A stretch of 64,000 nucleotides of DNA from a bacterium (Candidatus Blackallbacteria) CG13_big_fil_rev_8_21_14_2_50_49_14 (GTDB taxonomy: Bacteria > Cyanobacteriota > Sericytochromatia > UBA7694). How positions within the stretch are numbered: position 1 is the first letter of the stretch; every line of letters starts with the position of its first letter. The stretch spans positions 124,001-188,000 of the forward strand of contig PFGG01000064.1 of NCBI GenBank assembly GCA_002783405.1, written 5' to 3'. Made by a program: the position numbers and the translations under genes. Of the stretch, positions 1 through 64,000 are shown piece by piece. The notes below the pieces were generated by a model. It was not told the origin of the DNA, made no database searches, and saw nothing but the letters and a program-made list of their open reading frames with translations.

Positions 1-693
1 AAATATTCCAAAGGCGATATTGTCGTGGTGGGCGATGTCCGCTACCGCAATGCTTTTTATACGCAGTACAATTCGGGTTCTGCCAAAATGGAAGTCCGTC
101 AGTTGGATCCTCAACCCGGTGTGGGGCATAACCATTTAACAACGACCAGTATTACAGATGGTCAGACAAAGTGGATTACCAATATTGATGGCACACGTGC
201 ACGGGATACGAATGGAGCCTTTGTTGGAAATTTATGTGGTTTGGGTTTATTCGCAACCCATGATGTAAAAATTTCGGTCACAGGACTGATGCCGGATCCC
301 TCCCCAGATAGTTCACCAGACAGCACAGATGATCGCTTGATTCTTCATGGCCAACTTGTGGCCGGTAATCGCGTAGCGGTTCATGCGAAAGACACATCAG
401 GAAATGAATTGCTGAATGACCCTGATGCTCAGTATTATGATGATATTTGGAAAAACAGAAATTCGTTTACCGATAGGCTCGAATTCTTTGGCACCATCTA
501 CAGTTTTGAAAAAACTGCATTTACCTCCTATTTTAAATTGCTCAGAAATTATTTTTACGATCGCTCCTTGTATATGAACCCCTTGATCGGAGCTCCTGCT
601 TATCCCAAAACTGCAGGGGATTATCGCGATCAAGCCGTTTTTAATAATTACCCCAGTTTGGTACAAGGATCCTGGAAAATGGGCGCTCGATGA
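1..693 (+). CDS. PilX-like pilus-associated protein, C-terminal part (5' end outside window)
   Basis: The reading frame is open from the first base, so only the last 230 residues are seen and the start lies upstream. The visible part alternates short beta-like strands (GDIVVVGDVRYRN, then GLFATHDVKIS, then LILHGQLVAGNRVAVHAKD) and ends with FFGTIYSF and YFYDRSL. This order resembles the C-terminal DUF4900-like region of PilX-type proteins encoded with type IV pilus minor pilins: a 'nongenomic' beta-repeat followed by a Y-YD-RL-PP-P tail. The family call is inference from this pattern, with no catalytic residues to lean on. A lipoprotein gene follows after 76 bases with its own strong ribosome site, so the two may not be one operon. 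Confidence 0.5.
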   Translation, partial: KYSKGDIVVVGDVRYRNAFYTQYNSGSAKMEVRQLDPQPGVGHNHLTTTSITDGQTKWITNIDGTRARDTNGAFVGNLCGLGLFATHDVKISVTGLMPDPSPDSSPDSTDDRLILHGQLVAGNRVAVHAKDTSGNELLNDPDAQYYDDIWKNRNSFTDRLEFFGTIYSFEKTAFTSYFKLLRNYFYDRSLYMNPLIGAPAYPKTAGDYRDQAVFNNYPSLVQGSWKMGAR

Positions 694-769
694 ATTCAGT
701 TCAAATATTCGGTGTTTTTTTGAAATTGCGTGTGTTCTAATAAGGTAAACCCTGTCTCTCGGAGGACCT

Positions 770-1816
770 ATGAAGCGTTTGCATCCTGGCTTTTTGGCGA
801 CGATACTGTCATTGAGCGCAATGGGCTGTAGCCCCACTGTGCCCGGCAGTTTTACACTGAAACCCGAAATGAGTGTTTCTCAGATCCACAATTTTGGTTT
901 TCGTATCCAGTCAGGATTTCAAATAGCGGCGAGTTCAGGGGAACAGGCGCAGCTAGAAACTACACGTCAAACCTTTGAGGCGGATCTGCGTTCCGGTAAC
1001 CTTGAAAGTTATCGTCAGGCAAAGCATTTTTCGATTCAGCTTTTGGCGGGGTCTGAGGGCAATTATTTCGTAAGCCCCGATATCTTGCAGGCGCTTACAC
1101 AGAAAGTTTTGGCAACCTTGGTGGTTGTTTTACCGAACGATCAATTTTCTGTGTTTAAAGGAGAATTTGAAAATCAACGTTTCTATTTTGCTGATCCTGC
1201 TCAGCAACTCAGTCTGGATACTTCTACCAAGGCTTATCTGCTGACAGCCAATGCTGATTTTACAATTCAGACCACTTTGGGTGAAATTTTGCCACAAGCA
1301 GCAGACAATTCGACGCCTGTGGTTGAAGCCTCCCCCAGTGCGATGCCTGTTCAAACCGAACCCCTTGCTCAGCCTGCGAGTGAGCAAAGCGCTGCCGAAT
1401 TTTCAGAGTCAGATGAACATCATGAAGATGAATCTGAGTCAGATGAACATCATGAAGATGATTTTGACTTTGACAGTGAAAGCTTCGAATATTCAAGATT
1501 CAATCCAGAATATAGGATGAATCCGGCTTTTGGGCCTGCTCCTGTGCGAATGGAATTTAAGCCTGGATTTAATTCCAGAGTGGGAGTCCCTCTTCCCCCC
1601 TATCTTTCGCGTGCCCAGCAGCGTCCCGTGAATCTTCAATACGCTCAAGCCCCGATGTTTATGTTTGATCGAAACGGTGAGAAGATCGCTGTGCGTGTTG
1701 GAGATCGGGAAAATTTTCAAAAACCTTTCCCTGCTCAGGCGCCGCGTATTCGTGTGGAACGCGCGCCAGCGACCCGTTGGAATGAAACTCATCTTTTGCC
1801 TGGTTCGCGGCCATGA
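770..1816 (+). CDS. Putative lipoprotein with acidic His/Asp/Glu repeat
   Basis: A 348-residue protein of no recognised family. The N-terminus has a short basic head, a hydrophobic stretch and a lipobox-like SAMGC with Cys20, so it is probably a lipoprotein. Residues 25-185 look like a folded domain. A Pro/Ala/Ser linker follows, then an acidic block around residues 212-240 built from a 10-residue unit (ESDEHHEDES) present twice as an almost perfect 30-base direct repeat. The last 100 residues are rich in Pro, Arg and Phe. The start is fixed by GGAGG four bases before the ATG. The stop overlaps the next start (ATGA), so translation is coupled to the HTH protein. The His/Asp/Glu block could bind metal, but that is a guess. 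Another lipoprotein lies two genes on. Confidence 0.7.
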   Translation: MKRLHPGFLATILSLSAMGCSPTVPGSFTLKPEMSVSQIHNFGFRIQSGFQIAASSGEQAQLETTRQTFEADLRSGNLESYRQAKHFSIQLLAGSEGNYFVSPDILQALTQKVLATLVVVLPNDQFSVFKGEFENQRFYFADPAQQLSLDTSTKAYLLTANADFTIQTTLGEILPQAADNSTPVVEASPSAMPVQTEPLAQPASEQSAAEFSESDEHHEDESESDEHHEDDFDFDSESFEYSRFNPEYRMNPAFGPAPVRMEFKPGFNSRVGVPLPPYLSRAQQRPVNLQYAQAPMFMFDRNGEKIAVRVGDRENFQKPFPAQAPRIRVERAPATRWNETHLLPGSRP

Positions 1817-3441
1817 AACCCTCGCTTAGCACCTGGGAACAAGCCAATATTCAGCGTGCCAAAGGGATTTTAAGAAGACTTTGGGAAGCCAGTGGTATTC
1901 AACAGAAAGCTTTGTTGAAAGCTCTGGAAGAACGTGGGATTCCCCTGAAAAAAACCACACTTTCGATGTGGTTGACGGTTAATGGGAATTTTATCAGACC
2001 CAAACAAGAAGCGCTTCAGCCTCTGGTTGAAATGTTTACCCCTGATTTACAGGCCGAACAGAGACAAGAAATTCTCGACGAACTGGAAGCGCTTCTGGGG
2101 TATGGCAGCACGGTTCTTGAAACCTCAGAAATGTTGAGAAACCGTCTTTCGATTCAGTTGGATGAATCCATGCGTAAAACGCTGGATACCCAAGAAGCGC
2201 ATCTGCGTGACCATGTGGATCACCTTGAAGCGATCCTGACTGAAATCGAACCCCGTCTTTTTGAATACCATAAAGGGGCGCCAGTGGTGCGAGTTCAGGC
2301 TGAGGAGAAACATTTAATCAAAGATTTACTCGGCATAGATTCTTTGCAGCAGGCACGACAATATAAAATCAAGGGCGGCGATTATGAAATTCCCTTGACC
2401 CGTGTGCAATCCCTAGATACCGTCACCCGCTTGGTCAATTCCATGAATGAGGGTATCCGCGTTCTGCGGGCCTATATTGAGCGAAAACTGCTTCAGGAGG
2501 GGGCTCTGGAACTGGATACCTATCCGCGTGTCGAAGATTTCGTCAGTTATGCCTGGGAAATTGCCGATCGATTGCTCTACCATAACCGTCTTTGTCGGAG
2601 TGTGCCTGCTTTGCGCAGAACGCTTCTGCGCATGATGGCGACGTGTTGGGGGGTTAGGTATTTGATGCAGGGTCAGGAAGGCCCCGTCAGTTCTGTTGAG
2701 TTTCAAAATATACTCCAGCTGAAGGGGTTGTCAAATCCCGCTGAGGTTGCTTGCCCTGTGGCGGTCTTTATGGGCTTGCTGGCTCGGCAGATGTTAAAAC
2801 TTTACCGGGGTCAAACGGTTCATAAGGGCTTGAATTTAGCCTTGCAGGCCCGTGAAATGCTGCAGACCCATTTGCCTGCGCTTCCGACTGAGCAGGAAGT
2901 TTTCTATTACAAGAAAGAATTGGCAAATCTTTGTTATGATACGGCCTCACTGCTCTTGTGGCATCGTGAACGCATTCCTTCACTGGATGCCTCGTTTCAG
3001 TCTTTAATGCAAGACGCTTTTCGGGCCTATACTGAAGTCTTGAGTACCGTGAATCTCTTTCATGCCGGTTTAAGTGAACAGCGCGCCAATCACTTGCGTT
3101 GTTTTAATTTGATCAGCTTGTGTTGGACCCAACCTGATCTGATGTTCTGTATGTGTGAGATCAATAAGCTCAGTCCAGGCATGCAACTCAATGAAAGTTA
3201 TTGGACGCTGCAATTGGCTCGTGCCGTTGCCTGTTCTGTTTTGGCCTACAGGGCAGATCAGAAAACCCAGTCAGAAACTTTTAAAGAAGCAGCCTCCAGA
3301 TTTGTACTTCAAGCGGCTTTGGTGCCTGGTTTAGAGCAGGCTTTGCGTACTGAGTTGCGTGAGGATTTTATTTTACATAAAACCCTGGGCCCCAACTTTT
3401 TGGGAGGCAGTCCAACTTTATCAGAGGTAATTGGTTTTTGA
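1813..3441 (+). CDS. HTH-domain protein with long helical C-terminus, unknown function
   Basis: A 542-residue protein with no signal peptide or membrane segment, probably cytoplasmic. Residues 8-70 look like an XRE-type helix-turn-helix (GIQQKALLKALEERG, a turn, then KTTLSMWL), which suggests DNA binding. The rest is almost entirely alpha-helical, with a coiled-coil-like stretch near residues 95-150 and TPR-like helical pairs further on. I see no known enzyme motif. The ATG overlaps the stop of the preceding lipoprotein gene (ATGA). A second lipoprotein gene follows after 77 bases with its own AAGGAG site. A cytoplasmic regulator between two surface lipoproteins suggests it may control or sense them, but this is inference. 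Confidence 0.65.
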   Translation: MKPSLSTWEQANIQRAKGILRRLWEASGIQQKALLKALEERGIPLKKTTLSMWLTVNGNFIRPKQEALQPLVEMFTPDLQAEQRQEILDELEALLGYGSTVLETSEMLRNRLSIQLDESMRKTLDTQEAHLRDHVDHLEAILTEIEPRLFEYHKGAPVVRVQAEEKHLIKDLLGIDSLQQARQYKIKGGDYEIPLTRVQSLDTVTRLVNSMNEGIRVLRAYIERKLLQEGALELDTYPRVEDFVSYAWEIADRLLYHNRLCRSVPALRRTLLRMMATCWGVRYLMQGQEGPVSSVEFQNILQLKGLSNPAEVACPVAVFMGLLARQMLKLYRGQTVHKGLNLALQAREMLQTHLPALPTEQEVFYYKKELANLCYDTASLLLWHRERIPSLDASFQSLMQDAFRAYTEVLSTVNLFHAGLSEQRANHLRCFNLISLCWTQPDLMFCMCEINKLSPGMQLNESYWTLQLARAVACSVLAYRADQKTQSETFKEAASRFVLQAALVPGLEQALRTELREDFILHKTLGPNFLGGSPTLSEVIGF

Positions 3442-3518
3442 GGTGTTTTAATCAGAGTATCCGGAGCACAGGTTCCGGCCAGACTGTTCCTGATTTGAAA
3501 ACTAAGGAGATATATTAA

Positions 3519-4568
3519 ATGAAAATGAACCGCCAATCTTTGTCTGCTCTGGGTTTGACCACCAGTCTGCTTTTGTCTGGCTGTACTGTAGATGCACAGT
3601 TGGCTTCTCAATTGCTGAGTTCTTTGCAGACTGCTGCCAAGTCCAGTAAAACTGTTACGGGAAGTGCTTCCGTATCTGCCTCTCTTTCAAGTGGCATTGC
3701 GACAGCCGATGACAATGTGATTGAAGTATCCCCCGACCAACAGGTCATGACACGTGCCTTGCAGGTGGCCTGTGGGGGGCTTGGTATGAAAATTGCTTCA
3801 GTGGATGAAAGTGAAACTGAAGATACTGAATCCAGTGATGAATCCAGCTCTGAAACCTCCAGCAACTCTGAGTCGTCCGCGACAGAAAGTTCAACTGAAG
3901 GCACAGCATCAGACTCCAACAGCACTGAATCCACAGAGACCACAAGTTCTGAAACCACAAGTTCAGAGACTACCGAAACGACCACAAGCTCTGAAACCAC
4001 CGAAACGACCACAACAGAACAGGCTTTGTCTGACGCTGATACCGTTCAGCCGGTTGTGATTGCCCCTCCTGATCCCACTGCTGCACCAGGCCAACCCGCT
4101 TCGCGCGCTCGTCAGATTAAGCTGAATGCCAATTTGCAGTTTGAATTGCGCCAGATGGGCAGAATGAAAGGTTCTGAGCGGAACCGTCGTTTTTCTGAAA
4201 TTCAGCAACATTATCCAGAAATGCGCAATACAGCGCCTGTTCCTGTCAGAGTAAGAGGTCAGGCTACACGCCAGGCTCCTTCTGTTCAAATTATATTTGT
4301 GCAAATGCCCGGAATGTCCTATGGTGGTCAAATGGAACCCCATCATGGGGAAATGAACTTTAGACCCATGCCTGCACAAAGCCGGGTGCAAATGCCAGCC
4401 GGTCGCCAGGGAATTGGCTTTCAGCCAGCCAAAGGGCCTGCCTTTGGACAAGCTGGAAATATCGGTGTATCAGGCCGCGCTCTGCTGGAAGGCTTGGGCA
4501 ATTTGCCCTGTCAGGCTCCTCAGAATGACGACGATACTGATACCACCAGCGATACCAGCAGCAACTAA
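3519..4568 (+). CDS. Ser/Thr/Glu-rich lipoprotein
   Basis: A 349-residue predicted lipoprotein with a clear signal peptide ending in the lipobox LLSGC (Cys22). Residues 90-170 are a low-complexity linker of Ser, Thr and Glu in short TSSETTE-type repeats, typical of a flexible or glycosylated extracellular stalk. The C-terminal 150 residues are Pro/Met/Gln/Arg-rich with one beta-like segment (VQIIFVQMPGM), and the end is acidic Asp/Thr/Ser. The start is well supported by AAGGAG nine bases upstream. It resembles the lipoprotein gene at 770-1816 in layout (lipobox, acidic low-complexity middle, Pro/Arg/Met-rich end), so the two may be distant paralogues with a shared role. A strong hairpin follows. 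Function unknown. Confidence 0.7.
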   Translation: MKMNRQSLSALGLTTSLLLSGCTVDAQLASQLLSSLQTAAKSSKTVTGSASVSASLSSGIATADDNVIEVSPDQQVMTRALQVACGGLGMKIASVDESETEDTESSDESSSETSSNSESSATESSTEGTASDSNSTESTETTSSETTSSETTETTTSSETTETTTTEQALSDADTVQPVVIAPPDPTAAPGQPASRARQIKLNANLQFELRQMGRMKGSERNRRFSEIQQHYPEMRNTAPVPVRVRGQATRQAPSVQIIFVQMPGMSYGGQMEPHHGEMNFRPMPAQSRVQMPAGRQGIGFQPAKGPAFGQAGNIGVSGRALLEGLGNLPCQAPQNDDDTDTTSDTSSN

Positions 4569-4584
4569 AATCTGCTGAGATAAA

Positions 4585-4611
4585 ATAGGCCTGGGTTTAC
4601 CCCAGGCCTAT
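4585..4611. terminator. Bidirectional intrinsic terminator
   Basis: A perfect 11-base inverted repeat (ATAGGCCTGGG and its complement) around a 5-base loop, flanked by an A-run on the left and a T-rich stretch on the right. It lies between two converging genes and overlaps the stop codon of the minus-strand methyltransferase, so it can serve both strands. Confidence 0.75.
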
Positions 4612-5417
4612 AATTTTGTTAGCACACTGCCTCCCATTTTGTCGCTGAGCCATTTCCAGCGAAGCAGGGAGCGGGTCAGGGGTGAAAGCGAGCTGTGCAG
4701 GCGGGGAATGAGACTTAAATGTGTACCTAAACTGAGATCTCCTGCTATTTCAAGCTCCATTTCCTTGCAGAACTGTGAAATGCTGGCTGTTCCCCAATAA
4801 ATAGGGCTTTCAGTCTGTTCTGCTGCGTTTTGCGCTGATTTTAAATGCATGCTTCCAATCACGTCAAAGGCGAAATACGCACCTGGAAATTTCTGTTTGA
4901 GAGAAAAGATCAAGGTTTTTACCCTTTCCAGGGGAAAATACATCAAAAGCCCCTCTGCGATAATCAGCAGCTCCTGGGGATTTTGATTCTGAAGATAGTC
5001 AAACCAATCATTTTCAAAGGCCGAGGCCACAATATGCCAATGATTGGCTTGGGAGGGGAATCCCAGTGAGGCGCGTAGCTCAATAATCTCTGGTAAATCC
5101 AGGTCATACCAATTTCCTTGACTGGGCGAGATGCGGGCAAAGCGCGTTGAAAAACCACAGCCCAACTCTAAGAGTCCTGGGTTTTTATGCTTTTGAAAAT
5201 GTGTTTTCACCAGACGATCCAGAATCAGCGTGCGCAGGACAATTGCTTTTTGAAGAATTTGAGAATATTGAGCTTCCAAGGCTTCATCAAAAAGCCAGGC
5301 AATTTTAGGATACCATTCAGCGGCCAAAGCATCCTGTAAGAGCGCTTTGTCTTTTTGGTTCTCCTCGGCCTTGGCTCTCAGGGCCCACAGGCTTGTTGCT
5401 GGAACCCCAGAAAGCAT
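4608..5417 (-). CDS. Class I SAM-dependent methyltransferase, leucine-carboxyl-methyltransferase-like (COG3315 type)
   Basis: A 269-residue cytoplasmic protein. SAM-binding motif I is visible as LLELGCGFSTR around residues 80-90, followed by the acidic post-motif WYDLDLPEII. This D-L-P pattern is typical of the LCM/PPM family, whose members methylate carboxyl or hydroxyl groups on proteins or small polyketide-like molecules. The motif II/III region includes LLIIAEGLLMYFP, also characteristic of the family (EG--MYL). The substrate cannot be told. The ATG lies one base after the stop of the CBS-domain gene upstream, so the two are co-translated. That raises the possibility that nucleotide sensing by the CBS protein is linked to this enzyme, which is inference. 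Confidence 0.75.
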   Translation of the reverse strand: MLSGVPATSLWALRAKAEENQKDKALLQDALAAEWYPKIAWLFDEALEAQYSQILQKAIVLRTLILDRLVKTHFQKHKNPGLLELGCGFSTRFARISPSQGNWYDLDLPEIIELRASLGFPSQANHWHIVASAFENDWFDYLQNQNPQELLIIAEGLLMYFPLERVKTLIFSLKQKFPGAYFAFDVIGSMHLKSAQNAAEQTESPIYWGTASISQFCKEMELEIAGDLSLGTHLSLIPRLHSSLSPLTRSLLRWKWLSDKMGGSVLTKL

Positions 5418-5418
5418 T

Positions 5419-6324
5419 TCAATGGATACTCAAATCAGCGCCAGCCAAGACCCTGACGGCATCTTGGGCAGAAAAAATACCTTTGACCAGATCCCCTTTG
5501 GTGACCACCACTCTGCGGATATGGTTTTGCATCATGATCTGACAGGCCTCTTTGACTGTGGTGGAGGGGGCCACCGTAATGACATCGCGATGCATGTATT
5601 TGCGCACGGGCTCCTCTAAAATCGCCAAAGCCTGTTGTTCAAGAATTTCTCCGCTGGTATTGGCGTAGGTGGAGAGGGCTTTTTGCTTGAACATTTGATT
5701 CACAATATCCGTTAAAGTGACGATACCAATCAGGCCTCGGTGGGTATTGATCACCGGAACCCCTGTAATTCCTTTGCGGTTGCAAAGACTGGCGACCTGT
5801 TCGATCGATGTAGACTCCAAAACACAGACCACTCGGCGTGTCATCACATCAGAAACCCGCAATTGCCCATCGGGGTTGCTCAGTTCTTCGTCGTCTTCGG
5901 TGACATAAGCTTTTTTCTCTTCATCGGGAATCGGATGATTGACAATCGAAAGATACCGTTGAAGATTCATATAGAGAGGATCATGTCCACCAGGGGTCGA
6001 TATATTTACCATATCCGATTCATATGCTTTCTGAAATTGCTGATCTGGGCGAGTGGGCTTGGGAGCCGGGGCGGAGGGCTGTTGATTCGCTGACTGATGG
6101 GCCTGTTCCTGAGCCAAACGCCGATCGCGCAGGCGTTCACTGAAGGTTCTCCATTGTGTCAAAGGATCAAGGGTCGAGACGACTCCAGAAATCGGGGCCA
6201 TTCCGCTGACAGAAGGTGCTCTGCCAACTGGAGAAATCGGGGGTTCTGCTGTATCATCATCGGCACGAAAAACAGGAAATTGATCCTTGATATTATAGGT
6301 GCCAACTATATTCTTTTCATACAT
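5419..6324 (-). CDS. CBS-domain pair protein
   Basis: A 301-residue protein. Two CBS domains are visible at about residues 157-213 (VSDVMTRRVV...IVTLTDIV) and 240-297 (VRKYMHRDVI...IFSAQDAV). Together they form one Bateman module of the kind that binds adenine nucleotides and regulates partner proteins. Residues 1-150 are low in predicted structure, rich in Pro, Ala and Gln, and lack an enzyme or membrane domain, so the protein is probably a sensor or adaptor. I chose the start with GGAGG 14 bases upstream. A longer GTG start at 6399 has no ribosome site. The stop is one base before the methyltransferase start. What the N-terminal region binds is unknown. Confidence 0.75.
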   Translation of the reverse strand: MYEKNIVGTYNIKDQFPVFRADDDTAEPPISPVGRAPSVSGMAPISGVVSTLDPLTQWRTFSERLRDRRLAQEQAHQSANQQPSAPAPKPTRPDQQFQKAYESDMVNISTPGGHDPLYMNLQRYLSIVNHPIPDEEKKAYVTEDDEELSNPDGQLRVSDVMTRRVVCVLESTSIEQVASLCNRKGITGVPVINTHRGLIGIVTLTDIVNQMFKQKALSTYANTSGEILEQQALAILEEPVRKYMHRDVITVAPSTTVKEACQIMMQNHIRRVVVTKGDLVKGIFSAQDAVRVLAGADLSIH

Positions 6325-6501
6325 TGCAAACCCACGTGCCTCCTGTACCACCGAACCTGACTTGATCATAACATGAAAATCCAGACATGAGAGGCGCACT
6401 GGAAAGGGGGAAAAACCAAGAAAAAATCATTTGCAATTTTTTCAATTCCTGGTTTTAATTGAGAAGGATAGGTACTTTGCTGGGGACAGGGGCTGATAGT
6501 T

Positions 6502-7122
6502 TTGATCGTTCTTACGCGTTTTGTTGAGATTTTATTGCGGTTTTACCGTACTGTATTGGCTTGGTTGGCCAACTTTATTCGTTTGGCCATGGCCTTGGCC
6601 TCGGTTTTGATTGGCATTGGGCTGGTGATGCTTTTTATGCAATTGCAACAAAATCCTGATTTTTTAGTGCCCAGCAGACCTTTATTGGCCCGCTTACAGC
6701 TCTTGCCCTTTTTAGAAAAATTTGAAAAATTAAGTGCCAAGGTAACGCATTCTGCGCGCGTCACGGTTTTGGCTGATAATATGCACCGCATGCAGAAAAT
6801 GCTGGAAACCTATCCCGTGACTGGGGGAAATTACCCTGATACTGTGAGTATGTTGTATCAGGATGCTGCAAAAGACAATTACTGGTGGGGTTTCAGAAAT
6901 CCTTTTGATGAGCATCTGATCAAGGATTACCGGGAGTGGATGGCCGATTATCAGGATTACCAGTTTCAGCAGGCCAAGGAGTCCTTTCGCGGCAAGGTAC
7001 TCTACGAGCCCATTGGCGTACCGGCCTATGGCTATCGCATTTATGCCTGCGATGATCTCGGTCAATTGATCACCCACCAGGATGGCAGTCCGTATATTTT
7101 AACCAACCGTCCGGAGCTTTAA
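6502..7122 (+). CDS. Membrane protein with GspG-like C-terminal domain
   Basis: A 206-residue protein with one long hydrophobic segment at about residues 15-47 and a C-terminal soluble domain. The end (Y-IYACDDLGQLI, then DGSPYILTN), together with an earlier NPFD and YP spacing, resembles the calcium-loop region of major pseudopilins of type II secretion (GspG). The N-terminus lacks the Gly/Phe-Glu prepilin peptidase motif, so it is probably not a true pilin subunit but a membrane-anchored relative. The start is a TTG with only a weak GGGACAGGGG upstream. An ATG at residue 29 would cut the membrane segment. The GNAT gene follows directly (TAAATG). Function unknown. Confidence 0.55.
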   Translation: MIVLTRFVEILLRFYRTVLAWLANFIRLAMALASVLIGIGLVMLFMQLQQNPDFLVPSRPLLARLQLLPFLEKFEKLSAKVTHSARVTVLADNMHRMQKMLETYPVTGGNYPDTVSMLYQDAAKDNYWWGFRNPFDEHLIKDYREWMADYQDYQFQQAKESFRGKVLYEPIGVPAYGYRIYACDDLGQLITHQDGSPYILTNRPEL

Positions 7123-7674
7123 ATGATAAAAAAGCCTTTGCCTGTGCATTTGCTGGGAAACCGCATTGAATTGCGCCGACACAAGCTCAATTTGGCATCC
7201 AAAATGTTTCAGGCTGTCGATCAGGACCGAGAGCGCCTGCGCCAGTTTTTGCCTTGGGTCGATGCGATTCAGTCTGAAGCCGATGAACGCGCCTATATCC
7301 GCTCGACCCAGGCTGCTTGGAAAGCCTGTACGCTATTTGATTATGGGATTTTCCTAAAAGATTCTGGAGTTTATCTGGGAAATCTCGGGGTTCACCATCT
7401 GGCATGGGCGCATGAACGCTGTGAATTGGGCTATTGGATGATCGGGGCTTTTGAAGGGCAGGGCTATATGACGGAAGCCGTTCAAGTTCTCGAAAAGCAA
7501 TTGTTTGAATCGGGATTCAACCGGATTGAAATTCGCTGTTCTACACTCAACCATCGTTCTGCAGGGGTGCCTGAACGTCTGGGTTATTCTCTTGAAGGAA
7601 AACTCAGACGTGAAGCGATGGAAATGGGAGCCTGGCGGGATACCTTTATTTATGCCAAATTAAAGGATGATTGA
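7123..7674 (+). CDS. GNAT acetyltransferase, RimJ/RimL family
   Basis: A 183-residue cytoplasmic protein with the pattern of ribosomal-protein-serine type N-acetyltransferases. It has an N-terminal ELRRHKLN strand, a CELGYWMIGAFEGQGYMTEAV segment forming the acetyl-CoA binding region (Q-G-x-G/A type loop), and then NRIEIRCSTLNHRSAGVPERLGY, where Asn and Arg help place the cofactor. The length is normal for the family. It acetylates an amino group, but whether on ribosomal protein L12/S5 or a small molecule cannot be told. Its ATG follows the preceding stop without a gap, so it is co-expressed with the GspG-like membrane protein. It ends two bases before a converging gene. Confidence 0.8.
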   Translation: MIKKPLPVHLLGNRIELRRHKLNLASKMFQAVDQDRERLRQFLPWVDAIQSEADERAYIRSTQAAWKACTLFDYGIFLKDSGVYLGNLGVHHLAWAHERCELGYWMIGAFEGQGYMTEAVQVLEKQLFESGFNRIEIRCSTLNHRSAGVPERLGYSLEGKLRREAMEMGAWRDTFIYAKLKDD

Positions 7675-7676
7675 GC

Positions 7677-8624
7677 TTACGGGATTTTAAACAAGACCCC
7701 CTGTTTAAATTGCCAAAGATGCAAAGGAGAGGCTTCTTTGGCAAATTTCATTAAAATCTCCTTGCGGGTCAGGTCAAGCGGTTCACCAATATGAATACTT
7801 TCGCTCTCATGCGGGTTTGAAACTGAGCAGGCAGAGCCCAAATGGTTTTGCAAGACTTCTGCCTGATCGAGACAGGAAAGGTATTGATTGAGATAATCCG
7901 TATCGATGGTACTGGCTTCTTGCATTTGCGGAGGGGTGGGTTGGTGCATGTAGAGGGGATGCATATGTAAACAATGGGCCATCACCCCTTGGGGGCTTTG
8001 AACATAAAAATGTGAGGGCCAATTGGTAAATTCTTCAGCGTCTAAAAAACAGGCTTGTTCATGCGGGTGAAGGGTTTTGAGGATGAGCTGTGCAAGCCGT
8101 TGGGAATCCATTTCCAGGGACAGACTCTTTCGAAAGGGTTTTGAAGCCTGATTGAAACTTTCAAAGCGAACCCGGGGGCTGGGATAAACCAATAAACGCA
8201 AACCGGCCTGAATCCGGTGCGCCAAATAGGCCAATAAACCATTCGAGAGCACCATGTCTGCCATCAAGGGCAAGACACTGCAATTTTCCTTGTGTGCGTC
8301 TTGAAAAGCCAGGGTTTGAAGAATATGGGCGTAAATGTATTTGTCTTGAAACCAAAAATTTTTGGAAGCCCAATCTTTGAGATCCTCAAGCTCAAAGATC
8401 ACCATATCCACAGCACAAAGGCTTCGGATCGCATCCAATACTTTTGAGTTTTCAATCTGCAGGGCGTCTTCTTCACTGGTGAACAGGCGTAGACGGGTTG
8501 ACTCAGAAAAAGGCCAGGACGGCAGGTTTCCCCCTGCCAAAAGGGAGGGCAATAGGAAATCCAATAAGGTCTGGCGATAAAATTCTCCCCAGACAGGCAC
8601 TACGATATGAAAATGGGAGGGCAT
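7677..8624 (-). CDS. Glycosyltransferase-like protein of unknown function
   Basis: A 315-residue protein without signal peptide. The start (FHIVVPVWGEFY, then LPSLLAGGNLP) looks like the first strand and helix of a GT-A nucleotide-sugar transferase fold. FTSEEDA and the MADMVLSNGLLAYL segment are consistent with such a fold, the latter with an Asp at the place where sugar-nucleotide enzymes carry their metal site. There is no clean DxD motif, so the donor and activity are unclear. The C-terminal half (HFYVQSPQG onward) is unlike anything I recognise. It is single on the minus strand, with a 256-base upstream region facing the pyrroline-5-carboxylate dehydrogenase gene that probably holds both promoters. 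I see nothing else in that gap. Confidence 0.55.
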   Translation of the reverse strand: MPSHFHIVVPVWGEFYRQTLLDFLLPSLLAGGNLPSWPFSESTRLRLFTSEEDALQIENSKVLDAIRSLCAVDMVIFELEDLKDWASKNFWFQDKYIYAHILQTLAFQDAHKENCSVLPLMADMVLSNGLLAYLAHRIQAGLRLLVYPSPRVRFESFNQASKPFRKSLSLEMDSQRLAQLILKTLHPHEQACFLDAEEFTNWPSHFYVQSPQGVMAHCLHMHPLYMHQPTPPQMQEASTIDTDYLNQYLSCLDQAEVLQNHLGSACSVSNPHESESIHIGEPLDLTRKEILMKFAKEASPLHLWQFKQGVLFKIP

Positions 8625-8880
8625 GAAATTGAAGTCGCTGATTGGGTTTAGATTTTGAATCTTCTTTGTTGTACATTATAGTAGGCGCTGGCTATTATGC
8701 CAATCTTGGTATCCTCTTGAGAAAAAGGCGTGTTCAGTCTTGCTGAATTGAGTGGGCGTAAATCCAGGGCATGCTTTGCCTGTGTTACAATGACAGTGCC
8801 TCTGAGCGCACTATATCAGAGTATTACTGAGTTTTATAGAATTTCGAATGGTTTTTACCGCAACGGAAGGAATGTCATTC

Positions 8881-10440
8881 ATGCATCTCAATCTCCCTGA
8901 ATTTACAAACGAAGCTTTTACTGATTTTTCTCAAGCCGAGCATGCCCAGGCGATGGAAGCTGCTCTTCAAAAGGTGACTGCTCACTTTGAACGTGAGTAT
9001 CCGATCGTGATTGGGGCAGAAAAAATCAAAACTGAGACGAAGTTTAGTTCTTACAATCCTGCTTGTCCCAGTCAAACCATGGGAACCTTTCAAAAAGGCG
9101 ATGCTGCTTTGGCTGAGAAGGCCATTGAAACCGCTTGGGCCGCTTTTCCGGCATGGTCAAAGACGCCCGCTGAAGAGCGGGTGGCTTATCTCTTAAAGGC
9201 TTCAGAAATCGTGAAGGCCCGTAAATTTGAGATTGCTGCTGCGATGGTCTATGAGGTGGGGAAATCCTGGGCCGAAGCAGATGGTGACGTTGCTGAAGCG
9301 ATTGACTTTTTAGAGTTTTATGCCCGCGAAATGTTGCGCTATGCGGCCCCTCAGCCGATTACTCCTTATCCAGGAGAGGCCAATGAAGCCTTTTACTTGC
9401 CCTTGGGGGTGGGGGCGATCATTCCCCCTTGGAACTTCCCCTTTGCGATTTTGGTGGGCATGAGCGCTTCTGCGCTGGTTACCGGCAATACTGTGGTTTT
9501 AAAGCCTGCAGAGGAATCTATGCTGATGGGGGCGATCTTTGCTGAAATTATGGAAGAAGTTGGGCTGCCAGCAGGTGTGCTGAACTTTATTACAGGGGAT
9601 GGCGCCGAAGTGGGCGGTGTGATGGTCAATCACCCTCTGACCCGTTTTATCTCTTTTACGGGCTCAAAGGACGTGGGGCTGCTGATTACTGAACAGGCGG
9701 CAAAACGCATTCCGGGGCAACGCTGGATCAAGCGGGTGATTGCGGAACTGGGCGGAAAAGATGCCACGGTTGTGGATGAAACCGCTGATCTTGAAGCTGC
9801 GGCCAGCGGAATTGTGGCGGCTGCTTTTGGTTTTCAAGGCCAAAAATGTTCAGCCTGTTCTCGTGCCATTATTGTTGAGAGCGTCTATGAGCAGGTGCTT
9901 GAAAAAGTCGTTGAAAAAACCCAAGCACTGACCCAGGGAGACCCTGTTCAATTTGAGAATTTTATGGGGCCTGTGATTAATCAGGAATCTGAAGACAAAT
10001 GTCTGCGCTATATAGGCTATGGCCATGAAGAAGGTCGTTTGCTGGTGGGTGGGCATAAACTGGAGCGTGAAGGACATTTTATTGCGCCGACGGTCTTTGC
10101 CGATCTTGATCCCTCTTCCCGTTTGGCACAGGAAGAAGTCTTTGGGCCTGTCTTGGCCCTGATCAAAGCCCGTGATTACAAGCATGCTCTCGAAATTGCA
10201 AATGGCACGCCCTATGGTCTGACGGGTGCCTTTTACAGCCAGGTAGAAGCGCGTTTACAGGAAGCCCGTGATGATTTCTTTGTGGGGAATTTATACCTCA
10301 ATCGTAAATGCACAGGGGCCTTGGTCGGCGTGCATCCCTTTGGTGGCTTTAACCTTTCGGGCACCGACTCAAAAGCCGGTGGCCGGGATTATCTTCTGAA
10401 TTTTATGCAGGCCAAATCGGTCACGCGTAAGCTTGGATAG
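8881..10440 (+). CDS. pruA: L-glutamate gamma-semialdehyde (1-pyrroline-5-carboxylate) dehydrogenase
   Basis: A 519-residue aldehyde dehydrogenase that oxidises glutamate semialdehyde to glutamate with NAD+, the last step of proline and arginine breakdown. The match to the RocA/PruA group is strong. It has IIPPWNFPFAI in the cofactor-binding part, the general base Glu in AELGGKD and the nucleophilic Cys in FQGQKCSACSR, and the C-terminal NRKCTGALVGVHPFGG is specific to this group. I chose the ATG nine bases after GGAAGGA. Longer starts at 8848 and 8872 lack a well-placed ribosome site. No proline dehydrogenase gene is nearby, so the substrate is made elsewhere. The mechanosensitive channel gene overlaps its end, which fits a link between proline and osmotic balance (inference). 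Confidence 0.92.
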   Translation: MHLNLPEFTNEAFTDFSQAEHAQAMEAALQKVTAHFEREYPIVIGAEKIKTETKFSSYNPACPSQTMGTFQKGDAALAEKAIETAWAAFPAWSKTPAEERVAYLLKASEIVKARKFEIAAAMVYEVGKSWAEADGDVAEAIDFLEFYAREMLRYAAPQPITPYPGEANEAFYLPLGVGAIIPPWNFPFAILVGMSASALVTGNTVVLKPAEESMLMGAIFAEIMEEVGLPAGVLNFITGDGAEVGGVMVNHPLTRFISFTGSKDVGLLITEQAAKRIPGQRWIKRVIAELGGKDATVVDETADLEAAASGIVAAAFGFQGQKCSACSRAIIVESVYEQVLEKVVEKTQALTQGDPVQFENFMGPVINQESEDKCLRYIGYGHEEGRLLVGGHKLEREGHFIAPTVFADLDPSSRLAQEEVFGPVLALIKARDYKHALEIANGTPYGLTGAFYSQVEARLQEARDDFFVGNLYLNRKCTGALVGVHPFGGFNLSGTDSKAGGRDYLLNFMQAKSVTRKLG

Positions 10441-12541
10441 TGGGGGCGTGAAACGCTGGCAGTCTTGGGTTCTTTTACTGGTTTGTCTGCTTTCTTTTGC
10501 AGGGCCTGCCTTTAGCCTCGGGCCTTCGCTTCCGGGGCTTACTGGGCCTGCTGCCCAGATGCCTGAGATCAAGGTCTTTCCCAATCAATTGGTTCAGGCC
10601 GAAGCTGTCGACCCGCAGTTAAAATCCCTGTTCTATCGCAAACCCTGGACTTTTGATCAGGAGACCTTTATTGGGGTCTGGCAGGATGTTCTGCATATCC
10701 TGCCAGACCTGCAAGCTGAGTTTCAACGGCTGGAAAACCGAAATTTCAGTTCCTCTGATTATTTGAAGCTCAGTGTGTTATTGCTCGTTTTTCTGCTGCT
10801 TTTGAGTGCCCGTATTTTAGACCGCTATTTTCAGAAACGTCTTATTTCCCTGATTGATTTCATGCCCCACCATTGGCCCGAAGTATTGCGTCATTCTGCG
10901 CGATTGCTGATTGCCGTGCTCAGCCGTTCACTGATCTTTTTAACCACCCTGTTTTTAACCTATTTGGTCTGGGGCTCTTTTTCACCAGAAAGTACCTTTT
11001 TCCCAGCTTTTATTCATTTACTCTGGATTGCTGTGGTTTACCGGGTTTTACACCTGCTGTTTTATGAGCTTTTGGCCAATACCAACACCCGTTATTTTGA
11101 GGGAGAGCAAGCCGCACTCGCCCTTCGACTTTATCGGAGCATTCATTTGTTTTTGCTCTATGTGGCCCTGTTTTTATCGGGGATTGCCATTCTGGAACAT
11201 ATTGCCTACCGCGCCGATTTGATCAATTTTCTCTATTTTGTATTGTCGGGCTGTGTTTTGCTTTTCTCGGCCTATCTATTAACCAATAAGAAACAGATCT
11301 TTACCCTCCTGCCCAGTTTGAATGAGCCCTTTTATCAGCGCTTTCTGCGCTTTTTAGGCCGGTTCTATAATTGGGTGATTGGCTTTACCTTGGCCTTGGG
11401 GGTTTTGTGGGTGGTGGGCTATCACAACCTGACCCATATGTTGTTTTTACGTTCCTGGGTTCTGTTCTCGCTCTTTTTGGGAACGGTTTTACTGCACCGT
11501 TGGTTGCAGTCGTTGATTCAAGAAACCTTGCAGATGGGCTCTGAACCCTCCCAATTGGCCAAGCAATTGTCGAGGGCGCTCTGGTTGCTTGAAGCCTTGG
11601 TCTTCAGCCAGATATTCTTGATTTTGCTCGATGTACGGGAGCCTTTGCTGAATTGGTTGGGATACCCGATCATCACGATTGGCAACAGCTCTATGAGCAT
11701 GCTTTCGATCTTCAGTGGCTTTCTGACTGTTTTTGTCTTCTGGCTTACTTCAGGCCTGATCAATGCCTATCTTGAGGAGCGTCTTTTTCCTAAATTAGAC
11801 TATGATGCGGGCGTGCACCAGATGATTACCCTCAGCATTTTTTACGTTGCGATGGGTTTGGGCATTCTCATGGGCTTGAATGTGATGGGCTTTGACTTGT
11901 CTATGTTCGCCATTTTTGCGGGGGCATTGGCGTTTGGGATCGGTTTTGGTCTGCAGGGCATTGCCAAAAATTTTGCCAGTGGAATTATTCTAATTTTTAC
12001 AGGGTTGGTGAAAAAAGGCGATTATATCACCGTGGGTGAGTATACCGGCTATATTCAACAGGTAAGCTGGAAAAAGGTTCATCTGCGTACCCCTGACCAT
12101 GTCGATTTGATTGTGCCGACGGTCAGTTTGGTCGAATCCAGTATTGTGAATTGGACCTACTCAGGCAAGCAGGTGCGCGTGCATATTCCGGTGGGCGTTT
12201 CCTATGACTCAGATGTAGAAGAGGTGCGGCGCGTTCTTTTGGAGGTTGCCCTTGAGCACCCCGAGGTTTTGCCTGACCCGGCCCCCACGGTTTGGTTAAA
12301 AGCGTTTGGCGACAGTTCTTTAGATTTTGAGCTTCTGGTTTGGATCGACTATGAATGCATTATTGTTGAAAGGCTGAGGGGTGAAATCAATTTCTTAATC
12401 TGGAAGGCCTTGAAACGTCATCAAATTGAAATTCCCTTTCCGCAACGTGATTTGCATATCCGTTCGGGTTTGCCGCCTGCTCAGCCAGGGAATCTTACCC
12501 AAACTGAAGAGGATTCAATGGGCGAGACGGTTGAGCAATAA
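10433..12541 (+). CDS. MscS-family mechanosensitive ion channel
   Basis: A 702-residue inner-membrane protein. It has an N-terminal signal-like segment, a periplasmic stretch up to about residue 110, about ten hydrophobic segments, and then the MscS core. The pore helix is Gly/Ala-rich (FGIGFGLQGIAKNFASG), followed by the beta-domain GDYITVGEYTGYIQQVSW and the typical PTVSLVESSIVNWTY. It probably opens under membrane tension to release solutes after osmotic down-shock, like the large MscK/YbiO-type members with extra N-terminal helices. It overlaps the end of the dehydrogenase gene by 8 bases if it starts at the TTG. A GTG 15 bases later is equally possible. It ends 21 bases before the converging immunity-like gene. 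Confidence 0.9.
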   Translation: MDSGGVKRWQSWVLLLVCLLSFAGPAFSLGPSLPGLTGPAAQMPEIKVFPNQLVQAEAVDPQLKSLFYRKPWTFDQETFIGVWQDVLHILPDLQAEFQRLENRNFSSSDYLKLSVLLLVFLLLLSARILDRYFQKRLISLIDFMPHHWPEVLRHSARLLIAVLSRSLIFLTTLFLTYLVWGSFSPESTFFPAFIHLLWIAVVYRVLHLLFYELLANTNTRYFEGEQAALALRLYRSIHLFLLYVALFLSGIAILEHIAYRADLINFLYFVLSGCVLLFSAYLLTNKKQIFTLLPSLNEPFYQRFLRFLGRFYNWVIGFTLALGVLWVVGYHNLTHMLFLRSWVLFSLFLGTVLLHRWLQSLIQETLQMGSEPSQLAKQLSRALWLLEALVFSQIFLILLDVREPLLNWLGYPIITIGNSSMSMLSIFSGFLTVFVFWLTSGLINAYLEERLFPKLDYDAGVHQMITLSIFYVAMGLGILMGLNVMGFDLSMFAIFAGALAFGIGFGLQGIAKNFASGIILIFTGLVKKGDYITVGEYTGYIQQVSWKKVHLRTPDHVDLIVPTVSLVESSIVNWTYSGKQVRVHIPVGVSYDSDVEEVRRVLLEVALEHPEVLPDPAPTVWLKAFGDSSLDFELLVWIDYECIIVERLRGEINFLIWKALKRHQIEIPFPQRDLHIRSGLPPAQPGNLTQTEEDSMGETVEQ

Positions 12542-12562
12542 CAGATCATCTGCATTATGGCC

Positions 12563-13078
12563 TCAATCGTAAGACAGCCCAATCACCCGCTCTCCATCCC
12601 ACTTGGGTATGCAGTAAATGCCTGTAAAATGGTGCTGTTTGATACGCTCTACAAAAAGTTCTGTGACATAGACATTGCCTGGAACAGAGCGGTTCTTGAG
12701 AAAAATATGCACATCTTTGGGGCGAGTGGCTTCAACCTCGGCATAATTGGGAAACTCACTGCAATTGGGTAAAATGGCGGGTTTGACATGATAGCCCACC
12801 AATTCTCCTGTTTCCTGGTGATACAAACAGCTTGGCTGATTATGTTCAAGCGAAACCAAATCCTGAAAAGCATACATAAAAGGAATATTGAAAAAATACT
12901 CTCCTTTTATTTTTGTCTCTTTGCTTACTTGAATATCAAAGGCAGGCCCGCAAAAATGAATATACTGACTCTTTTGCTCGGCCTGTTCCTGAGTGGGTGG
13001 AACAAAGGGGCCGGGGTTAAATACAGCATAATAGATACCCCGTGCATTGTTTTTATAATCAATACTGTAGATTTTCAT
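12563..13078 (-). CDS. Imm11-like immunity protein A, cassette 1
   Basis: A 171-residue soluble protein. The C-terminal pattern (VTELFVERIKQHHFTGIYCIPKWDG) has the 'T/S-x-F, helix, L/F-x-G-x-x-F/Y, strand, W/Y-D' form shared by its three neighbours and by Imm11 (DUF1629) immunity proteins of polymorphic toxin systems. That family call is from memory of the pattern, so it is moderate. The last 13 residues (KWDGERVIGLSYD) are nearly identical to those of the gene at 15014-15535, which marks it as the A-type member. It overlaps immunity B by 4 bases (ATGA). The low GC content compared with the flanking mscS gene suggests transfer. It is predicted to neutralise the toxin encoded upstream, which is now broken. 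Confidence 0.6.
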   Translation of the reverse strand: MKIYSIDYKNNARGIYYAVFNPGPFVPPTQEQAEQKSQYIHFCGPAFDIQVSKETKIKGEYFFNIPFMYAFQDLVSLEHNQPSCLYHQETGELVGYHVKPAILPNCSEFPNYAEVEATRPKDVHIFLKNRSVPGNVYVTELFVERIKQHHFTGIYCIPKWDGERVIGLSYD

Positions 13079-13587
13079 GCCTGAGCCTCGCTGTCGTATT
13101 TCAAAACAAAATCCATGCCTTTGAGTTTGTTTTTAAGGCAAAGCTCACGAAAAGTATTGGTGACTGCGGCTCTATAAACACCTGGATCTTCTCTAAAGAA
13201 ATGAATGCCTTTTGGTAATTCTCTGTAAATACAGGCCCAATCTAAATCATCGCTAAAAGGCAAAATATTAGGAACAACCACATAAAAAAGTCGGTCTTCA
13301 AAATGCAATTCAATTACTTGTTCAGCTTGAGGCAAAATGAGTTCTTTCAAACACTCAAATGCCTTTTGGCTGAAGGTTGGTGTTGATCCTGCAATACTGG
13401 ATGAAAATTCTTTATGCTCTTTTTCCAAATTACTAGAATGAAGTAAATAAGCATAATCTCCTATTTTAAGCGGCCTGGTACGGGTTGTAGAAATATCTAA
13501 AAATTCCAAATAATATGGAGCCGAAGAATTTAATATTTTTGCATAGTAATATTTATCTGAATCACCATGTAAAGTAAAAAGCTGCAT
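13075..13587 (-). CDS. Imm11-like immunity protein B, cassette 1
   Basis: A 170-residue soluble protein homologous in layout to the other three. It has an N-terminal MQLFTLHGDSDKYYYAKIL strand region, a middle TPTFSQKAFECLKEL, then ELHFEDRLFYVVVPNILPF, and ends LKGMDFVLKYDSEAQA. The closest relative is the gene at 15532-16056, which shares FSQKAF, LDWACIYRELP-type and YDSEAQ segments. The ATG is one base after the toxin stop and its own stop overlaps immunity A, so all three would have been translated in series. No membrane segment or signal is present, as expected for a cytoplasmic antitoxin. Assignment to Imm11 (DUF1629) rests on the C-terminal pattern. Confidence 0.6.
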   Translation of the reverse strand: MQLFTLHGDSDKYYYAKILNSSAPYYLEFLDISTTRTRPLKIGDYAYLLHSSNLEKEHKEFSSSIAGSTPTFSQKAFECLKELILPQAEQVIELHFEDRLFYVVVPNILPFSDDLDWACIYRELPKGIHFFREDPGVYRAAVTNTFRELCLKNKLKGMDFVLKYDSEAQA

Positions 13588-13588
13588 T

Positions 13589-13954
13589 TTACCAGTTCAT
13601 TTCCTTGTTAATATCTTTGCATAGTTCTTTTAATTTAAGCTCTTTTTCATCTACATACCTTGGCCTTAGGGTTTTAAACTTTTGCCCCAATTGTTTTGAA
13701 ATATGCTGAGTTGTCGCTTGGGGGTGAATCCCCGGCACAGAGGCAGAAGGCACCTTAATATTGGGGTGGTTGCTCACGTTATAAAGTATTTTTGTAACAT
13801 TGACTTTGCCCCCAGAGATAAAACTTCCTAACACAATATCCTGTAAGCTCAGGCCAGGGCCAATGGGAGAGCCTGGGTTCTTGAGCACGAAGTCAATGGT
13901 TTAACCCGTAAACCGCTCAGCAAGAGTGCGGGTTCCGTTGCTCAATGTCAATAG
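13589..13954 (-). pseudogene. Orphan polymorphic-toxin C-terminal module, 5'-truncated and with in-frame stop
   Basis: On the minus strand the frame opens at about 13954 and reads LSNGTRTLAERFTG, then a TAA at 13901-13903, then TIDFVLKNPGSPIGPGL and a further 85 residues. The sister copy at 16063 has Glu (GAA) at the stop position, so a single base change broke this one. After the stop the only start is a GTG with no ribosome site. The tail shares KILYNV, SVPGIHP, LRPRYV and ELCKDIN with the sister. A short C-terminal module placed directly before two immunity genes is the arrangement of displaced toxin tips in CDI/Rhs-type loci. The toxin fold is unknown to me. No His/Asp catalytic motif is evident beyond a conserved HP. 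Confidence 0.5.
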
Positions 13955-14014
13955 TCATTGAAAAATGATCAATTTATGGCACCAAATGAAAAAATACTGC
14001 ATGACACAGCCAGT

Positions 14015-14917
14015 TTAGAGATTTTTGATCTCATTTTCGGAAAGCCCTGTGTATTTGGAAATAACTTCTGAGGTTATGCCATCGGCTTTCATTTGTTTTG
14101 CAATATTTATTTTTTCTTCTTTTTGGCCTTCGGCTTTGCCTTTGGCCTCACCTTCTTGAATGAGGCGCTTGTCTTTTTCACTAATCGCAGTTGTAAACAT
14201 TTGTCTGACCTCCAATTGATTGGTATAGATTTTCTCAAATGCCTGATAATCCGTGGAATCAATTCGCCCATCCACAGCAAGCATCTTGAACCAGTTTAAA
14301 AACAGTGAGATAGCCATTCTGTCTTCTTTTTCAAACAGTTCAAGTAATTCATGCTCTAACTGCTCTAGATTGTAATGGTTTTCAGCTAAAAACAAGGTGG
14401 AGACAATATTTTGAATTTGCAATAGAGTTTCTGCGCTGTATTCATTTTCGGCAATTTTCAGGTATTGGAACCCGATGCCATACTGACCGAGCACGTCATG
14501 ATGTTCAATCGTTTCAGCTACAGCTTCGGGGGCTGTCCATTTCGCATCGCCATTGTAGAGCATAATCGGGAAAACTGGGGGCAATTTTTCTTTAATTTGC
14601 CCTGATTTAATCAGTGAGACATATAAGCTGGTAATGTAATTGAGGATTCTCACTGAAATAAAGCGATCTACGCTGGATTGAAACTCCAAAAGTACATAGA
14701 TAAACACGTCTTGCCCATTGAGCTTGAGCTTGTAAATCAGATCACTCTCAGTTTCCCGATAGGCCTCAGAAATAAAACTGTGTTCAATGGTTTCTGCGCT
14801 GTTGAAATCCAGTTCTTTGACCCAGGGTTCATGAACGAAGGTCTCCAATAACTGACGAAAAATCGTCACATTGGAGAAAAGACGCTTGTATCCAAAATCA
14901 TGGATATGGTGAACCAT
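14015..14917 (-). CDS. Rpn-family recombination-promoting nuclease (PD-(D/E)XK, transposase_31-like)
   Basis: A 300-residue protein of the Rpn family, DNA-cutting enzymes that stimulate RecA-independent recombination. The nuclease core is visible at about residues 50-90: SEAYRETESDLIYKL supplies the Asp and the following strand VFIYVLLEFQS supplies the E-x-Q. The following RFISVRILNYI helix is typical. The C-terminal 60 residues carry a charged AKGKAEGQKEE linker and the small helix-turn-helix-like end (MKADGITSEVISKYTGLSENEI) common in this family. All key residues are present, so it is probably active. GGAG lies 11 bases upstream of the ATG. It sits between the two toxin/immunity cassettes and may have helped move or duplicate them (inference). 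Confidence 0.85.
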   Translation of the reverse strand: MVHHIHDFGYKRLFSNVTIFRQLLETFVHEPWVKELDFNSAETIEHSFISEAYRETESDLIYKLKLNGQDVFIYVLLEFQSSVDRFISVRILNYITSLYVSLIKSGQIKEKLPPVFPIMLYNGDAKWTAPEAVAETIEHHDVLGQYGIGFQYLKIAENEYSAETLLQIQNIVSTLFLAENHYNLEQLEHELLELFEKEDRMAISLFLNWFKMLAVDGRIDSTDYQAFEKIYTNQLEVRQMFTTAISEKDKRLIQEGEAKGKAEGQKEEKINIAKQMKADGITSEVISKYTGLSENEIKNL

Positions 14918-15013
14918 CTAACTGGGGGCTCCATTGGGGTGTATGCTCTTGAATCCATTATACCATTGGGGTCAAGTCGGGGTCTTCAGCTTACGGAGCC
15001 TGAGTGTTTAAGC

Positions 15014-15535
15014 TCAATCGTAAGAGAGACCAATCACCCGCTGGCCATCCCATTTGAGAATAAATCGAACGCCCTCTAAATTTTTCTCATGAACCCGTTT
15101 TACAAAAGTTTCTGTCACCAATGGAAAAGAAACATCAGGAAATTTGTGAAAGAAATGTACTTCTGCAGGTAATTCTGAAATTATTTCAGAATAAGTTGGA
15201 TATTCTTTAGAATAGTTGATTCGAGCAGCACCCACATGATACCCCATAAAAGTATCCGTTTTGGGGTCAAACAGTGTAAAAATCTCGTGGTAATTTAAAG
15301 GCAGCAAGTCTTGTAAAACATGAAATGCCCGAGCAGAGAAAAAGTTTTCACTGCGTACTTTTTCTTGTGGGTTTTCGTGATAATATTGGTAAAAATCTTC
15401 AGAAAAATTAAAGTCAAAAGACAGTTTTGGAGCTGAATTCAGGTAGTATTCAGGTTCTACGAAGGGTTTTGCCTGAAGAATGCGCATATATACGCCTGCC
15501 CCATGCCGAAATGCCAGTGGAATATACAGTTTCAT
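15014..15535 (-). CDS. Imm11-like immunity protein A, cassette 2
   Basis: A 173-residue soluble protein, paralogue of the gene at 12563-13078. Both have FxPFVxP near residue 23, FHVLQDLLPL / MYAFQDLVSL in the middle, GYHV, a V/IHFFHKFPDV-like strand, and the almost identical end KWDGxRVIGLSYD. The DNA of the last 50 bases is also close, which shows that the cassettes descend from one ancestor. The C-terminal VTETFVKRVHEKNLEGVRFIL fits the Imm11 (DUF1629) pattern. It overlaps the B-type gene by 4 bases. It is AT-rich like the rest of the island. About 100 non-coding bases separate it from the start of the Rpn nuclease gene. Confidence 0.6.
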   Translation of the reverse strand: MKLYIPLAFRHGAGVYMRILQAKPFVEPEYYLNSAPKLSFDFNFSEDFYQYYHENPQEKVRSENFFSARAFHVLQDLLPLNYHEIFTLFDPKTDTFMGYHVGAARINYSKEYPTYSEIISELPAEVHFFHKFPDVSFPLVTETFVKRVHEKNLEGVRFILKWDGQRVIGLSYD

Positions 15536-16056
15536 GTCTGTGCCTCACTGTCGTATCTCAATCTAAATGCTATACTTTTTAGTTTGTTTTTTTCACAAGT
15601 TTTTTTAAACTCTTCGGTTACAACTGCTCCATAAGCGTAAATTGAATAATTGAAAAAATAAGCATCTTCTGGTAACTCCTGAACCATTGAGTTCCAGTCA
15701 TCGTTTTTATTTGAAAATGAGAGCAACGTAGGCTTCACAGCATAAAAAATGTGGTTTTCAAAATATATTTTTGTTATTTTTTCAGGTTCAGGAAGAAAAA
15801 AGCCTTGCAAACAATCAAAGGCTTTTTGGCTGAAAATAGGTGTAAAAGCGTTTAAATCGTCTATTCCAGGAATAATTTCAAATTGACCGTTTACAATTTT
15901 TACAGGAGTCTTCACAATTGAAATAAAATCTCCGATAGGTTTTAACCTTGAGGTATGTGAAGATTCATAAGTAAACTCGATCTGAAAGGGCTCTCGTTTA
16001 TTGAGCAGAATTGCATAAGCATATTTATTTTTTCCAAGTAAATCATACAATTTCAA
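15532..16056 (-). CDS. Imm11-like immunity protein B, cassette 2
   Basis: A 174-residue soluble protein, B-type paralogue of the gene at 13075-13587. Shared points are MKLYDLLGKNKYAYAILLN against MQLFTLHGDSDKYYYAKIL, FTPIFSQKAFDCLQG, KIYFENHIFYAVKPTLLSF, and the end FRLRYDSEAQT. Similarity to the A-type proteins is weaker and mainly C-terminal, so the A/B split came before the cassette duplication. It starts six bases after the stop of the toxin module and overlaps immunity A (ATGA). The frame is intact, with no stop or frameshift, in contrast to the toxin modules. It is predicted to be a cytoplasmic immunity protein of the Imm11 kind. Confidence 0.6.
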   Translation of the reverse strand: MKLYDLLGKNKYAYAILLNKREPFQIEFTYESSHTSRLKPIGDFISIVKTPVKIVNGQFEIIPGIDDLNAFTPIFSQKAFDCLQGFFLPEPEKITKIYFENHIFYAVKPTLLSFSNKNDDWNSMVQELPEDAYFFNYSIYAYGAVVTEEFKKTCEKNKLKSIAFRLRYDSEAQT

Positions 16057-16062
16057 TTCTAA

Positions 16063-16497
16063 CTACCAACCCATTGTATTATTGATTTCTTTACAGAGTT
16101 CTTTTAAATTTAACCTCTCATGTGTAACATATTTAGGCCGAAGAGCTTGAATTTGAGAACTCATTCCTGGTTTTATTACATTTGCATAAGCTTCTGGATG
16201 AATCCCCGGAATAGAAGCTGTTGGAACAGCTTTATAGTGACGACCCACATTGTAAAACATTTTGGATAAACTCACTTTACCTTGCCAATTTGAAACAACT
16301 TTTCCCCCTAAATCTTTAAACAATACAGGCCCACTGCCAGACCAGCCAAAAATATCCATGCGAATTATGTCTTGTAAACCCAGGCCAGGGCCAATGGGAG
16401 AGCCTGGGTTCTTGAGCACAAACTCAATAGTTTCACCCGTAAACCGCCCTGTAATGCTTCTGCAAAAGAACACATTGAGCAGGGTGTTGAAATTCAA
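16063..16497 (-). pseudogene. Orphan polymorphic-toxin C-terminal module, 5'-truncated
   Basis: A 144-residue frame whose last 118 residues are homologous to the module at 13589-13954: RFTGETIEFVLKNPGSP, GLQDI, YNVGRH, ASIPGIHP, LRPKYV and LNLKELCKEINNTMGW. Compared with the sister it holds about 20 extra residues (around WSGSGPVLFKDLGG), so the two differ in the middle. The frame has no stop but also no credible start: the first possible TTG lies at the edge of the neighbouring gene's terminator, and no ribosome site is seen before any internal GTG. I read it as the surviving tip of a longer toxin whose delivery region has been lost. It may be silent, or expressed only after recombination onto a full-length toxin gene. 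The biochemical activity is unknown. Confidence 0.5.
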
Positions 16498-16524
16498 AAA
16501 AAATCCCGCTTTTGGCGGGATTTT
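16498..16524 (-). terminator. Intrinsic terminator of the Gly/Pro-tailed protein gene
   Basis: On the minus strand a GC-rich stem (ATCCCGC paired with GCGGGAT, extended by four A-T pairs, loop of five) is followed by a run of eight T. It lies 12 bases after the stop of the gene at 16536-16937 and directly before the toxin fragment, so that fragment would receive little read-through. Confidence 0.85.
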
Positions 16525-16535
16525 TATGTCTATAC

Positions 16536-16937
16536 TTAGCGTCCAGGCGGACGGGGAGGGGGGCCACCAGGCGGCGGGCCAGGCGGACGGCCAGGAGGAG
16601 GACCTCCAGGACCACCAGGCGGGGGGCCGGGGGGGCGACCAGGAGGCGGGCCTCCGGGAGGGCCAGAACGACCCAGTGAAGCTTCAACTGACTCAATGGT
16701 CTTGAGCAGCGCTTCAGCAACTTCTTTACCCAAAGAATAGGGAATCGCAATACGGGTATGTACTGGAACACATTCCTTCTGCAGGGTTTCGACTTCTTCC
16801 TGCATGATAGGGGGTAAATAGCCAAAATCAATCACGACGTTTTCCCGATCGACACGAAAGCGGAACAAGTTGGCCGGTTGACTCAGTGTATCGAGGTCAC
16901 GGGCCAGGAGATCGTCGGGGGACAAGGGTTGTACCAT
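16536..16937 (-). CDS. DUF3467-like protein with Gly/Pro/Arg repeat tail
   Basis: A 133-residue protein. Residues 15-90 resemble DUF3467: NLFRFRVDRENVVIDFGYLPP, then VHTRIAIPYSLGKEVAEALLKTIE. Small proteins of this type are found in many bacteria and some phages without a firm function. The last 42 residues are purely Gly, Pro and Arg in tandem units such as GGPPPGRPPGPPP, encoded by a C/G-biased imperfect repeat. The tail is unusual for the family and could mediate binding or phase separation, which is speculation. GGAG lies nine bases before the ATG, and a textbook terminator follows the stop. No partner gene is obvious. Confidence 0.65.
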   Translation of the reverse strand: MVQPLSPDDLLARDLDTLSQPANLFRFRVDRENVVIDFGYLPPIMQEEVETLQKECVPVHTRIAIPYSLGKEVAEALLKTIESVEASLGRSGPPGGPPPGRPPGPPPGGPGGPPPGRPPGPPPGGPPPRPPGR

Positions 16938-17140
16938 GCTGGATGTCTCCTACGTTTCTTTCTAGCTTTGAAACATGCTACCACAGAATTCGGTCATTTT
17001 CAAAGGATGCTTGTCACCAATCCTGAATTGCTTTGCTCCAGCAGAAAAAATCAACTCAAGAATTCAGGGGCGGAGAGGTGCAAAACTCGACGCCAGCGGA
17101 TATTATAGAGTTAAATGAATCGCCCTTGAAAGAGCCATCG

Positions 17141-18652
17141 ATGCGTATTATTCAAACCACAGATTACCAGGAAATGAGCCGTACAGCGGCTTTGTTGATC
17201 CTCAATTTATTGCTTGAGAACCCACAGGCTGTGATTGGTCTGGCAACCGGGCATACCCCAAGCGGGCTTTATCGGGAATGGGTTTTGGCAAGGTACAGCC
17301 TGGGCATTGCTATGAATGGCCTGCATTTCTGTCATTTGGATGAATACCTGGGCATGGACAGTCAAAATCCTGAATCGATGGCTGCCATTTTGCGGCAACA
17401 GTTGTTTCAGCCTTTGGGGATCAATGCCGATCGGGTTCACTATATGCCTGCTGCTGACCCCGATCCTGAGCAGGCCTGCCAGGTCTATGAAAAATTGATT
17501 CAGGAATTGGGTGGATTGGATTTGCAGATTCTGGGGATTGGCCAGAATGGCCATATCGCATTTAATGAACCTGGAACATCTTTTAATCAACACACCCATA
17601 TCACGCCCCTAAGTGTTTCAACGCGTAAGGCCAATGCCCGTTATTTTGCATCGGGAGAAACCCCTGAACAGGCCATGACCATGGGCCCTTCTTCAATTAT
17701 GGGGGCCAAACGGATTTTGCTCTTGGCTTCTGGTTCAAACAAGGCCAATGCGGTTCAGAATATGTTGGAGGGGCCTCTGGATGAAAACTGCCCTGCCAGC
17801 TTGTTGCGTTTTCACCCCCACGCCACGCTGGTGCTGGATCGCGAAGCGGCAGCCAAGCTTTCGCCGGTGACCTTGCATCCAGCGGATTATAACCAACCTG
17901 CACCTCTCAGTGTTTATAAGCATTCTGAGAAGTTTTTTAACTCGCCCCAACGTATTTTGGTCTGCGCTCCCCATCCCGATGACGCCTCAATCAGCTGCGG
18001 TGGTACACTGGCCCGTTTAAAAGAAGAAGGCCATGAACTGCTCTTTGTATCGATGACCACCGGGCACCGCGCGGATATTCCCGATACCAGCCGTGAAGAG
18101 CGGATTGTTCTGCGCCAAAGAGAGGCTGAAAAGGAAGCTGCCTGCTTCGATAGCCAGGCCTTGGGCTTGGAGCTTGATTTTTACGAGCGATCCTACTGCC
18201 CTTCTTCTGCCGATGTCACCCGTATCCGTTCAGTTCTTTCAAGCTTTAAACCGGCGCTGGTTTTTTCTGCCTCAGCGGAAGACCGCCATCCCGCCCACCG
18301 CATGTCTGCACTTTTGCTCAAAGAGGCCTTGCAACAACATGTGCAGGCCTTGGGTACAACCATTCAACTCTGGGCCTATGAGGGGCCGTGGTTCCTCTTT
18401 GCCCGTGATGATTTTAATACTGTGGTTGAGCTTGACGACCGCCATCTGCAGCTTAAACTGGCCGGCATTCAGGCCCATCGTTCTCAAATTGAGCGCAAAC
18501 GCTATGATCAGGCGGCAGAAGCGCTTTCCCGTTTCCGTGCGATTACCACACCGGAGTCAAGGCTTTCAAGCTTTGGCTCTGAAGTTCAGAATTTGGGTGA
18601 GACGATTGAAGTTTTTCAAAGGTTTGAATTGAGGCCCAGGCTTGCCACCTGA
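17141..18652 (+). CDS. nagB: Glucosamine-6-phosphate deaminase fused to a PIG-L/LmbE deacetylase domain
   Basis: A 503-residue two-domain cytoplasmic enzyme. Residues 1-240 are NagB, which converts glucosamine-6-phosphate to fructose-6-phosphate and ammonia. It has ATGHTPSGLY (phosphate loop), LDEYLG at 66-71 and GIGQNGHIAFNEPG at 132-145 with the ring-opening His and Glu; the Asn form of this motif is the Bacillus type. Residues 270-500 are a PIG-L/LmbE zinc deacetylase, with APHPDDASISCGG at 276-288 and a later H-P-A-H. PIG-L enzymes remove acetyl groups from GlcNAc compounds, so the fusion could deacetylate and then deaminate one amino sugar. Similar fusions occur in Bacteroidetes. The ATG chosen matches the family start. 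A longer frame from 17033 has no support. Confidence 0.88.
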   Translation: MRIIQTTDYQEMSRTAALLILNLLLENPQAVIGLATGHTPSGLYREWVLARYSLGIAMNGLHFCHLDEYLGMDSQNPESMAAILRQQLFQPLGINADRVHYMPAADPDPEQACQVYEKLIQELGGLDLQILGIGQNGHIAFNEPGTSFNQHTHITPLSVSTRKANARYFASGETPEQAMTMGPSSIMGAKRILLLASGSNKANAVQNMLEGPLDENCPASLLRFHPHATLVLDREAAAKLSPVTLHPADYNQPAPLSVYKHSEKFFNSPQRILVCAPHPDDASISCGGTLARLKEEGHELLFVSMTTGHRADIPDTSREERIVLRQREAEKEAACFDSQALGLELDFYERSYCPSSADVTRIRSVLSSFKPALVFSASAEDRHPAHRMSALLLKEALQQHVQALGTTIQLWAYEGPWFLFARDDFNTVVELDDRHLQLKLAGIQAHRSQIERKRYDQAAEALSRFRAITTPESRLSSFGSEVQNLGETIEVFQRFELRPRLAT

Positions 18653-18773
18653 TTCAAGTGTGAATTGATGTAAACTTTAAGCAAAGAACAGTTCTATTTT
18701 ACGATAAGTTTATCAGGGACTGCTCTCAGTCTCTTGAGCTTCATGGTTTTTGCCAAGGAGGAAGTTTCACGCC

Positions 18774-20246
18774 GTGCCCCGTCTGATTTCAGGTCAAAAC
18801 AGTATCTCTATTGATCAGATTCGCCAATTGAATCCGGGTCTTTCTCAGGCTGATTTAGAGACGAAATTGGCAAAGAATGGTCTGGATGAACTTTACTTCA
18901 GCTACCAGGGCCAAACCTATCTGGCTGTGGGCGAGAAAATAGATTTTCAGGCGCTGAAGGGGTCTGCGAGTGCTCAATTGGATTTGAATGGCCAAACCCT
19001 GAATGTGAAGCTTTTGGGCCAGCAGAATGAATTTAATTCCTGGGGAGAAGGCTGGGCCCAAGGTGTATCTCTGGGCGACTCTCTCAAAAAAGCCTGGACG
19101 GCCTCTTTCACTTCACCCCAATGGGGCGAAGTGATGCGCCAGAGCACTTTTGTGGGCCATATGGGGCCTGCAGACGCTCTGCCAGCCACTCAAACACCTG
19201 CTGAACCAAGACCGATCCAGACCCCATCAGTACCCGCAGATTCTGTTTCAGTTGAGCCACCGCCCACGCCTCCCGCTGCCATTCCTGAGATTCAGGCGTT
19301 TTTTACCCAGGTACATAGCGGCAAAATCGAAGACGCACAGGCCAGCAGTGAAAATCCGGATAAAAAACTGGTTCAGTTGATTGATTCAGCCACTCAGACT
19401 TTAGACATTGCGGCCTTTGAGCTGGATTCAGATCAAATTGCCGAGGCTGTTTTGCGTGCCAAAGCGAAAAATGTAAAGGTTCGGATTGTAACCGATAGCA
19501 ATTATCTCCAGGAAGCTCCCCTGCAAAAACTGATCGCCGCTGGCGTGCCCGTGGTCGATGACCAGCGCAATGGGCTGATGCACAATAAATTTGTGGTGGT
19601 CGATGCGGGCACTGAGGCCGCCCAGGTCTGGACGGGTTCAACCAATTTGACGGACAATGGCTTCTGGAAAAACAACAACAATGCCGTTTTGATACATTCC
19701 AAAGAATTGGCTGAAAATTTCAAAACCGAATTTGAAGAAATGTTTGTGGAGCATAAGTTTGGTGTCACTTCACCCAACTATGTGCCCCATCCCACGGTCA
19801 CGGTGGGGCATACCCGGATAGAAACCTATTTTGCGGCAGAAGGAAAAGTGGCGGGCAAGGTCGCTGAGGCCTTGAACAAAGCTGAGCACAGCATTCATTT
19901 TATGGCTTTTTCCTTTACCCACGATGCGGTTGGAAATGTGGTGGCCCAAAAATTCAACAAGAAAGTGGAAGTTCGCGGCGTTTTTGAAAATACAGGGGCA
20001 GGCACCCAATACAGTGAATATGGCAAACTCAAAGCCCTGGGTGCTGATGTAAAAAAAGACGGTAACCCAGCTGTCATGCACCACAAGGTCTTTATTATTG
20101 ATGGCAAAACTGTGGTCACAGGTTCGTTTAATTTTTCAGATTCAGCAGATAAAAACAACGATGAAAACCTGCTGATTATCGAATCCCCCGAGTTGGCGCA
20201 ACAATACGAAGAAGAGTTCAAGAGAGTCTATCAACGGGGGCATTGA
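18774..20246 (+). CDS. Phospholipase-D-like protein with two HKD motifs
   Basis: A 490-residue protein. The C-terminal 310 residues hold two PLD domains with complete H-x-K-x4-D motifs: MHNKFVVVD, followed by TGSTNLTD, and MHHKVFIID, followed by TGSFNFSD. Such enzymes hydrolyse or transfer phosphodiester bonds in phospholipids or nucleic acid. Residues 1-110 form an unknown N-terminal domain, followed by a Pro-rich linker (130-175). No signal peptide or lipobox is seen, unlike its paralogue at 24728-25942. The single-repeat-like, Nuc-type spacing may indicate a nuclease, but the substrate is open. I chose the GTG 12 bases after AAGGAGG, because a TTG further up would place the ribosome site inside the gene. 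Confidence 0.82.
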   Translation: MPRLISGQNSISIDQIRQLNPGLSQADLETKLAKNGLDELYFSYQGQTYLAVGEKIDFQALKGSASAQLDLNGQTLNVKLLGQQNEFNSWGEGWAQGVSLGDSLKKAWTASFTSPQWGEVMRQSTFVGHMGPADALPATQTPAEPRPIQTPSVPADSVSVEPPPTPPAAIPEIQAFFTQVHSGKIEDAQASSENPDKKLVQLIDSATQTLDIAAFELDSDQIAEAVLRAKAKNVKVRIVTDSNYLQEAPLQKLIAAGVPVVDDQRNGLMHNKFVVVDAGTEAAQVWTGSTNLTDNGFWKNNNNAVLIHSKELAENFKTEFEEMFVEHKFGVTSPNYVPHPTVTVGHTRIETYFAAEGKVAGKVAEALNKAEHSIHFMAFSFTHDAVGNVVAQKFNKKVEVRGVFENTGAGTQYSEYGKLKALGADVKKDGNPAVMHHKVFIIDGKTVVTGSFNFSDSADKNNDENLLIIESPELAQQYEEEFKRVYQRGH

Positions 20247-20269
20247 GCCTTGAGTTGCCTCCGCTTGTT

Positions 20270-21184
20270 TCACTCAATTTGAGGCGGATCTTCCCGCCGG
20301 GGGGCGAGAATATGCAGGGCCTTGGGCACGATTTCAATTGAGACAGGGGTATACCCCACCAAATCTCCATCGACCTGAATTGGAACGGGTTTGCGCGCTA
20401 AGATTCGCAATTTGCGAATCGAATAGTGTTCAAAATCTACCCATTCCTTGTGGCGGCGCAGCAGCAGCGAGATCAGCGAATAGAAAGTATCTCTGAAGCG
20501 TTTGCTTTTAAAAATATGCAATTCCAGCAGGCCATCGTCCATGACGGCCTGTTCTGCAATTTTATAATCCGTGGCATAGGTCGAGGCATTGCTGACAAAA
20601 ATTTGCATCACCGTGCGTTTCAGGCGGTGGCGCTTGCCTTGGGCATCTTCAAAGCGCAGTTTGAGGGTGAAGGGTTTGTGGTAAAAGAGATTTTCTACCC
20701 CTGAGGTAAAGACTGCCAGTTTGCCAGCAACAGTTTTGAGCTGTTTATTGACCCGCATCAGAATTTCAGCGTCGTAGCCGACCCCGGCCATCAAGAGAAA
20801 ATAGCGCTGATTGATCTTGCCCAGGTCAATCAATTGGCTTTGCGCCTGGGGCAGGTATTCAAGGGCTTCTTCATAGTTTTGCGGTACGTTGAATTCTCGG
20901 GCCAGGACATTGGTGGTTCCTACAGGCAAAAAACCCAGTTTGACGGGGGTATTGACCAAACCTTGGGCGACTTCATTGATGGTGCCATCTCCGCCCGCTG
21001 CGATCACGATATCGTATTGCTGGCGGGCGGCTTTGCGTGCTAAATCTGCTCCCCCGCCTATTTTTTGCGTGGGTTCAATATCCACTTGCCAGCCCCGTGC
21101 TTCAAGATAGGTCTTGGCAGTTTCGGGTTGAAACTGTTGCCAGATTTGGCCCGCAACCGGGTTATAGATCAGCATGGCTTTCAT
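20270..21184 (-). CDS. Diacylglycerol/sphingosine kinase-family lipid kinase (YegS/DagK type)
   Basis: A 304-residue cytoplasmic or membrane-surface kinase that phosphorylates a lipid hydroxyl, most likely diacylglycerol, using ATP. The catalytic domain shows MLIYNPVAG at the start, the nucleotide loop AAGGDGTINEVAQGL near residue 80 and LGFLPVGTTNVLAREF near 105, all typical. The C-terminal beta-sandwich includes VDGDLVGYTPVSIEI, where the Asp belongs to the conserved D-G-E/D motif. The length is normal. The start ATG gives an exact match to the family. It lies 23 bases from the converging PLD-like gene, and both act on lipids, but the convergent arrangement argues against one operon. It may recycle diacylglycerol released during envelope synthesis. 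Confidence 0.9.
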   Translation of the reverse strand: MKAMLIYNPVAGQIWQQFQPETAKTYLEARGWQVDIEPTQKIGGGADLARKAARQQYDIVIAAGGDGTINEVAQGLVNTPVKLGFLPVGTTNVLAREFNVPQNYEEALEYLPQAQSQLIDLGKINQRYFLLMAGVGYDAEILMRVNKQLKTVAGKLAVFTSGVENLFYHKPFTLKLRFEDAQGKRHRLKRTVMQIFVSNASTYATDYKIAEQAVMDDGLLELHIFKSKRFRDTFYSLISLLLRRHKEWVDFEHYSIRKLRILARKPVPIQVDGDLVGYTPVSIEIVPKALHILAPRREDPPQIE

Positions 21185-21249
21185 TTTTGCCTCAGGTCTT
21201 GCCAGGATACAAGCAGTCTAGCTCACTTTGCTGACGTGAGAAAGGTGGC

Positions 21250-21960
21250 TTAGCCGATTAAACGGGCACCGGGCATGACCACGAAAAGCAGAATCGCGAG
21301 GTAGTGGCTGAGACTACCTGCCAGCACGAATCCATGCCAAAGGGCATGTGCCATGCGGAATTTATGATCATAGAGATAAAAGACAGAGCCCAGGGTATAA
21401 AAGATCCCGCCTGCGACAATCAACTGGATGCCCCCCGACTGTAAACCGGCCTGCAAGGGCGCGAATACCAGCGTGATTGACCATCCCATACCGACATAGG
21501 CCAGGGTTGAAAGCAGATTATTGCCCATGGGCATGAAAATCTTGTGCAGGCAGCCCAGACCTGCGATCAGCCAGAGCAGACCCAACATGGGCAACCCGCT
21601 GGGGTGATCCTTGAGCACAACCAGACCCATGGGGGTAAACGAACCCGCAATCAAAAGGTAAATTGCGCAATGGTCAATGATTTGAAAGGCTTTTTTATGC
21701 ACCATATCTGTGGCCAAAGAGCCATGGTAAAGAATCGAGGCGGCAAAAAGCAGAATCAAGGTGGTTCCATAGACTGAGCTGGCGACAATCGGTTGCCAGT
21801 GGCGGGTCATGGTGCTGAAGGCCATGAGCACGGCAAACCCTATTAGGCTGAGAAAAAGCCCTAGAAAAGCAACCGTGATATTTGCGATTTCTTCAAATTG
21901 ATTGGCATTGATACCCTGTTTAAGCCAGGGGGCTTGGGGGGAAGAGAGTGAAATATTCAT
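21250..21960 (-). CDS. Hemolysin-III / PAQR family membrane protein
   Basis: A 236-residue integral membrane protein with seven hydrophobic segments. The family residues are present: S-x3-H in AASILYHGS, H-x-D-H in QIIDHCAIYLLIAGSFTP, and the C-terminal HALWHGFVLAGSLSHYLAI with the two histidines that complete the metal site of progestin/adipoQ-type receptors. Bacterial members are annotated hemolysin III or YqfA. Some act on membrane lipids, possibly as zinc-dependent hydrolases of ceramide-like substrates. It has about 30 extra N-terminal residues before the first helix. It is followed on the same strand by the lipid kinase after 65 bases, so the two may be co-transcribed. Confidence 0.88.
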   Translation of the reverse strand: MNISLSSPQAPWLKQGINANQFEEIANITVAFLGLFLSLIGFAVLMAFSTMTRHWQPIVASSVYGTTLILLFAASILYHGSLATDMVHKKAFQIIDHCAIYLLIAGSFTPMGLVVLKDHPSGLPMLGLLWLIAGLGCLHKIFMPMGNNLLSTLAYVGMGWSITLVFAPLQAGLQSGGIQLIVAGGIFYTLGSVFYLYDHKFRMAHALWHGFVLAGSLSHYLAILLFVVMPGARLIG

Positions 21961-22186
21961 ACTTTTATTATATTTCCTTGAGATGTGTCCCGATCCCAGT
22001 GACTATCTCAGGCAGGTCTTTTTCCTGTCACAATTTGGTCAAAGTGGTTTTGCCTTCTCCTTGGGGAATGGTTTCACTGCTCAAGAGTTCTGGCCCGTCT
22101 TAGGGGTCTGTGGTATTCTGACTGAGTCAGGCGCATGCCACTGACTGTTTTCCTCTGAATAATTCTGCCGGAAAAAGGCCCCAAAG

Positions 22187-22657
22187 ATGTCCTCGTTACA
22201 AGCATCCTTTAATTTAATGATGAACGCGCCCTTGACGCTTTCTCACCCGATCGCTTTGCTCAGCCTCAGCCTGAGTATTTTAGGTTTGCTTTCTGCCCTG
22301 GGTGTCTTTTGGCTGCGAAAATCCGTCATTTTACCTGAACTGAAAAATCTACAGCAAGAACAGAGAGAGGTTCAGCAGGAACTCAAGGAAGCCCGTCAGG
22401 AACTGGCCATTGTCAAAGACCAGATGAACGAAGCCTTGGGAATTCTTTCTGAACTGCATCTTCAGGCCCGTCTTTTAACGGTCTTTCGCGTCATTCTCTC
22501 AGTTGCGCTCCTTTTGGGTCGTACTGGGGCTTTGGCGTTGGTTTTCAGGTTTTTGAACCGGCATATCTGGTGGCAGACCCTGGCCAAAGAAGGTATTGAT
22601 GAACTGGTGGAACGTCTCCGGGATTACCTCAATAGCCCCCGTACCCACCGGTCTTAA
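22187..22657 (+). CDS. Small membrane protein with coiled coil
   Basis: A 156-residue protein with a transmembrane helix near residues 21-45, a strongly charged coiled coil at 48-90 (ELKNLQQEQREVQQELKEARQEL), and a second hydrophobic segment at about 98-120. No family is recognised. The start has AAAGG eight bases upstream. It is the first of four closely packed genes (the next starts 14 bases on) leading to YtxH-like and DUF948-like proteins and rlmI. This grouping of small membrane proteins resembles envelope-stress clusters in other bacteria. The 226 bases upstream hold no gene that I can support and probably carry the promoter. Confidence 0.65.
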   Translation: MSSLQASFNLMMNAPLTLSHPIALLSLSLSILGLLSALGVFWLRKSVILPELKNLQQEQREVQQELKEARQELAIVKDQMNEALGILSELHLQARLLTVFRVILSVALLLGRTGALALVFRFLNRHIWWQTLAKEGIDELVERLRDYLNSPRTHRS

Positions 22658-22671
22658 GGAGAAATGAAAGC

Positions 22672-23028
22672 ATGAGTCGAGCGAAAACCGGAAAGTCCCG
22701 ACGCAAGGGGCGTTTTTTTCCTTTCTTGATTGGATTTTTATTGGGCGCTGCAGCGGGTGGTGCCGTGGGGCTTTTACTGGCTCCACGTTCAGGCGCAGAA
22801 AGCCGTCATTTACTTTCAGAAAATTTGAACCAACGCCGTGAAGGTGCGAGCAAGGTCGTGAATGAAACACGGCACCAGGCGCAAAAGAACAGTGGCGACC
22901 TGCTCTCTCAGGTGCAGGAACGCTGGAGTCTGCTTCTGGGCGCGCTTCAGGCCGGCAAACAGGCTGCGCGTGAAAAACACCAGGAATTGCGTCAAAAGCA
23001 ATCGGCTCCCAAAGGAGGAAAAGCATAA
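22672..23028 (+). CDS. YtxH-like membrane protein
   Basis: A 118-residue protein. After a basic head, residues 17-42 form a Gly/Ala-rich helix (FLIGFLLGAAAGGAVGLLLAP) followed by R-S-G-xE. This G-x3-G, LLLAP-x-SG pattern is the hallmark of YtxH-domain (general stress, gas-vesicle-like) proteins. The remainder is a charged amphipathic helix, as in that family. AAGGAG lies 10 bases upstream of the ATG, and the stop overlaps the next ATG by one base (TAATG). The family is linked to stress but has no known biochemical activity. Its position directly before a DUF948-like gene is a frequent bacterial arrangement. Confidence 0.8.
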   Translation: MSRAKTGKSRRKGRFFPFLIGFLLGAAAGGAVGLLLAPRSGAESRHLLSENLNQRREGASKVVNETRHQAQKNSGDLLSQVQERWSLLLGALQAGKQAAREKHQELRQKQSAPKGGKA

Positions 23029-23426
23029 TGGCTTCCTGGATTTTATTGGGGATTTTAATTGGCCTGACTCTGGCCTCGGTCTCGATTTTATGTTGGCAAT
23101 TGGTGCAAGTGCTTTTGGACCTGCGTCAGATTTTGGGGCTTGTCAAAGAGCTGACCCAGGAGGTGAAACCAGCTTTGCAGGATGTCAATGAAATTCTGCA
23201 TAAATCGAATCTTGCCATGGATGAAGCAGGTAATACGTATCAGGCTTTGGGTGAAAATGCCCGTGAAGCGATGGGCTATCTGGGTAAACTCAAATCAGGC
23301 CTTCGCCACTGTTTTCTTGTGGCCAAAGCAGGTGTCTCTAAAGGCATAGAAACCTTTCGCTCTGGCGATGCAGGAGCGGTGAGCGATTCAGAACCGGTGT
23401 CTGCAGAGCCTGCCGAGGTGCTTTAA
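23028..23426 (+). CDS. DUF948-like membrane-anchored protein
   Basis: A 132-residue protein with one N-terminal transmembrane helix (WILLGILIGLTLASVSILC). It is followed by a helical region with the VKELTQEVKPALQDVNEIL pattern that marks DUF948, and an acidic tail. The function is unknown, but it is commonly found next to YtxH proteins, as here, and may form a membrane-tethered coiled coil. Its start overlaps the YtxH stop and it ends four bases before rlmI, so all are probably one transcript. Confidence 0.72.
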   Translation: MASWILLGILIGLTLASVSILCWQLVQVLLDLRQILGLVKELTQEVKPALQDVNEILHKSNLAMDEAGNTYQALGENAREAMGYLGKLKSGLRHCFLVAKAGVSKGIETFRSGDAGAVSDSEPVSAEPAEVL

Positions 23427-23430
23427 ATCG

Positions 23431-24606
23431 ATGGAGAATCAGCAGGCCCGACTCAAACTGAAACCTGGGCGCGAGAAATCTGTCCAGGGGCGACACCCTT
23501 GGGTTTTTTCGGGGGCGATTGCGACCCTTGAGGGAGAAGCCGAGCCGGGTGATCTGCTCACTCTGGTTTCTCACAGGGGAGAATTTTTAGCGCAGGGTTT
23601 TTACAATCCCCATTCCCAGATCGTGATGCGCCTGATCAGTTTTCGCAAAGCGGAGCTGAACCCTGATTTTTTCCGGGAGCGTTTGCGGGCTGCGATTCAG
23701 TTTCGCCAGAATTTAAAACTTACAAGCAATGCCCTGCGTTTGGTTCACGGCGAGGCTGACGGTTTACCCGGCTTGGTGGTGGATGCCTATGGGCCTTTTC
23801 TTGTTTTGCAGATTTCATGTTTGGGCATGGCCCGTATCAAACCGCTTTTGCTTGAACTGCTTCATGAGCTTTTGCAACCCGAAGGCATGATCGAACGCAG
23901 TGAATCGGCGGGTTTGAAAGAAGAGGGGTTGGAACCTGTGCGGGCGGTATTAAGTGGGCCGGAGGCCCCCCGAACCGAGGTGTTTGAAGATGCTGCCCGC
24001 TTTTCAGTGGATCTATTGGCCGGACAGAAAACCGGATTCTTTATTGACCAGCGCGACAACCGGGCTTTGATCGGACGTTTGGCGGCAGGCAAGCGTCTTT
24101 TAAACTGTTTTTCTTATACAGGGGGCTTCAGCCTGCACGCTGCCCTGAAGGGCGCACAGACCTGTTCTGTTGAAATTTCTGAACCAGCCCAGGAATTGGC
24201 ACGTGAAAATTTTCGCTTGAATGGTCTCAACCCTGAAGAACACCAGTTTGTCACCGCCAATGTTTTTGACTATCTGCGTCAGATGGAGCCTGAGTTTGAC
24301 GTGATTGTGCTGGATCCTCCCGCTTTTGTGAAGCATAAATCCCATCTCAAACAGGCCACGCGGGCCTACCAGGATATCAACCGGATTGCCATGCGTCAAA
24401 GTGTTGCGGATGGCTTGCTTTTAACCTGTTCCTGTTCGCATTATCTGGATTGGGAACTCTTTCAAAAAATTCTTTTTTCTGCAGCCACCGAATCGGGGCG
24501 ACAGGTTCAGATTTTACAAAGATTGGGTCATCCACCGGATCATCCGGTGTCTCTTTTTCATCCTGAAGGTGAATATTTAAAGGCCTTTTTACTGCGGGTG
24601 CTCTAA
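23431..24606 (+). CDS. rlmI: 23S rRNA (cytosine-5)-methyltransferase, RlmI family
   Basis: A 391-residue SAM-dependent RNA methyltransferase that in E. coli modifies C1962 of 23S rRNA. Domains in order: a PUA-like RNA-binding domain (about residues 7-75, with HPWVFSGAI), a linker domain, and a Rossmann fold with FIDQRDNR, LLNCFSYTGGFSLHA (SAM motif I), VIVLDPPAF (motif IV) and LLTCSCSHYL (motif VI with the catalytic Cys). The length and all motifs match the family, so it should be active. It starts four bases after the DUF948-like gene and closes that operon. A 121-base gap with a likely promoter then leads to the PLD lipoprotein. Confidence 0.92.
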   Translation: MENQQARLKLKPGREKSVQGRHPWVFSGAIATLEGEAEPGDLLTLVSHRGEFLAQGFYNPHSQIVMRLISFRKAELNPDFFRERLRAAIQFRQNLKLTSNALRLVHGEADGLPGLVVDAYGPFLVLQISCLGMARIKPLLLELLHELLQPEGMIERSESAGLKEEGLEPVRAVLSGPEAPRTEVFEDAARFSVDLLAGQKTGFFIDQRDNRALIGRLAAGKRLLNCFSYTGGFSLHAALKGAQTCSVEISEPAQELARENFRLNGLNPEEHQFVTANVFDYLRQMEPEFDVIVLDPPAFVKHKSHLKQATRAYQDINRIAMRQSVADGLLLTCSCSHYLDWELFQKILFSAATESGRQVQILQRLGHPPDHPVSLFHPEGEYLKAFLLRVL

Positions 24607-24727
24607 GGTTATTTTGCGTTTAACATTTATTCAATAATCGGTAAAATCCGTTCAGTTTCTTGCTCTCCAGCCAGATAAGTTAAGTATCGGCAGCGTATAT
24701 TTAATTTTGGCGTAGAGAGAGGCCCCT

Positions 24728-25942
24728 ATGAAACTGAAACAAAGTTCCCGCTTGCAAAAATTCCTGACCGGAACCCTGGCTTTGGTGGGTTTGGTGGGTT
24801 GTGGTGGTTCTCAAATCCCTCTTTCTGCTATGCAATATGCGCCCCAAGCTTATGCTGCCCCCCAAATGCTTCAGGCCATGCGTGCCCCTTCTCTTCAAGC
24901 CCAATCTGCTGCCGGGATTCAAGTCAGTTTTGTAAAAGCTTATGGCCGTACGATAGCTGAAAACGAGGCAGTTTCACGCCAAGATGCCAACGGCCCCAGC
25001 GCCATGTTGATTCGCTTGATCGATTCTGCTCGCAAAACCCTGGATGGTTCTTTTTACGATATTGACAATCAAGACGTTGTTGCTGCTCTGTTACGGGCCC
25101 GCAAACGCGGCGTGCGTGTTCGTCTGGTGACGGATACCGATAATCTGACGGCAAAAAATTCAGGCCCTGCTGGCCCGCCCCGTGTCGCGATTACCCAATT
25201 GAAAAAAGCAGGGATCCCGATCGTTGACGATAAACGCTCTGGCATTATGCACAATAAATTTTTGGTTGTGGACAGCCAATCGGTTTGGACGGGTTCTACC
25301 AATCTGACCGATAGCAGCCTTTTTCATCACAATAACAATGCCCTGAGCCTGCGGTCTGCACAGTTGGCTGCCAGTTATACCGCTGAATTTGAGCGCCTGT
25401 TTACACAACGTATCTTTGGCCCCAATCCTCCCCGTCAGGTGCCCTATCCCCGTGTCAAAATTGGCTCTGCGACAGTGGATGTCTATTTTTCACCTCGCGG
25501 CGGCGGCCAGGAAGCGGTTTTAAGAGAATTGGGCAATGCCAGAAAACGGATCATGTTTATGACCTTTTCCCTGACCGATCAAAGTGCCGGTGCTCTGATT
25601 GAGGCCAAGCAAAAACAAGGGGTTCAAATTTCTGGGGTATTTGACAGCTGGTTGGGAGCCAGTCGCTATACCTTGTTTAACCCTTTAAAAGCCGATGGGA
25701 TGGATATGCGCAAAGATGGCAATGAAGCTTTGCTTCACCACAAGGTGATTATCGTCGATGATACGGTGATTACAGGTTCCTATAACTATTCCAACAATGC
25801 TGAAAATTCGAACAATGAGAATTTTCTGATTATTCGCAATGCGCCTGCCATTACCCAGGCCTATGTGGAAGAGTTCCAACGGATTCGCTCAATTTCAAGA
25901 TCAGGCTCAGTTCGCCCTGATTACCGTGGTCTTGAGGATTAG
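24728..25942 (+). CDS. Phospholipase-D-like lipoprotein
   Basis: A 404-residue predicted lipoprotein with a signal peptide ending in LVGLVGC (Cys25). It has two PLD domains with intact HKD motifs: MHNKFLVVD, followed by TGSTNLTD, and LHHKVIIVD, followed by TGSYNYSN. It is a close paralogue of the gene at 18774-20246 over the catalytic half, but carries a lipobox instead of that protein's unknown N-terminal domain. It should act outside the cytoplasmic membrane on phospholipid or on DNA. It starts a likely operon with the Vps62-like lipoprotein (5 bases on), the DUF192 protein and the amidase. This is a set of envelope or extracellular proteins. The substrate is not predictable from sequence. 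Confidence 0.85.
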   Translation: MKLKQSSRLQKFLTGTLALVGLVGCGGSQIPLSAMQYAPQAYAAPQMLQAMRAPSLQAQSAAGIQVSFVKAYGRTIAENEAVSRQDANGPSAMLIRLIDSARKTLDGSFYDIDNQDVVAALLRARKRGVRVRLVTDTDNLTAKNSGPAGPPRVAITQLKKAGIPIVDDKRSGIMHNKFLVVDSQSVWTGSTNLTDSSLFHHNNNALSLRSAQLAASYTAEFERLFTQRIFGPNPPRQVPYPRVKIGSATVDVYFSPRGGGQEAVLRELGNARKRIMFMTFSLTDQSAGALIEAKQKQGVQISGVFDSWLGASRYTLFNPLKADGMDMRKDGNEALLHHKVIIVDDTVITGSYNYSNNAENSNNENFLIIRNAPAITQAYVEEFQRIRSISRSGSVRPDYRGLED

Positions 25943-25947
25943 TCAGC

Positions 25948-27033
25948 ATGGGCCGCGCCAGACCCTTATTAAAACTCCTGATCAGTGCGGCACTGCTCTC
26001 CTCTTGTGGGCGGGTACCCAGCCTGCCAGCTGTTCCTCAGCCCCAGCCTTCTGCACCCACAGAGACGCCTGCCCCGCTGCCTGATCTCGATTTGCCACTG
26101 CCTGATCTTCCTTTTTATCCCCCTGGAAGCCAAGCCATGGAAAAAATCTATGCGCCGATCGTGATTCTCGATTCGCGTGAGCCTTCACCTTTGACTTCTG
26201 TTGAAGCCCATATGCGTGTGGGTGTCAGTTTACAGGGCGATTTTTCTAAAAAAAGCATCACCGTTGAACCCTTGGTTCAGGGGCCTGAACTAAGTAAATA
26301 CGCCCAACCTGTTTTGAACCGTTTTGGTCAGGATTATTTACTCTTTCTCAATGCCCGCCGCCAGCGCGCAGCATTTCAAAACACTGTCTATGTCAATAAA
26401 ACTGAAAATGGGGCCTTTACCTATCTTCAGTACTGGTTTTTCTATTCCTATAACGATACCAAAATGCTGGGCGGGCCACCCGGTGGCATTGTGCAAAAAT
26501 GTGGAAATCACGAAGCAGACTGGGAACATATGAGCCTGCGGATCAATACCCAGATCTTTCAAAAAGCGCGTACAGAGCAGGACTATTTGAACGCCATCGA
26601 CGATATCTATCTTTCGCAGCATACCCGTTTTCAACATCTTGATCGCAAGTGGTTCCGCCAGGGGCAACTTGCTTTTCAAGGAACGCATGTGCAGGTCTAT
26701 CCTGCCAATGGCTCGCATGCCACCTATCCCCGTCCGGGCCGTTATTTTATGCAGAACCTGGCGGGCTTTAAAACCTATGATATCAACGATGGTTTAGGGC
26801 AAAAGATCGATACCTCTCAGGGCAATCTGGCCAATATTCGCGAACAGCCTTGGTTCAGCTATGGGGGCAGATGGGGAGCTATCAACCACGATGTCTGCAA
26901 TCTGGTGGAAGCCGTTTCTCCAGCCTCCAACGATGGCCCCTATGGTCCCGGTCATGGCGATCAACCCTATTGGTTTTACCAGAGCGATTGGTATGGGGTG
27001 AATCGCCCAGTCGTTACCCCTGTCAATGGCTAA
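25948..27033 (+). CDS. Vps62-like lipoprotein
   Basis: A 361-residue predicted lipoprotein with a signal ending in LLSSC (Cys20) and a Pro-rich stretch to about residue 55. The body matches the pattern of Vps62-related (DUF946-like) proteins: YLQYWFFYSYNDTK, then CGNHEADWEHMSLRI, then a G-S-H-A-T-Y-P segment. The conserved His, Glu, Asp and Trp residues in HEADWEH look like an active or metal site, although no reaction is established for the family. It lies five bases after the PLD lipoprotein and overlaps the DUF192 gene by 8 bases, so it is part of a tight operon. Function unknown. Confidence 0.7.
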   Translation: MGRARPLLKLLISAALLSSCGRVPSLPAVPQPQPSAPTETPAPLPDLDLPLPDLPFYPPGSQAMEKIYAPIVILDSREPSPLTSVEAHMRVGVSLQGDFSKKSITVEPLVQGPELSKYAQPVLNRFGQDYLLFLNARRQRAAFQNTVYVNKTENGAFTYLQYWFFYSYNDTKMLGGPPGGIVQKCGNHEADWEHMSLRINTQIFQKARTEQDYLNAIDDIYLSQHTRFQHLDRKWFRQGQLAFQGTHVQVYPANGSHATYPRPGRYFMQNLAGFKTYDINDGLGQKIDTSQGNLANIREQPWFSYGGRWGAINHDVCNLVEAVSPASNDGPYGPGHGDQPYWFYQSDWYGVNRPVVTPVNG

Positions 27034-27379
27034 ACCCACCCTCTGTGCCTGGCGCGGTGAGCAGAAGGTTTTAGAAAACGTCATATTGGCCAATCATTTT
27101 TTCTCGCGTTTAAAAGGGCTGCTGGGGCGCAAAAGTATCGCCCCAGATCAAGGACTCTTAATTCGACCCTGTCATTCTGTACATACGATGGGAATGAAGT
27201 TTAGTATTGGCGTTGTTTTTCTCGACAAGGATGGGAAAATTCTGCATTTGATTCTAGACATGGCTCCCGGTCGCTTCAGCCCTGTGATCAAAGGGGCCCG
27301 TCAGGTCTTGGAGTTACAGCCTGAACGTCTGCAGAGCCTGAATTTAAATATTGGCGAGTACTTGCGTTTTGCTCTTTGA
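27026..27379 (+). CDS. DUF192 (COG1430) protein
   Basis: A 117-residue protein that is almost entirely a DUF192 domain: FFSRLKGLLGRKSI, then GLLIRPCHSVHTMGMKFSIGVVFLDKDGKIL, then KGARQVLELQPE. Family members are often secreted, but here no signal peptide is present. The conserved H-T-x-x-M-x-F core is intact. The role is unknown; structures show a small beta-fold. It overlaps the Vps62-like gene by 8 bases and the amidase start lies within its end, so translation is coupled in series. Confidence 0.85.
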   Translation: MAKPTLCAWRGEQKVLENVILANHFFSRLKGLLGRKSIAPDQGLLIRPCHSVHTMGMKFSIGVVFLDKDGKILHLILDMAPGRFSPVIKGARQVLELQPERLQSLNLNIGEYLRFAL

Positions 27380-28430
27380 ACTCTTTCTGACCCTGGGTCT
27401 TTTAAGTGCAGGCATTTTTCTTCTGTGTCTGCCAGACAGCCTCGCCCATCCTACAGATAAAGCCCAAGAAGGTCTGATCGGCGTGGGAGTGGTGGCACTG
27501 GTTTGTTTCTTGCTCGCTGTTTTCGTACCCAAGCCCCACGCTTTGCCTCCGCCCTGGCGCCCTCAAGACCCCTTTGGGCAGTCGGCTGGGCTTGAATTGG
27601 GGCTGCAAACCAAGGCCGTATTGCCCCTGGTTTACCAGCCCAAGTTGGCTTGGCTGGGTAAAACCCTTCAGGGACGTCGGCTCACTCACAAACCGATCGG
27701 TTTGTTTCAGAACCCCCAATTTGCCTTTCGGCGTGCAGGGGCCGAGGTTTATTTTGACTGGCGCTATGGTCTCAAACAGGCCAGCAAAGCGCCTTTTTCA
27801 CCCCGTCTGATTGTCTTGCATTCCACCGAGGGAGAAGATGAGGCCCATGCCTTCGCGATTTTTAATCGCAATACTTCGCAGCAATACCTGGGGGGAGCCT
27901 GGACCCATTTTAGCATTGATCCCCAGGGCCAGATTTATCAATACAGCCCTTTGAATCGCATCAGCAAAGGGCAGGCTGGGATTGATGATCAGGCCGTCGG
28001 GATCGAATTGGTGGGAACAGCCAGTCTCTGGTCTGAGCAGGGCTTGCAGACACGTAAGGGCTCGATTATTCAGCGTTGGCAGGCGGGTGAAAAGGCTCAA
28101 TTGGAAAGTGCAGTGGATTTGGTTCAGACCCTTCAAGATTTGTTTGAGATTCCCAATACCCGAATATATTCCCACGAAGATATTGGGAAATTGGCATTGC
28201 GTATAGGCTTTGGGCCCAGCCAACCTGATTATTTTGGTTTGCGTGAAAGCATTCGGGATACGGTCTATCTGGCACTCAAACCTGATTTGGGGCAGGGTCG
28301 CAAACCTGATCAGTTCTACGGCTTTTTAGAACCCTATGACCGTCAGGATCCTGGCAAAGACGTGATGCGGGTAATTTATGCTTCGTCGCGCGCGAAATCG
28401 TGGCGGGAGGGGAAAGGCCCAAAGAACTGA
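27351..28430 (+). CDS. N-acetylmuramoyl-L-alanine amidase (amidase_2) with N-terminal membrane helices
   Basis: A 359-residue protein. Two hydrophobic segments near residues 6-30 and 42-60 anchor it. The amidase_2 domain covers about 140-310, with LIVLHSTEGEDEAHAF (first zinc His), GGAWTHFSIDPQGQIYQY (a second conserved His) and DQAVGIELVG. IYSHEDIGKLALRIG carries the late His that binds zinc in this family. It should cut the amide bond between N-acetylmuramate and the stem peptide. The start is uncertain: TTG at 27351 or at 27369, both inside the DUF192 gene, with no clear ribosome site. The last 55 bases overlap the end of the converging rlmL-like gene. Confidence 0.82.
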   Translation: MASTCVLLFELFLTLGLLSAGIFLLCLPDSLAHPTDKAQEGLIGVGVVALVCFLLAVFVPKPHALPPPWRPQDPFGQSAGLELGLQTKAVLPLVYQPKLAWLGKTLQGRRLTHKPIGLFQNPQFAFRRAGAEVYFDWRYGLKQASKAPFSPRLIVLHSTEGEDEAHAFAIFNRNTSQQYLGGAWTHFSIDPQGQIYQYSPLNRISKGQAGIDDQAVGIELVGTASLWSEQGLQTRKGSIIQRWQAGEKAQLESAVDLVQTLQDLFEIPNTRIYSHEDIGKLALRIGFGPSQPDYFGLRESIRDTVYLALKPDLGQGRKPDQFYGFLEPYDRQDPGKDVMRVIYASSRAKSWREGKGPKN

Positions 28431-29542
28431 AAATATTGGCAGGGAATTTTGCCATTGAAGAGTTTGCGGCGTTTACTGGCTTGCCGGTTGATCGCCGTTT
28501 CTAAACCATGATCTGCACTGAGCACAAACCATGACCAGGTTTCCTGGCTGTCCATCAGGGCTTTCAGATCTTTATACAGCGCCAATACTTCAGCTTTTTC
28601 ACCGATTCGTTCGCCATAGGGTGGATTGGTGATCAAGACCCCATATTTTTTCCGGGAGCGAAATTCAGATAAATTCAAGGTTTGAATGGCGACCTGATCA
28701 CTGACCCCTGCATTTTGGGCATTTTGACGGGCTTTGCGCAGAACTTTGCTGTCACTGTCTGAGGCCAGGATGCGAAAATCGCCAGGAAGCTCCTGTTCTT
28801 GGGCCTGGGTGCGCAGGGTTTTCCAGAGTTTGAGATCGGCTTCAGGCCAGGTTTCTGCTGTGAATTTACGCTTTAAGCCCGGTGCACGGTTCAGTCCAAT
28901 CAAGGCTGCTTCGATGGCGATCGTACCTGAACCACAGCAGGGATCACAGAGAATCCGAGAGGGCTCCCAGCGACTGAGTAGAACCAAAGCTGCTGCCAGG
29001 GTTTCTTTCAGGGGGGCTTCACCGGCATCACTGCGGTAGCCGCGTTTGTGCAAGCTCGGGCCGGTGGTATCGAGCATCAGGGTGGCCTGATCATTCAGCA
29101 TGGAGATTTCGATTTTATACAGCGCCCCGTCTTCAGGAAAGGTTTGCAGTTTGTATTTGCGCTGCATGGCTTTGATCAGGGCTTTTTTCACCAGGGCCTG
29201 GCAGTCGCGTACACTGAAAAGCTTGGATTTATGCGAGCGTCCGGTAATATGCATCACTGCGTCGGGGGGCAACCAGTCTTCCCAGGGCAAAGCACAGGTT
29301 TGATCAAAAAGTTCATCAAAGTTTTCTGCGGGAAAACTTGCCAATTCAATCCCAATCCGATCGGCTGTGCGTAGCCAAAGCAAGGCTTTGGCGAGTTCGG
29401 CCTGGCCTCCGCGAAAACGAACCTTGCCGTTTTCAGTTTGAAGAATTTCAATGCCCAAATTACGCAGTTCTTCGCTGACCAAAGCTTCAAGACCAAATGA
29501 GCAGGCGGCAACCAGGGTTTGAGGGGTATTAAAAATCGGCAT
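28376..29542 (-). CDS. rlmL: THUMP-domain rRNA guanine-N2 methyltransferase, RlmL/YpsC family
   Basis: A 388-residue cytoplasmic RNA methyltransferase. The N-terminal ferredoxin-like and THUMP regions (about residues 1-160) bind RNA. LHKRGYRSDAGEAPLKETLAAAL is the typical linker, followed by the Rossmann fold with ILCDPCCGSGTIAIEAAL (SAM motif I) and LITNPPYGERIG (motif IV N-P-P-Y). By homology it makes m2G2445 in 23S rRNA, and the length fits the single-domain YpsC form rather than the fused RlmKL. Its 3' end overlaps the converging amidase gene by 55 bases. The start shares one base with the stop of the upstream helical protein (TGATG), so those two are co-translated. Confidence 0.9.
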   Translation of the reverse strand: MPIFNTPQTLVAACSFGLEALVSEELRNLGIEILQTENGKVRFRGGQAELAKALLWLRTADRIGIELASFPAENFDELFDQTCALPWEDWLPPDAVMHITGRSHKSKLFSVRDCQALVKKALIKAMQRKYKLQTFPEDGALYKIEISMLNDQATLMLDTTGPSLHKRGYRSDAGEAPLKETLAAALVLLSRWEPSRILCDPCCGSGTIAIEAALIGLNRAPGLKRKFTAETWPEADLKLWKTLRTQAQEQELPGDFRILASDSDSKVLRKARQNAQNAGVSDQVAIQTLNLSEFRSRKKYGVLITNPPYGERIGEKAEVLALYKDLKALMDSQETWSWFVLSADHGLETAINRQASKRRKLFNGKIPCQYFQFFGPFPSRHDFARDEA

Positions 29543-30528
29543 CAGGCGTGTGGCATATGTACGCGACGGCGTGTGGCATCTAGCAATTGCTGGAAATTGG
29601 TGCGCTGTTGATCCAGGTGTTCAAAGTTGATCTGGTCTTCAAAACGCTCACGGGTGTGCTCATCCAATTCCTGAATCGCCAGTACGATTTTTTGGTAGCG
29701 TGCATCCAGTTCTGCGTCAAATTGCTCAGCCCGCGCCACTGACTCTGCACTGGAGTGCATGCGCAATTGAATAATATGGCGGGTGAGCAGTTTAAAGTCC
29801 TGTTTAACCCATTCACTCATCTCGGCCAATTGACGCGAAATTTTTAAGCTTTTGGCGTAATACTGGGCCAGCGCTTCAATTTTTTCGAGTGCGGCGACTA
29901 GTTTCTGAACATCGTATTCTTTAACGAGGATATCAAGCCTTTGGCGAATTCCCGTAGAAAAGGCCTGCAGTTCATGGGAGCGGTGTTCCAACTCAGCCAG
30001 TTCTTCACTGCGAACGATGATTTCAGGGGCGGGCTCATAATCTAAAAGCTGCTGTTGGGTATAGAGCAGGGTTTCTGTTTTGGTATACAGATCTTTCAGA
30101 TTTAAATTGGCTGTTTCAGGGGAGATTTCCTCCATGCGAACGCCTGCAATCATACAGAGTTCACTGAGATCTGCAAAGGCATTTGAAACCACAGAGCAGG
30201 TATCAATCAGGCGGTTTAAATCCAAGGCTTCAGGGAAATCAGGCGCCAGGCGCAGGGCGATACGCACGTATTTGCCTGCGGAGTGATAATCTTCAAGAAT
30301 GGTCAGGAGATAGGCCATGCCCAGGAAGGGCTCAGGGCGTGAGCGGCCATATTGAATGGCCATAATAAATTTATCGCAGGATTGAACGAGTTTTTCCTGG
30401 CGTTCGTTGCCTTCAAGTTCTTGGGCTTCAGAAAGCGCACGCATGCCCTCAGACCAAGCCAAACCAAAATCACTGTCGCGATCGGTCTTTGAAAGCTGAC
30501 TGTCCAAGGACTGTAAAAACTGATCCAC
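29542..30528 (-). CDS. Helical protein with TPR-like repeats
   Basis: A 328-residue, highly acidic, almost fully helical cytoplasmic protein. Residues 35-110 look like two or three TPR-type helix pairs (CDKFIMAIQYGRSRPEPFLGMAYLL; YHSAGKYVRIALRLAPDFPEAL). The rest is probably long coiled coil with many Glu, Gln and Arg. No catalytic motif is evident, so it is likely a scaffold or binding protein. It is upstream of and co-translated with the rlmL-like gene. A strong hairpin separates it from the SH3/TPR lipoprotein gene upstream. Family not recognised. Confidence 0.68.
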   Translation of the reverse strand: MDQFLQSLDSQLSKTDRDSDFGLAWSEGMRALSEAQELEGNERQEKLVQSCDKFIMAIQYGRSRPEPFLGMAYLLTILEDYHSAGKYVRIALRLAPDFPEALDLNRLIDTCSVVSNAFADLSELCMIAGVRMEEISPETANLNLKDLYTKTETLLYTQQQLLDYEPAPEIIVRSEELAELEHRSHELQAFSTGIRQRLDILVKEYDVQKLVAALEKIEALAQYYAKSLKISRQLAEMSEWVKQDFKLLTRHIIQLRMHSSAESVARAEQFDAELDARYQKIVLAIQELDEHTRERFEDQINFEHLDQQRTNFQQLLDATRRRVHMPHA

Positions 30529-30582
30529 CCGATCTCCTTTTCTGCACTCTGCGATTTATGCACACCCTATCTTAGCATAATC

Positions 30583-30621
30583 CAGTCAGGGGGGGGAAAG
30601 CTCGCCTTCCCCCCCTGACTG
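30583..30621 (-). terminator. Strong hairpin after the SH3/TPR lipoprotein gene
   Basis: An inverted repeat of about 15 bases: AGTCA, then a G-run with AAG, a short loop, then CTT, a C-run and TGACT. It lies two bases after the stop of the gene at 30623-32401. The stem is very GC-rich (7-8 G:C pairs in a row), but there is no clear T-run on the minus strand, so termination may be assisted or partial. Confidence 0.6.
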
Positions 30622-30622
30622 A

Positions 30623-32401
30623 TTAACGTCCGATAAACTGGGCTGCTACCCAGCCAATTTCACCATTGGGCAAACGGATTTTGGCCCATGAAAAACCCTG
30701 GCTTTTGACCAATTTATCGGAAAGCAGAGTTACAGGCGTGCCTTCAGAGGCCACCAAAATGATTTTGGATTGGGTATTTGAATCTTTGCGGATATTGACC
30801 TTGTCGCCGCGAATGAAGCGACGGCGGCTGCTGGTTTGCGCAGGGGCCTTGGCCGGTGCTGCGGTGGCTCCACTTGTTTTCAGGAATTGAGAAACAATCC
30901 AGCCTTGGGTGCCATTGCTCAGCTTGATCGCATGCCAGGTATATCCGCCCTGCTTCACGGGTTTATTGGGCAGAAGGGTGACTTGGGCAGGGGCTGAAAC
31001 CCGGCCTACAATTTTGCCTTGGGTAGAGGGCAAACTGCGGATATTGATATCGCTGCCGACAATGCTGCTTGTTTTGCTGCTGGAGCTGGGAGCTACCGGC
31101 GGTGCCACGGGTGTTTTACCGGGGCCGACCGCAGGCGGGGCGACCTGTTTGGGGCTGCCCAGGAAATTGGCGGCAACCCAGCCTTCCTGACCATCCCGCA
31201 GGCGAATATGCATCCAGGAATACCCATCGGCTTTGATGGGGTTATTGTCAAGCAGTTCAACGGTGGTTCCGCTCATGCCTCTTGAAACCAAGGTGCCGCT
31301 GAGGGAGGGCGAACGACGGATATTGATATTGTCGCCATTTATCGTTCTTTCGCCGACAGGGCGGGTGGCGGGTTGGCTGTTTGTTTCAGGGTGGGAAGGC
31401 AAGGGCGTGGCCTGAGGAGCAGCCGTCAATGAAGTCACCAAAAGATTGGCGGCAACCCAACCGACGGTCCCTTCGCTGTTTTTGACCTTGCTCCACTGAT
31501 AGCCATCTGATTCATAGGCCTTGTCCATCAGAATTTCGACCTGTGCGCCGCGTTTTAGCGTGGCCAGCGATTCTGCATAGAGATAAGGTGATTGGCGGAT
31601 ATTGACGCTGTCAGCATTGACAAAGCGCATATTGGCAGTGGGAGAGGAGGTATTGGGGCTTGTGGAAGCACCTGGGCCAATCGGTTGAACCGTTTGGCTG
31701 GCATCGTTCATGGCCTTATTCCATTGTTCCAGGCGTGCGAGGATGGTGGGGTTGGTATCGGCATTGGGGGCGGTTTTTAAAAGCTCGATTGCGTCCTTGT
31801 ATTTGCCCTTATATGCCAGTAAAGAAGCTTGTTGCATGATTTCATCCGCTTTTTTATCGTCGGATTTATTGTTCAGCATGGCTTTCCATTTTTGCGTGGA
31901 TTCGTCAATTTCCTTATCCAAAGGCGTATTGCGAGGGGCTTGGCTGACCAACTGCAGGGCTTTGTCGTATTCTTCGTTTTGGGCAATATTCAGGGCGCTG
32001 TAATATTTCAGGCGGGCCTCTTTGTATTGGGCCACAAAAGGATGTTCGCGATCGAGACGTAAGATGCTCTCATAGGCCACTTTCGCTTCATCCATGCGGT
32101 TAAATTTGACATAGAGTTGAGCCAGGGCGATTTGAGATTTGAGATGATCGGGATTGACTTGGGTGGCCTGTACATAAAATCCCATTGCTTTTTCTTCTTC
32201 GCCTTTGCGTTCAAGCGCTTCAGCATAGGCATAGAGTTCGTCGGCATTCTGGGGATTGGGTGTTTTCAGATCAGGCGCTTCTGCGACCGGGGGTGCTTTG
32301 CTTTCCTGGGGGTCAGGGGCTTGTGCCGAAGCGCAGCCCTGCATGATTTGTAAACTCAGACTCAGGCAGAGGGCGATATATATTTTCTTACGTAATTTCA
32401 T
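30623..32401 (-). CDS. Lipoprotein with TPR repeats and four bacterial SH3 domains
   Basis: A 592-residue predicted lipoprotein with a signal ending in LQIMQGC (lipobox MQGC). TPR repeats occupy about residues 50-210 (AYAEALERKGEEEKAMGFYVQA and similar). Pro/Ala-rich linkers then separate four SH3b domains, each opening with a V/I-N-I-R-x-S/L-P motif (VNIRQSPYL, INIRRSPSL, INIRSLPST, VNIRKDSNT) and closing with GWVAANFL-like strands. SH3b domains usually bind peptidoglycan, so this is probably a cell-wall-bound scaffold. The ATG overlaps the korB stop (ATGA) and has AAAGGA upstream. That puts it oddly in the same operon as a central-metabolism enzyme. A hairpin follows. Confidence 0.85.
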   Translation of the reverse strand: MKLRKKIYIALCLSLSLQIMQGCASAQAPDPQESKAPPVAEAPDLKTPNPQNADELYAYAEALERKGEEEKAMGFYVQATQVNPDHLKSQIALAQLYVKFNRMDEAKVAYESILRLDREHPFVAQYKEARLKYYSALNIAQNEEYDKALQLVSQAPRNTPLDKEIDESTQKWKAMLNNKSDDKKADEIMQQASLLAYKGKYKDAIELLKTAPNADTNPTILARLEQWNKAMNDASQTVQPIGPGASTSPNTSSPTANMRFVNADSVNIRQSPYLYAESLATLKRGAQVEILMDKAYESDGYQWSKVKNSEGTVGWVAANLLVTSLTAAPQATPLPSHPETNSQPATRPVGERTINGDNINIRRSPSLSGTLVSRGMSGTTVELLDNNPIKADGYSWMHIRLRDGQEGWVAANFLGSPKQVAPPAVGPGKTPVAPPVAPSSSSKTSSIVGSDINIRSLPSTQGKIVGRVSAPAQVTLLPNKPVKQGGYTWHAIKLSNGTQGWIVSQFLKTSGATAAPAKAPAQTSSRRRFIRGDKVNIRKDSNTQSKIILVASEGTPVTLLSDKLVKSQGFSWAKIRLPNGEIGWVAAQFIGR

Positions 32402-33426
32402 TGTTTTTCCTTTACTTCCCATGTATCACCGGAATAGAGCAGTTTACGAAGGTCGCCTGCTCCTTTTTTCTCCCGGACATCTTCAATTTGACGGTGCACT
32501 TGCTCCGAATAGCTGGGGGCTTCAATCGAGCGGAAGACCCCCAAAGGAGCAGGAAATTCAGGCGGACGCATCCGACTGAGAAAATAGGCCAAGGTCGGCT
32601 CCTGCGCACGTTCGTCGTGCACAAGTAAATCGGCTTCGGTGATGCCATTTTCACCCAGGGTGACTACTTCAGGCGTAATGCCATTTAAGCGGATCCCCTT
32701 GTCGCGTTTGGCACCAAAAACCATCGGTTTGCCATGTTCAAGGCGCAGTTGGTTTTCTTCTTTGCTGGCACGGTCTGTAATATGTTTATGCGCACCATCG
32801 TTGAAGATCACGCAGTTTTGTAAAACTTCGACCACGGAAGTGCCTTTGTGGGCTGCTGCACGGGTCAGAATTTCCTGCATATATTTGGGCTCAGCATCGA
32901 TGGTGCGGGCGAAGAAGGTGGCTTCTGCGCCAATCGAAAGACTGGCTGCTGAAAATTTCCGCTCCAAAGAACCATAGGGGGAGGATTTTGTCACCAGCCC
33001 TGTGGGACTGGTGGGCGAATACTGACCTTTGGTCAGACCGTAAATTTCGTTATTGAAGAGAATAATATTCACATCGAGATTGCGGCGAATCGCATGAATA
33101 AAGTGATTGCCACCGATTGAGAGCGAATCCCCATCCCCTGTAATCACCCAAACCGAAAGATCGGGGTTGATGGTTTTCAGGCCCGTGGCAATGGCTGCGG
33201 CCCGGCCATGAATGGTGTGAAAACCATAGGTAGACATATAATAGGGGAAACGAGAACTGCAGCCAATTCCCGATACAAAGACAATTTTTTCCTTCGGAAT
33301 TCCGAGCGTGGGCATTAAGGATTGGATCGAGTTCAGAATGGCATAATCGCCACAGCCCGGACACCAACGAACCTCTTGATCAGAGGCGAAGTCTTTTTTT
33401 GTAAGGGTTGTGTTTTCTGACATCAT
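32398..33426 (-). CDS. korB: 2-oxoacid:ferredoxin oxidoreductase, beta subunit
   Basis: A 342-residue subunit that binds thiamine diphosphate and an iron-sulfur cluster. With KorA it converts a 2-oxoacid (probably 2-oxoglutarate), CoA and oxidised ferredoxin to the acyl-CoA, CO2 and reduced ferredoxin. Seen: WCPGCGDYAIL and GIGCSSRFPYY (cluster cysteines), VWVITGDGDSLSIGGNHFIHAIRR (ThDP motif G-D-G...N), and LFNNEIYGLTKGQYSPTS, which is typical of the Kor/Por beta family. The C-terminal extension of about 60 residues is usual. The ATG overlaps the korA stop (ATGA), and its own stop overlaps the SH3 lipoprotein start. Specificity for 2-oxoglutarate rather than pyruvate is inferred from the two-subunit form. 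Confidence 0.92.
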   Translation of the reverse strand: MMSENTTLTKKDFASDQEVRWCPGCGDYAILNSIQSLMPTLGIPKEKIVFVSGIGCSSRFPYYMSTYGFHTIHGRAAAIATGLKTINPDLSVWVITGDGDSLSIGGNHFIHAIRRNLDVNIILFNNEIYGLTKGQYSPTSPTGLVTKSSPYGSLERKFSAASLSIGAEATFFARTIDAEPKYMQEILTRAAAHKGTSVVEVLQNCVIFNDGAHKHITDRASKEENQLRLEHGKPMVFGAKRDKGIRLNGITPEVVTLGENGITEADLLVHDERAQEPTLAYFLSRMRPPEFPAPLGVFRSIEAPSYSEQVHRQIEDVREKKGAGDLRKLLYSGDTWEVKEKQ

Positions 33427-35267
33427 TCCTTCTCCTGTTCGAGCAGTTGCTCAATTTTTTGCTTCACTTCCCGAATTTTAAAGGGCTGTCCTTGAATTTT
33501 ACAGAGAGATTCAATCGGCTGTTCGTAGGTATATTTCAAGACCTTGGCCAATTGACCCAGATTGAGTTCGGGAACCAAAATCTTTTTAAAGCCTTTCATC
33601 AGGCTCTCAAGATTGCGTGGAAAAGGGCTCAGATAACGCAGGTGGGCATGTGAAACAGATTTTCCTTCGCGCTGAAGCTGCTGTACGGCTGAGAAAACTG
33701 CACCGTAGGTGCCTCCCCAGCTAATCACCAGCACGTCTCCACTATCTTCGCCCGTGACTTCCTGTTCGGGAATGAAATCTGCAATGCGTTGAATTTTTTC
33801 TTCACGTAGCAGACTCATTTTTTCATGGTTCAGTGGATCATAGCTGACATTGCCCGTGTTTTCCTGACCTTCCAGGCCTCCGATTCGGTGTTCAAAACCA
33901 GGCATGCCGGGAATGGCCCAGGATCTGGCAAGATGGGTTTCGTTGCGTTGAAAAGGTTTGAATTCAGTGGGATCACTGGGGCGACGGACCTGAATTTCAG
34001 GCAGTTGATCAAGATCCGGGAGCTTCCAGGGGCCGGTTCCGTTTGCAATATAGCCATCGGAAAGCAGAATCACAGGGGTCATGAAGGTCACTGCAATTCG
34101 GGCTGCTTCCAGGGCCACCTCGAAACAGTCTGTGGGTTTGCTACAGGCCAGTACGCAGAGAGGAGACTCTCCGTGGCGGGAATAGAGCGAGAGCATGAGA
34201 TCGGATTGCTCGGTTTTGGTCGGCATGCCGGTTGAGGGGCCTGCTCGCTGGACATCAATAATCACCAGGGGCAGTTCTGTTTTGACCGCCAGACCCATGG
34301 CTTCAGCCTTGAGGCAGATGCCAGGCCCAGAGGTCGAGGTGACGGCCAGTCCGCCCCCATAGCTGGCACCGATTGAGGCGCAAACCGCTGCAATTTCATC
34401 CTCGGCCTGAAAAGTGATCACACCATACTCTTTGTGCTTGGAAAGCTCATGCAGGATATCGCTGGCGGGGGTAATTGGGTAGGTGCCTAAAAACAGGGGA
34501 ATCCCGGCCTGTCGGGAAGCTGCGATCAGACCCAGGGCCAAAGACTGGTTGCCTGAAATGCTGCGGTAGGTGCCTGGTTCAATTGATGCAGGTTTGATTT
34601 CAAACGAACTGGGCATCAATTCTGCCGTATTGGCATAGTTATAACCGGCCTGCATGGCAAGTTTATTGGCTTCAGCCAAAAGGGGTTTTTTCGAAAATTT
34701 GCGATCAATCCAATCTTTGCTCGGGCCCAGGGGGCGATTGTACATCCAATACATCATGCCCAGGGCAAAGAAGTTCTTGCAGCGCCCCTTTGAGCGGTTG
34801 TCAATTTCCAAGGACTCGAGGGCATTTAAGGTCAGCTTGGTGACATCAACTTTGATCAGCCGGTAGCCTTCCAAACTGCTGTCTTCCAGGGGGTTGCTGG
34901 CATATCCCGCTTTTTCAAGATTTCGGCTCGTAAACTGAGATTCATCAATCACAACGGTCGCCCCTTTGGGGAGAATCGGCAAATTCACCTTGAGGGCGGC
35001 AGGATTCATTGCTACCAAAACATCGGGTTCATCGCCAGGGGTATAGATTTCTACTTCACCAATCTGAACCTGAAAGCTGGAGACCCCTGGGAGGGTTCCG
35101 GCTGGGGCGCGAATTTCAGCGGGGAAATCGGGAAAGGTGGCAAGATCATTGCCGACAATGGCTGAGGTATTCGTAAATTGAGTTCCGGTGAGTTGCATAC
35201 CATCTCCGGAATCTCCGGCAAAACGAATCGTAACTTGATCCAGTTCGAGGCGGGATTTGGTAGTCAT
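33423..35267 (-). CDS. korA: 2-oxoacid:ferredoxin oxidoreductase, alpha subunit
   Basis: A 614-residue subunit with the gamma domain fused in front, as in the two-subunit Kor enzymes. The gamma part starts IRFAGDSGDGMQLTG and holds FPAEIRAPAGT. The alpha part shows NQSLALGLIAASRQAGIP, YPITPASDIL, QAEDEIAAVCASIGASYGG, TSTSGPG and a late domain-II region with VLVISWGGTYG. It forms the ThDP site with KorB in the cytoplasm. I chose the ATG that begins TTKSRLELDQ: it matches the usual family length and has AAGG 10 bases upstream, whereas the frame remains open for another 54 codons. The 134 bases upstream probably hold the promoter of the korA-korB-lipoprotein operon. Confidence 0.93.
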   Translation of the reverse strand: MTTKSRLELDQVTIRFAGDSGDGMQLTGTQFTNTSAIVGNDLATFPDFPAEIRAPAGTLPGVSSFQVQIGEVEIYTPGDEPDVLVAMNPAALKVNLPILPKGATVVIDESQFTSRNLEKAGYASNPLEDSSLEGYRLIKVDVTKLTLNALESLEIDNRSKGRCKNFFALGMMYWMYNRPLGPSKDWIDRKFSKKPLLAEANKLAMQAGYNYANTAELMPSSFEIKPASIEPGTYRSISGNQSLALGLIAASRQAGIPLFLGTYPITPASDILHELSKHKEYGVITFQAEDEIAAVCASIGASYGGGLAVTSTSGPGICLKAEAMGLAVKTELPLVIIDVQRAGPSTGMPTKTEQSDLMLSLYSRHGESPLCVLACSKPTDCFEVALEAARIAVTFMTPVILLSDGYIANGTGPWKLPDLDQLPEIQVRRPSDPTEFKPFQRNETHLARSWAIPGMPGFEHRIGGLEGQENTGNVSYDPLNHEKMSLLREEKIQRIADFIPEQEVTGEDSGDVLVISWGGTYGAVFSAVQQLQREGKSVSHAHLRYLSPFPRNLESLMKGFKKILVPELNLGQLAKVLKYTYEQPIESLCKIQGQPFKIREVKQKIEQLLEQEKE

Positions 35268-35401
35268 GGAAAAGTGACCTTCATGCAGAATTTTGGCGGG
35301 TTTGCGGCAAAACCCTATGCCGTTACTCAGACATTTTAGCACGTTCACGGCATGCTGGGGCAGAGAGATTTTGGGGTGAGAAGGGTCATTATCCAAGCGT
35401 T

Positions 35402-36169
35402 TCAGCTGGCTCTCAGCGATTTTTGCCAATCGAGAATTTTTTCAATCACCCATTCTGGAGCATCCAGGGGCAGGTCATGCCCGGCATGGGGATGGCTCTG
35501 GTAAGGGAGTTCAAGAAATTTTGCCAAAGCGCGTGTACATTCAGGGTTGACGAAACGATCCCCTTCGGAATTGAGCAGTAAAATCGGCGTTTGCTTGGGT
35601 TTGCTTCCGAGTTGGTACTGTGAGGCTGCGTAGAGTTGGCGCAGGGCATTTTCGCGTGAAATGGGCCGGATATGCTGAATCTTTGCAAATTTAGAGGCAG
35701 CAATCAAATGGTGGTGAGGTTCATTGCTGACCAGTCTGAGCAGATGACGCTCTCTGGCCTCCAGGTCGCGGGTGACCAGTAGCAGGCGCAGAATCCAGGG
35801 GTAATTATGCGGTTGCAGGCGATGATGCACGGGGCTGAGCCCGCGCAGGCTGGTATTGATCAGTACAGCCCCTGCAAATTGGTCTGGATAGCGCACCAAC
35901 CATTCCAGCGTGATCATGGCCCCCAAAGAGATCGAGAGAATCCAGGGTTTGGCTGAAGTTTCGGAATTCTGCCTTAAAAAATCTGCTTGAAGGGCTTCTA
36001 CCATGCCCGCAATCGAAGTGGGGCTTTTTTCTTGAAAACGATGACCTGTGCCGGGAATTTCAAGAAAATGCAGATCGGACTCTGGCTGGGCTTGTTTGAA
36101 TTGGCGGGGAAACTGAAGCCAATGGCCTGACTCTCGAATCAAGCCCCTTAAAAAGAACCAATGGGTCAT
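35402..36169 (-). CDS. Alpha/beta-hydrolase fold protein
   Basis: A 255-residue protein with an alpha/beta-hydrolase layout. The start THWFFLRGLIRESGHW is a typical first strand with an oxyanion-hole R-G. The nucleophile elbow reads LSISLGAM (S-x-S-x-G rather than the usual G-x-S-x-G), the acid is probably the Asp in SEGDRFVNP, and the His is in HAGHDLPLD. All three catalytic residues are in the expected order, so it is likely an active esterase, lipase or similar. The Gly-to-Ser change at the elbow is known in some members. It is translationally coupled to the PAS-domain gene upstream (ATGA). The substrate is unknown. Confidence 0.78.
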   Translation of the reverse strand: MTHWFFLRGLIRESGHWLQFPRQFKQAQPESDLHFLEIPGTGHRFQEKSPTSIAGMVEALQADFLRQNSETSAKPWILSISLGAMITLEWLVRYPDQFAGAVLINTSLRGLSPVHHRLQPHNYPWILRLLLVTRDLEARERHLLRLVSNEPHHHLIAASKFAKIQHIRPISRENALRQLYAASQYQLGSKPKQTPILLLNSEGDRFVNPECTRALAKFLELPYQSHPHAGHDLPLDAPEWVIEKILDWQKSLRAS

Positions 36170-37320
36170 GGACTTTCTTGATCTAAGATGCTGAGATCGG
36201 TGCCCAATCCCAAAATCCGAATAAAACGGCCGGGGTGGTCTCCTCCAGGCAATTGCTTGCCGCTCAGACGCAAAATAATCGAAACTTGGTGACCTTCGCG
36301 GTGATTCAGCTTGAGCAGAACCGGAGACTCCGGTAAAACGCCTGCTTGGATGCTGTCTTTGAGTTCGGATAACCAGGTGGTTTGGGCGTCGGGTAAAAAT
36401 AATTTCCAGCTCTTCCAATCATTGTCCATGTGCACATAACCCAACATCTGTTTCCAGCGCGAAGAAAAATAGATCGTATCGTTGGTGGGATTCCACTCAA
36501 AGAAGCCATCCTGACTGGCGTCTACAAAGAGCTGCAGAAGTTCCTGCTGGTGTTGAAGATCTTCTTTGAGCTGGGCTTCAAGGGTTTCATCCCGAAAAAC
36601 ATAAACCACCCGCAAAGCCTCTCCTTCCGCATTTCTGAGAATGCGTCCACTGCACCAGAGCGTAATCAGGGAGCCATCCTGGTGCATAAAGCGGGTGCGG
36701 TGTTCAACCGTGCTCTCGTCCCCATTAATGGCGTTCCAAATCAGGTTTTGAACAGGCTCTGCTTCTGCGGGTGAAAGGGCATTGAAAAAGATTTGAATAA
36801 TTTGAGGAATAGCGATGCGACCAAAGCCCAACATGACTTTCAGACGCTGAGAATAGCGGGCAACGCCAGATTTTAAATCCCAATCCAACATGCCTTCTGC
36901 GGCTTCTTCAGCCAGAATTTTTTGCAGCTGTTGCTCCAGCGTTTGTCCTGGGGTGGGGTGTTCTTCGGGCCGAAAACTCAGCAAGAGACCCTGCTGTAAG
37001 CGTACCAGTTTGACTTCATACGCCGCTAAATCAGGGTTGTCTGAGAGATTGTAAGTCCATTCCTTGTGTTCTCCCGAATCCATGACGTGTTGATAGATCA
37101 TCCAAATCGAATCGGGAATATGTTCAGGAAAATCTCTGCGCAAGCGCAAAGGCCCTGTGACTTCATTGGAAATACCCAGCCACTCTGCAGCTTGGGAATT
37201 GAGGTTTTCAATCTCAAAATCATGTATCTTGCCTTCTGTATCGTGTACTGGAACACAATAGAGACAAGGGTTAAACGCACTTGCCATGACAGCGCTGATG
37301 ACGGCTTCATCCAAGGACAC
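36166..37320 (-). CDS. Multi-PAS sensor protein without output domain
   Basis: A 384-residue soluble protein made of three PAS-like domains at about residues 10-115, 135-245 and 255-380. The last two are the clearest (WDLKSGVARYSQRLKVMLGF...HRTRFMHQDGSLITLWCSGR; FFEWNPTNDTIYFSSRWKQMLGYV). The second and third are joined by a short coiled coil. No kinase, GGDEF or HTH domain follows, so it must signal through protein contacts, or it is a modulator of another sensor. The GTG start has GAGG nine bases upstream. The stop overlaps the alpha/beta-hydrolase start, so the two probably work together. The ligand is unknown. No Cys or His marks a heme or flavin site. Confidence 0.8.
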   Translation of the reverse strand: MSLDEAVISAVMASAFNPCLYCVPVHDTEGKIHDFEIENLNSQAAEWLGISNEVTGPLRLRRDFPEHIPDSIWMIYQHVMDSGEHKEWTYNLSDNPDLAAYEVKLVRLQQGLLLSFRPEEHPTPGQTLEQQLQKILAEEAAEGMLDWDLKSGVARYSQRLKVMLGFGRIAIPQIIQIFFNALSPAEAEPVQNLIWNAINGDESTVEHRTRFMHQDGSLITLWCSGRILRNAEGEALRVVYVFRDETLEAQLKEDLQHQQELLQLFVDASQDGFFEWNPTNDTIYFSSRWKQMLGYVHMDNDWKSWKLFLPDAQTTWLSELKDSIQAGVLPESPVLLKLNHREGHQVSIILRLSGKQLPGGDHPGRFIRILGLGTDLSILDQESP

Positions 37321-37437
37321 GATCCAGAACCTCTTTTCGCAAATTTACCAGAGCAGCGAGAAGACTGGCTTTCACAGCATAACCAAAGCGCTGAAAAAAC
37401 TCAAGCCTCCATGAATCGGTTTTGAGCGGGACAGGGT

Positions 37438-38658
37438 TTATTCCTGGTGCCACATTCGGGCAGGATGCGCCAGGCGGGTGTGAATCTGTTCGGCAACCCG
37501 CAAACCCGCATCGACACGTTTGTTCTTGCGAATATTTTCACGCATGGCCTGATAAGCGGCTGGATTTTCAATCAAATTCCGGATAGCCGGGATCAATTCT
37601 GAGGACTCGTCGATGACTGTACCGATGCCATTGTCACGAATGAAATCCACATTGCCTTTTTCCTGGTACATGGTGTAATTGCTGTCATCGAGAATGATCG
37701 GCAAATCACAGGCCATGGCCTCCATAATCGTACCTGGGCCAGGTTTGGTAATTACAGCATCTGAGATACTCATTAAACTGGGAACTTCAGTGGTGAAACC
37801 AAAGGGGTGAATCGGAATTGGAGCCTGACTTGCAAATTCCTGCATCTGTTGAAAGAGTTTTTGATCTTTGCCGCAGATCGCCAGCACCTGAACAGGCAGT
37901 TGACTGGCGGCGATCATCTCTGAAAAACGCAGAATGTTTTTGCCACCTGAGCCCCCCATCATAATCAAGAGGGTAAAACGATCGGCTGCCAAACCATATT
38001 GTTTGCGCAAGACCTCTCGCGGGGGCAGGGGCTGTGAAAAGCGAATATCCATTGGATGCCCGAGAATTTCGATTTTCTGCGCTTCGACGCCATGCTGAAT
38101 ACAGGCTTCACGGGCTTCGGGGGTGGAGACGATGATTTGATCACAATAGGGGTGAACCCAGGAATCTCGAATGGTGACGGCATCTGTGACGACGGTCAGA
38201 TTGGGAATATAGCCGTCGCGCTGGAGGGTTGCGTTCATGACCTCATGCGCACCGTGAATTAACATCACCACCATATCGGGTTTGAGCTTTGCGAGTGCTT
38301 TGCGAAAATGGGGAACCCCAAAGGGCAGCAGCGAAGTGCGGGAACCACTTAAACTTCCAAAAATCCAGGGTTCGAGCCAATAGTGGCCGTGTTGCAGGGC
38401 CAGATTATAGGAGCCTACATAAACGGTGCCCAAAAAGCGACCAAAGGGGCCAATCATATCTTCAACATTGACCGTTACCGTATCAAATTGGTGGGGATAG
38501 GCGTGGTGCAGGGCCTGCGTAATCGCGCGGGCGGCACTGTGATGCCCCCCTCCTGCTTCACAGACAATAAAGACGACACGGGGTTTTGAGGCTCCCGGTG
38601 TAATCTTTGACATGGCTTCTGAAGTCAACGAACCCGTTGAGGAATGATTAATCTGCAT
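37438..38658 (-). CDS. MGDG-synthase-type UDP-glycosyltransferase (GT28 fold)
   Basis: A 406-residue membrane-surface enzyme of the MurG/MGDG synthase group, which moves a sugar from UDP-sugar to diacylglycerol. The acceptor domain begins VVFIVCEAGGGHHSAARAI, the G-G-G-H-H-S-A signature of MGDG synthases and UgtP. The donor domain shows LLIMMGGSGGKN and ITKPGPGTIMEAMACDLP, the UDP-binding P-G-x-x-T-x-x-E-A pattern. It should make mono- or diglycosyl-diacylglycerol, a membrane lipid also typical of cyanobacteria and Firmicutes. Whether the sugar is glucose or galactose cannot be told. The N-terminal 25 residues are poorly conserved and the ATG lacks a clear ribosome site, so the start may be at residue 16. 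It follows the DUF2807 lipoprotein after 41 bases. Confidence 0.85.
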   Translation of the reverse strand: MQINHSSTGSLTSEAMSKITPGASKPRVVFIVCEAGGGHHSAARAITQALHHAYPHQFDTVTVNVEDMIGPFGRFLGTVYVGSYNLALQHGHYWLEPWIFGSLSGSRTSLLPFGVPHFRKALAKLKPDMVVMLIHGAHEVMNATLQRDGYIPNLTVVTDAVTIRDSWVHPYCDQIIVSTPEAREACIQHGVEAQKIEILGHPMDIRFSQPLPPREVLRKQYGLAADRFTLLIMMGGSGGKNILRFSEMIAASQLPVQVLAICGKDQKLFQQMQEFASQAPIPIHPFGFTTEVPSLMSISDAVITKPGPGTIMEAMACDLPIILDDSNYTMYQEKGNVDFIRDNGIGTVIDESSELIPAIRNLIENPAAYQAMRENIRKNKRVDAGLRVAEQIHTRLAHPARMWHQE

Positions 38659-38699
38659 GAAAATTATTTTAACGTATCCCCCAGCGAACGGGTAGTTGG

Positions 38700-39506
38700 T
38701 CAGTGAGCTTTGAGGGTAGAGGCTCCTGAAACTTGGGAGCTGATCTGAGGAGAACCTGCATATTCCATAGCGGAAGCATCGCTCAAATTCACATCCAGGC
38801 GTCGGTTCACTGTCAGACTGGCTTTGCTGGCTTTTTCAAGTTTGAGGGTCGCTTCGCCCACGATCAGGTTTAAGGCTGAAATACGACTGGCTCCAACACC
38901 ACTCAAATTCAGGCTTTCGAGGGTACCATAGGCGGTTAAACTGGTTGCGTCTGAGAGCTTTGCCTCAAAACTCCCGATATTCATGGAGCGAATTTCAATC
39001 ACCGCAGCATTGCCTGCTGTGAGTTTAAAGCTTGAGCAGTTGGGGTTCGAAAGCAAAACCTCTGCCGGTGCCGTAATCTCCATGCTCAGGGGCTCTTTGC
39101 CTGACAGGCCGAGCATCGAGAATTTGGCGGGGGCCGAAATCTGCACGTCACTCAAAGCAGGCCCTTTAAGTATCATTTTACTTTGCGTGGCCGTATTGTA
39201 GCTTTGGGCCAGTTTGATCAGCAGGCGGTTATTGCTCACGCTGGTTTGAATCAGGGGCAAAATATTCGCATCGGCATGGATGCTTAAACCTTTATCGGAA
39301 TCTGATTGCGTATACTCGATTTCAATCGGAGCTTGAATATCCAGATTCTCAAATTTTCCATCGAGGGGACGTTCTTCGACTTGAATATTGCCGTCTCCTT
39401 TCAAAGGGTTGACCAGGCTGTTGACCAGTGGGCTGATATCGAGTTTTTCGCAACCACTGAGCAGCAGTCCTGCACTGGCGCAAACTATCAGGGCTTGTTT
39501 TTTCAT
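38700..39506 (-). CDS. DUF2807 (head-GIN) lipoprotein
   Basis: A 268-residue predicted lipoprotein with a signal ending in LLLSGC (Cys19). The body is the DUF2807 beta-helix: repeats of short strands and turns (FENLDIQAPIEIEYTQSD, LKGPALSDVQISAPAKFSM, FEAKLSDATSLTAYG), with ALSDV and VGAS-type turns. Such proteins lie at the cell surface or in the periplasm and have no known enzymatic role. They may act as adhesins or sensors. The start overlaps the epimerase stop by 4 bases (ATGA), so it is co-translated with the SDR and epimerase genes. That is surprising company for a surface protein. Confidence 0.82.
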   Translation of the reverse strand: MKKQALIVCASAGLLLSGCEKLDISPLVNSLVNPLKGDGNIQVEERPLDGKFENLDIQAPIEIEYTQSDSDKGLSIHADANILPLIQTSVSNNRLLIKLAQSYNTATQSKMILKGPALSDVQISAPAKFSMLGLSGKEPLSMEITAPAEVLLSNPNCSSFKLTAGNAAVIEIRSMNIGSFEAKLSDATSLTAYGTLESLNLSGVGASRISALNLIVGEATLKLEKASKASLTVNRRLDVNLSDASAMEYAGSPQISSQVSGASTLKAH

Positions 39507-39961
39507 GACTTTGTCTCCGGCATGTCTTCGCTGAGTTCCAGTAAAATTCCCCCGGTGGCTTTGGGGTGAACAAAAGCGATGCGTTTGTGGTTGGCGCCAG
39601 GTTTGGGCACTTTATCAATCAACTGTACTCCGGCTGCCTCCAATTTTTCGAGCAATTCTGGCAGCCCCTGTACTTTCAAGCAAACATGATGAATTCCAGG
39701 GCCACGCTTTTCGAGGGCTTTGGCAATCGGGCTCTCGTCTGAAGTGGGTTCAAGCAGTTCCAAATGGCATTCACCCGTGTTCAGAAAGGCGACCTTTACT
39801 TTTTCAGTGGGCACTTCTTCGCTTTTGAGGACTTCCAGACCCATCAGGCTTTGCCAGAAAGGCAGGGCCTGCTCCAGGCTTTTGACTGCGACGCCAATAT
39901 GGTCAAGACGAAACCCCTGCAGTGCTTCCGGCAGATCCAGGGGCAAAGGTGATGAACTCAT
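39503..39961 (-). CDS. mce: Methylmalonyl-CoA epimerase
   Basis: A 152-residue cytoplasmic metalloenzyme of the glyoxalase/VOC fold. It interconverts the (S) and (R) forms of methylmalonyl-CoA in propionate use. Motifs: LDHIGVAVKSLEQALPFW with the first metal His, the middle ECHLELLEP, GPGIHHVCLKV with the second His, and GILLELSE with the Glu ligand. Residue spacing and length match the family. The selected ATG overlaps the SDR stop (ATGA) and has GGGAG upstream. The frame extends 18 bases further to a GTG without support. It lies between an SDR gene and a DUF2807 lipoprotein, not next to a mutase in this window. Confidence 0.88.
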   Translation of the reverse strand: MSSSPLPLDLPEALQGFRLDHIGVAVKSLEQALPFWQSLMGLEVLKSEEVPTEKVKVAFLNTGECHLELLEPTSDESPIAKALEKRGPGIHHVCLKVQGLPELLEKLEAAGVQLIDKVPKPGANHKRIAFVHPKATGGILLELSEDMPETKS

Positions 39962-40785
39962 GATTTTGCGTGCTCCCACATCTCATTCAGATCAGGCATT
40001 TCGCTGCCGGGAACACAGGCATACTGCTCAAAATCGGTGACCCCCGCCCCGCGCAGGAGCGGTTCATCGAGCAAGGCCTGGCCTGAATAGGTCAGGGGAT
40101 CTTGGCTGACAATTTCGAGCACGGCGTCGGCCATAATGCTGGCCTTGCGCCAGAGTTTGCGATCTCCCAGCCCCCAGTTGATGGTGGCCTGACTTTCAAT
40201 CAAGGTAACAGGCCAGAGCGAGCAGGCGCCAATGCCATGTTCCCGCATCTCTTCTGCCAGACCCAGGGCCAACATGGTCATGCCGTATTTGCTGATCATA
40301 TAGGCAATGCGGTTGGGCACATGATCCAGATCAATCGGGGGTGACATATTGATAATCATGCCGCTTTTCTGGGCGATCATGCTGGGAAGCACGGCCTGGG
40401 CCGCAAAGAAAGAGGCACGGGCATTGATATCCATGACCAGATCAAAGCGTTTGGGAGGGGTTTCCATTAGGGGACGCCACCAGAGGGCACCCGCATTGTT
40501 GATTAAAATATCAATCCGACCAAAGGTGGCTTGAGTCTTCTCTACCATGGCCTGAATGTCTTCGAGTTCACGCACATTGCATTGAACAGGCAGGGCTTTG
40601 ACGCCCAGGGCTTCGATTTCTTCAGCCACAGTGTAAATCGTGCCAGGCAATTTGGGGTCAGGCTCAGCTGTTTTGCCGGTTACCACGATATTGCAGCCTT
40701 CTTTGGCCAGGGTCAGTGCGATTTCACGGCCGATGCCACGGGTGCTGCCGGTAATGATCGCGACTTTGTCTTGCAGTTTTTTCAT
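39958..40785 (-). CDS. Short-chain dehydrogenase/reductase, HSDL2-like
   Basis: A 275-residue SDR. TGSTRGIGREIAL is the NAD(P)-binding T-G-x3-G-x-G motif, NNAGAL and NMSPPID the following strands, and Y-M-I-S-K (AYMISKYGMTM) the catalytic Tyr-x3-Lys. The Ser is replaced by Pro/Ile next to NMS, as in the HSDL2-like group, whose members have no firm substrate but are often linked to lipid or acyl metabolism. It starts the operon SDR-mce-DUF2807, with a 210-base upstream region shared with the divergent Trp-repeat gene. That region probably holds both promoters; I see no other feature in it. Confidence 0.88.
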   Translation of the reverse strand: MKKLQDKVAIITGSTRGIGREIALTLAKEGCNIVVTGKTAEPDPKLPGTIYTVAEEIEALGVKALPVQCNVRELEDIQAMVEKTQATFGRIDILINNAGALWWRPLMETPPKRFDLVMDINARASFFAAQAVLPSMIAQKSGMIINMSPPIDLDHVPNRIAYMISKYGMTMLALGLAEEMREHGIGACSLWPVTLIESQATINWGLGDRKLWRKASIMADAVLEIVSQDPLTYSGQALLDEPLLRGAGVTDFEQYACVPGSEMPDLNEMWEHAKS

Positions 40786-40995
40786 TTACGCCTCATCTTG
40801 AGCTTTGAGCATGATTTTAGAGTGAGTGCATTATACCGCAGACCGTTCCGTTCAGCGTTATTCTTCGGTACCCTAAAATTGGCTGGCTGTGATAAAGTAT
40901 TTACTACTCACAAAGCATTCCCTTCACGATTTTTGCTGAAAACGAAGTCTTTTATCAAAAATAATCACTTAATTGATTGCTAAGGAGACTCCACC

Positions 40996-41661
40996 ATGAA
41001 CAAAACTTTTGCTGGCCTCTTGCTTTATCTCTGGCTGTCTAACAGTGCCTGTGCCCAAATCCAGCCTGAACCGCAGACCCTTCCCATGAAATCCTCACCG
41101 CAGGCAGTGGCTATACCAACGAACTCCCAAGCGCAGGTTGTTCTCGCCGAATCTCCCTATCAGCTGGCAGAAAAAATCAATTCCTTTGAATTCACACGTT
41201 TAAAAGCCAGCTGGTCAGATCAATGGAATGCCTGGGACATCAATGGCAGCAAAGGCTCACTGAAGGCCGATTGGTCAGATAAAATCTCTGGCTGGTCTTA
41301 TCGTTTGCCGACAGGGAAAGGCGAGATAGATGCCGACTGGTCAGATCAATGGAATGCCTGGACCTTAAAAGCAGGCTCCAAACGTATCCGTATCAAAGCC
41401 AATTGGTCGGACAAATGGAATGATTGGGAGATTTCTGGGCCCAATGGCAAATTAAGGGTCAAAGCCAATTGGTCGGATAAATGGAACGATTGGAATATCT
41501 CGGGCTCAACTGGAAGCATGCGTGTGAAAGCCAATTGGTCAGATCAATGGAATGATTGGAATATCAGCGACAGCATGAAAGGCGAAGATCCTGATCTGAA
41601 AATGGCTGCTGTTTTTGCCTGTATGATCGGGGCTTATGTGGCCAACCATGCCAGCAAATAA
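40996..41661 (+). CDS. Secreted protein with six Trp-Ser-Asp repeats
   Basis: A 221-residue protein of no family that I recognise. Residues 1-20 form a signal peptide (LLLYLWLSNSACA, cleavage after Ala-Cys-Ala). Residues 25-65 are a Gln/Pro/Ser linker. Residues 70-191 are six copies of a 20-23 residue unit whose core is K-A-x-W-S-D-x-W-N-x-W, followed by x-I-x-G-x-x-G-x-x-R/K. Regular Trp placement suggests a beta-repeat that could bind sugar or cell wall, like choline- or glucan-binding repeats, but this is inference. The C-terminus is a short hydrophobic stretch (MAAVFACMIGAYVANHA). The start has TAAGGAG seven bases upstream. It is monocistronic with a hairpin 100 bases after the stop. Confidence 0.75.
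   Translation: MNKTFAGLLLYLWLSNSACAQIQPEPQTLPMKSSPQAVAIPTNSQAQVVLAESPYQLAEKINSFEFTRLKASWSDQWNAWDINGSKGSLKADWSDKISGWSYRLPTGKGEIDADWSDQWNAWTLKAGSKRIRIKANWSDKWNDWEISGPNGKLRVKANWSDKWNDWNISGSTGSMRVKANWSDQWNDWNISDSMKGEDPDLKMAAVFACMIGAYVANHASK
41203..41568 (+). repeat. In-frame tandem repeat encoding WSD units
   Basis: Six direct copies of about 60-69 bases within the secreted protein gene. The core ANWSD(K/Q)WNDW is most alike in copies 4-6, with near-identical DNA (AATTGGTCGGATAAATGGAA and variants). Copies 1-3 are more diverged, so the array seems to grow or be homogenised at its 3' end. Confidence 0.85.
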
Positions 41662-41763
41662 AGCATAAACGAAGCTTGTTGAACGTATATTCAAAATTTG
41701 ACCCTTGGTTCAGCCCTCAAATGATTCAGGGCCTTTGGCTTTGCTTGAGCTTGATGGCGTGAC

Positions 41764-41792
41764 TCACTGTCCCCAAAAGGGGGGGGCAGTGA
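41764..41792. terminator. Bidirectional hairpin between converging genes
   Basis: TCACTGTCCCC and its complement GGGG-x-CAGTGA form an 11-base stem with one G:T pair and an A/G-rich loop. It sits between the Trp-repeat gene and the converging gene at 41800. No strong T-run follows, so I call it a probable terminator. Confidence 0.5.
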
Positions 41793-41799
41793 CGGAGCT

Positions 41800-42645
41800 T
41801 CACTCGATAAGTTCAAAGATACCGTGGCTGAATTCGGAGATGGGTTTTAGAAGCAAAATCTGTTTCGATTGCCAGGACAAATATTCATAAAACAGAGCTG
41901 GATCACGGGGATCTTTCCACCTCAAATCTTTCAGGGCAAGTTTGCCTTGATCTGTTTTTGCGATCAGTTTTCCCGCTTTTAAACATTCAGATAAATTGGC
42001 GAGTTCAAGCCAACTCAGGCCCTTTTGTGATGTTTTATAGCGGGGCTCATAGTTGACTGATACAGGAAATTTTAAGCTCTGTCTAAAAAGTGAGTGCCAG
42101 GTTTTCAGACTTTTTTCTTCTACTTTTGCATCTGCATCCCATTCAGGGCGAATACCCTCCAACCAGGGTTGGTATTTTCGGCCAATGACCTCCATCAAAA
42201 CAGCTTGTTCTGTTTTCCTGAACAGAGCATAGGATGTAAATAGATCTCTTTCAGCCTGGCTTTGAGAACCCTGGGATTTGCAAAAGCAGGCGAAGGCGAT
42301 AATCCCCCTATAGTTTGGATCCCAAGCACTGACATAATCCAACTCAAAAAATGCTTGTTCAGGATCCCATTGGCTGCGATTCACCTTATCGGGTTGATCC
42401 AGTTCAGAACTTTGAAAATAGGCATTCAGATCCGGTGTTTCCAATTCTGAATAAAGTAACCGCGCTTGTACTGCATCATTTGCTTCATCATTCCAGAATT
42501 GCCCCAAGAGCATGAGCACCGAGTTTAGCTTTGGATCTTGTTTGAAGTTATACTCAATCTCAGGAAATACATCTTCTTTTAATATTTGCATACGCAAAGC
42601 TGAAGCGACTTTCAGATAGGGTTGTTCGACAGTTCCAAATGGCAT
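41800..42645 (-). CDS. Hypothetical protein, partner of the TIM-barrel gene
   Basis: A 281-residue cytoplasmic protein not recognised. It has no signal peptide, membrane helix or known motif. Residues 30-80 and 130-170 are helical. ELDYVSAWDPNYRGIIAFACFC and WLELANLSECLKAGKL are the most ordered parts. The ATG shares one base with the stop of the TIM-barrel gene upstream (TGATG), so the two are translated together and probably act in one pathway. I preferred this start to a 37-codon longer frame that runs inside the neighbour. Confidence 0.6.
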   Translation of the reverse strand: MPFGTVEQPYLKVASALRMQILKEDVFPEIEYNFKQDPKLNSVLMLLGQFWNDEANDAVQARLLYSELETPDLNAYFQSSELDQPDKVNRSQWDPEQAFFELDYVSAWDPNYRGIIAFACFCKSQGSQSQAERDLFTSYALFRKTEQAVLMEVIGRKYQPWLEGIRPEWDADAKVEEKSLKTWHSLFRQSLKFPVSVNYEPRYKTSQKGLSWLELANLSECLKAGKLIAKTDQGKLALKDLRWKDPRDPALFYEYLSWQSKQILLLKPISEFSHGIFELIE

Positions 42646-43334
42646 CAATTTTCCCCCCGAATCAAATGAAGTTGTGCCTCTCGCTCTGCAGTGCTCAAGC
42701 TGTGAAAATAGGCCTCTAAAACCAGCGGAATTTCTTGCCCCCGTTCCAGAGCCCAATCCAGGCCAAAGCTCTGCCGCTGCAAAGGGCGGTGACTGTCGTG
42801 CCTGCCATTGTTTTCTGAAAGATGTATTTCGCTGATCGCTTCATAGGCCTGAAGCCGTTTCAGGGTTTGATCTTTCAATACGCCCTGGCAGAGCTGAAGA
42901 TGAAGGTGAGAGATATCTACCGCCAGTTTCAGCCCCAAATCCATGGCCAATTCCAATTCCTGGCCTGTTCCAAGCAAGTAACCTGGGTACATGCTTTCGA
43001 GAATCGGTTGAACATCAGGATTTGCTTCAACGCTTTGCCACCAAATCGTTGCACAGGGGTCGTGAGTTTGGGGGGGATGTACTGAATCTGATGAAACACG
43101 GCAGCGGCCTTGACCGTTCCAGACAGGCTGACGCAAGGCCTGCCAGCAGAAACCATGATGTTTCAATATTGGCAAACCCTGAATATCAAGCCAGTCTGCG
43201 AAGTTTGTGGTGGGCGCATTGCCAGGGGTTAGTTGCAGACCCGCTGGAGAAAGCTGTAGCAATTCTTCGGCGGCAGCCTGCATTGGGCGACCCTGCAAAC
43301 AACTCAAGGCAAGAAACAGATGGGGCGGTGACAT
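42645..43334 (-). CDS. Xylose-isomerase-like TIM-barrel protein
   Basis: A 229-residue protein with the pattern of AP_endonuclease_2 / sugar-phosphate isomerase barrels. LAVDISHLHLQLC is a strand with a metal-type Asp/His, EIHLSENNGRHDSHRPL is the H-x-x-x-N-x-G-x-x-D-x-H motif that binds metal in this family, and IPLVLEAYF is the last strand with its Glu. The barrel is shorter than usual (the family is about 260-290), with weak N-terminal strands, so it may be a divergent isomerase, epimerase or metal-dependent enzyme. It is coupled to the unknown gene at 41800-42645. The substrate cannot be told. Confidence 0.6.
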   Translation of the reverse strand: MSPPHLFLALSCLQGRPMQAAAEELLQLSPAGLQLTPGNAPTTNFADWLDIQGLPILKHHGFCWQALRQPVWNGQGRCRVSSDSVHPPQTHDPCATIWWQSVEANPDVQPILESMYPGYLLGTGQELELAMDLGLKLAVDISHLHLQLCQGVLKDQTLKRLQAYEAISEIHLSENNGRHDSHRPLQRQSFGLDWALERGQEIPLVLEAYFHSLSTAEREAQLHLIRGEN

Positions 43335-43456
43335 GAAGTGCTCCAGCTTTGGCGTTGCTAATGATTATATAGATTGAAAACCCATATTTCAAGCGGTTGA
43401 AAGTCCCGCTATCTGCTAAACTGAAAGACAGTCCAGAATATTTTTGCGGAGCGTTC

Positions 43457-44404
43457 ATGAATTCAATTCCCCCTTTTTGTTTGGTTTTTCCGGGTCAGGG
43501 CTCTCAGGCCCTGGGCATGGGGCAATCCTATTCCAAATTTCCGGTGTATCAGCAAATCATGGCCCAAAGCGAAGCGATATTGGGGTTTCCTTTCAAGCAA
43601 ATCCTCGCTGAAGGCCCGCTTGAAACCCTGACCCGTACTGAATTTGCACAGCCGGCACTCTTTGCCGTGGGATATGGCATTTTCAAAGTGCTTGAAACGG
43701 AATTTGACGTTTTGCCTCAAGCCGTTGCGGGTCACAGTCTGGGCGAATATACCGCTTTGGCTGCTGCTGAAGTACTCGGGTTTGAAGCTGCTTTGCAACT
43801 GGTGGCGCTGCGGGGCCAACTCATGCAGGCGGCCTGTGAACAAAACCCTGGCGCAATGGTGGCCGTGGTCAAGGCTGAACTGCCTCAAATTGAGACGCTC
43901 CTGGCCGATCCCAGATGGCAAAACCAAGTGGGAATTGGCAATTATAACAGCCCCGGCCAATGTGTCCTTTCGGGTGAAAAAGCCGCGCTCGAAGCCCTGG
44001 CTGCAGAAATTCGCATGCAAAAATGGGGGCGGGCTGTGCCGCTGAAGGTCAGTGGAGCTTTTCATTCCCCCTTGATGTCAGAAGCTCAAAAGCGCTTGAG
44101 TCAGGCGATTGAAGCGCTTTCATTTCAGCCTGCCCGTTTTCCGGTGGTCACCAATCTGGATGGTGAGATGACCACCGAACCTGAGGCTTTCCGGCAAAAA
44201 CTGCTCACGCACCTACTCTCTCCTGTTCGCTGGGAAGCCAGTGTGCGCAGTCTTGCGCAATTTTCTTCCCTGATGCTGGAAGCCGGGCCGGGCTCTGTCC
44301 TTTCAGGCCTGATACGCCAAACCCTGCCAGATGTTCAGACCCATTCCCTGGCAGAGGCTAATTTGCTGACTGAACTCAATTTTTCGGAGGCTTCACATGT
44401 CTGA
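43457..44404 (+). CDS. fabD: Malonyl-CoA:ACP transacylase
   Basis: A 315-residue cytoplasmic enzyme that loads malonyl groups on acyl carrier protein for fatty acid synthesis. Motifs: FPGQGSQALGMG near the start, AGHSLGEYTALAAA with the nucleophilic Ser, QNPGAMVAVV with the malonyl-carboxylate region, and SGAFHSPLM with the catalytic His. The usual R in the loop before the C-terminus (V-R-W) is present. GGAG lies five bases before this ATG; the frame extends 20 codons upstream without a ribosome site. It overlaps the aldehyde dehydrogenase gene by 8 bases. No other fab gene is near, so it is separated from the usual fab cluster. Confidence 0.93.
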   Translation: MNSIPPFCLVFPGQGSQALGMGQSYSKFPVYQQIMAQSEAILGFPFKQILAEGPLETLTRTEFAQPALFAVGYGIFKVLETEFDVLPQAVAGHSLGEYTALAAAEVLGFEAALQLVALRGQLMQAACEQNPGAMVAVVKAELPQIETLLADPRWQNQVGIGNYNSPGQCVLSGEKAALEALAAEIRMQKWGRAVPLKVSGAFHSPLMSEAQKRLSQAIEALSFQPARFPVVTNLDGEMTTEPEAFRQKLLTHLLSPVRWEASVRSLAQFSSLMLEAGPGSVLSGLIRQTLPDVQTHSLAEANLLTELNFSEASHV

Positions 44405-45788
44405 AACATTTACCCCGGTACAGATTGCTGAAAAAGTTCAAGCACAAAGAGCTTTTTTCCATTCGGGTCAAACCCGTTCCCTGGATTTCAGACTGCAAGC
44501 GCTGCTGCGGCTGCAAAGCGAGATTCGCGCCCGCCAGAAAGATATATTGCATGCTTTGCGCAAGGATTTTGGCAAACCTTCCTTTGAAGGCTATGCCACT
44601 GAAGTCGGCTTTATTTTGGATGAAATCAGCCATTTTATCAAACACCTGCCCCAATGGGTGGAGCCTGAAACGGTGCCAACGCCGCTGGTGCATCAGCCTG
44701 CCCAAAGCATGATTTACCCCGAACCCTATGGGGTGGCCCTGATCATTGCGCCTTGGAACTACCCCTTTCAGTTATTGCTGGGGCCCATGTTGGGGGCCTT
44801 GATTGCAGGCAATTGTGCAGTTTTAAAACCCTCAGAGTTTACACCTGCCACCGGCAAAGTGGTCAAGGCTTTGGTTGAAGCCTGTTTTGACCCCGCGCAT
44901 ATCTGTGTGATTGAGGGCGCTTTGCCTGAAACCCAGGCCTTGCTTGAGGAGCGTTTCGACACGATCTTTTTTACCGGCAGTACGGCTGTGGGGCGGATCG
45001 TCATGGAAAAAGCAGCCCGCCATCTGACACCGGTAACGCTGGAATTGGGGGGCAAAAGCCCCTGTATTGTGGACCACGACGTAGACCTCAGCCTGGTTGC
45101 GCGCCGCATTGCCTGGGGTAAATTTGTCAATGCTGGCCAAACCTGTGTCGCACCTGATTATCTCTATGTGCCCGAAGAGAAAAAAGCTGAAATGATTGCT
45201 GAGATTTCCTCGCAAATTTTAGCTTTTTATGGGCCTGACCCTTCTCAAAGTCCAGATTTTGCCAGAATTATCAACGAACGGCATTTTCAGCGTTTAACGG
45301 GTTATTTAAACGCTGGGCGTGTGGTGGTAGGCGGACGTTTTGATCGTTCTGAGCGCTATCTCTCTCCCACGGTGCTGGATGATGTGAGTTGGGAAGACCC
45401 AATCATGCAGGAAGAAATTTTTGGCCCGATTTTGCCTGTGCTGGCCTATACCGATCTGGAGGAAGTGATTGAGGCGATTGCGGCGCGCCCCCATCCCCTG
45501 GCGCTCTATTTCTTTTCAGAAAATCAGGCCCGCCAGGAACGGATTCTGAAGAGTTTGTCCTTTGGTGGGGGCTGTATCAACGATACGCTCGTACACCTTT
45601 CTTCACCCCATCTGCCCTTCGGTGGGGTGGGGGCCAGTGGCATGGGGGCCTACCATGGCAAAGCCAGTTTTGATACCTTTTCTCATCGCAAGAGCGTGAT
45701 GCAGCGCCAATTGAAAATGGATCTGCCGGTTCGCTATCCTCCCTATGGCGCGATCAAACAGCAGGTGATCCGGCAGATCTTCCGTTAA
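44397..45788 (+). CDS. Aldehyde dehydrogenase, class 3 (ALDH3) type
   Basis: A 463-residue NAD(P)-dependent aldehyde dehydrogenase of the fatty or aromatic aldehyde group (ALDH3/AldH, YwdH-like). IIAPWNYPFQLLLGPML, FFTGSTAVGRIV and LELGGKSPCIVD (general base Glu) precede FVNAGQTCVAPDYL with the catalytic Cys. The C-terminal LPFGGVGASGMGAYHGK is diagnostic of this class. Its substrate is probably a fatty aldehyde, but this is inference from the group. The ATG is placed six bases after GGAGG inside the fabD end, so translation is coupled. A role in removing lipid-derived aldehydes would fit the fabD link. Confidence 0.9.
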   Translation: MSETFTPVQIAEKVQAQRAFFHSGQTRSLDFRLQALLRLQSEIRARQKDILHALRKDFGKPSFEGYATEVGFILDEISHFIKHLPQWVEPETVPTPLVHQPAQSMIYPEPYGVALIIAPWNYPFQLLLGPMLGALIAGNCAVLKPSEFTPATGKVVKALVEACFDPAHICVIEGALPETQALLEERFDTIFFTGSTAVGRIVMEKAARHLTPVTLELGGKSPCIVDHDVDLSLVARRIAWGKFVNAGQTCVAPDYLYVPEEKKAEMIAEISSQILAFYGPDPSQSPDFARIINERHFQRLTGYLNAGRVVVGGRFDRSERYLSPTVLDDVSWEDPIMQEEIFGPILPVLAYTDLEEVIEAIAARPHPLALYFFSENQARQERILKSLSFGGGCINDTLVHLSSPHLPFGGVGASGMGAYHGKASFDTFSHRKSVMQRQLKMDLPVRYPPYGAIKQQVIRQIFR

Positions 45789-45861
45789 ACTCAGACCCGA
45801 GCACAGGCCTGAGCCACAGATGGTATCATACAGAAGCATCGAAGATCTGAGGTTTTTCCCT

Positions 45862-46764
45862 ATGAAAACGCTTCTTGCCGGTTTGCTGGCTCCCCTGCTG
45901 CTTTTTTCAAGTGTGGCCTGTTTGCAGGCAGCTCCTGCAAAACCCCTCGTGATAGCGACCTACAATGTCGAAAATCTTTTTGATGGAATTCCTGACAATC
46001 CCCGCAATAAAAAAGAGCGGGCCAAGCCCAAAAAAGAACTCCGCGCCCTGGCCGATACCCTGCACCAGATCAACCCTGATGTTGTGGTCATGCAGGAGGT
46101 CGAATCTTTAAAAACCCTGAAAGCGTTTCAGGATAAATACCTCAAAGATATGGGCTATGCTGAACCCGTTTTGATCGAAGGCAATGATCCCCGTGGGATT
46201 GATGTAGCGCTTTTAACCCGTTTAAAAGTGGAATCCCAGGTCACCCACAAGGATTATAAATTCCAGGTTGAAAACCGCAAACGCGGATTCAGCCGCGATT
46301 TGCTTCAGGTCACGCTCAAAGCCGATACGGGCTACCGTTTTACTGTTTTTGCCACCCATCTCAAATCCAAATTGGGGGGCAAAGAATCGGATACGGTGCG
46401 TCAGGCCGAAGCGCAGGCCATTCAGACGCTATTGGCTGATTTTCAGAAAAAAGACCCCAAAGCAAATTTTGTCTTGATGGGTGATTTCAATGATGAACCC
46501 CATTCTCTGCCCTTAAAACCCCTTTTGAGCCCCAAGAATCCGGTGGGTTTAAAGGATATTGCCGCAGCGGATCTGGGCATCAAACCCACGGTCTTCAGTT
46601 ATCACCCCAAGAAATACCGCTCCCGGATTGACTATATTCTCGTCTCTCCAGCCATGTTGCCAGAGTATCGGGCAAAATCGGTGCATATACTCTCAACTCC
46701 TGAGGCCTACTGGGCTTCAGATCATCTGCCGATTGTGGCTGAGTTTACGCCCCAGGATCAATAA
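45862..46764 (+). CDS. Secreted endonuclease/exonuclease/phosphatase-family protein
   Basis: A 300-residue protein with a cleavable signal peptide (MKTLLAGLLAPLLLFSSVACLQA). A lipobox-like VAC is present but imperfect. The EEP fold is complete: IATYNVENLFDG, VVMQEVES with the metal Glu, GDFNDEP with the catalytic Asp-x-Asn, YRSRIDYILVS, and ASDHLPIVAEF with the C-terminal Asp-His pair. It hydrolyses a phosphodiester bond in an extracytoplasmic compartment, and may be a DNase or an inositol-phosphate-type phosphatase. GAGG lies nine bases upstream of this ATG. It lies alone between the aldehyde dehydrogenase and the large glycosyltransferase gene. Confidence 0.85.
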   Translation: MKTLLAGLLAPLLLFSSVACLQAAPAKPLVIATYNVENLFDGIPDNPRNKKERAKPKKELRALADTLHQINPDVVVMQEVESLKTLKAFQDKYLKDMGYAEPVLIEGNDPRGIDVALLTRLKVESQVTHKDYKFQVENRKRGFSRDLLQVTLKADTGYRFTVFATHLKSKLGGKESDTVRQAEAQAIQTLLADFQKKDPKANFVLMGDFNDEPHSLPLKPLLSPKNPVGLKDIAAADLGIKPTVFSYHPKKYRSRIDYILVSPAMLPEYRAKSVHILSTPEAYWASDHLPIVAEFTPQDQ

Positions 46765-46795
46765 ATTTCGCTTTCATTAAGGAAAGGCTCTCTCC

Positions 46796-49700
46796 ATGCT
46801 TGATTTAACTGTTTGTTTGCCGGTTTGCAATGATGAAGTGCTGCTGAAACGCAGCCTTGATCTTTTGAATGGTCAGGTCGCTCAGATTTTGATCCTCGAT
46901 TTTGGCAGTACAGATGGATCTTTGCTGCTTGCCAAAGCTTTTGGCTGTGAGACGCTTTCTCTCAGTTGGGAAAACCATTGGGGCCAGGTCTGGCAACAGG
47001 CAGCCGAACATTTTCAGCACAGCCATGTGCTCTGGCTGCACCCCGGCGAAGAGCCCCAGGCTGCATTAGGGGACAAACTTCCTGGTTTGCTGGCCTCTGG
47101 AGCTTTGGATACTCAGGATTGGATTTGTGAAACACCACGTGAAATTAGCTCTGAAGCGCGGATTTTCCTCGCTCAGGATGCAAGTTTAGCGGCGCAACGT
47201 TTTTTTCCACTGTTTCGAGATCATGCTGATCGTTCCAATTTGAGCACATGGGGCAAACTGCTAGCCAAAGAAATCTCCTGGTCACGCAGCCCAGAGGTGG
47301 TGGGCCCGCTGCTGGATGCTGCTCTGACTGAGCCTGCACCCGATGCCAGAATCCGACTTTTGGCTGCGATTCGGGCCTTTGAACGTCAAAACGACAGTCT
47401 GGCGGTTTCGCTCTTCCAAGCCTTGGTTGATCAGGCCGACACAGTCTCTGAACAGGGCTTCAGCCAGCTGGCTGCGCGGCTTTACCAATTGAAAGTGCTC
47501 TGGGAAAAAGGCCTGAAACAGGAAACCTTTGAACAATTGGATCGTTTTCGTCAAAAATATCCCCAGCTTGAGCAGCAACCAGGCTTGTGGGTTTTAAGGG
47601 GCGTGATGGCCCGTCAGGTTCAGGAAAAAGAGTTGGCCCGAGAGTGTTTTCAAAAGGCGCTGGAATTGGCCGACGATGAAAATCTGAGTTTGAACAATCC
47701 CTTGGTACAAAAGCCGGATATCAGCTGGAAACCCTGGTTGGGTTTGGGTGAGATTTATTTGGAAGAGGGCCAGTTCAGTCAGGCCTACCATGCCTTTGTG
47801 GCAGCCAGAAAAACCCTGCCGGATCACCCGCATTTGGCGGCTCAGTTTTTACGCTCAGCCTTTTTAACCGGACACTATGCTGAACTTCAGGAAGTTTTGT
47901 TTCGTTTTGATGCCTTGCCTGGTTTTACCCCGGGGATGCGCGTCGCTTTGGCTGCTATTTCAGGCCAGGCAATAGAGATTGAACCGCTTGCCCTTGCTGA
48001 AATGCTGCTGCAGGAAATCAAATCGGATGCGCAGGTTTCTTTTAGCCAGTCTTCAAATCCCATGCTGCTTTCCGTGGTATTGGAATATACCCTGCTGCTC
48101 TTGCGGGCCGCCAAATATCCCGAAGCACGCATGCTTTTGCAACATCTGACGCTGCGGTTGCCGGGGCAAGCCATGCTCTGGCATAATTTGGCCTTCAGTT
48201 ATTTTGCCCAACAGAATTATCTTGAAGCAGAAAAATATTACCGCCAGGCCTTGCAGGTTCAACCCGATTTTATTGAGAGCAGAATGGATTTGGGCAAGGT
48301 TTTGGTCATGCAGGGCAAAATTGAAGCTGCCTGTGAGGAGTTTGAAGAGATCTTGGTGCAAAACCCCCGTTTTGCCCCGGCACGAAAAGCGCTCGCCCAA
48401 CTTCAGGAAATTCCTGCCGGTTTGCCGGGTATGCCCTCTATACCTGGGCCTGTGCAGGAAGACGCTGCGCCCGAAGCGCCCTTTGTCTTCCTTTTTCCGC
48501 TTTCACCCACATGGGAAAACGGCATAGATATTGCACTTCGTGCTTTTTATGAGGAATTTGTAGCGGGTGACAATGTCATTTTGGTGGTTCCCGACGGTGA
48601 GGCCGCTCCTGCGATTGAACGCGCGCGCAATTGGGCGGAGCAGAAATTTACGCCGGATCTTTTGCCCGCTGTGGTTCAGCTCAAACAAGCACTTCCGCTT
48701 TTGGCGCATCGAACCTGTCTTTTGCTTCCCGCCCGTTTGCAACCCGCTTCTGAACTTTTGAAAGAAATTCTCGACAGTGACTTTTCACATCTGGTCACAG
48801 GATTGCCGCTCAGCACCTTGCCCATGGGCTATTTGCCCAGCCACTGTCATTCCAGTGGCGATCCCGAGGGGGCTTCCGTCAAGGTCTGGTGGGAAGTTGA
48901 AACTGAATTGCTCAAAAATCAGATGCGGCTGCTGCTTGAACAAGAAACTTCAGAGCCTTCCTCACTGGTGGCAGGTTGGGATACCCATAAACTGATCAAA
49001 AAAGCAAAGAGTCTGCCATCGGCGCAAATGCAGGAAATGCTTTTGAATGCTGACGCCCAGCCTGAAATTCAAATCAGTGTTTGTATGATTGTCAAGGATG
49101 AAGCACGTTTCCTGCCTTCCTGCCTTGAAAGTTTTGCGGATCAGGTCGATGAAATTATTGTCGTGGATACGGGCTCACGCGATCAGACCCGAGAGATTGC
49201 CCGTTCTTTTGAAAAGGTGCGCCTGTTTGAAAAAGCCTGGCATGATGATTTTGCCGAGGCCCGAAATGCTGCGCTTGAACAGGCGACCTGCCCTTGGATT
49301 CTGGTTTTGGATGCTGATGAGTATTTGCCTGTGGGCTTTATCCCCAGTTTGCGCCAATATCTTGCACACCACCGTCCAGAAGTGGATGCCTATGTCTTTT
49401 CCGTGGTGGCCTTGGATGAAGAGGGGCAGGAGACTGCCCAGGATACCCTGCCTGTTCCCCGCCTCTTTGCCAATTCGCCAGATTTGAGATTTAAAGGCCG
49501 AATTCACGAACTATTAACCCATGCCCAGCATTCAGAGATGGTCTATGTGCATCTTCAGGGTTTGCCGATTTATCACCGGGGATACCAGGAAGAAATCAGG
49601 CAGGAAAAGCAAAAATTGCAGCGGGATACGGCTTTGATGGAGCGCATGCTGGCTGAAGCCCCTGAGGCCCAGGAGTCTGAACGCATGTATCTGATTTTAG

Positions 49701-50182
49701 GTTTGGCCCAGGAACAGGCTGAAAACTGGGACAAGGCCCTTGATTATTATCGTTTGGGTTTAGAGCATGTGGCCGAAGACTCATCCGCCCATGCCACCCT
49801 TCAGAAAGGGGTTTGGCGGATTGAATTGAAGCGGGGAGATCCCCGTTCCATTTATAAAGCAGTCAAACCGGAGTTCTGTGAGGATCCTGAAGTTTTATTA
49901 CTTTGGGCTGAAGCCGCGCAAAGTATGGGTTTGCTGGATGAGGCCTTGAAAGGCTATGAGTTGGCTCTCGCCTTGTCTGACCGGCTCGCTTTGAAACCTG
50001 ATTTATTGGGCAGTCGCCCCAAACGGGCTTGGATTTTTGAAAAATTGGTTCAGGCCTATCATCAACTGGGGCAACCTGCGACTGCTTTGTATTTCAGTGA
50101 ACGTCTGGTCAAAGACAATCCTGCTGTGCCTGAACACTGGCATTTATACAGAGAACTTCTGCAACGTGCCGCACAGGCCTAA
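46796..50182 (+). CDS. Large protein with two GT2-type domains and TPR repeats
   Basis: A 1128-residue protein, cytoplasmic or membrane-associated. Residues 1-120 resemble a GT2 N-terminus (LTVCLPVCNDEVLLKRSL; ILDFGSTDGS), but the metal-binding D-x-D is replaced by LHPGEE, so this domain may be inactive. Residues 180-545 are TPR repeats (AFSYFAQQNYLEAEKYYRQALQVQPDF). After a linker domain, a second and complete GT2 starts near 760 (ISVCMIVKDEARFLPSCLES, VDTGSRDQTREIA, then VLDADEY as D-x-D), followed by more TPRs to the end. Such proteins glycosylate surface polysaccharide, pili or flagellin. AAGGA lies upstream of the ATG and a hairpin follows. Confidence 0.85.
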   Translation: MLDLTVCLPVCNDEVLLKRSLDLLNGQVAQILILDFGSTDGSLLLAKAFGCETLSLSWENHWGQVWQQAAEHFQHSHVLWLHPGEEPQAALGDKLPGLLASGALDTQDWICETPREISSEARIFLAQDASLAAQRFFPLFRDHADRSNLSTWGKLLAKEISWSRSPEVVGPLLDAALTEPAPDARIRLLAAIRAFERQNDSLAVSLFQALVDQADTVSEQGFSQLAARLYQLKVLWEKGLKQETFEQLDRFRQKYPQLEQQPGLWVLRGVMARQVQEKELARECFQKALELADDENLSLNNPLVQKPDISWKPWLGLGEIYLEEGQFSQAYHAFVAARKTLPDHPHLAAQFLRSAFLTGHYAELQEVLFRFDALPGFTPGMRVALAAISGQAIEIEPLALAEMLLQEIKSDAQVSFSQSSNPMLLSVVLEYTLLLLRAAKYPEARMLLQHLTLRLPGQAMLWHNLAFSYFAQQNYLEAEKYYRQALQVQPDFIESRMDLGKVLVMQGKIEAACEEFEEILVQNPRFAPARKALAQLQEIPAGLPGMPSIPGPVQEDAAPEAPFVFLFPLSPTWENGIDIALRAFYEEFVAGDNVILVVPDGEAAPAIERARNWAEQKFTPDLLPAVVQLKQALPLLAHRTCLLLPARLQPASELLKEILDSDFSHLVTGLPLSTLPMGYLPSHCHSSGDPEGASVKVWWEVETELLKNQMRLLLEQETSEPSSLVAGWDTHKLIKKAKSLPSAQMQEMLLNADAQPEIQISVCMIVKDEARFLPSCLESFADQVDEIIVVDTGSRDQTREIARSFEKVRLFEKAWHDDFAEARNAALEQATCPWILVLDADEYLPVGFIPSLRQYLAHHRPEVDAYVFSVVALDEEGQETAQDTLPVPRLFANSPDLRFKGRIHELLTHAQHSEMVYVHLQGLPIYHRGYQEEIRQEKQKLQRDTALMERMLAEAPEAQESERMYLILGLAQEQAENWDKALDYYRLGLEHVAEDSSAHATLQKGVWRIELKRGDPRSIYKAVKPEFCEDPEVLLLWAEAAQSMGLLDEALKGYELALALSDRLALKPDLLGSRPKRAWIFEKLVQAYHQLGQPATALYFSERLVKDNPAVPEHWHLYRELLQRAAQA

Positions 50183-50191
50183 GCACTTTTT

Positions 50192-50225
50192 TCAGCGAAG
50201 CAGGGGTATTCCCCTGTTTCGCTGA
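50192..50225. terminator. Hairpin after the large glycosyltransferase gene
   Basis: A 15-base inverted repeat (TCAGCGAAGCAGGGG and its complement with one G:T pair) around TATT, ten bases after the stop. A T-run lies on its left side and no T-run follows on the plus strand, so it is a strong hairpin but termination on the plus strand is not certain. Confidence 0.6.
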
Positions 50226-50282
50226 CTAGAAATGATCCCCAAGCCTTTGATAGAATAATAAAAACACCTGAAAGGGCTGAAA

Positions 50283-50879
50283 ATGATCCGTTCTTCCTTT
50301 AATTCGCCTGCTCCGATTCAAATGCCCCAACAGGTGCAAAGGGCTGCACCTGCTCAGCAGCAGCAAAAAGCAGAGGCTCCGGCTGCCGCCCAGTCCAAGG
50401 AAGCGCCTCCCAAAGACGAAAACAAAGCCAAAGCGTTCAATCAAACGCCGATGCGCGATGTAAGCGAAACCTCCTTCAGTAAAAGCCATACCGCCTCCTT
50501 GGATGCGGTTAAAGAAATTGGCAAACTCATGGAGGCAGAAGAAACAGAGGAAACGGAAGAGACCGAGGCTCCTCAGGAATCATCTGAAGTTGCTGAAACC
50601 TCGGCAACCGAAGAAACCTCTGAAGCTGAAGGGCCTGAGGCCGAAGGCGAAGTAGAAGAGGCCGAATCTGAGCTTGAGCTTGATGAGTTGGAAGAAGCTG
50701 AAGAGGAAGATTCCTCCGGGGAATCTGGCGAATACGAATTGGATGAGCGCGAATCCGATTCACCTGAGTACGAAGTGGCTGAAATTGAAATTGAAGATTT
50801 GTTGCGGATTTGTTCTGAACTCAAGAAAGCCCAGAGTTTTGCTTTGGCTGAAAGTTGGAATCTGTTTACCTCAGCTTGA
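50283..50879 (+). CDS. Acidic low-complexity protein
   Basis: A 198-residue protein of no recognised family. Residues 1-60 are Pro/Gln/Ala-rich, and residues 80-165 are an extreme acidic stretch of Glu, Ser, Thr and Ala in short units (TEETEETEE; ESELELDELEEAEEED). The C-terminal 30 residues (IEDLLRICSELKKAQSFALAE) form one amphipathic helix that is the only candidate for folded structure. There is no signal peptide. A ribosome site (AAAGGG) lies six bases before the ATG. It ends on the same bases as the converging ferredoxin-like gene. It could be a binding tether or a secreted effector without classical signal, but nothing shows this. Confidence 0.6.
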   Translation: MIRSSFNSPAPIQMPQQVQRAAPAQQQQKAEAPAAAQSKEAPPKDENKAKAFNQTPMRDVSETSFSKSHTASLDAVKEIGKLMEAEETEETEETEAPQESSEVAETSATEETSEAEGPEAEGEVEEAESELELDELEEAEEEDSSGESGEYELDERESDSPEYEVAEIEIEDLLRICSELKKAQSFALAESWNLFTSA

Positions 50880-51080
50880 ATCTGTCAGCAAGCTGTAAAA
50901 TTCAGTTTGACCTGTTTTGAGCATCTCACGAATATACGGATGGCAAAGTTTACATTTTTTGCCAAAGAGAATGCTTTCCTGCAGTGCTTCAATTTCCCGA
51001 ATGCCTTGCTCCAGCGCCAAAGCTTTTAATTCATTAAATGTTTTCTGGAAACAGACACAGCGATCAATTTGAATAGACAT
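50871..51080 (-). CDS. BFD-like [2Fe-2S]-binding protein
   Basis: A 69-residue protein with Cys8-x-Cys10 and Cys43-x-x-Cys46 at the spacing of bacterioferritin-associated ferredoxin. FNELKALALEQGI forms the intervening helix and CKLCHPYIREML the typical end. It should carry one [2Fe-2S] cluster and pass electrons, in the best-known case to bacterioferritin for iron release. No ferritin is near, so the partner is unknown. It overlaps the end of the acidic protein gene by 9 bases on the other strand. Confidence 0.78.
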   Translation of the reverse strand: MSIQIDRCVCFQKTFNELKALALEQGIREIEALQESILFGKKCKLCHPYIREMLKTGQTEFYSLLTDSS

Positions 51081-51212
51081 ATACTTTATTATCGCTTATA
51101 CTCGGCTTGAAGTGACAAGATTTAACTGTTTTTTCCGATAATGAATTTGATCGGATGAAATTGAAAGCTGCGCTACCTGCGCATGATTTTGTGTGAAAGA
51201 AGGCAATTTCAG

Positions 51213-53030
51213 ATGGGCCGAATAGATGGCCGTTCAGTGACCCCAACGACCCCTGCGTTTGGCGGACTTTCGCCTGTTTTTCAAACTAATAAAGTCACCC
51301 CTTCTCCAGCACAACCTCTTTTTCAACAGTTCGATCAACTGAATGCGGGCACCGCTCAGGGATCTGCCTTAACGGATGTTTCACTGGAAACACCCGCGCA
51401 TCCTGAAACCCATCAGGTAAAACGTGGCGAATCGCTCAGCACGATTGCTAAAAAATATTTTGGCAATTCAAATCTGTATATGGAATTGTTTAAAGCCAAT
51501 CAGGATATCTTGACTCACCCCAATCAATTGACGGTTGGCATGACGATCAAATTGCCTTCTGCTTTGTTTCCTGCCTCAGAGTCGGAGGCGAAGTCTCAGG
51601 TCTTGCCCGGTGCTTCGCTGAATGCCTATCGCAATCAAAATCCGCTTTCGTATATTACCCTGGCCCCTGGCAAACCATCGCCTGAAGTTTCCAACCCGCT
51701 GGAAGCTACCTCTTCTCCCTTGCTCCAGGAACTTATGGGCCATCAAGGCGATTTTGAACATTTTCTTAAAACCCCCGATAAACAGCGCACAGGGCAAAAC
51801 ATTATTGACCACGATGATGCCGTGAAGGTCAATAAGCGCTTTGATATTCATCCTGGCCTCACCCTTCAAACCCTTAAAACGCAGTTACCGGCCTGGGCTG
51901 AAAAGGTTTCGGCTGTGCTGGCCGAAAACCATGCAAAAATTACTTTGCCAACCGCCTCAGGTGAAGGAAAAACAGTCGACAGTGCTTTTTTTCAGAACCT
52001 GGCAGCGCGTGTCAAAGCCGGTGAATACAACCAGGTCAAACAGGACTTTCAAAATCAATTTGGGATTGGATTTGTCAATACCCTTTTCGCAGTGGACGAT
52101 GTCGCTGCGAATATTCAGAATGATCCCTATTATCAGGCAGTAAAAGAAGCCCCTAAAACGATTGATTTAGATGCTGTTTCAGAAGAATTTAATCTGGCCA
52201 GTGATAAACTCAATTATCTGGCCCATACCCCAGCCCATGGCCACAAACAGATCCCTGTTCAATTGGAAATGAATGCTGCCGATTTGCAGCGGGCCACCAC
52301 CCCGCGCTCAGCCCAAGACATGATCCAGGATTTGAGTGGCTTTTTCAATGCCAAGGGGGTTCTGACCCAGCCCACTGAATTTGAAAACAAAGTCTATGAG
52401 ATTTTAAATGACAGTACTTCCCGTCGCACGCTGATTGAGCATTTTAAATTGAACAGTGAAGCCAATTTATCTGCCCTGGTTCCTGCTGTGACGGGCGAAA
52501 GTGGTATGGCTGCCAGCCAGATTGACTATAACAGTTATTTTGCAGTGGCCTCTGTCATGATGAACCGCGCGCTGGGAAGAAATTTAAAAAAAGCGGCGCT
52601 TCAAAAGGCTCAAGGTGTTCCTGAAGCAAAATTTAAGCCCGTATCCCTGTCTGAAATTATCAAAGAGAAGGGTCAGTTTGAAATTGTCTGGCGCAAAATG
52701 CCGAATGGCAAAACCTTTTATGAATACAATCAGGCTCAGAATCAAGCTTTTTTAAATGGCAAATTAAAAGCTGATGGCAATTCCTACCGCGCCACAAAAT
52801 TGGCCTATGAAGTGTCTCAGGATTTGTTCTCAGGCATGAACCGGCTGAGTGCTGAAGTCGATGGCATCGACCGCAAGGGCATGGGACGCAGCACCGCTCA
52901 ACTTTTCTATTTTAATCAGAGCCGCAGCCAGGATTACTCTCGTAACAAAGATGCTGCGGTTGCGCTGATCGACAATAACAATACCCATGTCTTTTTTAAG
53001 GCCTGGGACGATATTGCATACTTCAGATAA
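51213..53030 (+). CDS. LysM protein with SleB-like cell-wall hydrolase domain
   Basis: A 605-residue protein. A LysM domain lies at about residues 68-115 (HQVKRGESLSTIAKKYFGNS...LTVGMTIKLP) and binds peptidoglycan. The C-terminal 170 residues resemble the hydrolase_2 (SleB/CwlJ) fold: VTGESGMAASQIDYNSYFAVASVMMNRAL carries the catalytic-type Glu, followed by QFEIVW and a late AQLFYFN. It is therefore probably a cell-wall lytic enzyme or its relative. The middle 250 residues are unknown and helical. No signal peptide is seen, so export would need another route. AGAAGG is nine bases before this ATG; a longer frame starts 30 bases up without support. A terminator follows. Confidence 0.72.
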   Translation: MGRIDGRSVTPTTPAFGGLSPVFQTNKVTPSPAQPLFQQFDQLNAGTAQGSALTDVSLETPAHPETHQVKRGESLSTIAKKYFGNSNLYMELFKANQDILTHPNQLTVGMTIKLPSALFPASESEAKSQVLPGASLNAYRNQNPLSYITLAPGKPSPEVSNPLEATSSPLLQELMGHQGDFEHFLKTPDKQRTGQNIIDHDDAVKVNKRFDIHPGLTLQTLKTQLPAWAEKVSAVLAENHAKITLPTASGEGKTVDSAFFQNLAARVKAGEYNQVKQDFQNQFGIGFVNTLFAVDDVAANIQNDPYYQAVKEAPKTIDLDAVSEEFNLASDKLNYLAHTPAHGHKQIPVQLEMNAADLQRATTPRSAQDMIQDLSGFFNAKGVLTQPTEFENKVYEILNDSTSRRTLIEHFKLNSEANLSALVPAVTGESGMAASQIDYNSYFAVASVMMNRALGRNLKKAALQKAQGVPEAKFKPVSLSEIIKEKGQFEIVWRKMPNGKTFYEYNQAQNQAFLNGKLKADGNSYRATKLAYEVSQDLFSGMNRLSAEVDGIDRKGMGRSTAQLFYFNQSRSQDYSRNKDAAVALIDNNNTHVFFKAWDDIAYFR

Positions 53031-53043
53031 AGCCACAGAGAAA

Positions 53044-53068
53044 CAGGCCGCTGAATGGCAGCGGCCTG
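53044..53068. terminator. Bidirectional terminator
   Basis: A perfect 10-base stem (CAGGCCGCTG and complement) with a 5-base loop, lying in the 46-base gap between the LysM gene and the converging aldo/keto reductase gene. Its position and perfect pairing favour a terminator for both strands, although flanking T-runs are short. Confidence 0.7.
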
Positions 53069-53076
53069 CGCTCTAT

Positions 53077-54072
53077 TTAGCCTCTAAAATCCTGATCGGG
53101 TTGAGGCGCATTTTGCAGAATCTCTTCAATTTTGCGCATGACATCAGGGGTCAAGAGTGCAACGGCATCGAGGGCTTTCATATTCTCGCTGACTTGCTCG
53201 GGCTTGGAGGCTCCTGTAATCACGGTGCTGACAAAAGGATTTTTTAAGCACCAGGCCAAAGCCAGTCGGGCCATGCTGATTCCCAGTTCCTCTGCCAAAG
53301 GCGCCAATTGGCGTACTTTTTCAAGTCTTTGCCGGCCTTCTTCAGATTCAAACTTCGAGCGCAGCCAACTGAAATTCTCAAGCGACATTCTGCTGCCTTC
53401 AGGTATTCCTTGGTTGTATTTTCCGGTCAGCAAACCACTTGCCAGGGGGCTCCAGATCGTGGTTCCGAGTCCCAGATCCCGGTAAAGACCCATGTATTCC
53501 TTTTCAACTTTGTCGCGGTGGAACATATTGTATTCAGGTTGTTCCATGGTGGGGGCGATCAGGTGTTCCTGTTTTGCAATCGCGGCGGCTTCTCGAATCT
53601 GTTCTGCGCTCCACTCGCTTGTTCCCCAATAAAGCGCTTTGCCTTGATTGATCAAATGGGTCATGGCTCTTACCGTCTCTTCGATCGGGGTATGTGGGTC
53701 TGGTCGGTGGCAAAAGAGCAAATCCACATACTCCAATTGCATTCTTTTCAAGGCTGCATCGGTGCCTTCCAGCAGGTGTTTACGTGACAGACCGCGATCA
53801 TTGGGGCCAGGGCCACCCCAGAATATTTTGGTTGAAATGACCAAATCAGAACGTTTCCAACCTGTTCTTTTCAAGACTTGGCCCATGATTTCTTCTGATT
53901 GGCCATTGGCGTAGACTTCAGCATTGTCAAAAAAATTGACACCCGCTTCATAGGCTGCTTCCATGCTGCTTTGAGCGAAGGCGATATCCATTTGATTGCC
54001 AAAGGTCACCCAAGAGCCAAAAGAAAGAGCAGAAACCTTCAGGCCAGATTTTCCAAGATAACGATATTCCAT
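53077..54072 (-). CDS. Aldo/keto reductase, Kv-beta-like (AKR6/YghZ type)
   Basis: A 331-residue NADPH-dependent oxidoreductase with a TIM-barrel layout. The catalytic tetrad is in place: Asp in FFDNAEVY, Tyr in [10 protein letters not shown], Lys in ISTKIFWG and His in LLFCHRPDP. The NADPH-binding end [16 protein letters not shown] is typical. The [14 protein letters not shown] segment is that of voltage-gated potassium channel beta-subunit-like members. It reduces small aldehydes or ketones, substrate open. GGAGG lies six bases upstream of the ATG. It stands alone, with a terminator on its 3' side. Confidence 0.92.
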
Positions 54073-54213
54073 AGTAATCCTCCAGATCGAACTGCCATCA
54101 TTTTAGTACAGTTTTAGTTAAGAGATTTGTTTTCCAGGGCTGGGTGGCCCAAAGGGAATGCTCTTCATGAAAAAAACCAGCAAGTGGGATTGCTGGCGAG
54201 TGTATGAATGCCC

Positions 54214-54471
54214 TTATTTTAATTGCAAGATAAGGGCTGAGGGCAAGGTATGCCACTGATCACTCTGGATCTTGACCCATCTTAAAAAGGGGAAAAAAGA
54301 TGCACTGAACATGAAAATAAGCAGCAGTTTCATTAGGAATTGAGAATCAAATCGAGCGGGGTGATGGAGGGGCTGACCGGCAGGGTTCGGAAGTGCATAA
54401 CTTGTTTCGTAGGCGTTGGGGTTAAATACCTCTGAATTGTCATGTGAAACAGGATGATGTGTGGGCGTCAT
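54214..54471 (-). CDS. Small membrane protein, hypothetical
   Basis: An 85-residue frame with AGAGGTG four bases before its ATG, which makes it a likely real gene. It has one hydrophobic segment at about residues 46-64 (FLMKLLLIFMFSASFFPFL), preceded by a polar His/Pro/Asn-rich stretch. No family is recognised. It lies alone on the minus strand, with about 140 non-coding bases before the aldo/keto reductase start. Composition is AT-richer than its neighbours. Confidence 0.45.
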   Translation of the reverse strand: MTPTHHPVSHDNSEVFNPNAYETSYALPNPAGQPLHHPARFDSQFLMKLLLIFMFSASFFPFLRWVKIQSDQWHTLPSALILQLK

Positions 54472-54921
54472 GTTTCACCTCTCAGAATTTATTTGTAACT
54501 TTATTGTAACATAAAAAACTCTATTTCAATACAAATCAGCGAATATTATTTTTCAAAATTGAATATTTTTCTTCCCCTCTTGCAAATCAAAAGTGTATGC
54601 ATTAGAATACACATGTATACTGTTTAAGCGATGTATGCAGAAGAATAATTTTGAATCTAAAATATTTTTTCTTCTGTCTTGAATTTATTGAGTTTGAATA
54701 AGTCTTTGTGTTTGCTGTCGTTTTGGGGCTCGCTGTATAGGCCTTGAACTGAAGCTCTCTGACTTTTTTAGAATGACAAAGTATACAGAATGAAACTTTT
54801 TTGAGAGATTCTCGTCCTATGACTCAGCGCACATTATTCATGTTGCTGGGGTCATCGCAGCAAATCGTATCTGGCACTAGAATTTAAGTAAGGTTCATTG
54901 CTAACAGAAAGGCAAAGCTTC
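54472..54921. other. AT-rich non-coding region with GTATAC palindromes
   Basis: No gene is supported here. The region is clearly AT-rich. It holds TTGTAAC twice near 54491-54513, an inverted repeat GTGTAT/ATACAC at 54593-54612, the palindrome GTATAC at 54615 and again at 54781, and a related GTATGC at 54633. These repeated half-sites look like operators or a bent-DNA control region shared by the two small membrane-protein genes that flank it on opposite strands. No T-box, riboswitch or tRNA pattern was found. Confidence 0.4.
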
Positions 54922-55083
54922 ATGGATATTTTTTATCACCTCTCTGAGGTTACCTTTTTTCTCCTGACAGGGGGAATGGTGGTCTGGATTATTGCCCACA
55001 ACCACCCAGAGCAGCCTGAAGTTGCCCCCGCCCCTGTCTATGTACGTGAGTCAGAAGAACTCTTTTTTCGCACTCAGCGTTAA
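54922..55083 (+). CDS. Small single-span membrane protein
   Basis: A 53-residue protein with one transmembrane helix at about residues 9-25 (FFLLTGGMVVWIIA), a short His/Asn/Pro loop and a charged tail (YVRESEELFFRTQ). AAAGG lies nine bases before this ATG. A TTG eight codons earlier is also open. Size and layout resemble small inner-membrane regulatory proteins, but no family is recognised. Its last 4 bases overlap the end of the converging kinase gene. Confidence 0.5.
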   Translation: MDIFYHLSEVTFFLLTGGMVVWIIAHNHPEQPEVAPAPVYVRESEELFFRTQR

Positions 55084-56102
55084 TCTGAAATGACGTTGAC
55101 CTGCAAACCCAAGGGGGCAATTTGCTGTTTCATGATCGTCGCTCCATTTTCCTGAAGGGCTTTTTCTACAGCAGGTTTTAATTCTGCCGGACAGAGGGTC
55201 AGCATACAGCCCCCTCCTCCAGCTCCACAAATCTTACTGGCCCAGGCCCCTTGTTCTTTCGCCGCCAGAATCATGGCATCGATTTGCGGCGTGCTGACCC
55301 CTTCAGCAAGTGCTTTGCGATTTTTCCATTCCTCGTCTAAAAGCTGAACCAGATGTTCCATATCTGCGGATTCTAAGGCATCCAGCATTCGCTCTGAAGT
55401 TTGACGAATGGCATGCAAATGTTCACGTGTTTTGCCTTGATCCTCAATAAACGCTTTGAGCATATTCCAATTATTGGTGCCTGAAAAATGGCTTTGACCC
55501 GTAAAAGAAATCACAAGGGATTGATTCAGTTTTTCAATAAAGGAGGGTGTCAGTTCCAGATTCTCGTGGGTAATGCCATTCAAACCAAAATGTATGGCAT
55601 TGATGCCCCCATACAGGGCTGCATAATAGTCTTGTTTTCCGGTGGGAATGCCCAGCGAGCGCGCTTCAAGGTCTGCGCCATAGTGAATCAGGGTCTCGCC
55701 ATCCATATAACTGCGGTTGTATTGGTTTAAGGCCCCGCTGAGGGCAATCAGCAAAGCAGAAGAGGCGCCTAAGCCTGAGCCTTTGGGGGCCTGATTATGG
55801 GTAGAAATCTTCAGGCCGGTGGCAGGTTCATAAAAACGAACGATTTCAACCAATAACTGAAAAAAATCACCTTGAGGCAAACCGGCTTGCAGTTCTTCGC
55901 GGCTGAGATCGCGTTTGAGATCCAGATCCTCTGAATAGAAATAAAAATGATCTTCAGGAATCGGTGTCAGTGTGACTTCGGAATACAGATCGATGGCCGC
56001 ATTGAGCGTGTATCCGCCATCCAGGAAGACATAAAGAGGATAGATATCCAGGGTTCCACCACTCAGATCGATACGGTTGGGAGCTTTTGCATGAATTTTC
56101 AT
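55080..56102 (-). CDS. GHMP-family sugar kinase (heptose-7-phosphate kinase-like)
   Basis: A 340-residue cytoplasmic kinase of the GHMP superfamily. APNRIDLSGGTLDIYPLY is the substrate-side motif I, APKGSGLGASSAL at residues 105-116 the ATP phosphate loop (motif II), and KICGAGGGGCMLTL the motif III near the C-terminus. The closest group by feel is D-glycero-D-manno-heptose-7-phosphate or fucose-type kinases (HddA/FKP) from surface polysaccharide synthesis. The exact sugar is open. AAAGGA seven bases before the ATG supports the start. The neighbouring genes on both sides are not sugar genes. Confidence 0.85.
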   Translation of the reverse strand: MKIHAKAPNRIDLSGGTLDIYPLYVFLDGGYTLNAAIDLYSEVTLTPIPEDHFYFYSEDLDLKRDLSREELQAGLPQGDFFQLLVEIVRFYEPATGLKISTHNQAPKGSGLGASSALLIALSGALNQYNRSYMDGETLIHYGADLEARSLGIPTGKQDYYAALYGGINAIHFGLNGITHENLELTPSFIEKLNQSLVISFTGQSHFSGTNNWNMLKAFIEDQGKTREHLHAIRQTSERMLDALESADMEHLVQLLDEEWKNRKALAEGVSTPQIDAMILAAKEQGAWASKICGAGGGGCMLTLCPAELKPAVEKALQENGATIMKQQIAPLGLQVNVISD

Positions 56103-56248
56103 TGTTTTTTCCTTTGTGGGAGATCTCCTCTATCTTAACGCAGAAGCCCTCGTCTTGCCGTTATAAACCGCAGCTTTCGCCACCAAAACGCTTTCCAGAC
56201 ATGCTGCTTTGCGGTATGGTGAGGTCATTAAGTGCTGAAGGGATGCCT

Positions 56249-57982
56249 ATGAAATCATCTAATCCTCTCCAGGAAAAAATCCGCGTTCAAAATGAATTGA
56301 ATGCGCTGTTTAAGCAGCAACACGAATTTAAACGCCGAAATTACCCTGAATGGGCAACCTATGACGGCGATCATCGCTTTGATGATCAGCTCACGGACCT
56401 CTCGGAAGAAGCGGCGGCAAGCCGCAACCAGAAAAATCTACAGTTTTTGCAAACCCTGAAAAAACTGCCGCGTGAGGCATTAGACCCCCTCGATCAAATC
56501 AACTATGATCTGTTTGAAATGATGCTTCAGCAAGATATTCAAGCCTATGAATTTGGAACGCATTATTTGCAGATCGATCAACAGGAAGGGATTCATTTGA
56601 CTTTTCCACAATTGGTGGAAATTCAGCCTCTGAGCACCTTTGACCAATATGAACGTTATTTTGCCAGACTGCGGGATTTTGCCAAGCAGGCGGATGATAC
56701 GATCGGCAATCTGCGCATCGGCATGCGCCATGGCATTGTTTTGCCCAAGGCGATTATTGGCCACACGCTTGAGCAACTCGCCCATTTTAAAGATCTTCCG
56801 CTTGAGGAAATGCCTCTTTACCAGCCCTTTCGGGTTAATGCCAGCCAGCTTTCTGAACCCGTTCAGGCCAAGATACGAGAGGTAATTCGTTCGATCATTG
56901 AAACCGTAATTCGGCCGCATTACCAAAAACTTCATGATTTTGTACGTGATGAATATGCGCCGGCCTGCCATGAAGGGCCGGGGATTTGGGCCCTGCCCGA
57001 TGGAGAAGCCCGTTACCAGTATCTGATCGATAAATATACCTATCCGGGTCTCAAGGCCCAGGAAATTCATGAAATTGGTTTGGCTGAAGTTGAACGGATT
57101 TCAGCTGAAATGGCTAAGGTGCGGGTACAGTGTGGCTTTGATGCCGAAGATTCAGCCGGTTTTCATGCCTTTTTGCGTTCGGATCCGCAATTTTACTATA
57201 CCGACAAAGAGCTAATGATTCGGGATTACCAGGCGTTTTTAGAAAATGCTGAAGCCCAATTGCCCTCTCTCTTTGGTAAATTGCCGCAATCGCCCTGTGT
57301 TTTGAAAGAAATTGAAGCCTATCGTGCAGCAGCTGCTCCCCAGGCCTATTATTATCCCCCGCCCATGGATCGCTCACGCCCGGGCATTTACTATGCCAAT
57401 ACCCATGATTTGCCTTCGCGCCCGAAATATACCATGGCCGCTTTGTCATTGCACGAGGCGGTGCCTGGGCACCATCTTCAATTGGCCTTGGCGCAGGAAA
57501 TTGAAAATTTGCCAGATTTTCGCTACCACCTTGACTGCACAGCTTTTATTGAGGGCTGGGCATTGTATACCGAGAGTCTGGGGCATGAAATGGGTTTTTA
57601 TGAAGACCCCTATGCCCATTACGGCGCTTTGAGTTTTGAAATTTGGCGGGCTTGCCGTTTGGTGGTGGATACGGGCTTGCATGCCCTGCGTTGGACCCGT
57701 GAACAGGCCTTTGAGTATATGAGCCGTTATACTGCCAACAGTGATTTAGATACCTGGTCAGAAATTGATCGCTATCTCGTGCTGCCCGGTCAGGCCCTTT
57801 CTTATAAAATGGGGGATATCCGAATCTGGAAACTGCGTCGTGAAGCCGAAAAGCGCTTGGGAGTGAATTTCTCACTGAAGGATTTCCACGACCAATTGCT
57901 TTCTCGGGGCTCGATTCCTCTGGCCCTGATGGAAGATATGATGCAAGCCTGGATTGAAAAACACGTGCAGGTTTCTGTCTAA
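56249..57982 (+). CDS. DUF885 metallopeptidase-like protein
   Basis: A 577-residue protein that is one DUF885 domain. A zinc-type site is visible as LHEAVPGHHLQLALAQE at about residues 400-416 (H-E-x3-G-H-H), followed by FIEGWALYTESLG with a further conserved Glu. The C-terminal LPGQALSYKMGDIRIWKLR is characteristic of the family. Relatives behave as carboxypeptidase-like enzymes distantly related to M3/M32 peptidases. No signal peptide, so cytoplasmic. AAGGGA lies five bases before this ATG. A longer frame upstream is not supported. The exostosin-like gene starts two bases after the stop. Confidence 0.87.
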   Translation: MKSSNPLQEKIRVQNELNALFKQQHEFKRRNYPEWATYDGDHRFDDQLTDLSEEAAASRNQKNLQFLQTLKKLPREALDPLDQINYDLFEMMLQQDIQAYEFGTHYLQIDQQEGIHLTFPQLVEIQPLSTFDQYERYFARLRDFAKQADDTIGNLRIGMRHGIVLPKAIIGHTLEQLAHFKDLPLEEMPLYQPFRVNASQLSEPVQAKIREVIRSIIETVIRPHYQKLHDFVRDEYAPACHEGPGIWALPDGEARYQYLIDKYTYPGLKAQEIHEIGLAEVERISAEMAKVRVQCGFDAEDSAGFHAFLRSDPQFYYTDKELMIRDYQAFLENAEAQLPSLFGKLPQSPCVLKEIEAYRAAAAPQAYYYPPPMDRSRPGIYYANTHDLPSRPKYTMAALSLHEAVPGHHLQLALAQEIENLPDFRYHLDCTAFIEGWALYTESLGHEMGFYEDPYAHYGALSFEIWRACRLVVDTGLHALRWTREQAFEYMSRYTANSDLDTWSEIDRYLVLPGQALSYKMGDIRIWKLRREAEKRLGVNFSLKDFHDQLLSRGSIPLALMEDMMQAWIEKHVQVSV

Positions 57983-57984
57983 AC

Positions 57985-58854
57985 ATGGGGCGATTTCCGG
58001 ATTTCTCTGCTGAGCACGCTTTTTTAAAGCATTTGCCAGGTGTTGAAATCCGGATTCCTGAGTATTACAGTGAATTGCCGATGCTCAAGTCTCTCTTTGA
58101 GGTCTTGTCTCAGGATCGCCTTTTTTCCGCTTTTCGCTGGGTGATTGCGCGTGTATTCGAAGATCGCCCCGAGCATTTTTCTACGCCCTTGGATCAGCAG
58201 ACGGTGATGTTTTATCTCAGCAATGAAGATTTTCGCTTGCCTACCTATATCCACAGTCTGGCCATGCTGTTTACCCCCTATTGGTGGCCAGGCTACCCCT
58301 TTGAAAATCTGCGTGCAATTCCTTTGGGCTGCAATGGAGAAGTGCCTGAAATTGAGCCTTGCTCTTGGCAGGAAAGAGATTTGCATCTGTTTTTCAGTGG
58401 ACATGCGCATCAATACCGCCCTGAGTTTCAAAAGTATTTACAGGGTGTTTTACAAAGTTTTCGGCCTGCCGGGGAGGAGCTTTCTGCTCTGGCGGTCTGG
58501 AGCAGTCGCTTTCGCGGGGGATTGGAGCCTGAATTATATGCCCGTTACTTGGCAAGAAGCCAGGTGGCTTTGGTTCCCCGTGGCAACAGTGCCATGACCT
58601 ATCGTCTGTTTGAAGCCATGCGGGCGGGGTGTGTGCTGCTGTGCGAAGACTTGCCGCCTGTCTGGTATCTGGAAAATTGTCAACGGGTGGTAATGCCCGC
58701 TGATTGGCACAGTTTACAGACTGTTTTAGAACAGCTCTGGCGGGATCCCGTTTTAATGCAGGAAATGCATCTCAGCACTTTGCAAAATTATCGTCAGGTT
58801 TGTCGCCCGGAAGCCGTGGCGGAATATGTTTTAAAGGAGTTAAAAACGAAATGA
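57985..58854 (+). CDS. Exostosin-like glycosyltransferase (GT47 type)
   Basis: A 289-residue protein whose C-terminal half has the exostosin pattern: [45 protein letters not shown], then a conserved P-V-W-Y-L-E. These are the UDP-sugar binding region of GT47 proteins. It should add a sugar to a glycan. The acceptor is unknown, and the N-terminal 90 residues are not recognised. It starts two bases after the DUF885 stop and overlaps the dut start by four bases, so it is in one transcript with both, although the products have no obvious common pathway. Confidence 0.78.
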
Positions 58855-59312
58855 AAACAGCTTTTCATGTGAGTGTTTTGCGAATCAATCAGGGCAAGGA
58901 GCCCGATCGGGTGGCTTTGCCCACTTACCAAACCCCAGATTCGGCGGGCATGGATTTGCACGCCGCAGTGCGTGATTCCGTGACGATTGAACCGGGCGCA
59001 ACCGCTTTGATTCCAACGGGCCTGGCGATTGCCTTGCCCCCCGGCTATGAAGCCCAGGTGCGCCCGCGCAGTGGCTTGGCGCTCAAACACAGCGTCACGG
59101 TTTTAAATACGCCTGGAACCATTGATGCCGATTACCGCGGAGAAATTGCCGTGATTCTGATCAACCATGGCAAGCAAGCCTTTGTGGTAGAGCGGCATAT
59201 GCGCATTGCCCAAATGGTGATTGCGCCCTATACCCGAATTGCCTGGCAGAAAGTAGAGCATTTACCCGAAACTTCCCGTGGGGCAGGGGGATACGGTTCT
59301 ACAGGGGTTTAA
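58851..59312 (+). CDS. dut: Deoxyuridine 5'-triphosphate nucleotidohydrolase
   Basis: A 153-residue trimeric dUTPase that turns dUTP into dUMP and pyrophosphate, which prevents uracil incorporation in DNA and supplies dTMP synthesis. All five motifs are visible: [33 protein letters not shown] (with the catalytic Asp), MRIAQMVI and the C-terminal [10 protein letters not shown] that closes over the substrate. The length is normal. The ATG overlaps the preceding stop (ATGA), with GGAG 11 bases upstream. The last 4 bases overlap the converging methyltransferase gene. Confidence 0.95.
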
Positions 59313-60079
59313 GCAGAGCATTGCTCTTTTTTGCCAATCGTCAAAATCAGCGTTTGCCGTGAATCATGTTCCGGGCTTTGCAAGTGGTCTAGAAATTCAT
59401 TGCAAAAATCAGGGTAGGCGTTTCCCAATTCTGCTTTGAGCCGGGGCAAGCGTTGAAGACGCGCTTGCCAGCAGGCGAGAACATCTGCCCTTGCCGGCCC
59501 CACAAAATTGAGTTCGAGATCCTGGCGCTCTGTGTCAGTCAGCAGGATTTGAAAGCCTGCCTGGCGGAGCAGGCTTTCCATCTTGGTGCCAAAGTTGAAG
59601 TCATAGAAACCCGCTGAAGCTGAATTGAGCTCAAAGGCTTTGACCTGCGCATAGTAACGGCTCTTTTCTGACATATTGCCAGAAATAAAGCAGGCGATAT
59701 CCAGCAGGGCGATCCATCCTTGGGGAGCCAGATGACGATAAAGTGCAGATAAAAATTGAAGCGGATCGGGGCTATAGGAAATTGAAAAACTGGCCCAAAC
59801 GCCATTGAAATCCTTAAAATCTTGTAATTTGAGAGCAGCAAAGTCACTGCAGAGAAATGCTTGATTGGTTTGCTGCTTGGCTTGGCAATAGGCGATGAAT
59901 TCGGGGTTGAGGTCTATCCCCCAGACCTGAGCGGCCCTTTCAGCGAAAAGATCGGAGACAGCCCCCACAGAACAACCCAGATCGAGCACGCGATCCTGCG
60001 CTTGCAAGGGGAGCTTATCGAGGTATTGTTCCCAGTTTCGCCAGGATTGCTGTTGAAGATATTCTTCAATCAACTGCAT
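59309..60079 (-). CDS. Class I SAM-dependent methyltransferase
   Basis: A 256-residue cytoplasmic methyltransferase. [32 protein letters not shown] holds motif I and the acidic residue that binds the SAM ribose. [35 protein letters not shown] covers motifs II-III in the form usual for small-molecule enzymes. The substrate is unknown. The selected ATG starts a little before the OGT stop (14-base overlap), so it is translated with the OGT and kmo genes. An enzyme that modifies a kynurenine product or a glycan would fit, but this is inference. The frame is open for 68 more codons upstream, which lie inside the neighbour and show no homology. Confidence 0.82.
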
Positions 60080-62327
60080 GCGTGATTTCTTTGAGCCATT
60101 GCTTGAAGGTTTGTGGGCCTTGGGGGTTATTAAACAGCAGGGGCTGTCCTGCCAGAATCCGCTCGGAAAGATCTTTGCGAAAACTGGGTTCACAGGCAAT
60201 TTTAACGGCTTGTTCTGCGAAACTATCAGCCGTTTGCGTGACCAGTTCAGGGAGATCAAGCAGGTGGTAGAGGCCTGCTCCACTGCGCCCTCTTAACCAG
60301 GGACTGGCCCAGGTAACCATCGGCGTACCCGTTGCCAGACTGAGAAAATGCGTGCTGCCGCCTCCAAAAGGGTGGGCATCGAGGATGACTTCAGCGGTTG
60401 TGAGCAAACTGAAAAATTCACGTTTGGGTGCCCAGGGCAAAAATCGGATGCGCTCAGCCAAGGGCCCCAAGCTTGCTTGAAAGCGTTTGCGCAAAGCTTC
60501 GTGCAAGTGGGTGGCCTGGAATTTGAAAAAGCAAATCTCTGCCAGTGGGTCATTTTCAAGCATGAGCTGAAAAGCCTTGTCCATCAAAGGATGAATCTTA
60601 AACAGGGTCATTGGGCAAAGGTAAATATGTTTGTCTTCAGGCAGACCCAGTTCTGTTCGGCTGAGCAGATCGACAGGAAGATCGGGTTGAGCATAGCAGA
60701 CCGGCAAACCTGGAAGTGTCACCAGTGTTTCGCTGTAATGGGCCTGGGCTTCTTCCAATTCCATGGGTTGATTCGAAATAAAATAATCCAGGGTGGGAAT
60801 GCCTGTGGTCACCGGATGTCCGGGCAAGACCGCCTGAACGGGAGCCAGGCGGGTAAAGGCCATGAAATAGCTAAAGGGTTCCATACCAATTTCAGGATAA
60901 ATCAAGGCATCCAAATGCAAATCGGCGATCTGTTGGCGGGCCTGCGCGAGATCACGCGGCAGTCGCAGGGTTTGTTTGGCGTGGTGGCTCAAGGCGTCTG
61001 TAGAGGCATCGCTGGGATTACCCGGCGCCAAAAGCAGAAAGACTTCAAAGTTTTCAGGCTCCAGACCCAGAATATGTTGGCTGTAATAATGGCAGATACT
61101 GTGATTGTAAAAGAAACCCGAAAGGAAACCGATGCGTTTGCATTTGCTTTGGGGCGGTGGAGTCTGGGGGGCAAGGCTTTCAGGTAGCAGGGGGCGATAA
61201 AGCGCGGCGATCTGAATTTGCAGTTCGCGATCATTGAAGCCCTGATAGGCCAGGTAAAAATTGCCTTGTCCAATTTCGCGCAGGGGGTCTTCGATTTTGA
61301 GTTCTGTCCCAGCCAATTCGGCGAGCTGTGTGACGACTCGTTCTCGCCAGGTTTGAGCCTCGGCAAGACTGAAATAAACAGGCGGGGCCAAGGTGGCCAG
61401 GCGGATACGTTGGGCATCGCTGGGAGCGGCTGCCTGAACGGCCTCAAAGCAGGCCAGGGCTTCTTCGATTCGCCCCTGTTCTTTGTAAAGATTGCCTAAA
61501 TTATTGCGGGCCTCGTGGTAATCGCTTTGCAGATTCAGGGCTTGTTCAAAGGCCTGAATCGCTTCTTCCCATTTGCCCAGCGCTTGCAGGGTGGCTCCCA
61601 AACTGCGCCACAGGGTGGCATCCTGGGGGATTCTTTCCAGGGCTTGGCGCAACCAATAGGCTGAGGCTTCAAGTTCACCCAATTGTTGGCAAATACGGCC
61701 CAAACGGGCTTGGGCGGGGCTGGGGTCGGGTAAAGTCTGGGTGGCCTGCTGAAAGGCATATTCTGCAGCTGTGAGCTGGCCCAAGGCCTGACGCACATCG
61801 CCTAAATTCAGCCAGGCCAGGGCGTATCCGGGTTCCATGCCGACAGCCGCTTGAAAATGATCCGCTGCAGCTTCGTATTGCCCCAGGGCCTGCAAGGTGG
61901 CTCCATAATTATTGCGGGCGCGCAGGTGTTGGGGATGTTCGGCGACCAAAGGGGCAAAGAGCGCAGCCGCTTCGTTAAACATTTGCGCGTCTTTGAGGGC
62001 TGAGGCCAGATTGTAGCGGTGTGAAGGGTTATTGGGGGCTGATTCCAGAATTTTGCGATACCAGGGCAGAGCCTCAAGGGGTCTTCCCGCCATTTGCAGC
62101 GCAGCTCCCAAGAGCGGCATCAGTTCGTCTTGGGCTTGGGGGCCGTTTAATACTTTTTCAAGCAAGGGAATGGCTTCGCGATAGCGCTCCTGCTGGTAAT
62201 AGAGCTGTCCCAATAGGGCTTGGGCCTCTGAAACGGCTTGAATTTTCAAGAGGGTTTCTTCGGCTGCTTTTGAATTGCCACTTTCGAGTTCTTGCCAGGC
62301 GCGCTGGAGCAAGCGCTCAGTGCGCAT
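60066..62327 (-). CDS. TPR protein with O-GlcNAc-transferase-like (GT41) domain
   Basis: A 753-residue cytoplasmic protein. About nine TPR repeats occupy residues 1-330 (e.g. PLLGAALQMAGRPLEALPWY; WRSLGATLQALGKWEEAIQA). The C-terminal 370 residues are of the SPINDLY/OGT type: RIGFLSGFFYNHSICHYYS, YPEIGMEPFSY, an LDAHPFGGGSTHFLSLATGTP loop that binds UDP, and a late GRSGAGLY. It probably adds a sugar to Ser/Thr of proteins such as flagellin or pilin. The start overlaps the kmo end by 11 bases and the stop lies within the methyltransferase start, so it belongs to the kynurenine operon. Confidence 0.87.
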   Translation of the reverse strand: MRTERLLQRAWQELESGNSKAAEETLLKIQAVSEAQALLGQLYYQQERYREAIPLLEKVLNGPQAQDELMPLLGAALQMAGRPLEALPWYRKILESAPNNPSHRYNLASALKDAQMFNEAAALFAPLVAEHPQHLRARNNYGATLQALGQYEAAADHFQAAVGMEPGYALAWLNLGDVRQALGQLTAAEYAFQQATQTLPDPSPAQARLGRICQQLGELEASAYWLRQALERIPQDATLWRSLGATLQALGKWEEAIQAFEQALNLQSDYHEARNNLGNLYKEQGRIEEALACFEAVQAAAPSDAQRIRLATLAPPVYFSLAEAQTWRERVVTQLAELAGTELKIEDPLREIGQGNFYLAYQGFNDRELQIQIAALYRPLLPESLAPQTPPPQSKCKRIGFLSGFFYNHSICHYYSQHILGLEPENFEVFLLLAPGNPSDASTDALSHHAKQTLRLPRDLAQARQQIADLHLDALIYPEIGMEPFSYFMAFTRLAPVQAVLPGHPVTTGIPTLDYFISNQPMELEEAQAHYSETLVTLPGLPVCYAQPDLPVDLLSRTELGLPEDKHIYLCPMTLFKIHPLMDKAFQLMLENDPLAEICFFKFQATHLHEALRKRFQASLGPLAERIRFLPWAPKREFFSLLTTAEVILDAHPFGGGSTHFLSLATGTPMVTWASPWLRGRSGAGLYHLLDLPELVTQTADSFAEQAVKIACEPSFRKDLSERILAGQPLLFNNPQGPQTFKQWLKEITHAVD

Positions 62328-63702
62328 TTTCGCGTATCAGCCAGGGCAGAAGATCCGGCGCTTTCTGGTGATAGGCTTCAAGCAGGATTTCTGCTTTTTG
62401 CCAGTCGAGGGCTTCGGGGCTATTCAAGCCTTCACAGAGTTCGTGCAGAAGCTCCTGTTGGTATTTACCATGCAGTCGGGCCAAAGCATAGGGCACGCGG
62501 TGGAAACTGACCTGGGAATATTTGGGAATAAAGCGTTCGCCAAAGCGTTGTTCCAGCAGCAAACTGACTTTTTTATGCAGCACAAAAACCGGATCATTGA
62601 CGGAATCGCGCATTTCGATAAAATTCTCGAGTGCCAAGGCGGCAATGGCATCGGCATCGGGTTTGCGTCTTTGGTGGTAGGCTTTGAAAATGGCTCCCCA
62701 ATCATTTGCCTCAGCCTGCATCACTTCTTTGAGGACCGTACAGTCTTCAAAGGCGCAGTTCATGCCCTGGCCAAAAAAGGGCACGATCGCATGGGCGGCA
62801 TCTCCCAAGAGCAGAAGTTCACTGCCACTGTACCAGGGAGAAAGATGAATCGTGGCCAAGGCCCCGGTGGGGTTCTCAAAAAATTCACTTTCAAGATTTT
62901 CCAAAAGCGGAACGGCATCGCTGAATTCGCTTTCAAAAAAGCTTCTGACCTGAGCGGGAGTTTGCAATTGCTCGAAACTTTGTGGGCCCTCAAAGGGGTA
63001 AAACAGGGTGCAAGTAAAACTGCCATCGGGATTGGGCAGGGCAATCAGCATAAACGTGCTGCGCGGCCAGATATGCAAGGCATGGGCCTCCATGCGAAAC
63101 CCACCTGCTTCGGTGGGGGGGATGGTGAGCTCTTTATAGCCATACTCCAAATAGTTTTGAGCATAGTTGACGCCGACACGATCCACCAGGGATTTGCGCA
63201 AAGCCGAACCCGCCCCATCGGCGCCCAAGACTGGGCCTTCGGCGTGAAAGGCATAATGGCTTTGATCGATTTGATCTTCAAAATGCACACTGTGGTTGGC
63301 AAAATCATAGCCTGTACAGCGTTGATCGAAATGAATCTGAATTTTACCTGTTTCTTCAGCTGCACTGATCAGGGTTTCATTCAAGGCTGCGCGTGAAATG
63401 GAGTGGATCACTTCGCCGGTCTGGCCATAGGCTTGAAAATTCAAGTTTCCCTGACGATCATGAACCATGCGTCCGCGCATGGGAATCGCATCTTTCATCA
63501 CCGCTGCTTTTAGCCCCACTTCTTCCAGGGCGTGAATTCCGCGTGCAGACAGGGCCAAATTGATCGACCGGCCTGCTCCCTGGGGCACTTTGCGCATATC
63601 TGAGCGACGTTCAAACAGCCTGACCTTATGACCGGCCTGGGCCATAAATAAACTGAGCAGGGTTCCGCTTAATCCAGAGCCCACGAGGGTAAGTTCTTGC
63701 AT
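62317..63702 (-). CDS. kmo: Kynurenine 3-monooxygenase
   Basis: A 461-residue FAD-dependent hydroxylase that turns L-kynurenine into 3-hydroxykynurenine with NADPH and O2, part of tryptophan breakdown towards quinolinate/NAD. Motifs: VGSGLSGTLLSLFMAQAGHKVRLFE (G8-x-G-x-x-G), RSINLALSARG typical of KMO, ADGAGSALR (D-G motif) and LLGDAAHAIVPFFGQGMNCAFEDC (the G-D-x-A-H-x-x-x-P of FAD monooxygenases). The C-terminal helix region (VPYALARLHGKYQQELLHEL) is shorter than the eukaryotic membrane anchor. It follows kynU by 3 bases and overlaps the OGT gene. Confidence 0.93.
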   Translation of the reverse strand: MQELTLVGSGLSGTLLSLFMAQAGHKVRLFERRSDMRKVPQGAGRSINLALSARGIHALEEVGLKAAVMKDAIPMRGRMVHDRQGNLNFQAYGQTGEVIHSISRAALNETLISAAEETGKIQIHFDQRCTGYDFANHSVHFEDQIDQSHYAFHAEGPVLGADGAGSALRKSLVDRVGVNYAQNYLEYGYKELTIPPTEAGGFRMEAHALHIWPRSTFMLIALPNPDGSFTCTLFYPFEGPQSFEQLQTPAQVRSFFESEFSDAVPLLENLESEFFENPTGALATIHLSPWYSGSELLLLGDAAHAIVPFFGQGMNCAFEDCTVLKEVMQAEANDWGAIFKAYHQRRKPDADAIAALALENFIEMRDSVNDPVFVLHKKVSLLLEQRFGERFIPKYSQVSFHRVPYALARLHGKYQQELLHELCEGLNSPEALDWQKAEILLEAYHQKAPDLLPWLIRENAH

Positions 63703-63705
63703 GGT

Positions 63706-64000
63706 TTACAATGCCTTTCTGAGCGCTTCAACAGTCTGAAAAACATCACTGAAACTGTTATAAAAGGGAACCGGGGCCAAGCGTAGGATATCGGGTTCAC
63801 GCCAATCGGTGAGAATATCCTGGGCTTCAAGTTTTGCCTGGATGTTTTTTCCTGATGGAATTTTGAGTGAGATTTGACAGCCTCTTTGTGAGGGATCGGT
63901 AGGGGTGATTTGTTGAAACTGATTGCTTTTTAGTTCTTGCAGAAGAAATTCCAGAAAACCCGTTAATAAGCGGCTTTTGGCGCGCAGGCGTTCCATTCCC
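63706..64000 (-). CDS. kynU: Kynureninase, C-terminal part (5' end outside window)
   Basis: The last 97 residues of kynureninase, a PLP enzyme that cleaves kynurenine or 3-hydroxykynurenine to anthranilate derivatives and alanine. Visible features are ITPTDPSQRGCQISLKI, then a D-W-R-E-P-D-I-L-R-L-A-P segment, then VPFYNSFSDVFQTVEALRKAL. This R-G-C-Q-x-S-L and A-P-V-P-x-Y-N-S-F pattern is highly specific for KynU. The frame stays open past the window end. It lies three bases before kmo, so both are one operon. Confidence 0.9.
   Translation of the reverse strand, partial: GMERLRAKSRLLTGFLEFLLQELKSNQFQQITPTDPSQRGCQISLKIPSGKNIQAKLEAQDILTDWREPDILRLAPVPFYNSFSDVFQTVEALRKAL

Follow-up and report, generated by a model that had tools for sequence, protein, structure and literature searches.

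A probably acquired island of orphan immunity genes from polymorphic-toxin operons in a Sericytochromatia genome

The locus described here raises the question of how toxin fragments, each followed by two immunity-like genes, came to lie between two ordinary genes of a Sericytochromatia genome (G000), and what they might do there. In the 64,000-nt stretch of DNA that was analysed (the window), two direct copies of the order toxin fragment, ImmB and ImmA are located on the minus strand, spanning 12563-16497 (Table 1). The preliminary description of two direct copies on one strand in an AT-rich region was borne out: the GC content is 0.387 in the island vs 0.488 in the window, and the copies are paired beyond chance by six families of DNA repeats, whose offset is nearly constant at 2.45-2.53 kb. 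The term "duplicated" should be dropped: a recent duplication in place would not have left the copies this far apart (protein identities of 54% for the fragments, 40% for ImmB and 37% for ImmA), and the immunity genes of copy 2 have nearer relatives in a cassette of another genome than in copy 1. The gene between the copies, which had gone unmentioned in that description, belongs to the Rpn family and matched Pfam PF04754 (Transposase_31; E=2.5e-25) and NCBIfam TIGR01784 (E=3.7e-19).

Table 1. Positions of the island, its genes and its flanks in the window.
Feature	Position	Strand	Size	Remarks
Left flank: MscS-family mechanosensitive channel	10433..12541	+		
Inserted island	12545..16498		about 3.95 kb	Bounds: MscS gene stop, conserved terminator of DUF3467-like gene
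Copy 2 ImmA	12563..13078	-	171 aa	Start overlaps ImmB stop (ATGA)
Copy 2 ImmB	13075..13587	-	170 aa	Imm11-like
Copy 2 toxin tail fragment	13589..13888	-		First possible start is GTG; frame open to 13900
Copy 2 entry sequence	13839..13916	-		In-frame TAA at 13901-13903
Rpn-family recombination-promoting nuclease / Transposase_31 (PD-(D/E)XK)	14015..14917	-	300 aa	Between cassettes
Copy 1 ImmA	15014..15535	-	173 aa	Start overlaps ImmB stop (ATGA)
Copy 1 ImmB	15532..16056	-	174 aa	Imm11-like
Copy 1 toxin tail fragment	16063..16497	-		Sole start is TTG; frame open to 16683
Copy 1 entry sequence RFTGETIEFVLKNPGSPIGPGLGLQ	16370..16447	-		
Intrinsic terminator of upstream DUF3467-like gene	16499..16525	-		Right edge of island
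Right flank: DUF3467-like gene, Pro/Gly-rich C-terminus	16536..16937	-		Weak PF11950 match, E=0.0041

The flanking genes indicate how the island arrived. The MscS and DUF3467-like genes are adjacent without the island in G016 (Ca. Sericytochromatia MAG_89, of the same genus as the window genome; L060) and in G007 (of another genus; L058), and therefore the window island is an insertion. The N-terminal 67 aa of the DUF3467-like gene product are 99-100% identical in G016, G007 and G035, and the relatives show hairpins at the place equivalent to the terminator 3' of this gene. A third cassette is found in G016 at a different locus (G016:C19), and its immunity proteins share 60% (ImmA) and 58% (ImmB) identity with those of copy 2; a G016 cassette was also the sole match of ImmB among GTDB contigs. 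G035 carries an orphan ImmB-ImmA pair beside transposase-like ORFs, and the window's own genome has a second orphan cassette, with AHH and Imm11 (G000:C21). We consider it probable that the locus is an acquired orphan immunity island, in which two 3'-ends of polymorphic-toxin operons, each derived independently, have come together.

The state of the genes bears on whether such an island might still function. As had been noted, all four immunity ORFs are intact and neither toxin fragment has a plausible start: the TTG of copy 1 lies directly after the terminator, and the frame of copy 2 is interrupted by the TAA. The start of ImmB is located 1-6 nt past the fragment stop, and ImmB and ImmA overlap by ATGA in both copies. 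It is quite unlikely that the copies are neutral debris, that is, decaying ends of toxin operons brought in by a mobile element and having no immunity function. The missing starts, the stop in copy 2, the position just 3' of a terminator and the low GC would all suit such decay; however, the four immunity ORFs are full-length with overlapping starts and stops, pN is well below a saturated pS across all immunity genes and in every pair, and the ImmB-ImmA pair has been kept at six sites across three genomes.

The immunity genes had also been described as Imm11-like, which proved tenable for ImmB directly and for ImmA only through ImmB. Profile comparison of ImmB with four Imm11 members gave 93.3% (E=2.7e-7; negative control 0.2%), with an alignment covering about 95 C-terminal residues, and by this profile homology ImmB can be classed as Imm11-related. 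It differs from Imm11 (PF07791, DUF1629) in its N-terminal half and in the recurrent pairing with ImmA. The curated cut-off of PF07791 (22.1 bits) was not reached; the best score was 12.8 bits for the copy 2 ImmB, the others had no match, and one of 12 family members matched at E<1. The direct profile match of ImmA to Imm11 was weak (7%), and its relation to Imm11 follows from its homology to ImmB (E=9e-10).

The origin of the fragments is suggested by the one full-length relative found, a 1508-aa predicted lipoprotein of G016 (G016:C56; L033:2838-7364) with an N-terminal signal and an LNAC lipobox, read by eye (L033:2838). The order at this locus is HNH_2-like region, tail, ImmB and ImmA; the toxin overlaps ImmB by ATGA, and ImmB overlaps ImmA. 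In the comparison with the AHH/HNH nuclease families (PF14412/PF13391), the HNH_2-like region (residues 1290-1341) scored E=0.00056 for the domain alone, with 20.2 bits vs a cut-off of 21, and the motifs AHHIIP and HPWFHH could be recognised by eye. In a search of 18 whole genomes with the tail profile, the best non-member match was the tail of this protein, which lies C-terminal to the HNH/AHH-like domain and ends at the C-terminus (E=0.09). A pairwise comparison gave E=1e-4, and the score of 19.2 bits was reached by none of 5000 shuffles (maximum 9.7). Judged by its sequence only, the tail match is weak, and it depends on synteny for support. The ImmA/B profile matched the immunity genes of the same contig with E-values down to 4e-20. 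The window fragments are homologous to the C-terminal end of this protein, and everything upstream is absent.

These results agree with the proposed link to secreted-type toxins, since a full-length toxin with the tail and the same immunity pair does exist, and they support the retention of immunity after loss of the delivery half. The modules had been taken for toxin domains, and here a revision is needed: the shared piece is a post-nuclease-like tail in the full-length relative, so that, judging from this domain order, the "toxin module" of the window is probably not the toxic part. No nuclease motif was recognised in the tail, nor an invariant His/Asp set as expected of a nuclease. The G016:C56 protein does not contain the RFTG/FVLKNPGSPIGPG entry; therefore, with a single full-length relative at hand, the toxin of the window cassettes could have had another catalytic domain upstream of the entry. 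A stand-alone chromosomal module resembling a toxin-antitoxin system, in which the short tail protein would act as an intracellular toxin and ImmB/ImmA as antitoxins, seems very improbable when the tail is the C-terminal part of the predicted 1508-aa lipoprotein, both window tails lack a convincing start, and the tail had no PADLOC, Pfam or NCBIfam match. The tight three-gene order and the small proteins would be consistent with such a module, as would the G016:C19 copy, whose reading frame is continuous with a DUF2281 antitoxin-like start.

Several other matches were not retained. The PDB profile match of the tail to the C1q domain of adiponectin (E=3.7e-8) was to a 442-residue chain in which three stretches matched and their scores were summed; single-domain PDB entries reached only E 0.3 or worse, and the matching stretch is not kept in the full-length relative. 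Within the phylum, one match (L008), with three stops, ran antisense to a fructose-bisphosphatase-like gene that is itself intact, and another (L009) had two stops (E=0.009). Nothing was found for the tail among GTDB contigs, or in the plasmid, IMG/VR, PADLOC, PHROGs and Rfam searches. The AlphaFold2 models built from three-row alignments were too poor for use (pLDDT 41 for the tail and 39 for ImmB).

The entry sequence has diverged less than the codons that follow it. Its 78 nt are identical at 71 positions between the window copies, whose shared homology starts at one common point; pS rose from 0.375 in the first 34 codons to 0.76 in the codons after the entry. The near-unchanged entry, with the other silent sites saturated, suggests exchange at the entry junction. 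Recombination is also visible at the G016:C56 locus, where the later half of ImmA and the downstream DNA are 92-98% identical in a second copy. Orphan cdiA-CT/cdiI and rhs-CT/rhsI modules have been proposed to be able to recombine into, and arm, a full-length toxin gene (PMC4927057, PMC3967940). The window cassettes might likewise form a silent reservoir, in which the entry-tail-ImmB-ImmA unit recombines via the entry and the tail, with or without the entry, serves as an exchangeable tip. We regard this as unlikely: no full-length protein with the RFTG/FVLKNPGSPIGPG entry was found in the window's genome or six relatives, so that no recipient gene is visible now; neither the entry nor a backbone like that of the G016 toxin was found elsewhere in G000 (assembly about 96% complete); the copy 2 entry contains a stop codon; and the tail, without the His/Asp set, follows the nuclease in the full-length relative. 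Three weak entry matches (L014, L016 and L017) fell in gene-free frames, either opposite ordinary genes or across them. The entry, with its YVxNxP...DPxGL-like pattern, was also considered as a possible Rhs derivative, but the extended fragment matched no Rhs model and G000 has no Rhs core.

Comparison with known systems places the island near orphan toxin/immunity modules. As in an orphan CT/immunity module, each cassette has a 3' toxin fragment without the delivery part and an intact immunity gene directly downstream; homology of the fragment to a full-length toxin gene of the same genome, which is common but not universal in such modules, was not found in G000. The island shares with the cdiA-CT/cdiI and rhs-CT/rhsI examples the displaced operon 3' ends with intact immunity genes in tandem (PMC4927057, PMC3967940), the transposase-type genes between them and a conserved sequence upstream of a divergent end. 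However, it is not beside a full-length toxin gene, the genome lacks an Rhs core, what has been kept of the toxin is probably a post-catalytic tail, and each cassette has two paralogous immunity genes. In Myxococcus, the SitA5 lipoprotein toxins carry AHH/HNH nucleases and are accompanied by Imm11 immunity (PMC12077181, PMC8546572, PMC5562445). The G016:C56 protein may resemble them in its putative lipoprotein N-terminus, its AHH/HNH_2-like region near the C-terminus and the Imm11-related immunity genes downstream, and some SitA5 loci have extra imm11 genes, like the paired ImmB-ImmA; whereas the extra C-terminal tail after the nuclease-like region is a difference, and the full-length relative belongs to G016 and not to the window's genome. 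In homogeneous polyimmunity loci, for which Imm11 is among the named families, no toxin cassettes interrupt the immunity genes (PMC3482391). The window has similar tandem paralogous immunity genes in the same orientation with short gaps, but a tail fragment precedes each ImmB and breaks the run.

Each of the operons of origin most likely coded for a long toxin, either a surface protein or a lipoprotein, in which an HNH/AHH-type nuclease domain preceded the tail, and then for ImmB and ImmA. The cassettes and the Rpn-family nuclease would have been inserted between two housekeeping genes, with the catalytic and delivery parts gone and the post-catalytic tail kept together with the paralogous Imm11-like ImmB and ImmA, which would be co-translated. 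If expressed, ImmB and ImmA may bind, and thereby inhibit, the nuclease that enters from adjacent cells; the island probably guards its host against neighbours with the complete toxin. The tail fragment might persist because the toxin 3' end abuts ImmB, and read-through perhaps aids ImmB translation. A bolder version is rather doubtful: that the tail shared by the four proteins at their C-termini represents a novel post-nuclease domain which docks two distinct, co-translated Imm11-type proteins, and that the tail and the pair without the nuclease form a selected mobile immunity cassette with the entry as the exchange junction.

The island is a fresh example of a known leftover of bacterial warfare. 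It is a traceable case of orphan immunity, for which a full-length relative, several loci with orphan cassettes and an empty site are at hand. The Sericytochromatia, non-photosynthetic relatives of the cyanobacteria, would thereby be added to the taxa in which lipoprotein-type nuclease toxin/immunity operons occur. The case also bears on the open question in Myxococcus of why some toxin loci have extra imm11 genes (PMC12077181). In the present cassettes, the post-nuclease tail is a candidate for recognition by one of the two immunity proteins.

Two cassettes of the same gene order (toxin fragment, ImmB and ImmA) lie on the minus strand of the window, which is from a genome of 5.65 Mb. Repeats in the window DNA span all three genes at a near-constant offset of 2.45-2.53 kb, and the GC content of the island is 0.387 versus 0.488 for the window. 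These confirm the two direct cassettes in a low-GC stretch of the preliminary description, and also its fragments without a proper start: the sole start of the copy 1 fragment is a TTG immediately 3' of a terminator, and the copy 2 frame is shut by a TAA (13901-13903) inside the entry, the conserved 78-nt sequence opening the homology of the copies. In both copies, an ATGA overlap joins ImmB to ImmA.

Features of the island, its neighbours and the related loci
Feature	Location	Strand	Basis
Copy 1 toxin fragment	window 16063-16497	minus	ORF
Copy 1 ImmB	window 15532-16056	minus	ORF
Copy 1 ImmA	window 15014-15535	minus	ORF
Rpn-family nuclease/Transposase_31 gene (300 aa), between the copies	window 14015-14917
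Copy 2 toxin fragment	window 13589-13888	minus	ORF
Copy 2 ImmB	window 13075-13587	minus	ORF
Copy 2 ImmA	window 12563-13078	minus	ORF
DUF3467-like gene	window 16536-16937
Two-part ORF	window 17033-18652
AHH nuclease fragment (G000:C21, same genome)	L012:7171-7719		PF14412, E=2.8e-6
Imm11 gene overlapping it	L012:7716-8360		PF07791, E=7.2e-7
Rpn-like gene	L012:6269-7267
Full-length toxin locus (G016:C56)	L033:2838-13548
Rpn-like gene	L033:13746-14654
Third cassette's tail joined to DUF2281 start (G016:C19)	L010:9082-9606

A profile built from six ImmA/ImmB proteins revealed more ImmB-ImmA genes on contig C56 of G016, a genome of the same genus and the nearest relative compared, and an orphan pair adjoining transposase-like ORFs in the further relative G035. 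The first pair of G016:C56 sits 3' of a 1508-aa ORF; its protein has an N-terminal signal with an LNAC lipobox (read by eye) and, at residues 1290-1341, an HNH_2-like region that contains the motifs AHHIIP and HPWFHH. The C-terminal segment, GKVEINRILYN...RLEELCDLINKYLNR, is homologous to the window fragments, GKVNVTKILYN...LKLKELCKDINKEMNW (BLASTP E=1e-4), and lies directly 5' of ImmB, linked by an ATGA overlap. Among 18 whole genomes, this segment was also the best non-member match of the fragment profile (E=0.09), reaching the C-terminus of the protein, and 0 of its 5000 shuffles attained its score. The columns conserved in all four tails (G, V, LYN and L..LC..IN) include no nuclease-type His/Asp set. 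The BLASTP, profile, shuffle and ImmB-adjacency support indicates that the shared part is the tail after a nuclease-like domain; the window fragments are probably not the toxin domains once proposed, and are best read as post-catalytic tails with the nuclease and delivery parts missing. The expected full-length toxin beside the same immunity pair was found for the tail, ImmB and ImmA; however, the window entry is missing from this relative, and thus a domain other than the HNH-like one may have stood upstream of it in the window. At G016:C56, the putative full-length lipoprotein-type HNH toxin is followed by ImmB, ImmA, a small lipoprotein and a HigA-like gene; past an ankyrin-repeat gene, the set of ImmB, ImmA, lipoprotein and HigA-like gene occurs a second time.

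ImmA and ImmB are paralogous to each other (E=9e-10). Four Imm11 proteins, one encoded in the window's genome and three in other members of the phylum, were aligned as a reference. Against it, ImmB reached 93% (E=2.7e-7) and all twelve ImmA/ImmB jointly 93.6%, whereas ImmA on its own reached 7%, and an unrelated profile used as negative control 0.2%. The Imm11 likeness suggested earlier thus holds for ImmB and is directly weak for ImmA; both score below the Imm11 Pfam cut-off, and they are regarded from their sequences as an Imm11-related pair, not as assigned members. The immunity genes show pN of 0.26-0.47 versus a near-saturated pS of 0.62-0.77. This purifying selection is consistent with retained function; some of it may be older than the toxin loss.

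The aldehyde dehydrogenase, MscS and DUF3467-like genes keep the window's order in two other genomes, G016 and G007 (the latter from a different genus of the same family), where MscS adjoins the DUF3467-like gene and the island is absent. Most probably, the island entered the window's lineage by insertion, and did so at the DUF3467-like gene's terminator. Between genera of the family, the N-terminal 67 residues of that gene product share 99-100% identity, and its C-terminus is a fast-changing Pro/Gly-rich repeat (12-nt unit). The nearby two-part ORF appears, by eye, to encode a glucosamine-6-phosphate deaminase-like part and then an LmbE/PIG-L-like deacetylase part.

The same cassette is borne by a G016 contig of 109,404 bases, and the public contig JADMKE010000036.1 (Candidatus Sericytochromatia bacterium MAG_89) carries the same cassette match. 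Copy 2 ImmB and ImmA share 58% and 60% identity with the G016:C19 cassette, versus 40% and 37% with copy 1. These values rule out a recent tandem duplication, and the local duplication assumed at first is abandoned; the two cassettes were probably brought together. The only near-unchanged part between the copies is the entry (71/78 nt), where their DNA homology begins, and pS is 0.375 over the first 34 codons versus 0.76 thereafter, which suggests exchange or conversion at an entry junction. Recombination is visible at G016:C56: the second half of ImmA and the downstream DNA of its second set are 92-98% identical to the first set, the first half of ImmA lying outside this identity. In the G016:C19 cassette, a junk stretch links the tail in frame to the beginning of a DUF2281 antitoxin-like protein; this fusion apparently arose by chance where the tail was truncated.

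The window's genome also contains an AHH-Imm11 cassette (L012:7171-8360, about 33.2-34.4 kb on its contig C21), likewise without a delivery part and adjoining an Rpn-like gene. AHH is present in 1 of 18 genomes of the class, and Imm11 in 4 of 386 genomes of the phylum. Rpn-like genes lie beside three of the cassette loci, possibly by chance.

At CDI and Rhs loci, displaced toxin/immunity ends stand in tandem, accompanied by transposase genes; these ends were read either as immunity that was kept or as a silent repository (PMC4927057). Myxococcus SitA5 lipoproteins bear AHH or HNH (PF13391) nucleases (PMC8546572); one Myxococcus strain has eight ahh-imm11 loci, with extra imm11 genes at some toxin loci (PMC12077181). 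Imm11 partners AHH/HNH/SHH toxins and makes homogeneous polyimmunity loci (PMC3482391). The window cassettes fit among these systems; they are set apart by their post-nuclease tail, by the recurrence of the ImmB-ImmA pair, and by the lack of a full-length partner in the window's genome. Judged by homology, a neighbouring cell would most likely deliver a large toxin of lipoprotein type, a putative nuclease with this tail at its end, and ImmB and/or ImmA, if expressed, would bind and block it in the recipient cytoplasm. The orphan cassettes would offer this protection to a cell that does not produce the toxin itself.

Follow-up and report, generated by a model that had tools for sequence, protein, structure and literature searches.

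The open reading frame at 40996-41661 of the window (the whole 64,000-nucleotide stretch of DNA analysed here) is a real gene. Sequence comparison places its product in an uncurated family of secreted proteins of about 190 residues, to which it appears to be related over its full length and unit for unit. We think it probable that this is a Sec-secreted, single-domain barrel of six hairpins, resembling a six-fold beta-flower or Tubby-like barrel and perhaps contacting a lipid or polymer of the cell envelope. The protein would be exported via Sec, and its six tandem 22-residue beta-hairpins would close into one soluble twelve-stranded barrel that surrounds the protein's own hydrophobic C-terminal helix as a plug. 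An exposed aromatic and charged surface could then hold membrane lipid or a cell-envelope polymer, as in Tubby-like proteins. Neither Pfam nor NCBIfam, in the copies searched, contains an entry for the family, although it is present in two phyla of bacteria; its fold is apparently one that was recognised not long ago among predicted structures. It is thus a new sequence family with respect to those copies, built on a known architecture and ordinary in kind.

An earlier note on this DNA had described an unrecognised secreted protein with six Trp-Ser-Asp units, and this description holds. The reading frame, the six motifs and the repeat signal were all found, the protein begins with an apparent signal peptide, and among the libraries searched NCBIfam gave no match and the PDB none by sequence, so that we know of no solved relative. 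The layout of the gene is given in Table 1. The Q at the likely signal peptide cut is kept at the same place across the family, as an invariant Q20 in the alignment of 22 relatives from Bacteroidota. The linker that follows is longer than in relatives and mostly of low confidence in the AlphaFold2 model. Unit 2, which departs from the other units, has a counterpart of similar form, W-x-Y-R-[IL], in unit 2 of the relatives. The C-terminal helix carries an LKxAAxFxC motif that is conserved in the closer of two subfamilies of relatives.

Table 1. Features of the gene and its surroundings, in positions of the window; residue numbers are those of the encoded protein.
Feature	Coordinates	Strand	Basis
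CDS, secreted protein with predicted six-hairpin barrel (P0001), 221 aa	40996-41661	+	ORF call and homologues
AAGGAG ribosome-binding site, 8 nt upstream of ATG	40982-40987	+	read from sequence
Signal peptide, residues 1-20, likely cut between ACA and Q	40996-41055	+	sequence
Linker, residues 21-66	41056-41193	+	model and alignment of relatives
Unit 1, residues 67-86, 20 aa	41194-41253	+	
Unit 2, residues 87-108, atypical WSYRLPTGKG	41254-41319	+	
Unit 3, residues 109-130	41320-41385	+	
Unit 4, residues 131-152	41386-41451	+	
Unit 5, residues 153-174	41452-41517	+	
Unit 6, residues 175-196	41518-41583	+	
Hydrophobic C-terminal helix, residues 199-218, proposed barrel plug	41590-41649	+	model, alignment
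Codon-sharing stretch, W-S-D-Q-W-N core of unit 1	41212-41235	+	codon test
Codon-sharing stretch, W-S-D-Q-W-N core of unit 3	41338-41361	+	codon test
Codon-sharing stretch, W-S-D-Q-W-N core of unit 6	41536-41559	+	codon test
Short-chain dehydrogenase	39961-40785		window neighbour
Gene without Pfam match at E 0.001	41803-42756	-	Pfam search
Gene without Pfam match at E 0.001	42648-43334	-	Pfam search

The unit had been called very regular, and this is true of the repeat signal and less so of the motif. Residues 67-196 contain 49 same-residue matches at lags of 20-24, far above chance (mean 12.3 and maximum 23 in 5000 shuffles), and TRF reports a 66-nt period at 41393-41565. The full string K-A-x-W-S-D-x-W-N-x-W, however, is complete in four of the six units (unit 2 has no W-N and unit 3 has D in place of K), and G-x-x-G follows it in three (units 1, 4 and 5). 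The six W-S-D motifs lie at residues 73, 93, 115, 137, 159 and 181. Their spacing is therefore 20 and then four times 22, not the 21 residues given earlier.

The last three copies had also been considered nearly identical in DNA, a sign of recent homogenisation. Their identity is in fact 73% between units 4 and 5, 70% between units 5 and 6, and 64% between units 4 and 6. At positions where the amino acid is the same, the frequency of identical codons in these pairs does not exceed the expectation from codon usage (p = 0.56, 0.26 and 0.23, respectively), which leaves homogenisation of these copies without support. Excess codon sharing was found elsewhere, in three of the 15 unit pairs tested: units 1 and 6 use identical codons at 9 of 9 positions (equalled in 0 of 20,000 codon-usage simulations), units 1 and 3 at 6 of 6 (p = 0.003), and units 3 and 6 at 6 of 6 (p = 0.008); the pair 1-6 alone comfortably survives correction. 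These three units are not adjacent, and their identical codons perhaps reflect gene conversion between copies. Since the sharing above expectation is between units 1, 3 and 6, any exchange between copies would have concerned those units.

Relatives were sought with a two-unit DNA pattern, which matched at least 120 loci in the GTDB collection. Among 120 matches listed, 27 carry the family, as secreted reading frames of about 180-200 aa with W-x5-[DE]-W units, a few of them clipped by contig or locus ends. Those of the 27 whose taxonomy was checked are Saprospiraceae or other Bacteroidota. A profile built from 22 of the 27 loci (leaving out the clipped L212, L220 and L243, L260 as a near-duplicate of L251, and L279) recovers the window gene, with an E-value of 5.6e-24, as its sole match in 146 genomes of the window organism's kin. 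In hhalign, the window protein and the Bacteroidota family align over 146 columns (E = 4.5e-18), each of the six units pairing with its counterpart and the C-terminal segments likewise. Members of this Saprospiraceae type (e.g. L183 and L200) share with the window protein the six units, a signal peptide ending in AQ, a C-terminal KMAxxF segment and homology over the full length. They differ in sequence, with 20-25% identity, and mostly have F, P or L in place of the middle Trp.

Counting the genome at the centre of each survey, the family was found in 5 of 345 genomes of one phylum and in 7 of 119 genomes of one order. A locus from these surveys, L288, led to a second subfamily with 24-residue units, FSGDDAWKDWRI, which occurs in 13 of 44 genomes of the order of L288, its own included; nine of the 13 members went into a profile. 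This FSGDDAWKDW subfamily (L288, L292-L303) lies closest to the window protein: no other members compared scored as well in BLASTP (69 bits, E = 2e-19), identity is 27-32% over the alignment, and the LKxAAxFxC helix is shared, the alignment ending in LKMAAVFAC and LKFAAIFAC. It differs from the window protein in that almost all of its hairpins are two residues longer and Phe or Tyr takes the place of the first Trp.

To tell homology from mere likeness of repeats, the six units of the window protein were permuted through all 720 orders. Under the Saprospiraceae profile the true order ranks first of 720, at 85.5 bits against a mean of 48.4 (sd 15.1); under the second-subfamily profile it ranks fifth of 720, at 70.6 bits, where the best order reaches 72.7. 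The highest scores among 200 shuffles of the residues were 5.4 and 14.4 bits under the two profiles, respectively. As the true order is best under the Saprospiraceae profile, the units correspond one to one with at least the first subfamily. That the window protein is homologous to the family is close to certain.

Among curated families, the sole Pfam match above cut-off is DUF7300 (PF23974), on which a literature search found no publication. The window protein scores 27.3 bits, just over the cut-off of 27, and a three-unit fragment 30.1, as a member of that family might. The score is, however, summed over three to four stretches (four for the window protein), the best of which covers 15-18 of 65 model positions (18 for the window protein), and at a single place it falls to 13.1 bits. 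None of 292 genomes passes the cut-off; 1 of the 22 relatives matches (E = 0.0077) and the protein P0002 does not. Membership in DUF7300 is hardly credible on these figures. Other searches gave PHROG 4445 at E = 0.0034 and, for 7 of the 22 relatives, DUF7145 (best E = 0.0018), and Rfam gave no match in 39000-43500 of the window.

AlphaFold2 predicts twelve short antiparallel strands for the window protein, two per unit, followed by the helix at residues 199-218. The model has a pLDDT of 83.7 and a pTM of 0.72; between residues 81 and 210, the pLDDT averaged in ten-residue blocks is 86-97. A Saprospiraceae member is modelled likewise with twelve strands and a helix (pLDDT 92.9, pTM 0.86), both models being built on the same 27 sequences. 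With Foldseek alone, neither model had a match at E ≤ 0.001, the best E-values being 0.055 and 0.042. VIA-align, a re-ranking of Foldseek's top 1000 only, places tubby-like barrels first for both. For the window model these are the LURP-one-related AT5G01750 (Z = 10.6, rmsd 3.3, 134 residues aligned), tubby (9.9) and TULP1 (9.6 and 9.2), with the next hit at 5.2; for the second model, six tubby-like chains run from Z = 11.2 (AT5G01750) to 9.5, with the next hit at 5.8. Over the two models, tubby and TULP1 span Z = 9.2-10.6. According to the tool's own note, models without a clear match typically have a best Z of 7-8, and we regard the ranking as good but not conclusive evidence.

Several details of the models bear on how such a barrel could be built. 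Strands in the window model are 4-9 residues long, hydrophobic and polar faces alternate along them in the sequence and the DSSP assignment, the core of the helix is hydrophobic, and the tubby alignment extends to residues 211-218. From DSSP, the alternation and this alignment, we infer that the barrel closes and buries the helix. The first and last Trp of W-SDxWN-x-W would lie on the hydrophobic Ile/Val/Ala face and pack on the helix, and the middle Trp would sit close to the hairpin tip among the Lys, Arg, Asp and Glu of the polar face. Taken together, the models make a barrel fold very likely.

In the beta-flower description (Durairaj et al. 2023, PMC10584680), 4, 5 or 6 hairpin petals make up barrels of 8, 10 or 12 strands, which are short and antiparallel; many of these barrels enclose a C-terminal hydrophobic helix faced by aromatics at the strand edges. 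The hairpin tip carries a semiconserved [DNEQ]xxG; the families (PF21784, PF21785 and PF21786) are placed with Tubby in clan CL0395, and circular permutation is described as separating them from Tubby (PMC10584680). The window protein is likewise a small bacterial hairpin barrel by prediction, with the twelve strands of the six-fold form and the C-terminal hydrophobic helix. Matches to [DNEQ]xxG occur in three of its six units (DING 81-84, EISG 145-148 and NISG 167-170), and its Trp residues would be the counterpart of the inward-facing edge aromatics. In contrast to beta-flowers, its units carry W-SDxWN-x-W, its signal peptide looks like type I and not that of a lipoprotein, and it has a long N-terminal linker. 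None of the three Pfam models matched it at E up to 10, nor did they match the 22 relatives or P0002. A PF21786 search of 99 genomes found three proteins above cut-off, and one such Bflower_3 protein (L304) had no profile similarity to the window family. As modelled, then, the window protein fits the six-fold beta-flower description closely and stands outside the current Pfam families.

The models also resemble the Tubby C-terminal domain, TULP1 and AT5G01750 (1c8z, 2fim and 1zxu), which have twelve strands and a helix and align at Z = 9.2-11.2 over 134-153 residues. Sequence identity to these proteins is 5-10%; in the window protein both strands and turns are shorter, and repeats can be seen in the sequence. 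The compared proteins are eukaryotic and mostly intracellular. The Pfam models Tub, Scramblase and LOR did not match the window protein at E up to 10. A bolder extension of the comparison would make this a secreted bacterial Tubby-like barrel whose hairpins are still recognisable copies, with the twelve-stranded Tubby/scramblase barrel having originated from a single hairpin amplified six-fold, and with such barrels binding lipid or surfaces outside the cell. This extension is something of a long shot. With its plain sequence repeats, the protein offers a good case for studying the evolution of Tubby-like barrels out of hairpins; being small and secreted, it would also suit structure determination of a six-fold, beta-flower-like barrel in which the repeats can still be seen.

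Other architectures could be proposed for six tandem hairpins. The earlier note suggested a new glycan- or wall-binding repeat. Secretion, the wealth of aromatics and tandem units of about 20 residues would all suit a string of modules like choline- or glucan-binding repeats, each holding one sugar unit. Copy number drifts in arrays of binding repeats, whereas the aligned relatives keep six copies in conserved order together with the C-terminal segment. Pfam gave no match to such a family at E up to 10, choline- and glucan-binding repeats included, and the structure predictions assemble the six units into one compact, barrel-like domain, not a string of modules. A module string is accordingly improbable; it is possible that the finished barrel, if it forms as predicted, binds a glycan. 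An open single-layer sheet of hairpins, as in OspA or MORN proteins, carrying the helix against one of its faces, is somewhat easier to entertain but still unlikely. Among Foldseek's weak matches are junctophilin, MORN1, OspA mutants and Rhs/teneurin repeats, and the closer-subfamily profile matches L308 at E = 1.9e-5. L308 is a MORN-variant-like repeat protein outside the family, and the match may reflect a common hairpin or composition alone. Against an open sheet, the unit number is constant at six, and such folds appear in VIA-align at Z of 5.2 or less with rmsd of 5.5 or more, compared with Z of 9-11 at 3.1-3.8 for tubby-like chains.

The signal peptide and twelve antiparallel strands could also recall a porin-like outer-membrane beta-barrel, and the porin-like protein 4ghb does appear in VIA-align at Z = 5.1-5.2 with both models. 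Tubby-like chains score twice as high, however, the strands have just 4-9 residues, and a hydrophobic C-terminal helix is present. In addition, the face of Arg, Lys, Asn, Asp and Glu opposite the Ile, Val, Ala and Trp face is wrong for a wall in contact with lipid. We consider a porin-like barrel very improbable.

For the preferred soluble, plugged barrel, a role in binding lipid or an envelope polymer as a soluble envelope protein is a tentative suggestion, made by analogy. The window neighbours, which include an acyl transferase in addition to the genes in Table 1, are uninformative on function, and the gene at 41803-42756, downstream of the CDS, was not found in the other four genomes of the organism's family. 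Genes next to the relatives are conserved in place and look like housekeeping genes, which points to vertical inheritance in the relatives' group rather than to a pathway. The gene just upstream in 12 of 26 relative loci is one we take to be DUF3127-like. A protein of DUF2807 (putative auto-transporter adhesin, head GIN domain) is encoded 1.5 kb from the CDS, at 38703-39506 on the minus strand.

No relative of the window gene was found in the searched genomes of its own genus, family, order and class, so its distribution looks patchy; horizontal transfer is possible. In a search of 59 relatives with the window protein, two matched: the window gene itself and a WD40-repeat protein (L002, E = 7.5e-4) that we attribute to chance. 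Pattern searches with P0001 in genome contigs, and with A1 and L288 in viral contigs, gave matches and no confirmed relative; tblastn found none in plasmids and, in phages, three weak Roseovarius phage matches at E = 2 or worse. Matches listed for a loose two-unit DNA pattern in viral contigs look like chance or tandem-repeat DNA, and one cyanobacterial pattern match lies within tandem-repeat DNA. The remaining matches listed among the 120 loci include Sphingobacteriia proteins (presumably isoleucyl-tRNA-synthetase-like, as named from their sequence), miscellaneous chance matches and a CRISPR-like array at three loci. This very long array belongs to Candidatus Tyloplasma litorale AP027078 (L170, L186 and L228) and combines a constant 36-nt repeat with spacers of about 30 nt in a 66-nt period. 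Its three 8-kb loci gave 57, 45 and 18 pattern matches, 120 in all, and every match covers two repeats.
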